Source of the DNA: a virus
Strand: one strand, 5' to 3'
Length of the DNA stretch: 24,698 bases
Virus record (IMG/VR): IMGVR_UViG_3300025543_000202
Span: 1 to 24,698 of that record
Made by a program: the position numbers and the translations under genes. Numbering within the stretch: the stretch's first letter is position 1; the number at the start of each line of letters is the position of its first letter. This document shows, piece by piece, positions 1 through 24,698 of the stretch. A model generated the notes under the pieces. That model ran no database searches. It was not told the DNA's origin and worked only from the letters and a program-made list of their open reading frames with translations.

Positions 1-179
1 TTTATTTAAATGGGAGTTTAATTGGTTCTGATTCTTCTGTAACGTACCCAATAGGTCTTGATTCAATGTCATTTAACAGTGGTACTAATTCTTTTCCTTT
101 CTTCGGCAAAGTAAAAGCACTAGCAGTCTACAAAGAAGCATTAACAGATGCAGAATTAACGCTTTTAACAAAAATATAA
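1..179 (+). CDS. C-terminal end of a tail-fibre/LamG-like protein (partial)
   Basis: This reading frame is open from the window edge (first full codon at base 3) and stops with TAA at 177-179. The last residues read FFGKVKALAVYKEALTDAEL, the usual closing strand of concanavalin-A/LamG-fold domains, where a phrase such as 'VYKEALTDAEL' ends the sandwich. In phages such domains sit at the tips of tail fibres or other host-binding proteins. The next gene starts on the same bases (TAATG), so the two are translationally coupled. The N-terminal part lies outside the window, so the full architecture is unknown. The domain call rests on motif recognition only. Confidence 0.7.
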   Translation, partial: YLNGSLIGSDSSVTYPIGLDSMSFNSGTNSFPFFGKVKALAVYKEALTDAELTLLTKI

Positions 180-517
180 TGAATATTTACAAAACAGTAT
201 TTGATACAGAACAACAAGGTAAACAAGTCTTAATTGATAAAGGTGTATGGCAAGAAGTAACTGAGGAAGGAGTTACATCAATGCAGTATATCAACGGAAC
301 AAAGGCAGTTGTTTACATTGGTAAAGTAGTAAAAACACAAGGTACTTATGACCCCGATGGACACGAAATAACACCTCCAATTTACTACGATGGTGTGGCT
401 TATGATATAATGAGTACGGATACCTTAGACTTTGGAAGTAATGAAGTTTACCCTGCTGACAATGCAGCACATCAATTCTATGGATTTCCAAGAAACGCAG
501 AAGTTCCAAGACCATAA
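179..517 (+). CDS. Phage protein of unknown function, 112 aa
   Basis: The ATG overlaps the stop of the tail-fibre-like gene (TAATG), so it is expressed with it. The protein is soluble, has no signal peptide or membrane segment, is rich in Val, Tyr and Asp, and has a proline-rich C-terminus. The middle (about residues 55-85) carries a DPDGHEITPPIYYDGVAYD stretch. The position between fibre tip and endolysin suggests a virion-associated or fibre-accessory protein, but no known family is recognised and this is only an inference from context. Confidence 0.75.
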   Translation: MNIYKTVFDTEQQGKQVLIDKGVWQEVTEEGVTSMQYINGTKAVVYIGKVVKTQGTYDPDGHEITPPIYYDGVAYDIMSTDTLDFGSNEVYPADNAAHQFYGFPRNAEVPRP

Positions 518-531
518 AAAATATATAAATT

Positions 532-978
532 ATGAAAAGAATCAGTAAACACATTTCTTACAAGGAAGCAACAAATTCAAACTATGCTCAACAGAATGGC
601 ATAAAGAATAAGCCAACAGAAGAACATATTGAAAATATGGAAGTATTAGCTGAAGGGGTTTTTGAACCACTTAGGGAATGGGTAGAAGGACCAATTAGAG
701 TTAATAGTATGTTTAGGTCTTTAGAATTAAATACTGCCTTAAAAGGCTCTATTACATCATCACATATGAAAGGTGAAGCCATAGACATAGACTCAATGGG
801 TGGAAAGACAAATCTTGAAATGTTTCATTACATCAAAGACAATTTAGATTTTGACCAATTGATTTGGGAATTTGGAGATGAACCAAGATGGTTGCACGTT
901 TCTTATAAAAAAGAAGGAAACAGAAAGCAGGTTTTAGTTACTAAAAAGCAAGGGGTTTATTATACTTGGGTTGATTAA
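532..978 (+). CDS. Peptidase M15-family endolysin (D-Ala-D-Ala carboxypeptidase-like)
   Basis: A 148-aa zinc peptidase of the M15 (Peptidase_M15_3) type, expected to cut peptidoglycan peptide cross-links at lysis. The zinc-site signature is visible: SSHMKGEAIDID at residues 76-87 gives H78 and D85, and WLHVSY near 120-125 gives the third ligand H122. The length is typical of single-domain phage M15 lysins. There is no signal peptide or cell-wall-binding domain, so access to the wall should depend on the holin at 1612-2061. It sits between the fibre-like genes and the holin in a lysis cassette. The specificity (endopeptidase or carboxypeptidase) cannot be told from the sequence. Confidence 0.88.
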   Translation: MKRISKHISYKEATNSNYAQQNGIKNKPTEEHIENMEVLAEGVFEPLREWVEGPIRVNSMFRSLELNTALKGSITSSHMKGEAIDIDSMGGKTNLEMFHYIKDNLDFDQLIWEFGDEPRWLHVSYKKEGNRKQVLVTKKQGVYYTWVD

Positions 979-993
979 AAAAATTGTTAATAT

Positions 994-1458
994 ATGCCAA
1001 TACCAAACAAAAAAATAGGTGAAAAGCAAAGTGATTTTATGATTCGTTGTGTTCCACAGGTAATGCAGTATCACGATAAATCTCAAGCTATAGCCATTTG
1101 TTATCGTTCTTTTCAAGGTAAGATGATAAACTTAGAAACTTACAATGACTATCCACAAAGTGCAAAGAATAATGCTAAGAAAGTTCTAAGGTGGAGGGAT
1201 AAACACAAAGGTGAGGTTAAGGGTATGACACAGGTTGGGTGGACTAGGGCAAATCAATTAGCAAAGGGTGAAAATATAAGCAGGGAAACCATTGCTAGAA
1301 TGTCAGCATTTAGGAGACATCAAAAGAATGCAGAAGTAAGTCCTGAATTTAAAAGTACACCTTGGAAAGACAAAGGTTATGTTGCTTGGTTAGGTTGGGG
1401 AGGAACATCAGGTATTAATTGGGCAGCTAAAAAGCTACAACAAATTGACAAGAAATGA
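994..1458 (+). CDS. Phage protein with RC...AIC motif, 154 aa
   Basis: Two segments can be seen. Residues about 7-40 follow the pattern GEKQSDFMIRC...Q.AIC, a short motif that recurs in many phage head, portal and protease proteins (usually written ES..FI.RCM...EFPD..QR.AIC). Residues about 48-150 are basic and aromatic (YNDYPQSAKNNAKKVLRWRD, then MTQVGWTRANQLAKGE, then AWLGWGG) and look like a compact helical domain also met in marine phage structural proteins. There are no membrane segments. Its place inside the lysis cassette is odd for a head protein. The stop overlaps the next ATG (ATGA). Function not assigned. Confidence 0.75.
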   Translation: MPIPNKKIGEKQSDFMIRCVPQVMQYHDKSQAIAICYRSFQGKMINLETYNDYPQSAKNNAKKVLRWRDKHKGEVKGMTQVGWTRANQLAKGENISRETIARMSAFRRHQKNAEVSPEFKSTPWKDKGYVAWLGWGGTSGINWAAKKLQQIDKK

Positions 1459-1610
1459 TAACCGATTACAAGACTATAATTATAAACCTCAGCACATTTA
1501 CAATTTCAATGACTCACATTGATGTAGGATTAAAGATTCTTTTATTAGCTATTACAATTGGATACACTATTCAAAAATGGTATTTATTAAATAAGAATAA
1601 AAAAGAATAA
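1455..1610 (+). CDS. Single-pass membrane mini-protein, 51 aa (possible lysis accessory)
   Basis: A short gene starting at ATG 1455 in a 4-base overlap with the previous stop. The protein has a polar N-terminus, one hydrophobic stretch (about residues 25-40, GLKILLLAITIGYTIQ) and a basic tail (KNKKE). It ends one base before the holin gene. Size, topology and position suit a small holin partner, antiholin or spanin-like role, but no family is recognised. The tight coupling on both sides supports that it is real. Confidence 0.65.
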   Translation: MITDYKTIIINLSTFTISMTHIDVGLKILLLAITIGYTIQKWYLLNKNKKE

Positions 1611-1611
1611 T

Positions 1612-2061
1612 ATGCCAAAGAAAAAATTTTCAGAAACTAAGGTTGGTAAATTTCTTAAAGGTGCAGCACCTAAACTTTTAAACATAATAGGTGATGTATT
1701 TCCATCTGTAGGTATTTTAAGCAAGGCTAAAGACTTAATTCAAAAAGATACTAATATATCAAAGGAAGATAAAGATATTGCTTTAAAACTGCTTGAAATA
1801 GATGTAATGGAAATGCAGGAGGTGACTAAGCGTTGGGAATCAGATATGGCTTCAGATAGTTGGTTATCTAAGAACACAAGACCGATGACTTTAATCTTTT
1901 TGACTGTATCAATGATTTTTTTAATCCTGTTAGATTCTTTAAATATTGATTTTGGAGTAGATAGTCAATGGATAGATTTACTTAAATCACTTTTAATAAC
2001 TGTTTATGTAGCTTATTTTGGTTCTAGAGGGGTAGAAAAGTTTAAATCAATGGGAAAGTAA
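1612..2061 (+). CDS. Holin (GTA_holin_3TM-like)
   Basis: A 149-aa protein with an amphipathic basic N-terminus, a helical charged middle (about 45-85), and two clear membrane helices at about 92-109 (MTLIFLTVSMIFLILLDS) and 121-138. The block W..DM.SDSWLSKNTRP followed by the closing YFGSRGVEKF is the signature of the holin family first described in gene transfer agents and common in Bacteroidota phages. It should form the membrane lesions that release or activate the M15 endolysin encoded upstream. It is the last gene of the lysis cassette and is followed by a 179-nt AT-rich gap. Confidence 0.8.
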   Translation: MPKKKFSETKVGKFLKGAAPKLLNIIGDVFPSVGILSKAKDLIQKDTNISKEDKDIALKLLEIDVMEMQEVTKRWESDMASDSWLSKNTRPMTLIFLTVSMIFLILLDSLNIDFGVDSQWIDLLKSLLITVYVAYFGSRGVEKFKSMGK

Positions 2062-2087
2062 TCTTTGATTATAATTCCTAAGTCTTT

Positions 2088-2124
2088 ATTTTTATTATAT
2101 TTATATTTATTTTTATTATATTTG
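2088..2124 (+). promoter_or_regulatory. AT-rich direct repeat with a TATATTTG promoter box
   Basis: The 179-nt gap 2062-2240 between holin and the next gene is nearly pure A/T. It holds two copies of ATTTTTATTATATTT (2088-2102 and 2109-2123, period 21). The second copy runs into TATATTTG (2117-2124), a match to the Bacteroidota -7 box TAnnTTTG. No good TTG -33 box is present at the usual spacing. A promoter for the NinG segment is likely, with the exact start uncertain. I see no gene in this gap. Confidence 0.4.
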
Positions 2125-2240
2125 TTTTAATATTTATATATATTTTTAGATATATATTTAGATATTTGTAGTAAATAAAAAATTCAAATTTATTATTTTT
2201 ATTCTACAAAAAAAAATCTTTTAATCAAAAATTTAAAATT

Positions 2241-2402
2241 ATGAAGTTTAAACTAGATGTAAAACACCTTTACAAAGAAGATAAAAAAGAAGAAAAAGAT
2301 ATGTATTTGATTAATTTTGAAACATACAATGGAAAGATAGAAGGTAAATTTGAAAGAAGTGATATCAGGCATATTATTGAAATCTTAGACAATGCCATCT
2401 AG
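2241..2402 (+). CDS. Small phage protein, 53 aa, unknown
   Basis: A short highly charged protein (MKFKLDVKHLYKEDKKEEKD at the start) running from ATG 2241 to TAG 2400-2402. It overlaps the start of the NinG gene by 11 bases, which argues for a real, coupled gene. It is too short for a confident fold call and no family is recognised. It follows the AT-rich promoter region directly, so it is probably the first gene of the early transcript. Confidence 0.55.
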   Translation: MKFKLDVKHLYKEDKKEEKDMYLINFETYNGKIEGKFERSDIRHIIEILDNAI

Positions 2403-2787
2403 AAAAAAACTTACTAGAAGCAAATTAGTTAAAAAGTTAGATACTGTATTTAGCCAATATATCAGACTTAAAAATTCAGATAATGAAAAAGCTACTTGCT
2501 TCACCTGTGGAAAAGAAGACCATTGGAAGAAATTGCAGAACGGACATTTCCAATCTCGTAAACACTATTCAACTAGATGGGATGAAATAAACTGTCAAGT
2601 ACAATGTGCAGGATGTAACGTTTTTAAATATGGGGAGCAGTATAAATTTGCTGTAAACCTAGATGCTAAATATGGTGAAGGAACAGCAAGAAGATTACAC
2701 ATTAAGGCACAGCAGATAGTAAAAATAGCAGACTTTGAATTAGAAGATATGATAAAAAGATACAAAACCTTTGTGGAATCAATGTAA
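2392..2787 (+). CDS. ninG: NinG/Rap-like recombination endonuclease
   Basis: A 131-aa protein with the NinG (lambda Rap) pattern. There is a basic N-terminus, a zinc knuckle CFTC at residues 36-39, the invariant NGHFQSR block at 50-56, then W..IN.Q.QC..CN (C72 and C75), and a helical C-terminus. Lambda Rap is a structure-specific nuclease acting on branched recombination intermediates such as Holliday junctions and D-loops. The same role fits here because annealing, SSB and exonuclease genes follow. It is followed by a rho-independent terminator at 2824-2856. Family confidence is high, substrate inferred. Confidence 0.88.
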   Translation: MPSRKKLTRSKLVKKLDTVFSQYIRLKNSDNEKATCFTCGKEDHWKKLQNGHFQSRKHYSTRWDEINCQVQCAGCNVFKYGEQYKFAVNLDAKYGEGTARRLHIKAQQIVKIADFELEDMIKRYKTFVESM

Positions 2788-2823
2788 ATCACTACATTTG
2801 AACGTTCTGTTCTGTTAAAGAAA

Positions 2824-2856
2824 GGGGGTAAAATTAATTTTTTATCCTTTTTTTTT
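2824..2856 (+). terminator. Rho-independent terminator after ninG
   Basis: GGGTAAAA (2826-2833) pairs with TTTTATCC (2840-2847) with one G-U pair and a six-base loop. A run of nine T follows (2848-2856). It closes the NinG transcript and lies just upstream of the next promoter-like element. Confidence 0.75.
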
Positions 2857-2869
2857 GCTTAAAACTCTA

Positions 2870-2923
2870 GTTATTAAATTTTTTGTTTATATTTGTTTAA
2901 TATTAATATTTAAAACAGACAGA
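2870..2923 (+). promoter_or_regulatory. Promoter-leader cassette, copy 1 (collapsed spacer)
   Basis: It begins TTATTAAATTT (2871-2881), continues through GTTTATATTTG with a TATATTTG -7 box at 2888-2895, and ends in the leader AAAACAGACAGA directly before the ATG at 2924. Two other copies stand before 7465 and 14284. In this copy the stretch between the upstream box and the -7 box is shorter, and no TTG lies 19 nt upstream, so its strength may differ. Confidence 0.6.
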
Positions 2924-3100
2924 ATGGCTTTAGAAAATTTAAATTTATTAGTTGAAGATTCAATTAAATCAGTTAAAGAAAGATTAAAAACAACTCTAGG
3001 AAATATCAAGTTTCAAGATGGTCAAGTATTTTGGGATGACATAGAAAAATTAGAGCATTGTATAATGGCTTTGGAAAATTTAGAAAATAAAGAAAATTAA
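2924..3100 (+). CDS. Small acidic helical phage protein, 58 aa
   Basis: I place the start at ATG 2924, not at an upstream TTG codon in the same frame. The upstream part would translate the promoter and terminator tail, and the AAAACAGACAGA leader sits immediately before this ATG. The protein (MALENLNLLVEDSIKSVKER at the start) is helical, acidic and probably coiled, with a DGQVFWDDIEKLEHCIMALE segment. No family is recognised. It leads the operon that carries the annealing protein and SSB. Confidence 0.6.
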   Translation: MALENLNLLVEDSIKSVKERLKTTLGNIKFQDGQVFWDDIEKLEHCIMALENLENKEN

Positions 3101-3117
3101 ATATAAAAACAGACAGA

Positions 3118-3267
3118 ATGGAAACACAAAGAACAACATTAAGTAAGGAAATTAAATCCTTAGAAGAACAGCTTCAAGGTGCTGTATTAAATGCAGATGC
3201 TTTTGAGCAGATTGCAATTTACAGAAGGTTAGAAATAGCAAAATCAACATTATTAAATCTAGATTAA
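3118..3267 (+). CDS. Small coiled-coil phage protein, 49 aa
   Basis: It starts at ATG 3118 behind the same AAAACAGACAGA leader as the preceding gene and stops at TAA 3265-3267. The sequence (METQRTTLSKEIKSLEEQLQ, then a second helix ending in LLNLD) has heptad-like leucines and looks like a short helical hairpin. Identical leader use supports translation. Function unknown. Confidence 0.55.
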   Translation: METQRTTLSKEIKSLEEQLQGAVLNADAFEQIAIYRRLEIAKSTLLNLD

Positions 3268-3268
3268 G

Positions 3269-3403
3269 ATGGCTATAAACTTTTCAAACCAAACAACCTC
3301 AACGATTATTCAGGAGTACGAATATAGAGTTCAAGCATTACTAAGCAACTTAGAATGTTTAGAAGCACAATTAGAAGTTATGAATCAAAATCAAATACAA
3401 TGA
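3269..3403 (+). CDS. Small helical phage protein, 44 aa
   Basis: ATG 3269 is one base after the previous stop, and the TGA at 3401-3403 overlaps the ATG of the next gene (ATGA). The protein (MAINFSNQTTSTIIQEYEYR, then VQALLSNLECLEAQLEVMNQ) is a probable coiled coil. The coupling at both ends supports expression. No function can be given. Confidence 0.5.
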   Translation: MAINFSNQTTSTIIQEYEYRVQALLSNLECLEAQLEVMNQNQIQ

Positions 3404-3795
3404 ACAGAGAAAAATTAGTAGAACTTTACAAAAAGTATGATTTGCAAAAAGATGATGTTTACAAGCATCAGCATTATGTGATTATCACAAGACAAGGGAT
3501 TGAAAAAATCCAAGCAAAAGAAAACATTACTATAACTTATGAAGTTGTAAAATGTGAAACTAACTTTGCAGTATTTAAAGCTAAGGCATTTATTTCAAGT
3601 AAACCTGATACAGTATTAGAAACTTTTGGTAGTGCTTTAAAAGCAGCTAATTACAAAGATGGAAACTGTAATAGTTGGTATGTTGCTGAGATGGCAGAGA
3701 AACGAGCATTAAGCAGGGCAGTTTTAAAACTTACAGGCTTTTATGAACTAGGGGTTTTTGGTGAAGATGAATCTGAAGACTTTAAAAAGAAATAG
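3400..3795 (+). CDS. Putative ssDNA-annealing protein (Rad52-superfamily-like)
   Basis: I choose ATG 3400, which overlaps the preceding TGA. The longer frame from 3355 would translate 15 residues that duplicate the upstream coding region. The 131-aa protein has an N-terminal helix, a central beta-rich part (ITITYEVVKCETNFAVFKAK) and the block YVAEMAEKRALSRAVLKLTG (about 94-113). That block resembles the 'AE..AI.RAL...G' helix of Rad52/ERF/Sak annealing proteins. It is close to an SSB gene and a RecA-like ATPase gene, the usual setting of phage annealing proteins. The family call is a pattern judgement; a search with a structure predictor would settle it. Confidence 0.45.
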   Translation: MNREKLVELYKKYDLQKDDVYKHQHYVIITRQGIEKIQAKENITITYEVVKCETNFAVFKAKAFISSKPDTVLETFGSALKAANYKDGNCNSWYVAEMAEKRALSRAVLKLTGFYELGVFGEDESEDFKKK

Positions 3796-3797
3796 AT

Positions 3798-3932
3798 ATG
3801 AACAAAATTATAACTATTAGAGTAACCCAAGAAGATTTTGAGTATATTACAAAAGAATGTAAAAAAGAAAGACTACCAAAATCAGCTTGGATTAGAAGAA
3901 AATTAATGTTTAAAGATTTAACAACTAAATAA
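3798..3932 (+). CDS. Ribbon-helix-helix (CopG/Arc-like) DNA-binding protein, 44 aa
   Basis: A short protein reading MNKIITIRVTQEDFEYITKE followed by CKKERLPKSAWIRRKL. A beta strand of alternating residues (ITIRVT), then helix, turn and helix with the S.W.R..L ending, is the layout of ribbon-helix-helix regulators, which bind operators as dimers through the strand. Genes of this size are easily missed. It lies between the annealing-protein and SSB genes and might repress the early promoter cassettes, which is an inference. Confidence 0.6.
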   Translation: MNKIITIRVTQEDFEYITKECKKERLPKSAWIRRKLMFKDLTTK

Positions 3933-3939
3933 ATAAATT

Positions 3940-4239
3940 ATGAGTACACTTATTACAGGGTCAATTAGAGTTGACAAATTACCAAAGGAAAAATTTGTAA
4001 AAGGAAAAGATGGAGCAGTATATTACAATTTAACCATATCAGTTCAAGATGAAACTAGATTTGGAAACAATGTTGCTTTTATGGATAGCCAAACTAAAGA
4101 AGAACGTGATGCAAAAGTTGCAAAGAACTACCTAGGAAATGGAAAGGTTGTTTGGACTGATGGAAATGTTAAACTAGCTGAACGTGAAGAAGAAGCAGCA
4201 AAAGTAGAAGCAACTGCAGATGCAGATTTACCATTTTAA
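3940..4239 (+). CDS. ssb: Single-stranded DNA-binding protein (SSB-like)
   Basis: A 99-aa protein with a beta-rich OB-fold-like N-terminal part (LITGSIRVDKLPKEKFVKG, then AVYYNLTISVQDETRFGNNV), an acidic linker and a terminal ADADLPF. A C-terminus of acidic residues followed by LPF or IPF is the partner-binding tip of bacterial and phage SSBs. It is shorter than cellular SSB but typical of Bacteroidota phage versions. It should coat ssDNA during replication and recombination and recruit partners. A terminator follows at 4258-4294. Confidence 0.72.
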   Translation: MSTLITGSIRVDKLPKEKFVKGKDGAVYYNLTISVQDETRFGNNVAFMDSQTKEERDAKVAKNYLGNGKVVWTDGNVKLAEREEEAAKVEATADADLPF

Positions 4240-4257
4240 AACTAACCATTTTTAATT

Positions 4258-4294
4258 AAAAGGTGTAGGTTTTATTATCTATGCCTTTTTTTTT
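4258..4294 (+). terminator. Rho-independent terminator between ssb and the ATPase gene
   Basis: AGGTGTAGGT (4261-4270) pairs with ATTATCTATGCCT over 4277-4286, with three G-U pairs and a TTTATT loop. Flanking AAA/TTT adds three pairs, and nine T run from 4286. It overlaps the in-frame ATG at 4281, which is a reason to place the next gene's start further down at 4308. Confidence 0.75.
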
Positions 4295-4307
4295 ATATAT
4301 TTATCAA

Positions 4308-5153
4308 ATGACAGAAAAACAGAATGAACACAATATGTTGATGCAGTTTATAGAACAAGACTGCTTCGTAGATTCAAAAGAAAAAATAGCCTATCCACCT
4401 GTGGCATTATCCTTTGGAGAGAAAGTTATAAAATCAAATAAAATTGAAGGTGATTTGATTGTTCCAATACCCATAGGAACTTATGGAAATCTATCAGTAG
4501 TTACTGCACCACCAAAAACTAAAAAGACTTTTTTTATATCATTATTAGCTTCCTGCTACCTTAGTGGTTCAAATCAATTTGGAGGTGATATTAAAGGGCA
4601 TAAGGGTAATGATGGTCAGTTAGTACATATTGACACAGAACAAGGATTGTGGCATTGCCAAAAGGTCTTTGAAAGGGTTCATAAAATGGATTCAAATATA
4701 GATTCAGAAATTTATCATACCTTTGGTTTAAGGTCAATCGATTATAAAATGAGAATTGAATTTATAGATTACTATTTAAGGGAAAAAATTAAAACACCTT
4801 CTTTAGTTATTATTGATGGAATTGCTGATTTATGCTCAGATGCAAATAACATTTCAGAAAGCAATCAGGTGGTTCAAAAATTAATGGAATGGTCAGCAAA
4901 ATACAAATGTCACATTATTAACGTTATACATCAAAACTTTGGAAGTTCAAAACTAGGCACAGGACATCTTGGTTCATTCTTAGAAAAGAAAGCAGAGACA
5001 GTTATACAATTAGAAGCCAATACTGTGAACAAAGATTGGGTGACTGTTAAATGTGGTAGAAGCAGAGGTTATGCTTTTGAAACATTTAGCTTTGAAGTTA
5101 ATGAATTTGGATTACCTCAAATAGTTGGGGATTTATATGACCCATTAAAATAA
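4308..5153 (+). CDS. RecA-fold ATPase / AAA_25 (RepA-like) replicative helicase or recombinase
   Basis: Start taken at ATG 4308 (MTEKQNEHNM). The in-frame ATG at 4281 lies inside the terminator hairpin. The 281-aa protein has a variant Walker A APPKTKKT (67-74), HIDTEQ at 107-112, a Walker B SLVIIDGIADL (165-175), and the sensor-like INVIHQN (204-210) and GHLGSFLEKKAET (219-231). This order is that of AAA_25/RepA-type hexameric helicases of the RecA superfamily, common in Bacteroidota mobile elements where the P-loop is often K.rKTF. It may unwind DNA for replication or load the annealing protein; the two cannot be told apart here. Confidence 0.75.
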   Translation: MTEKQNEHNMLMQFIEQDCFVDSKEKIAYPPVALSFGEKVIKSNKIEGDLIVPIPIGTYGNLSVVTAPPKTKKTFFISLLASCYLSGSNQFGGDIKGHKGNDGQLVHIDTEQGLWHCQKVFERVHKMDSNIDSEIYHTFGLRSIDYKMRIEFIDYYLREKIKTPSLVIIDGIADLCSDANNISESNQVVQKLMEWSAKYKCHIINVIHQNFGSSKLGTGHLGSFLEKKAETVIQLEANTVNKDWVTVKCGRSRGYAFETFSFEVNEFGLPQIVGDLYDPLK

Positions 5154-5157
5154 TAAA

Positions 5158-5637
5158 ATGGTACAAAAGAAAATGATATTGTTGGCAAAGAAGCATAAAA
5201 CTTGGATTAACATAGTTTTGTCTTTTGGATGCAGTAAAACAATAGCAGAGGACATTGTACAAGAAATGTATATAAAAATACTATTGAAGTTAGAAAATGG
5301 CTTAGAAATAATGTATGAAAATGAAATAAACTATTACTACATCTTTAAAGTCCTAAAAACTTTATACATTGATTTAAAAAGAAAAGGCAAGAATATTAAA
5401 ATTATAAACATTGAAGATACAAATTTATCTCAATATGATTTTGATGTTGATTATGATGAAGCATATGGTATTGTAAAAGATGAATTAAATAATATGTTTT
5501 GGTACGATAGAAAAGTTTTTGAAATAATAAACGAAGGGGAAAGCATTGCTGATTTTTCTAGAAATTCGTATATTGAATATTATTCGCTTTATAATACCTA
5601 CAGAAAGGTAAAGGACAAATTAAAAAAATTGATATGA
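5158..5637 (+). CDS. Sigma-70 region-2-like phage transcription factor
   Basis: A 159-aa protein. Its first part (WINIVLSFGCSKTIAEDIVQ then EMYIKI) matches the sigma region 2 core helix 'A.DLVQ..F.k', followed by a variable acidic part and a C-terminal segment (about 120-159, NEGESIADFSRNSYIEY...) where a weak region-4-like helix-turn-helix would be. Small ECF-like sigma relatives are often found in flavophages. It might redirect host RNA polymerase to phage late promoters. The stop overlaps the next gene's ATG (ATGACA). Region 4 is poorly conserved, so promoter recognition is uncertain. Confidence 0.6.
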   Translation: MVQKKMILLAKKHKTWINIVLSFGCSKTIAEDIVQEMYIKILLKLENGLEIMYENEINYYYIFKVLKTLYIDLKRKGKNIKIINIEDTNLSQYDFDVDYDEAYGIVKDELNNMFWYDRKVFEIINEGESIADFSRNSYIEYYSLYNTYRKVKDKLKKLI

Positions 5638-6104
5638 CAATTACATTAACAGACGAACAATTAGATTGGTGCAAAGATTTAGCAATGAAACGCTCAGGGT
5701 CAATGAATCACGCAGATACAAAAAATAGTTCTAATTTCTTTAAAAGCAAACCTGCTTGGTGGAGGCATTACATTGGTGTAATTGGTGAACTTGCATATTC
5801 AATCCATACAGGTGAAGAAGTAGATGTTTTAACAATTGGGAAAGGTGATTCAGGTTATGATTTTAAATATGGAGTAGATGTTAAATCTTCTAATTCTAAA
5901 AACAGACCTCCTTTATTATTATTTGCAAATCAATTTAAAAGAAAGGTTGCAAACCATTACGTTCTTGCTTGGGTTCAGGAAAATTCTGTTGAGCTGATAG
6001 GTCACATAAAAAGAAAAAAAGCAATAGAAGTAAAAGAAATAAAAGATTTTGGCTTCGGTGAAACATATGTAATTGACAATAAACATTTAACAAAATTTAG
6101 ATGA
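5634..6104 (+). CDS. PD-(D/E)XK-like nuclease, 156 aa
   Basis: The pattern of the restriction-endonuclease fold is visible: E52 in IGELAY, then GYDFKYGVDVKSS where D76, D82 and K84 form the D...D-x-K core, followed by a long strand (PLLLFANQF) and a basic helix. The N-terminus (residues 1-45) is helical with a WWRHYIG motif. The overlaps (4 bases with the sigma-like gene, 4 with the HNH gene) place it in a run of nucleases inside the replication operon. Possible jobs are resolving junctions or degrading host DNA. No closer family is recognised. Confidence 0.6.
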   Translation: MTITLTDEQLDWCKDLAMKRSGSMNHADTKNSSNFFKSKPAWWRHYIGVIGELAYSIHTGEEVDVLTIGKGDSGYDFKYGVDVKSSNSKNRPPLLLFANQFKRKVANHYVLAWVQENSVELIGHIKRKKAIEVKEIKDFGFGETYVIDNKHLTKFR

Positions 6105-6634
6105 AAGAAATATTATTAAAATTTATAAATAGTTATAGTGAAAAAATTATTATAGATATTAAAAATGTTAATTACATACAATATGAAAATAAAGAAGAAA
6201 TTTATATTGATTTAGGTAAACAAGACTTAACTAAATTTTTATTTATGTTAGAGCAAGATTTTGAAATAGAAGAAATAATAAGCAATTTAGAAGAAGGTTT
6301 TTTAGTATATGAGTTTGACATAAATAATGATACATCTTTAGGGAAACACGAAATAACAGATTATGGTTTTAATGAAATTTTTAATGTTGAAACAAAAGTT
6401 TTATTAATTAGCAGACATTACAAAAAAGTTTACCATTCTTATTTAAATACTAAAGAATGGCACGATAAAAGAAATAAAATGTTGAAATATGCTAATTACA
6501 AATGCAGTAGATGTGAAAATACTGAAAAATTACAAATACATCATTTGAATTATAATACAATAGGGGAAGAATCACTAAGTGATTTAGAAGTTGTATGTGT
6601 TAGCTGTCATAAAATAATACATAAAATAAAATGA
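6101..6634 (+). CDS. HNH endonuclease, 177 aa
   Basis: The C-terminal third is a clear HNH domain: YLNTKEWHDKRN (115-125), CSRC (C135, C138), QIHHLNY (H147, H148), and VCVSCHKIIH (C166, C169, H170, H174). The four cysteines bind a structural zinc and the histidines form the beta-beta-alpha-metal active site. The N-terminal 100 residues are acidic, with no recognised fold. HNH proteins in phages act as homing, packaging or restriction nucleases. This one is far from the terminase genes, so a homing or DNA-processing role is more likely. Start ATG overlaps the preceding TGA. Confidence 0.8.
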   Translation: MKEILLKFINSYSEKIIIDIKNVNYIQYENKEEIYIDLGKQDLTKFLFMLEQDFEIEEIISNLEEGFLVYEFDINNDTSLGKHEITDYGFNEIFNVETKVLLISRHYKKVYHSYLNTKEWHDKRNKMLKYANYKCSRCENTEKLQIHHLNYNTIGEESLSDLEVVCVSCHKIIHKIK

Positions 6635-6777
6635 AACTAGGAGACTTTATTTATTACATAACAAAATACACAGGCATCAAATTTATTGTAGAAAAATATC
6701 ATACATTTATGGGAAGCAAATGCAACTGTGATAAAAGAAGAAAAAACCTAAATGATTTAAAAATTAAAAGATGGTAA
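6631..6777 (+). CDS. Small Cys-containing phage protein, 48 aa (TGIK...CNCDKR motif)
   Basis: ATG 6631 overlaps the HNH stop (ATGA), and the end overlaps the next gene. The protein contains TKYTGIKFIVEKY and CNCDKRRKNLN. A short 'TGIK..V.....G..C.CD.R...LN' motif is seen repeatedly in phages of this type, though its job is not known. The two close cysteines could bind metal in a dimer. A recurring but functionless label is all I can give. Confidence 0.6.
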   Translation: MKLGDFIYYITKYTGIKFIVEKYHTFMGSKCNCDKRRKNLNDLKIKRW

Positions 6778-6989
6778 AATTTGATAACGAAGACAGAATT
6801 GATTGGCAGAAATTTAGATTGGGAAATGGACAGCACATATCAGCTATCGAATTTGAATTGGTTTGCCAACTCCACGCAAAGTATTACAAACATACATTTT
6901 ACAAACCCTGCACCTGCTCCCCTAAAGTTATAAAAAGATGGATAAAAGATTTGAACATCATTTGGGATAATGGGGATAAAAAAGATTAA
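6771..6989 (+). CDS. Phage protein with CTCSPKVIKRW motif, 72 aa
   Basis: It overlaps the previous gene by 7 bases. It is a soluble 72-aa protein with a helix rich in aromatic residues (FELVCQLHAKYYKHTFYKPC) followed by CTCSPKVIKRWIKDLN, which looks like half of a zinc knuckle plus a DNA-contacting helix. It commonly travels with the upstream CNCDKR protein in similar phages as far as I recall. Function unknown. Confidence 0.6.
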   Translation: MVKFDNEDRIDWQKFRLGNGQHISAIEFELVCQLHAKYYKHTFYKPCTCSPKVIKRWIKDLNIIWDNGDKKD

Positions 6990-7392
6990 CAAGTGGGAAA
7001 AGGCTGTGGTCTTTCTGCTGAACTTAGATGGTTGGGATTTAAAACATACAGGTGAAGGATTTACAATTTATGATGCTATTGGTAAAACACCAAAAGGAAT
7101 TGACTGCGTTATTGAAATGAAATTCAGGAATAAGCATTATGATGAAAAAATGCTTGAAAAAGATAAGTATGATGCCTTAATGGCATTAGATGAAAAGGTT
7201 ATAAAACTATACTTTGTTAATGACCCAAAGGGAAACTTCTTGTATTGGCTTAATACAATAGAGTTACCTGCACCTGTGAAAAAATATTGTCCTGATACTA
7301 CTATGTGGACAAAAAAAAGACTTCTAAAAGATGTTTATTTACTAACTGAAAATCAGGCTAGTATTATAAATATTAATATTTCTGAAAAATAA
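6970..7392 (+). CDS. Second PD-(D/E)XK-like nuclease, 140 aa
   Basis: The residues fit a restriction-endonuclease fold: a helix at 8-20, then GFTIYDAIGKTPKGIDCVIE followed by MKFR, giving D35 or D45 and the E49-M-K51 core, then a helix (HYDEKMLEKDKYDALMAL) and two strands. The ATG at 6970 overlaps the previous gene by 20 bases; the next in-frame ATG would remove the core, so this start is preferred. It resembles VRR or Hjc-type single-domain nucleases in layout but not clearly in sequence. The promoter cassette at 7393 begins right after its stop. Confidence 0.6.
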   Translation: MGIKKINKWEKAVVFLLNLDGWDLKHTGEGFTIYDAIGKTPKGIDCVIEMKFRNKHYDEKMLEKDKYDALMALDEKVIKLYFVNDPKGNFLYWLNTIELPAPVKKYCPDTTMWTKKRLLKDVYLLTENQASIININISEK

Positions 7393-7464
7393 GTTATTAA
7401 ATTTATTGTTTATAAGATTATTATTTATATATTTGTGTATAATTAATAATTAAAACAGAACATT
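7393..7464 (+). promoter_or_regulatory. Promoter-leader cassette, copy 2
   Basis: It shows the upstream block TTATTAAATTT, a TTG -33 box at 7406-7408, exactly 19 nt of spacer, a TATATTTG -7 box at 7428-7435, and the leader AAAACAGAACATT directly before ATG 7465. The spacing matches the Bacteroidota primary sigma consensus, so this is the most convincing promoter of the window. It closely resembles the copy at 14215. Confidence 0.8.
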
Positions 7465-7758
7465 ATGAAAGCAATTAAATTAACACAAGAACAGTTTCAA
7501 AGAAGTTTAAAAGCAAAGGTAGACCACGTTTGGGTTTACAATAAAAACATTAATGATAAAAAAATACACAGAAATGGGATTTCTTTAAATAGGTATAATG
7601 GTAAGCCACAATTTTGTATAATTTTAGATGATGAGAATAATATACAAGACCACGAATTACAGCAGATATTTGGAAAAGGTTGTTTTATTAATGGAGGGGT
7701 ATCCCCTGATGATAAGGAGCAAATGATTTACGATAGTTATTACATTAAATTTAACTAA
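7465..7758 (+). CDS. Early phage protein, 97 aa, unknown
   Basis: First gene behind a strong promoter, with the AAAACAGAACATT leader. The protein starts MKAIKLTQEQFQRSLKAKVD, then has alternating strands (HVWVYNKN, FCIILDDENN) and ends in DSYYIKFN. No family is recognised. A position right behind a strong early promoter is typical of host-takeover or anti-defence proteins, but that is only a suggestion. Confidence 0.7.
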   Translation: MKAIKLTQEQFQRSLKAKVDHVWVYNKNINDKKIHRNGISLNRYNGKPQFCIILDDENNIQDHELQQIFGKGCFINGGVSPDDKEQMIYDSYYIKFN

Positions 7759-7777
7759 CAATAGTAACAAAAACAAA

Positions 7778-7793
7778 GGGGTGTAAAAACCCC
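7778..7793 (+). promoter_or_regulatory. Short GC hairpin between two early genes
   Basis: GGGGT (7778-7782) pairs with ACCCC (7789-7793) around a GTAAAA loop, standing out in an AT-rich region. There is no T run on either side, so it is not an intrinsic terminator on either strand. It may stabilise the 3' end of the first cistron or space translation of the next gene at 7809. Confidence 0.45.
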
Positions 7794-7808
7794 ATTAAAA
7801 CAAACAAG

Positions 7809-7994
7809 ATGGCAACAGAACAAAAATCAGAATTATCAAAAGCATATGACAGGCTAAGGGCTTTAAACCTAGAAACAAATGCAGACCAATTCATTGAATT
7901 AAATAATATCCTTTGTGATTTAGCAACTAAGGAATTTAAAAAAGGTTTAGATGAAGGTCTTGAAATATCAAAAAAAGTTTACATAAATAATTAA
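7809..7994 (+). CDS. Small helical phage protein, 61 aa
   Basis: MATEQKSELSKAYDRLRALN followed by a second amphipathic helix and a third one (FKKGLDEGLEISKKVYINN). Entirely helical by appearance and soluble. The start follows an A-rich leader (ACAAACAAG). No function recognised. Confidence 0.6.
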   Translation: MATEQKSELSKAYDRLRALNLETNADQFIELNNILCDLATKEFKKGLDEGLEISKKVYINN

Positions 7995-8011
7995 TCTTAA
8001 AAACAGAACAG

Positions 8012-8194
8012 ATGTATCAATTATCAAAGTACAAGCAGAATTTAACTATCAAAGGAAATCAGGTATGGAGTTATACAACTCACGTTGCAACCATAGCAGA
8101 AGATAAATTATACCAATTAGGGTATTGGTCTATGACAACTCAGAAGCATATCAATTATGTAGCAAGTGAATTGGATTTAACTTTAATCAAATAA
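8012..8194 (+). CDS. Phage protein with SYTTHVATI...LGYWSMTT motif, 60 aa
   Basis: It stands behind the AAAACAGAACAG leader. The core 'SYTTHVA.I....L..LGYWS.TT.KHINYVA..L' recurs in phages of Bacteroidota and beyond. I associate it with a domain of unknown function (possibly DUF8033), with low certainty. The protein is a small alpha/beta domain without metal ligands. It is part of the early small-gene cluster. Confidence 0.65.
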   Translation: MYQLSKYKQNLTIKGNQVWSYTTHVATIAEDKLYQLGYWSMTTQKHINYVASELDLTLIK

Positions 8195-8195
8195 G

Positions 8196-8390
8196 ATGGC
8201 ATATTATACAAAAGAAATGGGTGGCACATTATTGATAGTCACCCAAGACCAAAGGAGTTATGAAGTTAGTAGAACTTACCATAGTTCAGATTTATCTATA
8301 ACACCTGACAAGGGTGTTCCTGCAGCAAGTTCAACTGAAGAATTTGATTTTATAAAAATGTATAAATTAAGTAATTGTTGGTCAGTATGA
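8196..8390 (+). CDS. Small phage protein, 64 aa, unknown
   Basis: ATG 8196 is two bases after the previous stop and the end overlaps the ATG of the next gene (ATGA). MAYYTKEMGGTLLIVTQDQR then strands and an acidic middle. No family recognised; support comes from tight packing in the cluster. Confidence 0.55.
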   Translation: MAYYTKEMGGTLLIVTQDQRSYEVSRTYHSSDLSITPDKGVPAASSTEEFDFIKMYKLSNCWSV

Positions 8391-8539
8391 GGGTAAATGA
8401 AGCAGCTTGGAATGACCTTAAAACGTTAATAGAGCATCACACAGACAATGATAGTAATATCACAAACATAACTATCAATTATCAGGTTAAAGAAGTTAAA
8501 GAAAATAAAAACTATTTACATTTAAATGTTAAATTATGA
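8387..8539 (+). CDS. Small phage protein, 50 aa, unknown
   Basis: Starts MRVNEAAWNDLKTLIEHHTD, then a Thr/Asn-rich strand and a basic end. It overlaps both neighbours by four bases (ATGA at each end), which is strong evidence that it is translated. No function recognised. Confidence 0.55.
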   Translation: MRVNEAAWNDLKTLIEHHTDNDSNITNITINYQVKEVKENKNYLHLNVKL

Positions 8540-8754
8540 GCAAAGAAAAAACTACATACATTCACGAAACTAATCATCTTTATTGCCAAGACGGAGAATT
8601 GCATATCGGATATGGAAAAGATAATTGGATAGTGTTTAATACAGACCAATTGTATAAAGATTTACCTTTTATAATAAACCAAGTTGTAAAGGAAAATAAA
8701 AAGATGCAGGAAATGTACTTAAAATCAATCAAAGAATCATTGGAGGAATTATGA
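8536..8754 (+). CDS. Small phage protein, 72 aa, unknown
   Basis: Begins MSKEKTTYIHETNHLYCQDG, with an aromatic beta part (HIGYGKDNWIVF) followed by two helices ending in SIKESLEEL. The coupling with both neighbours is by ATGA overlaps. Function unknown. Confidence 0.6.
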   Translation: MSKEKTTYIHETNHLYCQDGELHIGYGKDNWIVFNTDQLYKDLPFIINQVVKENKKMQEMYLKSIKESLEEL

Positions 8755-8930
8755 AAATAAAACAACTTGCAATTTATTGTTTAGATAGTATTTTAAATTA
8801 TCCATCTATTGAAATAGAAATAAAAGAATTTTATCTATTAGCAATAAGTGAAATTAAAGAAGGTGGTTCAGAAGTACACGAATGTGAAGCGTGTTATATG
8901 TCAATAGAAGGTTTAATACAAGACTTATGA
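8751..8930 (+). CDS. Small phage protein, 59 aa, unknown
   Basis: MKIKQLAIYCLDSILNYPSI, then an acidic helix and a CEAC pair (ECEACYMSIEG). The stop overlaps the ATG of the exonuclease gene (ATGA). The cysteine pair may bind metal, but no family is recognised. Confidence 0.55.
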   Translation: MKIKQLAIYCLDSILNYPSIEIEIKEFYLLAISEIKEGGSEVHECEACYMSIEGLIQDL

Positions 8931-9640
8931 TTTTATTAGTAGATGCAGACAGCTTAATTTTTGCAAGTTGTTACAAGAAACGAGAACATCCTGAAGATGA
9001 TAAATACTATACAGATATAGCTGATGCTAGAAATAAGTTTGACCAACAGTTTATGGCTATTGTAAACAAGTTGGAAGATATGTACAGCATTGATAGGGTA
9101 GTTACATTTAGTGGTTCAAAAGGTAACTTTAGAAAGCTAATTACAGGTAAGTATAAAGCCAATAGGAAAAAAGCAGAATTACCACCATTATTAAATGATA
9201 TGCACCAATTTGTAAAAGACCAATACGATTCAGTTTATGGTTATGGAATTGAAACAGATGATATGGTTGCAAGATATTGGTTTAATCTAAGCAGAGAAGT
9301 TGGAAGGGATGAAGTTATGATTGTATCAATAGACAAGGACTATAAGCAGTTTCCTTGCCTTATGTATAATTATCATTATAAGCACCAAGAAATACTTGAC
9401 ATATCAGAAGACCAAGCAATGTATAATTTCTATGAGCAAATGATTATGGGTGATACTGCTGACAATGTAAACTACTTTAAAGGAAAAGGTAAAAGGTTTG
9501 CAGAAAAGTACTTTGCAGAATGCACAACGAAATACCAATATACTAGAAAGCTGTATGAATTATTTAAACAAGAATACAGGGGAAAAGCAAGACAGAAATA
9601 TGCTGAATGCTACCACCTTTTAAAACTAAGAACAGAATGA
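8927..9640 (+). CDS. FEN/PIN-type 5'-3' exonuclease
   Basis: I start at ATG 8927, which overlaps the preceding TGA; an upstream GTG would only add unrelated residues. The 237-aa protein follows the 5'-3' exonuclease layout: VDAD (D6, D8), the basic helical gateway YKANRKK (76-82), ETDDMVA (E109, D111, D112), SIDKD (D136, D138) and GDTADNV (D176, D179). These acids bind the two metal ions. It should remove RNA primers or resect ends during replication and feed the annealing protein. It ends in a 4-base overlap with the DUF3310 gene. Confidence 0.85.
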   Translation: MILLVDADSLIFASCYKKREHPEDDKYYTDIADARNKFDQQFMAIVNKLEDMYSIDRVVTFSGSKGNFRKLITGKYKANRKKAELPPLLNDMHQFVKDQYDSVYGYGIETDDMVARYWFNLSREVGRDEVMIVSIDKDYKQFPCLMYNYHYKHQEILDISEDQAMYNFYEQMIMGDTADNVNYFKGKGKRFAEKYFAECTTKYQYTRKLYELFKQEYRGKARQKYAECYHLLKLRTE

Positions 9641-9840
9641 AAGCAACACAAATCCATTACGATAACGGAAAAGATTATGATGTTATTGATGTAATTAATG
9701 ATTACGAATTAAACTTTAGCAGAGGTAACGTATTAAAATATATTATCAGAGCAGGAAAAAAGACTGATGAATTAGGTGACTTATTAAAAGCACAGGATTA
9801 TCTAGAACGAGAAATAGAACTTTTAAGAAACAAATTATGA
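9637..9840 (+). CDS. DUF3310 protein, 67 aa
   Basis: Start set at ATG 9637, overlapping the exonuclease stop, not at the earlier ATG inside that gene. HYDNGKDYDVIDVINDYELN, then FSRGNVLKYIIRAGKK and DLLKAQDYLEREI, is the complete DUF3310 signature (HY..G..DVI, GN.IKY..RAG, DL.KA..YL.REI). These small proteins are frequent in phage replication clusters and have been linked to nucleotide metabolism by annotation, but the reaction is not established. Confidence 0.85.
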   Translation: MKATQIHYDNGKDYDVIDVINDYELNFSRGNVLKYIIRAGKKTDELGDLLKAQDYLEREIELLRNKL

Positions 9841-10211
9841 GACAGAAAGATTTAGAAAAAATAAGTGGAGCAATATTAACTTCATTTATCAACCTGCATT
9901 TTTTAGAAGATGCTGATAAGATTGGTTTATTCAAGCAAAAAGTAAGAAACAACGTTAGAAGGACTATAAGCGACTTAAAAGAAATAGAGGTAAATTACTA
10001 TAACAAAGTAGAAGAAGTTGATGAAAGTGACCTTGCTGATAAGCTAACGACAAATAAAATGGTTTTTTTAGAATGGCTTTTAAATAAGTTTGACTTTAAT
10101 GACTTTTGTAAGATTCAAGAAATATGTTTGGCATATGAATTAGACAAAGAAGCAATCACAGAATTATCAGATAAAGTATTAGAAAATAACGGAGCAACAT
10201 CAATAGGGTAA
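9837..10211 (+). CDS. Helical phage protein, 124 aa, unknown
   Basis: A soluble, acidic, wholly helical-looking protein (MRQKDLEKISGAILTSFINL at the start, FLEWLLNKFDFNDFCKIQEI in the middle). Start overlaps the DUF3310 stop. It precedes the DnaA-like gene by three bases, and the two may work together in replication. No family recognised. Confidence 0.6.
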   Translation: MRQKDLEKISGAILTSFINLHFLEDADKIGLFKQKVRNNVRRTISDLKEIEVNYYNKVEEVDESDLADKLTTNKMVFLEWLLNKFDFNDFCKIQEICLAYELDKEAITELSDKVLENNGATSIG

Positions 10212-10214
10212 ATT

Positions 10215-10706
10215 ATGGTATTAAAAGATATACAAAAAATAGGTAATAGTGTAAAAGAAATGTCAGGAATAGATATTTTCAAAAATACAAGAAACAGAAC
10301 ACACGTTGAGTTAAGGGCGTTAGTTTGTTTTATCCTTAGAGAAAAATTAGGAATGAGGTGGACAAACATTTCATTATACTTTGAATCAGAAGGAAAAACT
10401 ATGCATCACGCAACAGCTATTCATTCAGTTAAGATGTACCCAATTTACAGAAAGTATAATAATGATTTACAGGAATTAGAAAGGTGCTTTAATTTTAAAA
10501 GTGAATTGCAATACGATGAGATTGACAAGTTGCATTACCTGCAGGGAAAGTTTGACAACTTAGAATCTAAATACAATGCTTTAAAAAACAAAATTGAAAA
10601 CAATCCTATATTAAAAGTATTAAAAGAAATACCTGAAGATTATGTTGGTGAAGTAATTCAGACAATAGATTTAGTGAAGAAAAGTTGGGAATGGAAGAAA
10701 AAATAA
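10215..10706 (+). CDS. Protein with DnaA domain-IV-like helix-turn-helix, 163 aa
   Basis: Residues about 26-75 (RNRTHVELRALVCFILREKL, then GMRWTNISLYF, then HHATAIHSVKMY) resemble the DNA-binding domain of DnaA, with a basic helix, a 'sl.eIg..f' turn and the DHTTVLHA-like recognition helix here written MHHATAIHS. The AAA+ ATPase part of DnaA is absent. A coiled-coil C-terminus (about 100-160) follows. Such proteins may mark a phage origin or compete with host DnaA. Two copies of ATTAACGACAAA lie just downstream at 10747-10798 and are candidate binding sites, although they are not classical DnaA boxes. Confidence 0.65.
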   Translation: MVLKDIQKIGNSVKEMSGIDIFKNTRNRTHVELRALVCFILREKLGMRWTNISLYFESEGKTMHHATAIHSVKMYPIYRKYNNDLQELERCFNFKSELQYDEIDKLHYLQGKFDNLESKYNALKNKIENNPILKVLKEIPEDYVGEVIQTIDLVKKSWEWKKK

Positions 10707-10746
10707 TTACTTACAACTGAATTGTATATGATTTAGGTGTGTATAA

Positions 10747-10798
10747 ATTAACGACAAACTTTTTTGACTATCATAATCACTGAAATATTAACGACAAA
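10747..10798 (+). repeat. Pair of 12-bp direct repeats, possible origin or operator
   Basis: ATTAACGACAAA occurs at 10747-10758 and 10787-10798, 40 bp apart start to start (close to four helical turns). The 116-nt gap (10707-10822) carries no gene. Its position directly after the DnaA-like gene suggests iterons or an operator, which is inference. No typical TTATCCACA box is seen. Confidence 0.5.
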
Positions 10799-10822
10799 AA
10801 CAACTAATTAAAATAAACTAAA

Positions 10823-10918
10823 ATGATAAAAGCAATTTTTTGGATAATGGTTGCAGTAATTGTAGCAAAAGTAGGAAAGGCAATAGCTAAAAAGTTATTC
10901 CCTGAAGATTGGGAATGA
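10823..10918 (+). CDS. Membrane mini-protein, 31 aa
   Basis: MIKAIFWIMVAVIVAKVGKA then IAKKLFPEDWE: a short hydrophobic helix (3-18) followed by a basic and an acidic tail. Preceded by an AT-rich leader (AAATAAACTAAA). Very short, so coding status is only moderately supported. Confidence 0.4.
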   Translation: MIKAIFWIMVAVIVAKVGKAIAKKLFPEDWE

Positions 10919-10933
10919 AAGATTTAGGTTTTA

Positions 10934-10946
10934 TTACGTTATAATA
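10934..10946 (+). promoter_or_regulatory. ACGTTATA leader motif, copy a
   Basis: TTACGTTATAATA stands 12 bases before the ATG at 10959. The same core ACGTTATA is found before 14798 and 22054, with a variant before 22860. It may be a promoter -10 class or a translation leader; this copy is less similar outside the core. Confidence 0.35.
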
Positions 10947-10958
10947 GAAACATTTACA

Positions 10959-11132
10959 ATGGAATTATTACGTTATGAAATTAAAGCAGGGTTTTTTAAA
11001 GGGGTTTTGTTTGGTATCAGGCATTACCCTTTTGAAGATGAAGAAACATTTGAAGAAGATATAGTTTTATACTTTGGATTATTTCAGTTAATAATTACAA
11101 GAATTTATAGAAAAAACAAATATGACTTATAA
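10959..11132 (+). CDS. Small phage protein, 57 aa, unknown
   Basis: MELLRYEIKAGFFKGVLFGI, then an acidic part (FEDEETFEEDIVLYF) and a basic end (IYRKNKYDL). It overlaps the next gene by 11 bases. 'Y.IK.GFF.G...GIR.Y' reads like a short recurring phage motif, but no function is known. Confidence 0.5.
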   Translation: MELLRYEIKAGFFKGVLFGIRHYPFEDEETFEEDIVLYFGLFQLIITRIYRKNKYDL

Positions 11133-11304
11133 AGAAAAATGTAAATTACATAAAAAATTGTATTTAAATCCTAAATCATCTTGCTATGACCCTTTTCGAC
11201 CATACCCATTAAAAAAATCAGAGATAAAAAAACAACAAAATTTTGATGAATCGATGCAAATTATGCGTTGTGAATATGGGGGTAATTCTTATGATGAAGA
11301 TTAA
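11122..11304 (+). CDS. Small basic phage protein, 60 aa, unknown
   Basis: MTYKEKCKLHKKLYLNPKSS, with two further cysteines (SCYDPF, MRCEY) and a basic middle. Soluble, perhaps metal-binding. Its position just ahead of the ParB-mom pair raises the possibility of a regulator of mom (phage Mu uses a small Cys-rich protein, Com), but no Com-like pattern is evident. Confidence 0.5.
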   Translation: MTYKEKCKLHKKLYLNPKSSCYDPFRPYPLKKSEIKKQQNFDESMQIMRCEYGGNSYDED

Positions 11305-11350
11305 TAATACAGAAAATAATTTTTTTGTAACTTGCTAAAAAATATAAACA

Positions 11351-11956
11351 ATGATTAAAGCTAAAATAGAAAAGGTAAGCATTTCTTCAATAACAGAAAA
11401 TGCTGCAAATCCTAGGACAATCAACAAGCATAAGTTTCAAAAACTTGTTAATAGTGTAAATGAATTTCCTGAGATGCTATCACTTAGACCAATCATAGTC
11501 AATAAGGACAATGTTATCTTAGGTGGTAATATGCGTTACAAGGCTTGTAAGGAACTTGGACTAAAAGAAGTCTATATTATACAGGCAGCAGATTTAGATG
11601 ATAAACAAGCACAGGAATTCATCGTTAAAGACAATGTAGGTTTTGGTGAATGGGATTGGGATGTTTTAGCTAATGAATGGAAAAGCACAGACCTTGAGGA
11701 ATGGGGATTAGATGCTTGGCAGAATATGGATGATATAGAAACAAGCGATGATTTTAGTTTACCTGACGGAGACAAAGAACCTTTTCAGCAACAAACTTAC
11801 ACTTTAGCAGATGCACAGGCAGAGCAAATAAAAAACGCAATAGCAGATGTAAAAAAAACAGAGGAGTATAAATACATTGAAACCTTTGGAAATGAAAACT
11901 CAAATGGTAACGCACTTTATTTAATTATATCACAATGGGCAGAGCAAAGGAAATAA
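11351..11956 (+). CDS. ParB/Srx-fold nuclease-like protein
   Basis: The N-terminal 95 residues form a ParB-like domain: VSISSITENAANPRTIN (9-25), RPIIVNKDNVILGGNMRYKA (46-65, the GG..R..A box) and a following helix. The remainder (about 100-201) is acidic and helical. In phages such proteins often sit next to DNA methyltransferases and TerS, where the ParB domain binds a nucleotide or DNA; here the next gene is a Mom-family modifier instead. The genes overlap by 22 bases. A role as targeting or regulatory partner of the modification enzyme is an inference from this coupling. Confidence 0.8.
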   Translation: MIKAKIEKVSISSITENAANPRTINKHKFQKLVNSVNEFPEMLSLRPIIVNKDNVILGGNMRYKACKELGLKEVYIIQAADLDDKQAQEFIVKDNVGFGEWDWDVLANEWKSTDLEEWGLDAWQNMDDIETSDDFSLPDGDKEPFQQQTYTLADAQAEQIKNAIADVKKTEEYKYIETFGNENSNGNALYLIISQWAEQRK

Positions 11957-12603
11957 TAGTAAAAGTCATCCCTAGCAAAATAGCAAATGAGTTTGTAAAG
12001 AAAAATCACTATTCAGGAAAGGTTGTTAATATGAGTAATTTGCATTTTGGTTGTTTTTTAGATAATACACTTCACGGAGTTATGAGTTATGGGTCACCTA
12101 TGGATAAAAGAAATGTTTTAGGATTAGTTGATACAGGAATAAAAGATTTAAATAAAAAGTGGAATGAAATGCTAGAGTTAAACAGAATGGCTTTTGATGA
12201 TTATCTTCCTAAGTATTCTGAAAGTAGATGTATCGCTATTAGCATAAGATTAATTAAAAAAAATGCACCTCAAATAAAATGGATATTAAGTTATTCAGAT
12301 GCAACTCAATGTGGAGACGGAACGATATACAGAGCAAGTGGATTTAAATTAACACAAATAAATAAAAATGGTACAATTTATAAACTAGCATCAGGAGAGA
12401 TAGTGGCTAAACGTGGAGATAGTAAATACGACTTTAATGGAGCAAAAGCATTAAAAGGTTTTCAAAATAGATACATTTATTTAATTAACAAGTCTTCAAA
12501 AATAACTTGTCCTATTTTAAATTTTAAAGAAATAGACAAACAAGGTGCAGGAATGTATAAGGGTGAAAAAATATCCCTACAAGAACGCAGGGATATTAAT
12601 TAG
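11935..12603 (+). CDS. mom: Mom-family DNA adenine hypermodification enzyme (GNAT fold)
   Basis: A 222-aa protein with the conserved blocks of phage Mu Mom relatives: KNHYSG (23-28), SNLHFGCFLDNTLHGVMSYG (34-53) with PMDKR, ELNRMAF (81-87), SESR (95-98) and SYSDATQCGDGTIYRASGF (119-137). Mu Mom converts adenine to N6-carbamoylmethyl-adenine, protecting phage DNA against restriction. Mom belongs to the GNAT superfamily and its small-molecule donor has been unclear. The gene lies between the ParB-like gene and terS. Its 3' end contains a minus-strand terminator hairpin serving the tRNA-like gene behind it. The family call is strong, the exact modification is inferred. Confidence 0.85.
   Translation: MGRAKEIIVKVIPSKIANEFVKKNHYSGKVVNMSNLHFGCFLDNTLHGVMSYGSPMDKRNVLGLVDTGIKDLNKKWNEMLELNRMAFDDYLPKYSESRCIAISIRLIKKNAPQIKWILSYSDATQCGDGTIYRASGFKLTQINKNGTIYKLASGEIVAKRGDSKYDFNGAKALKGFQNRYIYLINKSSKITCPILNFKEIDKQGAGMYKGEKISLQERRDIN
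12565..12597 (-). terminator. Minus-strand rho-independent terminator inside the mom 3' end
   Basis: On the minus strand AATATCCCT (12597-12589) pairs perfectly with AGGGATATT (12578-12570) around a 10-base loop, and the T run continues to 12566. On the + strand the hairpin is followed by AATTAGAG and cannot terminate. It begins 6 bases after the 3' end of the tRNA-like element, which gives that element its own transcript end. Confidence 0.7.
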
Positions 12604-12673
12604 AGCGATGGGGTCAATTTGAATGCCATCTTCTAGTTGGATACTAGATGTGTTACTTTTACACTACCATCGC
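12604..12673 (-). tRNA. Atypical tRNA-Gly(UCC)-like RNA
   Basis: Read on the minus strand from 12673: acceptor GCGATGG pairs with CCATCGC (7 perfect pairs), T8 A9, D-arm GTGT-AAAAGTA-ACAC, A26, anticodon arm TCTAG-TATCCAA-CTAGA (5 perfect pairs, 7-base loop), short variable region, T-arm with loop TTCAAAT and an imperfect stem (4 pairs plus a bulged A), and discriminator U73. G1-C72, C2-G71, G3-C70, U73 and C35 C36 are the glycine identity elements; the anticodon by position is UCC. Oddities: A at 33 instead of U, no GG in the D-loop, and CTA instead of an encoded CCA. The cloverleaf is certain as base pairing. A role in translation is doubtful; a non-translational tRNA or other structured RNA is possible. 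Confidence 0.62.
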
Positions 12674-12713
12674 ATTTGAGACGACAATATACAAAAAAAA
12701 TATTTAATATAAA

Positions 12714-13070
12714 ATGAACGAAAGTAGACATATAAAAAAAGAATCACTATTAGCAGCACTAGAGCAAAGTTTAGGAGTTGTTACAGTAGCTTGTAAGAAA
12801 GCAGACATACCTAGAAGCACATATTACAAATGGCTAAATGAAGATAGTGTATTTGCAAAGGATGTTCAGGAAATAGAAAATGTAGCTTTAGATTTTGCAG
12901 AAAGCCAATTACATAAACAGATAGCAGCAGATTCAACAGCAGCTACAATATTCTACCTAAAGACAAAAGGTAAAAGACGAGGTTATGTTGAAAGACAAGA
13001 AATTACAGGTGCAGATGGAATGCCAACACATTTTGAAATAGAAATAATAAAGCGTGAAGATAAAGACTAA
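12714..13070 (+). CDS. terS: Terminase small subunit
   Basis: A 118-aa protein with an N-terminal helix-turn-helix (about 8-40; VVTVACKKADIPRSTYYKWL), a central helical oligomerisation part (VQEIENVALDFAESQLHKQI) and the common TerS phrase DSTAATIFYLKTKGKRRGYV followed by ERQEITG. It recognises the packaging site and hands DNA to TerL. Overlap of 17 bases with terL. The tRNA-like element lies 40 bases upstream on the other strand, so that region could also contain the packaging site. Confidence 0.85.
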   Translation: MNESRHIKKESLLAALEQSLGVVTVACKKADIPRSTYYKWLNEDSVFAKDVQEIENVALDFAESQLHKQIAADSTAATIFYLKTKGKRRGYVERQEITGADGMPTHFEIEIIKREDKD

Positions 13071-14208
13071 CGTAGTTTTTGAGCATCTTTTAGAATCAAA
13101 AAACAAAATAACAATTGAGCAAGGCGGAACAAGAAGTGGAAAAACTTATAATGTCCTGCTGTATATCATCTTCCATTATTCATTAAAGAATACAGGTAAG
13201 ACTATTACCATTTGCAGAAAAACATTTCCTTCAGTTCGTGCTTCTGTAATGAGGGATTTTTTTGATATACTAAAACTACACAAGTCTTATTTTGAAGACA
13301 ACCATAATAAATCAAATCACGAATACAAACTAAATGGAAACCTAATTGAGTTCATTTCATTAGACCAACCTCAAAAGGTTAGAGGTAGAAAAAGACACCT
13401 GCTTTTCATCAATGAAGCAAATGAGTTAGATTATGAAGATTGGCAGCAATTAGTATTTAGAACAGAAGAAAAAATCATTCTTGACTTTAATCCATCAGAC
13501 GAATACCATTGGATTTATGACAAGGTAATACCAAGAAAAGATGCCGATTTTAATATTACTACTTATTTGGATAATAGTTTCCTTAGTGATACAATTAAAG
13601 AAGAAATTGAAAGGCTAAAACATACTGATGAACAGTATTGGCAAATCTATGGGTTAGGTATAAAAGGAGTTAGTAGGTCTACAATTTTTAATTATGTTGA
13701 GGTAAATAAGATTCCTGAAGATGCAGAATTTATTAGCTTTGGGGCAGATGCAGGATATACAAATGACCCTACAACTTTGGTAGGTGTTTATAGAAAAGAA
13801 TATGATTTGTATATTCAAGAACATTTATATCAAACACAAATGACCACCATTGATATCCATAAGAAATGGAAAAATGTAGGAATAGAAAGGGAAACAATTT
13901 ATTTTGATTCAGCTGAACCTAGATTGATTGAGGAACTGCGTAGGATGGGTTGGAATGTACGACCAAGTTTAAAAGGTGCTGATAGTGTTAATGCAGGAAT
14001 AGACTTGTTAAAACGCTTTAAAATACATATCTTAAAAGATAGCCATAATGCAATACAGGAATTTAGGAACTATAAATGGCAAGAAGATAGAAGTGGTAAG
14101 ATGATTAATAAACCAATTGATAAAAATAACCACCTAATTGATGCTATTCGCTATGCTACTTATTCAGTTCTAAGCAAACCTAATTTTGGAAAATATACAC
14201 TTCACTAA
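13054..14208 (+). CDS. terL: Terminase large subunit
   Basis: A 384-aa packaging motor of the Terminase_3 type. Walker A GGTRSGKT (24-31), Walker B LLFINEANE (116-124), coupling motif LDFNPSD (143-149), then the RNase H-like nuclease with D232 (FGADAG), D285 (YFDSAEP) and D363 (HLIDAIRYA). The start must be GTG at 13054, because a stop codon lies two codons upstream in this frame and the next ATG is inside the ATPase. Length is on the short side but all motifs are present. It powers DNA translocation into proheads and cuts the concatemer. Confidence 0.95.
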   Translation: MKIKTNVVFEHLLESKNKITIEQGGTRSGKTYNVLLYIIFHYSLKNTGKTITICRKTFPSVRASVMRDFFDILKLHKSYFEDNHNKSNHEYKLNGNLIEFISLDQPQKVRGRKRHLLFINEANELDYEDWQQLVFRTEEKIILDFNPSDEYHWIYDKVIPRKDADFNITTYLDNSFLSDTIKEEIERLKHTDEQYWQIYGLGIKGVSRSTIFNYVEVNKIPEDAEFISFGADAGYTNDPTTLVGVYRKEYDLYIQEHLYQTQMTTIDIHKKWKNVGIERETIYFDSAEPRLIEELRRMGWNVRPSLKGADSVNAGIDLLKRFKIHILKDSHNAIQEFRNYKWQEDRSGKMINKPIDKNNHLIDAIRYATYSVLSKPNFGKYTLH

Positions 14209-14214
14209 AAAAAA

Positions 14215-14283
14215 CTTATTAAATTTACTGTTTATTAAATAAATAATTATATATTTGTTTATCATTAATTAAAACAGAACATT
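14215..14283 (+). promoter_or_regulatory. Promoter-leader cassette, copy 3
   Basis: Upstream block TTATTAAATTT (14216-14226), CTG at the -33 place (14228-14230), 19-nt spacer, TATATTTG at 14250-14257 and the leader AAAACAGAACATT directly before ATG 14284. Layout and much of the sequence match copy 2 at 7393. Confidence 0.72.
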
Positions 14284-14433
14284 ATGATTAATATGAACAC
14301 AAACAAACAAACGATTAAAGAATTAGTAGAATTAGGATTAGAAAATACTTATACTCACGCTCCTTTATGCATTCAAAGAAGAACATTATTAGAACTTGCT
14401 GTAGCAATGAATTTGATTACACCGAAATCTTAA
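14284..14433 (+). CDS. Small helical phage protein, 49 aa
   Basis: MINMNTNKQTIKELVELGLE, then YTHAPLCIQRRTLLELAVAM and a short end. First gene behind promoter copy 3, with its AAAACAGAACATT leader. The helix pattern could be DNA-binding, but nothing is recognised. A second in-frame ATG (codon 4) is an alternative start. Confidence 0.55.
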   Translation: MINMNTNKQTIKELVELGLENTYTHAPLCIQRRTLLELAVAMNLITPKS

Positions 14434-14455
14434 TATAAATTTTAAAACAGAACAG

Positions 14456-14542
14456 ATGAAAAAATTACAGACATTAGTATTGATATTAGCACCTAGTTAT
14501 TTTATAGGTAGATTTATTGTAGGTTTAATCTTTAACATTTAA
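14456..14542 (+). CDS. Membrane mini-protein, 28 aa
   Basis: MKKLQTLVLILAPSYFIGRF then IVGLIFNI: almost wholly hydrophobic with two lysines at the start. The AAAACAGAACAG leader directly in front supports translation of this very short gene. It is inserted between terL and the tail genes. Function unknown. Confidence 0.45.
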   Translation: MKKLQTLVLILAPSYFIGRFIVGLIFNI

Positions 14543-14545
14543 GAT

Positions 14546-14671
14546 ATGGCTTGGGATGACTATTTAAATCCACACGAACAAAAAGAATATGAATGTTCAG
14601 AATGTGGTGAACCATTAGAAACAGATGCAGGTTACTGCTCAGGAACTTGTTTTAAGGCAAGTATGATATAG
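14546..14671 (+). CDS. Zinc-ribbon mini-protein, 41 aa
   Basis: The sequence contains CSECGEPLETDAGYCSGTC: two CxxC/CxxxC knuckles (C17, C20, C31, C35) that should bind one zinc ion. Such mini zinc ribbons in phages bind nucleic acid or host proteins. It starts 3 bases after the previous stop and ends ahead of the hairpin pair at 14687-14750. Confidence 0.6.
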   Translation: MAWDDYLNPHEQKEYECSECGEPLETDAGYCSGTCFKASMI

Positions 14672-14686
14672 TATTAAAAAAATATG

Positions 14687-14712
14687 ATGCTGTTAGTTGG
14701 GGAACACAGCAT
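14687..14712 (+). promoter_or_regulatory. Stable hairpin upstream of the terminator
   Basis: ATGCTGT (14687-14693) pairs perfectly with ACAGCAT (14706-14712) around a 12-base loop. It stands six bases before the terminator stem, so the transcript would end in two hairpins, perhaps protecting the 3' end. No gene occupies 14672-14797. Confidence 0.5.
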
Positions 14713-14717
14713 TGTTT

Positions 14718-14750
14718 AAAAGGGTAGTCAGAAATGGCTACCTTTTTTTT
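14718..14750 (+). terminator. Strong rho-independent terminator before the tail genes
   Basis: AAGGGTAGTCA (14720-14730) pairs with TGGCTACCTTT around a GAAA tetraloop (14731-14734), with two G-U pairs, followed by a T run to 14750. It separates the small-gene operon from the tail assembly chaperone operon. Confidence 0.88.
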
Positions 14751-14775
14751 ATTACCTTTATTGAAATAAAAAACT

Positions 14776-14797
14776 AAATTAATTACGTTATACTATT
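14776..14797 (+). promoter_or_regulatory. ACGTTATA leader motif, copy b (late tail operon)
   Basis: The 22 bases directly before ATG 14798 match 20 of 22 bases with those before ATG 22054, including the core TACGTTATA. Because the terminator ends at 14750, transcription of the tail operon has to start in 14751-14797, which makes a promoter function for this element likely. Confidence 0.55.
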
Positions 14798-15451
14798 ATG
14801 AAATTTGAATTAACAATACCAAGCAGTTTATCTGAGATATCATTGAAGCAATATAAGAAGTTTCTAAAAATACAAGAAAGCAATGAAGATTCATATTTCC
14901 TGCAATGTAAAATGATAGAAATATTTTGTAACCTAGATGCCAAAAGTGTTAGACTTTTAAAACTAACTGATGCTGACAGGGTTGTTCAAATTATCAATAA
15001 GATGTTTGAAGAAAAACCTCAACTGATAAGAACCTTTAAATTAGGTGGCATTGAATATGGGTTAATTCCTAACCTTGACGAAATTTCATTAGGTGAATAT
15101 GTAGACTTGGATACTTATATGGGTGATTGGCAGAATATGCAAATAGCAATGAACGTATTGTTTAGACCTATCAAAGAAAAGATAGGTGATAAATACCTTA
15201 TAAAAGATTATGATGTTGAATCTAAAGATTTGCTGCAGGAAATTCCAATGGATGTAGTATTTGGTGCAGTTTTTTTTTTGTACAATTTAGGAATCGACTT
15301 GTCGAAAGTTATGATGGATTATTTGGAGGACAATCAAATGGACAACTTGATGGAGCAACAAATTTTTCAAGAAAGTATGGATGGTATCAAAGCATCTTCG
15401 CTGCACTCGCTCAAAGTGATGTTAGACGAATTGAAGATATCACTAAATTAA
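14798..15451 (+). CDS. Tail assembly chaperone, short form, 217 aa
   Basis: Soluble helical protein beginning MKFELTIPSSLSEISLKQYK, a start typical of flavophage tail assembly chaperones, followed by a beta-rich middle and helical end. These proteins bind the tape measure during tail assembly and are classically made in short and long (-1 frameshift) forms. A T10 run lies at 15270-15279 in codons GTT TTT TTT TTG. It is the first gene behind a terminator and the ACGTTATA leader. The 0-frame after T10 still codes for a plausible helical tail up to 15451. Confidence 0.7.
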   Translation: MKFELTIPSSLSEISLKQYKKFLKIQESNEDSYFLQCKMIEIFCNLDAKSVRLLKLTDADRVVQIINKMFEEKPQLIRTFKLGGIEYGLIPNLDEISLGEYVDLDTYMGDWQNMQIAMNVLFRPIKEKIGDKYLIKDYDVESKDLLQEIPMDVVFGAVFFLYNLGIDLSKVMMDYLEDNQMDNLMEQQIFQESMDGIKASSLHSLKVMLDELKISLN

Positions 15452-15537
15452 ATGTACATAAATGTTTATATGCTTTAGAATTTATGAAAGAAAAATCAGA
15501 ACTAGAAGCAAAACAAATTAAAAATAAATTCAAATGA
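15226..15537 (+). CDS. Frameshift extension of the tail assembly chaperone (-1 frame)
   Basis: This frame is open from 15226 to TGA 15535-15537 and has no usable start codon before its conserved part. It codes for a glycine-rich linker and then SRKYGWYQSIFAALAQSDVR followed by ITKLNVHKCLYALEFMKEKS, a pattern known from the C-terminal part of Bacteroidota phage chaperones (GWY...ALA..D......T......L.F.KEK...E.K.IK). A -1 slip on the T TTT TTT heptamer at 15271-15277 joins it to the 14798 frame, giving a long form 14798-15537 (about 247 aa). The end overlaps the next ATG (ATGA). The slip site is inferred, the coding signature in both frames is seen. Confidence 0.7.
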   Translation, partial: RFAAGNSNGCSIWCSFFFVQFRNRLVESYDGLFGGQSNGQLDGATNFSRKYGWYQSIFAALAQSDVRRIEDITKLNVHKCLYALEFMKEKSELEAKQIKNKFK

Positions 15538-16004
15538 GCAATCAGGGAATAAGGGGTTTTTACCAATTAACTGAAACAATTAAATCACAGTTATTATTAG
15601 ATATAAATATTAACACAGTCACTACAGGCGATGTAAGCGATGTTAATCTACATAAGCAGGATATATTCCCATTAGGACATATCATTGTAAATAACGTAGT
15701 TGTAAATGAGCAGACATTGGATTTTAATATAAGTGTATTGGCTTGTGATATTGTAAATCAATCAAAGCTAGAAACAGAAGATATTTTTACAGGCAATAAT
15801 GATGTTCAGAATATTTTAAACACTCAACTAGGGGTCTTAAATAAGCTGATACAGAAGTTAAGAATGGGTAACCTACATACAGATATGTATCAATTAGATG
15901 GTAGTCCAAGTCTTGACCCATTTTATGACAGATTTGAAAACCAATTAGCAGGATGGACTGCAACAATGAACATACAGATTTATAATGACATTTATATTTG
16001 CTGA
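15534..16004 (+). CDS. Structural protein, probably tail completion/terminator-like, 156 aa
   Basis: The protein has an N-terminal helix (GIRGFYQLTETIKSQLLLDI), alternating strands and the end LAGWTATMNIQIYNDIYIC, a layout reminiscent of tail terminator or neck proteins that close the tail tube. Proteins with this 'LDPFYDRFEN.L.GW...' ending are frequent in flavophages. It is tightly coupled on both sides (ATGA and TGATG). The exact role is inferred from position beside the gp10-like gene. Confidence 0.6.
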   Translation: MSNQGIRGFYQLTETIKSQLLLDININTVTTGDVSDVNLHKQDIFPLGHIIVNNVVVNEQTLDFNISVLACDIVNQSKLETEDIFTGNNDVQNILNTQLGVLNKLIQKLRMGNLHTDMYQLDGSPSLDPFYDRFENQLAGWTATMNIQIYNDIYIC

Positions 16005-16537
16005 TGGAATTTAATGAGGTAGATAAAGAATTAAAGAAGTTTGGTAATTATATTATTCAGCAGTCAAGGAGCAACCTTACAAAAGGAAAACGTAACTACA
16101 CTAAAGAACTTTATAATTCATTGAGTTATAAATTAGAAGAATCAGGTGATGGTTTTATCATTGATTTTTTTATGGAAGATTATGGTGCATTTCAAGACCA
16201 AGGGGTTAAAGGTGTTAAAAGTAATTATATTGAAAATAAAAATTCACCATTTTCATACAAAGCAAGTAGTAATTTAAAAGGTTTAGAATATAAGACAAAG
16301 ATATTTTCTAAATGGGCAAAATACAGAAAGCTGCAGCCTAGAGATAAAAAAGGAAGATTTGGAACATATGAATCAATGGGGTATATCTTAGCCAATAGCA
16401 TAAAGAATAAAGGTATAAAAGCAACAATGTTTTTTAGTAAGCCATTTGAAGCAGCATTAGAAAGGTTACCTGTTGAATTGGTTAATTCATTTTCATTAGA
16501 TGTTGAAAAATCAATATTATTAGCACAAAAAAATTAA
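16004..16537 (+). CDS. HK97 gp10-like head-tail connector/tail completion protein
   Basis: Start set at ATG 16004, which overlaps the preceding TGA (TGATG), not at the TTG two codons earlier. The 177-aa protein resembles the gp10-like family in order: N-terminal helix with K and R (NYIIQQSRSNLTKGKRNYTK), a beta part (IIDFFMEDYGAFQDQGVKGV, the usual 'YA.fvd.G..g' core), a basic insert, then a C-terminal helix with KPFEAALERLP. Such proteins join head and tail. A good but not certain match. Confidence 0.6.
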   Translation: MEFNEVDKELKKFGNYIIQQSRSNLTKGKRNYTKELYNSLSYKLEESGDGFIIDFFMEDYGAFQDQGVKGVKSNYIENKNSPFSYKASSNLKGLEYKTKIFSKWAKYRKLQPRDKKGRFGTYESMGYILANSIKNKGIKATMFFSKPFEAALERLPVELVNSFSLDVEKSILLAQKN

Positions 16538-16543
16538 AATATA

Positions 16544-17545
16544 ATGGCAGATATAGCATTAAGAAGTCCACAATTTAAGCATAAAGAAATTCCTGCATCA
16601 GGAGTATTATCAACTGTTTGCACGGTGGCTATTGATGGAACTTTAAGATATACATTAATTAAAAATGTAGCACCATCAACATCAGTAAATTTTGATATAT
16701 CAGAACTAGCTAGAGATTATTTAGAAATAGAATATAAGACTGATTTTATTGCACAATATGTGGATATTGTAACAACATTAACAAATCACGCAGGGTTAAA
16801 TGGAACTGCTACAGTAGTTGGTTCTGCTACAACTTTTACTGACAGAGGTTTTGAATCATATGGAACTTTTACAGAAAACTCTAATCCTGAGGTATATCAA
16901 ACACGACCTAGATTTTTAATAGCAGATGAAATTAATTCATTTCAAACTTTTAATATTACAGTATTAGCACCAACAGGGAAGGCTGTTATATTGCCAAATG
17001 TTGATAATGGAGGTGTTTTATCAGCGCTTATATTAAGTGGGTCTACAAATAGTACAGTTTGGAATGGTGTTACTGCAACAGTTAAAAGAATAGATTGTAC
17101 TAAATATGGTGATGGAAAAAAAGTTATATTCATTAACAAATATGGAGCACAACAAGAACTTTGGTTTTTCTTAAAAAATACAAATTCATTAGCAAGAACA
17201 AATGAGGGGTATAAATCAAATACGATAACATACTCAACAGATAATCACGCAACATATTCAAATAAAAATGCACCAAATAAAGTATTTAATACTCAAGGAA
17301 AAAGAACACATAAATTAAGTAGTGGGTTTTACCCTGAATTTGCAAATGAATTTTTTGAGCAGTTACTATTATCAGAATATGTATGGATGGAAATACCAAG
17401 CAGGGAGGATAGAAGGGTTAATATTACTACTCCTGTAAAAGTTAAAACATCATCAATGGCATTTAAGACTTCTGTGAATGATAGATTGATAGAATATACA
17501 ATTGATTTTGAAGAAGCATATGATTACATAAACAACATACGATAG
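16544..17545 (+). CDS. Tail structural protein, 333 aa
   Basis: A beta-rich protein without membrane segments, Thr/Asn-rich, with MADIALRSPQFKHKEIPASG at the start and NFDISELARDYLEIEYKTDF near 68. Position between the gp10-like gene and the large tail protein, and common occurrence of this start in flavophages, point to a tail or baseplate protein. The C-terminal part (from about 230) contains many aromatic residues. Exact role not determined. Confidence 0.55.
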   Translation: MADIALRSPQFKHKEIPASGVLSTVCTVAIDGTLRYTLIKNVAPSTSVNFDISELARDYLEIEYKTDFIAQYVDIVTTLTNHAGLNGTATVVGSATTFTDRGFESYGTFTENSNPEVYQTRPRFLIADEINSFQTFNITVLAPTGKAVILPNVDNGGVLSALILSGSTNSTVWNGVTATVKRIDCTKYGDGKKVIFINKYGAQQELWFFLKNTNSLARTNEGYKSNTITYSTDNHATYSNKNAPNKVFNTQGKRTHKLSSGFYPEFANEFFEQLLLSEYVWMEIPSREDRRVNITTPVKVKTSSMAFKTSVNDRLIEYTIDFEEAYDYINNIR

Positions 17546-19990
17546 ATGCAAAAACTACAATTATACATTGAAGGTCAAAGGGTAGATTTGTTTAAGGATG
17601 AAAATGTTTCATTTACCCAAACTTTGCAGAATGTAAAAGACATAGGGAAGATATTTACTGAATTTACCAAGACCTTTGCTGTACCTGCTTCTAATGTAAA
17701 TAATAAAATATTCAAACACTTTTATAATTTTGATGTATCAAGTGGTGATACTACTTTTGCATATGATGCAAGAAACAAACAACCTGCAACCTTAGAATTA
17801 AATGACCTACCTTTTAAAGAAGGTGCTATTAAATTAAATGGGGTTAAGTTAAAAAACAATGTAGCACATACTTACAATATTACATTCTTTGGTAATACTG
17901 TAAATTTAAAAGATATTCTAGCAAAAAGCCAATTGTCATCATTATCAGGATTAGCACAACACAATCAAATTTATAGCTATTCAGATGTAGTTTCAGCAAT
18001 GCAATCAACTCAAAGTAGTGGTGATATAATTGTACCTTTGATTACCCATACAAATAGATTGATTTATGATTCTAGCAGTCATATTGTTTTCCCACCTGAC
18101 CCTGATTTAAAGATAAGAAATTTATACCCACATACATCATCAACCCATAATGGTGTTGAATGGAATCAGTTTAAATATGCTATAAAAGTACAAGCAATTA
18201 TAGATGCTATTCAAGCAGAGGTTTTTGTTGGTGGTCAAACACTAACCTTTTCAGATGACTTTTTTAATAATGCAACAAATGATGATTTTAACAATTTGTA
18301 TTTATGGCTTCATAGGAAAAAAGGTTCAGTAGATGCACCATCACAAGTGTTACAAAACTTTACACAAGTTACAGAATTAGGAACAACAGTTTGTGTACCA
18401 ACTTCAAATTGCCAACCATCAACATCAAATGTTTCAAATGGTATTCTAGCTTTAACAGCACAATCACCTTATAGTATATCTTTTTTAAACTTAAATGTAA
18501 CACCTCCAAATAATACAGATGCTTATATTATTAGAGTTATAAGGGATGGCTCACAGATAGTTAGTGAAGTAACAGGAACAGGGGCAAAACAATTAATTGT
18601 AGTTCCGTTTAATGATAGCACCTACACAGTTCAAATTGCATCATCTACAAATATGCTTTTTGCTATTGGAAATATACAATGGACTGTAAGTTGGACTACA
18701 GGAACAATTGGAGGGCTTGGAACAAATGGTCAAATGATTTATTCTAATGCATCAGCATTTCAAACAACTGCTTTTATTGATTTTAATATTAATGAACAGA
18801 TGCCTAAAATGTCTATCATTGATTTCCTTACAGGGCTTTTTAAGATGTTCAATTTAACTGCTTATGTAGATAATTTAGGGGTTATTGTAGTTAGAACTTT
18901 AGACAGTTATTATGCAGCAGGTTCAGCAGAACCAATTAATATTGATAGGTATTTAGATACAAAAACTTCAACTGTGAATGTTGCATTGCCTTTTAAAAAC
19001 ATAGACTTTCAATATAAGGGACTAGGAACGCTATTAGCGAAACAATTTGAACAAATCAATAACTTAGGGTGGGGAACATTATCTTACAGCTTAGATGGTA
19101 ACATTTACGATGCACCTACAAAAAAATATAAAATAGAATTACCTTTTGAGCATATGCAATATGAAAGGCTTTATGATGTTCAGGGTGGTGCTTCTACGAC
19201 TGTACAATATGGTTTTTTTGTAGATGATAATTTAGAACCTTATTTTGGAATGCCTTTATTATTTTACCCAATAAGACAAATTAACGAAACAGCAATTAGA
19301 ATTAGAGATACAGAATCTACTAATGTTTCAGACATTGATGATTATTTTATTCCATCAAATGCTGTAGCTTTAGAATCTAGCACAAGCAAATCAAATATAC
19401 ACTTTGGTAATGAGATTAACGAATACCAAGCAAATGAGGTAGGGGACCCATTATCTTTTACTGATACTTTATTTGAAACTAATTACAAGACATACATTCA
19501 GAATGTATTTAATGTCAGTAGAAGAATAACAAAAGTTACTGCATACCTACCTATGAAGATTTATTATAATTTACAATTGAATGATTTGATTCAATTAGGG
19601 CAAAACAATTATAAAATAAATTCTTTAACTACTAATTTAACAACAGGGAAAACAGAATTTGAATTATTGAATGATGTTAAACAAGCAGACTTAATTGTAT
19701 CAGTTCCTACAACACCAACAAATTTAGTTGCTTCTAATAATTCATCATCAGGCTTTACAATAACTTGGGATGCTTCTACATCACCTAACGGAACTACTAT
19801 GAGTTATTATGTACTATTATTAAATGGCGTTGCTGTAGGAGGTGCTTTGGCATATCCATTAGCATCTACTTATTCTGATGATGTTACAGGTTTAAATCCA
19901 CAAACAGGATATCCTGTTACAGTTATTGCTTATGATATAAATGGTAATCAATCCCTAGCATCTAATATTTTACAAGCATATACAACATAA
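17546..19990 (+). CDS. Large tail protein with C-terminal fibronectin III domain, 814 aa
   Basis: It starts directly after the preceding stop. The N-terminal part (LYIEGQRVDLFKDENVSFTQ, then QNVKDIGKIFTEFTKTFAVP) is a recurring segment of flavophage baseplate/tail proteins. The middle is beta-rich; around 400-500 there is MPKMSIIDFLTGLFKMFNLT, a hub-like phrase. Residues about 720-814 (PTTPTNLVASNNSSSGFTIT, W, then YDINGNQSLASN) form a fibronectin type III domain, typical of surface-exposed phage proteins that bind carbohydrates weakly. It is likely a distal tail or tail hub protein. Confidence 0.65.
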   Translation: MQKLQLYIEGQRVDLFKDENVSFTQTLQNVKDIGKIFTEFTKTFAVPASNVNNKIFKHFYNFDVSSGDTTFAYDARNKQPATLELNDLPFKEGAIKLNGVKLKNNVAHTYNITFFGNTVNLKDILAKSQLSSLSGLAQHNQIYSYSDVVSAMQSTQSSGDIIVPLITHTNRLIYDSSSHIVFPPDPDLKIRNLYPHTSSTHNGVEWNQFKYAIKVQAIIDAIQAEVFVGGQTLTFSDDFFNNATNDDFNNLYLWLHRKKGSVDAPSQVLQNFTQVTELGTTVCVPTSNCQPSTSNVSNGILALTAQSPYSISFLNLNVTPPNNTDAYIIRVIRDGSQIVSEVTGTGAKQLIVVPFNDSTYTVQIASSTNMLFAIGNIQWTVSWTTGTIGGLGTNGQMIYSNASAFQTTAFIDFNINEQMPKMSIIDFLTGLFKMFNLTAYVDNLGVIVVRTLDSYYAAGSAEPINIDRYLDTKTSTVNVALPFKNIDFQYKGLGTLLAKQFEQINNLGWGTLSYSLDGNIYDAPTKKYKIELPFEHMQYERLYDVQGGASTTVQYGFFVDDNLEPYFGMPLLFYPIRQINETAIRIRDTESTNVSDIDDYFIPSNAVALESSTSKSNIHFGNEINEYQANEVGDPLSFTDTLFETNYKTYIQNVFNVSRRITKVTAYLPMKIYYNLQLNDLIQLGQNNYKINSLTTNLTTGKTEFELLNDVKQADLIVSVPTTPTNLVASNNSSSGFTITWDASTSPNGTTMSYYVLLLNGVAVGGALAYPLASTYSDDVTGLNPQTGYPVTVIAYDINGNQSLASNILQAYTT

Positions 19991-19995
19991 AAAAT

Positions 19996-20142
19996 ATGAT
20001 AAAAAATATAATTGATTTACTGCAAATAGTAAAAGGGGAAACCGAAAATATAAGAATTGCACAAGGGGAATACAAATTAGCAGAATCAATTTCTGAAGGC
20101 ATTAAGCAAACAAAAACGAAAATAAGATGGCGAAAAAAATAG
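19996..20142 (+). CDS. Small helical phage protein, 48 aa
   Basis: MIKNIIDLLQIVKGETENIR, then a helix and a very basic end (KTKIRWRKK). It overlaps the tape measure start by 16 bases. Coupling and position next to the tape measure gene suggest a tail assembly accessory protein, unproven. Confidence 0.5.
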   Translation: MIKNIIDLLQIVKGETENIRIAQGEYKLAESISEGIKQTKTKIRWRKK

Positions 20143-22007
20143 AAATTGAATTTGAGTTAAAATACAAAGAAGCAGTAAAAAACTTAGATGAATTTCAAAA
20201 GGAATTTTCTAAGCTAGAAAAAGATGTAGAATCTGCAAATAAAAAAACTGCTGATGCTTTAAAGAAAGTAGAGAAATCTGCAGAAGATGGTGCTAAAGGA
20301 ATTAAGAAAGTAGGAACATCAGTTAAAAATATAGCAAAAGTAACAGGGGTTATTTTCTTATTACAAAAGGCGTTTGAATTTGTTTCTTCTGCAATACAAG
20401 AAAACCAAGAAGTGATGGATGGTTTAAATACCATTTTCACAACTGCACAAATTATATTTAATGAAATTGTAGGTGTTTTTGTAGATGTTTATAAAAGTGT
20501 ATCATCAGCAACAGAAAATTTTGATGCTTTAGGAAAGGTAGTAAGTGGAATTGTTACAATAGCATTAACTCCAATGAAACTAGCTTTTTATGGAATTACA
20601 TTGGCAGTTCAAGAAGCACAACTAATGTGGGAAAAATCTATTTTTGGTGATGGTGACCCTGCTACAATAAAAGAATTAAACCTTGCAATAACAGAAACAA
20701 AAGCAGATATTTTAGAAGTTGGCCAAGCTGCAGTAAATGCAGGAACTGATATTGTAGATAATTTTGGGGAAGCAATTACAGAAGTTTCTGAAATAGGTAC
20801 AAAGGTTGTAGATGGTTTAAAAAATGTAAGTATAGAAGCAGCATTAGAAACTGCTAAAACAAACCAAGCATTAAAAAAGTCAGCACAAGTTGCAGCAGCA
20901 GAATCTAGGATATTATTAGAACAATATGATAGACAAGCAGAAATACAAAGGCAAATTAGAGATGATGAAACCAAAAGTATTGAAGATAGAAAAAAAGCCA
21001 ATGATGAATTAGCTGTTATTCTTAACAAGCAAGAAGAAGAAATGACTAAGAATGCTGAGTTGGTAAAAGCAGCAGCACAAGCACAGTTTGATTTAACAGG
21101 TAAGACTGAAGATTATGTTGCAGTATTAGAAGCAGAGGCAGAGGTTCAAGCAGTAGCAGCAACTGTTACAGGGTTTAGGTCAGAACAACAAATAAATAAA
21201 AATGCATTAGATAAAGAAGGTATAGAATTAACAAATGCAAAGTTAGAAAGTGAATCATTGCTTTCAATAGAGCAAAAAAGATTTAATGCTGAACAGATAG
21301 AAGACGAGTTAGCTAGATTAGAAGCATTGCAAGAAATTGATGTACTAGAAGCAGAACAGGAAGCTGTAAGGTTACAAGCTATCGTTGATAATGCAAATGC
21401 AGGTACTCAAGCTAAAATAGATGCACAGATAGCATTAGACCAATTTACAGAACAATCAGAGCAAACAAGTGTAACAAGGGCAAAGCAAATATCTGATGCA
21501 AAAATAAAAATTGCAAAAACAGAAGCACAAGCAAAAAAAGATAACTTAGATAAAACTGCTGCAGTATTAGAAAACTTTAGCAATATAGCAGGAAAAGAAA
21601 CAGTAGCAGGAAAGGCTTTTGCAGTAGCTGCAGCAACTATAAACACTTATAGAGGTGTATCAGATGCATTAGCTGCAACAACAGTAACACCATTTGAAAC
21701 TGCATTAAAATTTGCAAATGCAGCAGCAATTGGTATTTCAGGAATAGCAAACGTAAAAAAAATATTAAGTGTTCAATTACCACCTGTAACAGGGGGGGGT
21801 TCAACACCATCAGGTAGTCCATCACCTGCACCTTTGTCAATTCCTCCTGCATTTAATATAGTAGGAGCAAGTGGAACAAATCAATTAGCAGATGCAATAG
21901 GTGGTCAATCTCAACAGCCTGTTCAAGCATTTGTTGTTTCAAGTGAAGTAACCACATCACAAGAATTAGATAGAAACATTATTGATGAAGCATCTATTGG
22001 TGGTTAA
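20127..22007 (+). CDS. Tail tape measure protein, 626 aa
   Basis: The N-terminus is a long coiled coil (about 1-65, KNLDEFQKEFSKLEKDVESA), followed by hydrophobic segments near 70-90 and 135-160. Then comes a long alanine/glutamine-rich coiled coil (about 225-480) and the typical end with GKAFAVAAATINTYRGVSDA and an Ala-rich helix, then a Gly/Ser/Pro linker encoded by a G8 tract. This is the usual layout of short siphovirus tape measures. It fixes tail length and probably helps DNA delivery. The length predicts a tail of roughly 90-100 nm by the common 0.15 nm per residue rule. Confidence 0.85.
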   Translation: MAKKIEIEFELKYKEAVKNLDEFQKEFSKLEKDVESANKKTADALKKVEKSAEDGAKGIKKVGTSVKNIAKVTGVIFLLQKAFEFVSSAIQENQEVMDGLNTIFTTAQIIFNEIVGVFVDVYKSVSSATENFDALGKVVSGIVTIALTPMKLAFYGITLAVQEAQLMWEKSIFGDGDPATIKELNLAITETKADILEVGQAAVNAGTDIVDNFGEAITEVSEIGTKVVDGLKNVSIEAALETAKTNQALKKSAQVAAAESRILLEQYDRQAEIQRQIRDDETKSIEDRKKANDELAVILNKQEEEMTKNAELVKAAAQAQFDLTGKTEDYVAVLEAEAEVQAVAATVTGFRSEQQINKNALDKEGIELTNAKLESESLLSIEQKRFNAEQIEDELARLEALQEIDVLEAEQEAVRLQAIVDNANAGTQAKIDAQIALDQFTEQSEQTSVTRAKQISDAKIKIAKTEAQAKKDNLDKTAAVLENFSNIAGKETVAGKAFAVAAATINTYRGVSDALAATTVTPFETALKFANAAAIGISGIANVKKILSVQLPPVTGGGSTPSGSPSPAPLSIPPAFNIVGASGTNQLADAIGGQSQQPVQAFVVSSEVTTSQELDRNIIDEASIGG

Positions 22008-22031
22008 ATTCAAATGTAAATTCAAAATTAA

Positions 22032-22053
22032 AAATTAAATACGTTATATTATT
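22032..22053 (+). promoter_or_regulatory. ACGTTATA leader motif, copy c (head operon)
   Basis: The 22 bases before ATG 22054 are almost identical (20 of 22) to those before 14798 and contain TACGTTATA. They lie in the 46-base gap after the tape measure and mark the start of the head gene group. Confidence 0.55.
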
Positions 22054-22656
22054 ATGAGAATAGTTGAATTAATATTAGACGAAGAACAAGAAGAAAGTGG
22101 AATTGAAGCGATATCAATTGTAGAATCACCTGCCATCGAATCAGACTTTGTTGCTTTAAAAACTGAAGAAATAAAGTTAGCAGAAATAGACAAAGAAAAA
22201 AGAATCTTATTAGGTGCTTTATTAATTCCAAACAAACCAATTTATAGAAAAGGTTCTGAAGGTGAATATTACATTTTCTTTTCAAAAGATACTATTTCAA
22301 AAGCATCACAGATGTATTTAAGAAATGGATATCAGAATAACTCAACTTTAGAACACAATGAAAATTTAAAAGGTTTGACCTTAGTTGAATCTTGGATAGT
22401 AGAATCTGAGGTACAAGACAAGTCAAGAAAGTATGGATTAAATGTACCTATTGGAACTTGGATGGGTGCAGTAAAAGTTAATAATGAAGAAATTTGGAAT
22501 GAATATGTTAAGACAAATAAAGTTAAGGGTTTTTCTATTGAGGGTTATTTTGCAGACAAAATGGAATCTCCTAAAGAAGCAGTTAAAGAAGATATGTCAA
22601 GTGAAATTGATAAAAAGACGTTATTAAAAATAAAAGAAATTTTAACTTCTAATTAA
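22054..22656 (+). CDS. XkdF-type prohead protease
   Basis: A 200-aa protein with the phage serine protease XkdF order: IEAISIVESPAIESDFVALK (17-36), LLGALLIPNKPIYRK (52-66), YYIFFSKDTI (72-81), STLEHNENLKGLTLVESWIV (97-116), YGLNVPIGTWMGAVKVNNEE (128-147) and KVKGFSIEGYF (156-166). The histidine in LEHN and the serine in FSIEGYF are the likely catalytic pair. It should process the scaffold and capsid precursors during head maturation. The two following genes are the Cys-rich protein and the scaffold. Confidence 0.82.
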   Translation: MRIVELILDEEQEESGIEAISIVESPAIESDFVALKTEEIKLAEIDKEKRILLGALLIPNKPIYRKGSEGEYYIFFSKDTISKASQMYLRNGYQNNSTLEHNENLKGLTLVESWIVESEVQDKSRKYGLNVPIGTWMGAVKVNNEEIWNEYVKTNKVKGFSIEGYFADKMESPKEAVKEDMSSEIDKKTLLKIKEILTSN

Positions 22657-22820
22657 TGGGCAGAAATACAAGTAATAAAAAAACTTTTATACCATCTAGA
22701 ACAAGTCCAACAGGGGGTTCTAGGGCTTGTTTATGTTGGGACACAAATAAGTATTCTATTGAATGCTGTGATGGTTCTATGCAAGCACAAGGGATAGGAG
22801 TTATAACAAGAACAGACTGA
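22656..22820 (+). CDS. Cys-rich mini-protein, 54 aa (CLCW...ECCDG...AQGIG motif)
   Basis: ATG 22656 shares its base with the stop of the protease gene (TAATG). The sequence contains GGSRACLCWDTNKYSIECCD then GSMQAQGIGVI. The pattern 'CLC.....YS.ECCDG...AQGIG' recurs in many flavophages near head or tail genes, always as a small protein or a domain end. Four cysteines may bind metal or form disulfides in the virion. Function unknown. Confidence 0.7.
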   Translation: MGRNTSNKKTFIPSRTSPTGGSRACLCWDTNKYSIECCDGSMQAQGIGVITRTD

Positions 22821-22833
22821 AAATGCAAAAAGT

Positions 22834-22859
22834 AAATTAATAATCGTTATATAAATAAT
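22834..22859 (+). promoter_or_regulatory. CGTTATATA leader motif, copy d
   Basis: AAATTAA followed three bases later by TCGTTATATA stands directly ahead of ATG 22860. It shares the layout of copies b and c (AAATTAA, then CGTTATA, then ATG) but has T for A in front of CGTTATA and longer spacing to the ATG. Confidence 0.4.
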
Positions 22860-23534
22860 ATGAAATCAACTGAAATGTTAAATCAAATTAAAACGCTTCT
22901 AAACATCGAGGTAAAACTTGAAGAAACGAAGCTAGAAAATGGCACAGTAGTAAGTGCTGAATCATTTGAAAAAGGAAAAGAAATTTTTATCGTAACTGAC
23001 GATCAGAAGGTAGCAATGCCTGTGGGCGAATACTTACTAGAAGATGGTCGATTAGTGGTTGTAGAAGAAGAAGGTACAATTGGAGACATTAGAGAAGTAT
23101 CAGATGAAGTTCCTGCAAAGGAAACAGAAGAAGGTGAAGAAATTACTGAAGATTTAGAAGAAGAAGAAAAAAAAGAAGAAGAAGAAATGGCAGATGTTGC
23201 AGATTGGGAAGGGATGGAAAAAAGAATCCAAAACCTAGAGGATGCGATTGCAGATTTAAAATCTGACAAGGAAGGTAAAATGGAAAAAGAAGATGAAGTT
23301 GAAATGGAAGAACAAGCATCTAGACAGCCTAAATCAAGAACAATAAAAGAAGAATTTTCTGAAGAAGTTTCTGAAGAAGTTAATCAAGAAGTTAAAACTG
23401 AATTATCAGAACCTGCTTCTAAGCCAATAAAGCACAATCCTGAAGGGGAAAGCAAACAAATGAAAAAAGTTGAATTTGGAAAAGGTAAATTCACTTCAAC
23501 ACTAGACAGAGTTTTAAACAAATTAAATAAATAA
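22860..23534 (+). CDS. Scaffold-like acidic head assembly protein, 224 aa
   Basis: The first 75 residues form a beta-rich domain (KEIFIVTDDQKVAMPVGEYL, then LEDGRLVVVEEEG), a start often seen in flavophage proteins encoded just before the capsid. It is followed by an extremely acidic, glutamate-rich region (about 80-125), a coiled coil (MEKRIQNLEDAIADLKSD) and a basic C-terminus. Position between protease and capsid and the charged coiled-coil build point to a scaffolding protein that the XkdF protease would remove. Confidence 0.68.
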   Translation: MKSTEMLNQIKTLLNIEVKLEETKLENGTVVSAESFEKGKEIFIVTDDQKVAMPVGEYLLEDGRLVVVEEEGTIGDIREVSDEVPAKETEEGEEITEDLEEEEKKEEEEMADVADWEGMEKRIQNLEDAIADLKSDKEGKMEKEDEVEMEEQASRQPKSRTIKEEFSEEVSEEVNQEVKTELSEPASKPIKHNPEGESKQMKKVEFGKGKFTSTLDRVLNKLNK

Positions 23535-23540
23535 AATAGA

Positions 23541-24515
23541 ATGAGTAAATTAAAAAACGTAGAATTAGCTACTACAACAAACATCAGTACATCTTATGCA
23601 GGACAATTTGCAGGGGAGTACATTGCTGCAGCTTTATTGAGTGCATCAACTATTGATGATGGAGGAATCACAGTAAAATCAAACATTTCTTTTAAAGAAG
23701 TAATCAAGAAATTAGCAACAGATGCAATCGTAACTGCTGCAGATTGTGATTTTAGCCCAACATCAACTATAACATTAACTGAAAGAATTTTACAGCCAAC
23801 TGAATTACAAGTTAATTTGCAGTTGTGTAAGTATGACTTTGTAAACGATTGGGAATCACAGCAAATGGGCTATGGTTTAGGACAGTCTTTACCTCCAAAA
23901 TTTGCAGACTTTATGATTGCTCACGTTGCTGCTGAGGTTGCACAAAATACTGAGTTTAACATTTGGCAAGGAGATACTGCTGCTGCATCTAAAAATTCAT
24001 TTGATGGATTTGAAAAATTAATCGCTGCTGCTGTAACTGCAGGAGATGTACCTGCAGGTCAGGCTTTAACATCTGTTGCATTAACTGCTGCTAACATCGT
24101 AGAAAAATTATCTGATGTTGTTGAAGTTATTCCTGCTGCATTATACGGAAAAGAAGATTTATTCTTATACATTTCATCTAAAGCTGCAAAACTTTATGTT
24201 CAAGCATTAGGAGGTTTTGGAGCACAGGGGCTTGGGGCAAATGGTGTTCAAGGAATGGGGACACAATGGTGGAACAATGGGTCTTTAACTGTAAACGGAG
24301 TTAAGATATTTGTTTGCCCGGGATTATCTGATGACAAAATGTATGCTGCACAGAAAAGCAACCTATACTTTGGCACCGGATTACTAAACTCAACTCAAGA
24401 AGTTAAGGTTTTAGATATGGCAGATTTGGATGCTTCAAACAATGTTAGAATGGTAATGAGATTTACAAGTGGTGTCCAATTTGGAATTGCTTCTGACATC
24501 GTATCATACGCATAA
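23541..24515 (+). CDS. Major capsid protein
   Basis: A 324-aa alanine-rich protein that follows protease and scaffold, begins MSKLKNVELATTTNISTSYA and has the phrases LTERILQPTELQVNLQLCKY, FVNDWESQQMGYG and VRMVMRFTSGVQFGIASDIV. The last strands are typical of HK97-fold capsid proteins of flavophages. Its codon use is somewhat richer in GCT than neighbouring genes, as often seen in highly expressed genes. A strong terminator follows at once, again usual for capsid genes. Confidence 0.82.
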   Translation: MSKLKNVELATTTNISTSYAGQFAGEYIAAALLSASTIDDGGITVKSNISFKEVIKKLATDAIVTAADCDFSPTSTITLTERILQPTELQVNLQLCKYDFVNDWESQQMGYGLGQSLPPKFADFMIAHVAAEVAQNTEFNIWQGDTAAASKNSFDGFEKLIAAAVTAGDVPAGQALTSVALTAANIVEKLSDVVEVIPAALYGKEDLFLYISSKAAKLYVQALGGFGAQGLGANGVQGMGTQWWNNGSLTVNGVKIFVCPGLSDDKMYAAQKSNLYFGTGLLNSTQEVKVLDMADLDASNNVRMVMRFTSGVQFGIASDIVSYA

Positions 24516-24537
24516 TTAATTAATAATCATAAAAATG

Positions 24538-24570
24538 GGGTAGGTAGGATTCTACTTACCCTTTTTTTTT
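24538..24570 (+). terminator. Strong rho-independent terminator after the capsid gene
   Basis: GGGTAGGTAG (24538-24547) pairs with CTACTTACCC (24552-24561) around GATT with one G-U pair, followed by nine T (24562-24570). It closes the head operon. Confidence 0.9.
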
Positions 24571-24586
24571 AAAATCATAAAAATCA

Positions 24587-24698
24587 ATGGCTTGTCTATT
24601 AACAACAGGTAGAAAACTACCTTGTAAAAGTGCCTTTGGAGGCATAAAGAAAGTATTATTTGCAGACTATGGAACGATTGCTACTGTAACAGTAGATG
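24587..24698 (+). CDS. N-terminal part of a structural protein (partial), probably tail
   Basis: It begins MACLLTTGRKLPCKSAFGGI, then KKVLFADYGTIATVTV, and runs off the window. The 'CLLTTGRKLPCK..G..K.V.FADYGT' start is frequent in flavophage structural genes located after the capsid gene, often labelled tail proteins. It is 16 bases after the terminator, so it needs a new promoter or readthrough. Confidence 0.55.
   Translation, partial: MACLLTTGRKLPCKSAFGGIKKVLFADYGTIATVTVD

Follow-up and report, generated by a model that had tools for sequence, protein, structure and literature searches.

The window, that is, the whole stretch of viral DNA analysed here (24,698 nucleotides), contains a minus-strand element resembling a glycine tRNA gene between a plus-strand mom gene and the terminase genes. 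The question raised by this locus is whether the element is an RNA gene at all and, if so, which neighbour it serves and what a glycine tRNA apparently so poorly suited to the ribosome could be used for.

The element and its linkage to mom

The mom gene ends immediately before the element, and terS, then terL, follow downstream. The gene upstream of mom encodes a protein with a ParB_N domain; this gene occurs at many loci that have neither mom nor the RNA. The features discussed below are the following.

11351..11956, plus strand: ParB_N-domain protein (PF02195), upstream of mom
11935..12603, plus strand: mom, encoding a GNAT-fold DNA adenine modification enzyme of 222 aa (PF25680, identity to Mu Mom, structure model)
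12604..12673, minus strand: mom-linked tRNA-Gly-like RNA gene, with G1 at 12673, discriminator U73 at 12604 and no encoded CCA (Rfam, covariance model R1, covariation, strand test)
12667..12673, minus strand: 5' strand of the acceptor stem, GCGAUGG, pairing with 12605-12611
12605..12611, minus strand: 3' strand of the acceptor stem, CCAUCGC, partner of 12667..12673
12638..12642, minus strand: anticodon loop AUCCA (anticodon UCC; C35 and C36), 5 nt long rather than 7, on a 6-bp stem (from the fold)
12614, minus strand: bulged A in the 3' strand of the T-stem, an invariant column in the 47 rows of the alignment
12604, minus strand: discriminator U73, U in 47/47 rows
12714..13070, plus strand: terminase small subunit (weak match to the PHROGs terminase small subunit), not part of the cassette

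Read on the minus strand, the element has the sequence GCGAUGG-UA-GUGU-AAAAGUA-ACAC-A-UCUAGU-AUCCA-ACUAGA-AGAU-GGCAUUCAAAUUGACC-CCAUCGC-U. It forms seven pairs in the acceptor stem, four in the D stem and five to six in the anticodon stem. The T-stem consists of 4 bp and a bulged A, the T-loop is TTCAAAT, and the D-loop AAAAGUA has no GG. Folding of the minus strand gives z = -3.7, and no shuffle out of 200 was as stable. When a short stretch was searched, the Rfam tRNA family (RF00005) matched 12604-12673 on the minus strand with 40.2 bits (E 1.3e-7), the gathering cut-off being 29 bits. The cloverleaf proposed in an earlier note, made from the sequence alone, is thus confirmed at the same coordinates, and the departures claimed there, namely the D-loop without GG, the bulge in the T-stem and the absence of an encoded CCA, are all present. 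Detection by standard tools bore this out only in part: a whole-window Rfam scan with stricter filters gave no tRNA match at 12604-12673, and ARAGORN, applied to the window, missed the element. The R1 covariance model described below scores the element at 85.8 bits (E 4.7e-21), the window copy itself being one of its seeds.

The same note had also reported A in place of U33. This holds if the anticodon loop is read as 7 nt, but the loop is better read as the 5-nt AUCCA, closed by a U-A pair, because in most relatives C-G closes the same loop. The window element fails the criteria for a translational tRNA, that is, a 7-nt anticodon loop with U33, a 5-bp T-stem and G18G19. It is filed as tRNA-like, and not as a translational tRNA, because of the 5-nt loop on a 6-bp stem, the bulged 4-bp T-stem and the sequence of the D-loop.

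Relatives of the window were gathered by TerL (80) and by Mom (80). The covariance model R1 comprises 47 distinct copies of the element, 43 of them taken from the Mom set and the other four contributed by the window and the TerL records. With R1, exactly one element was found at each of the 80 close mom loci. This figure says more about the composition of the set than about the reliability of the model, as 43 seeds lie inside the set and numerous further copies match a seed exactly. Among the records gathered by TerL, the element is present in 5/5 of those with a close mom, counting the window, versus 0/76 of the others. One of these 76, L034, has a remote mom-like gene (26% identity).

The distant mom loci are a better test of R1 than the close set. 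When the Mom of Y8A, a Psychrobacter phage, was used as query, R1 detected an element in 65/77 of the resulting loci (48-63% identity) at E < 0.01; seven of these loci are contigs already contained in the first set. It also found the element in 40 of 71 further loci, 70 of them from bacterial genomes of many phyla and one from a plasmid. Additional D-armless elements among the distant loci were recognised by eye and by script. A structural scan alone found the element in 168/231 mom-bearing records and had no match outside mom loci in about 0.8 Mb of control strands; L036, which was matched among the controls, is in fact a mom locus. Combination of R1 with the structural scan yields 205/231 mom-bearing records, some redundant, from many phyla, and visual inspection revealed an element in about ten of the remaining 26. 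The position is restricted too: relative to the end of the mom match, 198/208 elements begin between -40 and 150 nt.

No element was found for 14/224 aligned Moms of the RNA-linked clade, mostly from Bacillota. Outside this clade, no element adjoins mom in phage Mu and 18 other sampled mom loci. The matches in L172 and L176 are ordinary-looking tRNAs situated elsewhere in the locus or upstream.

The earlier note had taken the gap between mom and terS as the setting of the element. This did not survive the comparison, as terS loci without mom lack the element. On the evidence of these genomes, the element belongs to mom and not to the terminase region. Some reservations apply to the counts. Ordinary tRNA-Gly genes are also scored by R1, at about 40-54 bits, and weak matches alone are not discriminating; the special form is told apart from ordinary tRNA-Gly by its bulge, its loop and its linkage to mom. 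Many viral loci are near-copies. Loci from metagenome-assembled genomes are possibly misbinned, and host assignment by metagenome bin is unreliable. ARAGORN misses many copies, both among the relatives and in Y8A.

Strand, pairing and glycine identity

In the 47-row alignment, 99.4% of the cells are paired, 18/21 pairs covary, and there are 280 two-sided changes versus 76 in shuffles. In the acceptor stem, five of the seven pairs have changed on both sides among the relatives, and all seven are paired in all 47 rows. Across the 28 elements encoded on the strand opposite to mom, 539 Watson-Crick pairs and 49 G-U pairs were counted, and no A-C pairs. This asymmetry shows that the RNA is the tRNA strand, which is the minus strand in the window, since the G-U pairs would be mismatches on the other strand. 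Thus neither of two outcomes that, according to the earlier note, would have spoken against an RNA gene has come out: the homologues do not lack conserved pairing, and the conservation does not favour a plus-strand structure alone, such as a packaging site.

The orientation of the element relative to mom has changed 18 times on a tree of 122 Moms, and at least 6 of these changes are forced by well-supported branches. Given such flips, the element acts in trans. A cis-regulatory element of the mom mRNA was also considered, and is ruled out by the changes of orientation.

Promoters of Bacteroidota are expected to contain a -7 box similar to TAnnTTTG. A TAnnTTTG box was observed upstream of 15/41 opposite-strand elements, versus 2.9 in shuffles (maximum 8). 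The window has the following candidate, which is near the exact TAnnTTTG consensus, yet deviates from it.

12684..12691, minus strand: putative -7 promoter element TATATTGT, whose end lies 10 nt upstream of G1

Conservation of individual positions was counted over 143 distinct elements. U73 is present in 139 of them, 137 begin with GCG, and 140 have CC in the anticodon loop, as do 47/47 seed rows; the script overlooked two of the elements with CC, where it was read by hand. The bulged A of the T-stem occurs in 127/143. With the longest possible stem taken, the anticodon loop has 3-6 nt in 140 of the 143 elements and 5-6 nt in all 47 seed rows. The GG of the D-loop is often missing, and some elements have lost the D-arm. 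CCA is encoded in 52/143; its agreement with host usage is only partial, so it was not used as proof.

The bacterial glycine identity set consists of G1-C72, C2-G71, U73, C35 and C36 (PMC9976931). It is complete in the window element and invariant in 47/47 seed rows. Thus the features read by glycyl-tRNA synthetase (GlyRS) are kept, and those needed by the ribosome and EF-Tu are changed. The earlier suggestion of an RNA that could be charged with glycine, but is not intended for ribosomal use, finds support in this comparison as far as the conserved positions, the short loops and the bulged A are concerned; the charging itself is inferred. Three elements, L202:3271-3342, L219:3275-3344 and the second copy in L286 (L286:3411-3479), have an anticodon loop without CC and retain the acceptor stem and U73. 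They may reflect relaxed identity or a different GlyRS.

Mom and its possible glycyl donor

The window Mom matches PF25680 with 151.1 bits (curated cut-off 27.1, E 4e-44); an alignment covering 84% of the query shows 31.5% identity with the Mom of phage Mu. The best PDB match of its predicted structure (pLDDT 87) is 8bv8, the Mom of phage Mu (E 6.5e-17), with which it shares the fold and the HYS, ELNR and SESR motifs. Behind Mu Mom, the nearest structures found by Foldseek are single-domain CoA-dependent GNAT acetyltransferases, and Fem-type aminoacyl-tRNA transferases were not among the closest structural neighbours in this search. The protein in 8bv8 is an inactive Mu Mom in which the second serine of SES is mutated to A (SES -> SEA). 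The matching serine of the SESR motif, S97 in the window, is invariant in 29 aligned RNA-linked Moms.

The exact CoA pyrophosphate-loop motif Q/RxxGxG/A occurs anywhere in the protein in 21/122 RNA-linked Moms. At the SESR site, a few of these Moms read RALGVA, and most are degenerate, e.g. RALSIA or RCIAIS. An argument from the absence of this motif was dropped, as the motif is degenerate rather than absent. CoA binding by Mom is not excluded, the degenerate loop region appearing neither to prove nor to exclude CoA. A C-terminal AGMY motif was found in 104/122 representative RNA-linked Moms, some of which are cut short, versus 0/20 other Moms; phage Mu mom belongs to those without a linked RNA. 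In the window Mom the motif reads GAGMYKG (residues 204-210). It is a candidate RNA contact of the RNA-linked Moms, for which there are no binding data.

According to the title of Swinton et al. 1983, as cited in PMC3874153, the product of Mu Mom is purin-6-yl glycinamide. In the open-licence papers covered, the donor in this modification is only a matter of proposal, glycyl-CoA or another acylated CoA being suggested (PMC7824862). Some GNAT-fold enzymes use aminoacyl-tRNA (PMC12945691), and one GNAT toxin, TacT, recognises Gly-tRNA at U73 and G71 (PMC9976931). In our view the element is likely to be a non-ribosomal glycine tRNA set apart for the adjoining Mom, and it would serve as the glycyl donor for the glycinamide-adenine mark. 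The glycine type and the non-ribosomal form had been recognised in the earlier interpretation; Mom as the partner, with its glycinamide product, had been overlooked.

This proposal starts from what genome comparison has established: that the RNA is conserved, which strand it represents, that it acts in trans and is linked to mom, and that both its glycine identity and its departures from translating tRNA are conserved. Transcription, charging, avoidance of EF-Tu, transfer by Mom and rearrangement are inferred, and there are no biochemical or expression data. The RNA would be transcribed, probably from its own promoter where it lies opposite to mom, and CCA would be added if not encoded. The host glycyl-tRNA synthetase would charge it with glycine, as suggested by the intact identity set (G1-C72, C2-G71, U73, C35, C36). 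The short anticodon loop, the T-stem bulge and the often absent GG of the D-loop would exclude the charged RNA from EF-Tu and the ribosome. Mom, as a GNAT-fold transferase, would take the glycyl group, perhaps via the invariant serine, and put it on N6 of adenine in phage DNA. In a rearrangement, which is inferred from chemical reasoning only, the free amine would attack at C6, and expulsion of the first nitrogen would leave N6-carbamoylmethyl-adenine (purin-6-yl glycinamide). This base, the known product of Mom, protects phage DNA from restriction.

Several observations count against a donor role. Mom can work without a linked RNA, as Mu and the 18 other loci show none; such Moms may use host Gly-tRNA or a different donor. 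Some Moms of the RNA-linked clade have no detectable element, and CC is missing from the three elements listed above. Finally, the structural neighbours of the modelled Mom are CoA-dependent GNATs and not Fem-type enzymes.

A different role next to Mom would be that of a regulator or scaffold, which controls the activity or targeting of Mom by binding and donates no amino acid. Tight linkage to mom and a conserved fold would be equally expected in this case, and phage Mu does control mom through an RNA-binding protein, Com (PMC6483171). However, such a role leaves unexplained why the glycine identity set and U73 are kept, why about a third of the elements encode CCA, and why the amino acid matches the glycinamide product of Mom; we consider it unlikely. 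An ordinary or decaying translational tRNA-Gly, either a phage helper tRNA or a leftover of an integration site, is very improbable. Phages commonly carry tRNAs, and ARAGORN calls some of the copies tRNA-Gly, but the short anticodon loop, the bulged A and the loss of the D-arm are conserved across phyla, and neither these nor the linkage to mom would be expected. The nearly complete pairing, maintained by two-sided changes, is not decay.

There is still less to recommend a replacement or decoy of the host tRNA-Gly, whose altered loop would resist anticodon-cutting defence nucleases. The anticodon loop is indeed among the most changed parts, but a loop of 5-6 nt without U33 should decode poorly, and there is no reason for the linkage to mom in particular. 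Almost no weight remains for a function on the plus strand or at the level of DNA, for instance as a terminator or as a packaging site next to terS. It would agree with the position between mom and terS in the window, whereas the excess of G-U over A-C pairs marks the tRNA strand as RNA, the element is absent from terS loci without mom, and in a Bradyrhizobium plasmid it follows mom with no terS nearby. The packaging-site and terS-linked readings are ruled out by the terminase control together with the strand test.

The non-ribosomal glycine tRNA proposed here for Mom has a partial parallel in the non-proteinogenic tRNA-Gly of S. aureus, the donors for FemX/A/B in cell wall synthesis. The two are alike in the glycine acceptor type and in non-ribosomal transfer. 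The S. aureus tRNA-Gly depart at pairs 49-65/51-63 and at G18G19, consistent with weak EF-Tu binding, and the bulged A of the mom-linked elements lies in the T-stem, where S. aureus tRNA-Gly also departs (PMC4052509). Unlike them, the mom-linked RNA has a shortened anticodon loop, a T-stem bulge and sometimes no D-arm. The S. aureus tRNA-Gly are encoded by chromosomal genes, whereas the mom-linked RNA belongs to a mobile cassette with a DNA-modifying enzyme.

FemX, DhpH-C, PacB and others combine the GNAT fold with an aminoacyl-tRNA donor, as proposed for Mom; however, a DNA substrate is not mentioned in PMC12945691, and the modelled enzymes of this kind have two GNAT domains. Toxins of the TacT type are GNATs recognising U73 and G71 of glycyl-tRNA (PMC9976931). 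The toxins acetylate glycine on host tRNA, whereas the Mom system would donate the glycyl group. The 5-carboxymethylcytosine-glycine made by CmoX/CmoY is another phage DNA base ending with glycine (PMC12783734). Unlike the proposed Mom system, CmoX/CmoY involves an ATP-dependent ligase, free glycine and cytosine, and no tRNA donor.

In its general form the proposal is one of tRNA-dependent DNA modification, in which Mom and a glycine tRNA of its own form a mobile cassette, the aminoacyl-tRNA is the direct donor, and the group added by Mu Mom comes from host Gly-tRNA. We favour this generalisation with some reserve. The tRNA and Mom are of known kinds, and what would be new is the type of system they form. 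The donor of Mom is unsettled in the literature covered, and a conserved Mom-linked glycine tRNA is a concrete, testable answer. If it is true, aminoacyl-tRNA is used for DNA modification, of which no example was found. No published link between Mom and tRNA was found in the open-licence PMC literature, the only literature covered, and priority is not established.

Individual loci

Psychrobacter phage vB_PmaS_Y8A (OQ059336) has two tandem D-armless elements with encoded CCA (L162:3162-3229 and 3234-3302) behind a Mom homologue annotated as hypothetical. No tRNA genes were reported in the genome paper (PMC10434257), and no Rfam family matched the two elements. Phage genomes thus contain RNA genes overlooked by standard tRNA finders, Y8A being an example. 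A second Y8A gene, annotated as mom, is located near the other end of the genome (L337:994-1758) and has no AGMY motif.

Tandem mom genes were observed in L113, L116, L118, L158, L215 and L225. In the first four of these loci the element is situated further downstream, behind the last mom copy, and in L215 and L225 no element was found.

In the window itself, the region following terL (14209-14797) comprises about 590 bases without a plus-strand ORF of at least 50 aa. It contains a few small ORFs, one of them with a Cys-rich pattern (14546-14671).

Chromosomal or plasmid copies occur in Bradyrhizobium (L164:3163-3228, L283, L291, L298, L299, L302, L309, L311, L320 and L323). These elements begin within the 3' end of mom or directly at it and are of the D-armless type with conserved AAGCAGGCGATG. 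In L024, where the element is at 1922-1980, the approximately 60 nt separating it from mom contain a T-loop-like stretch, GGTTCGAAC, which is perhaps the remnant of another tRNA.
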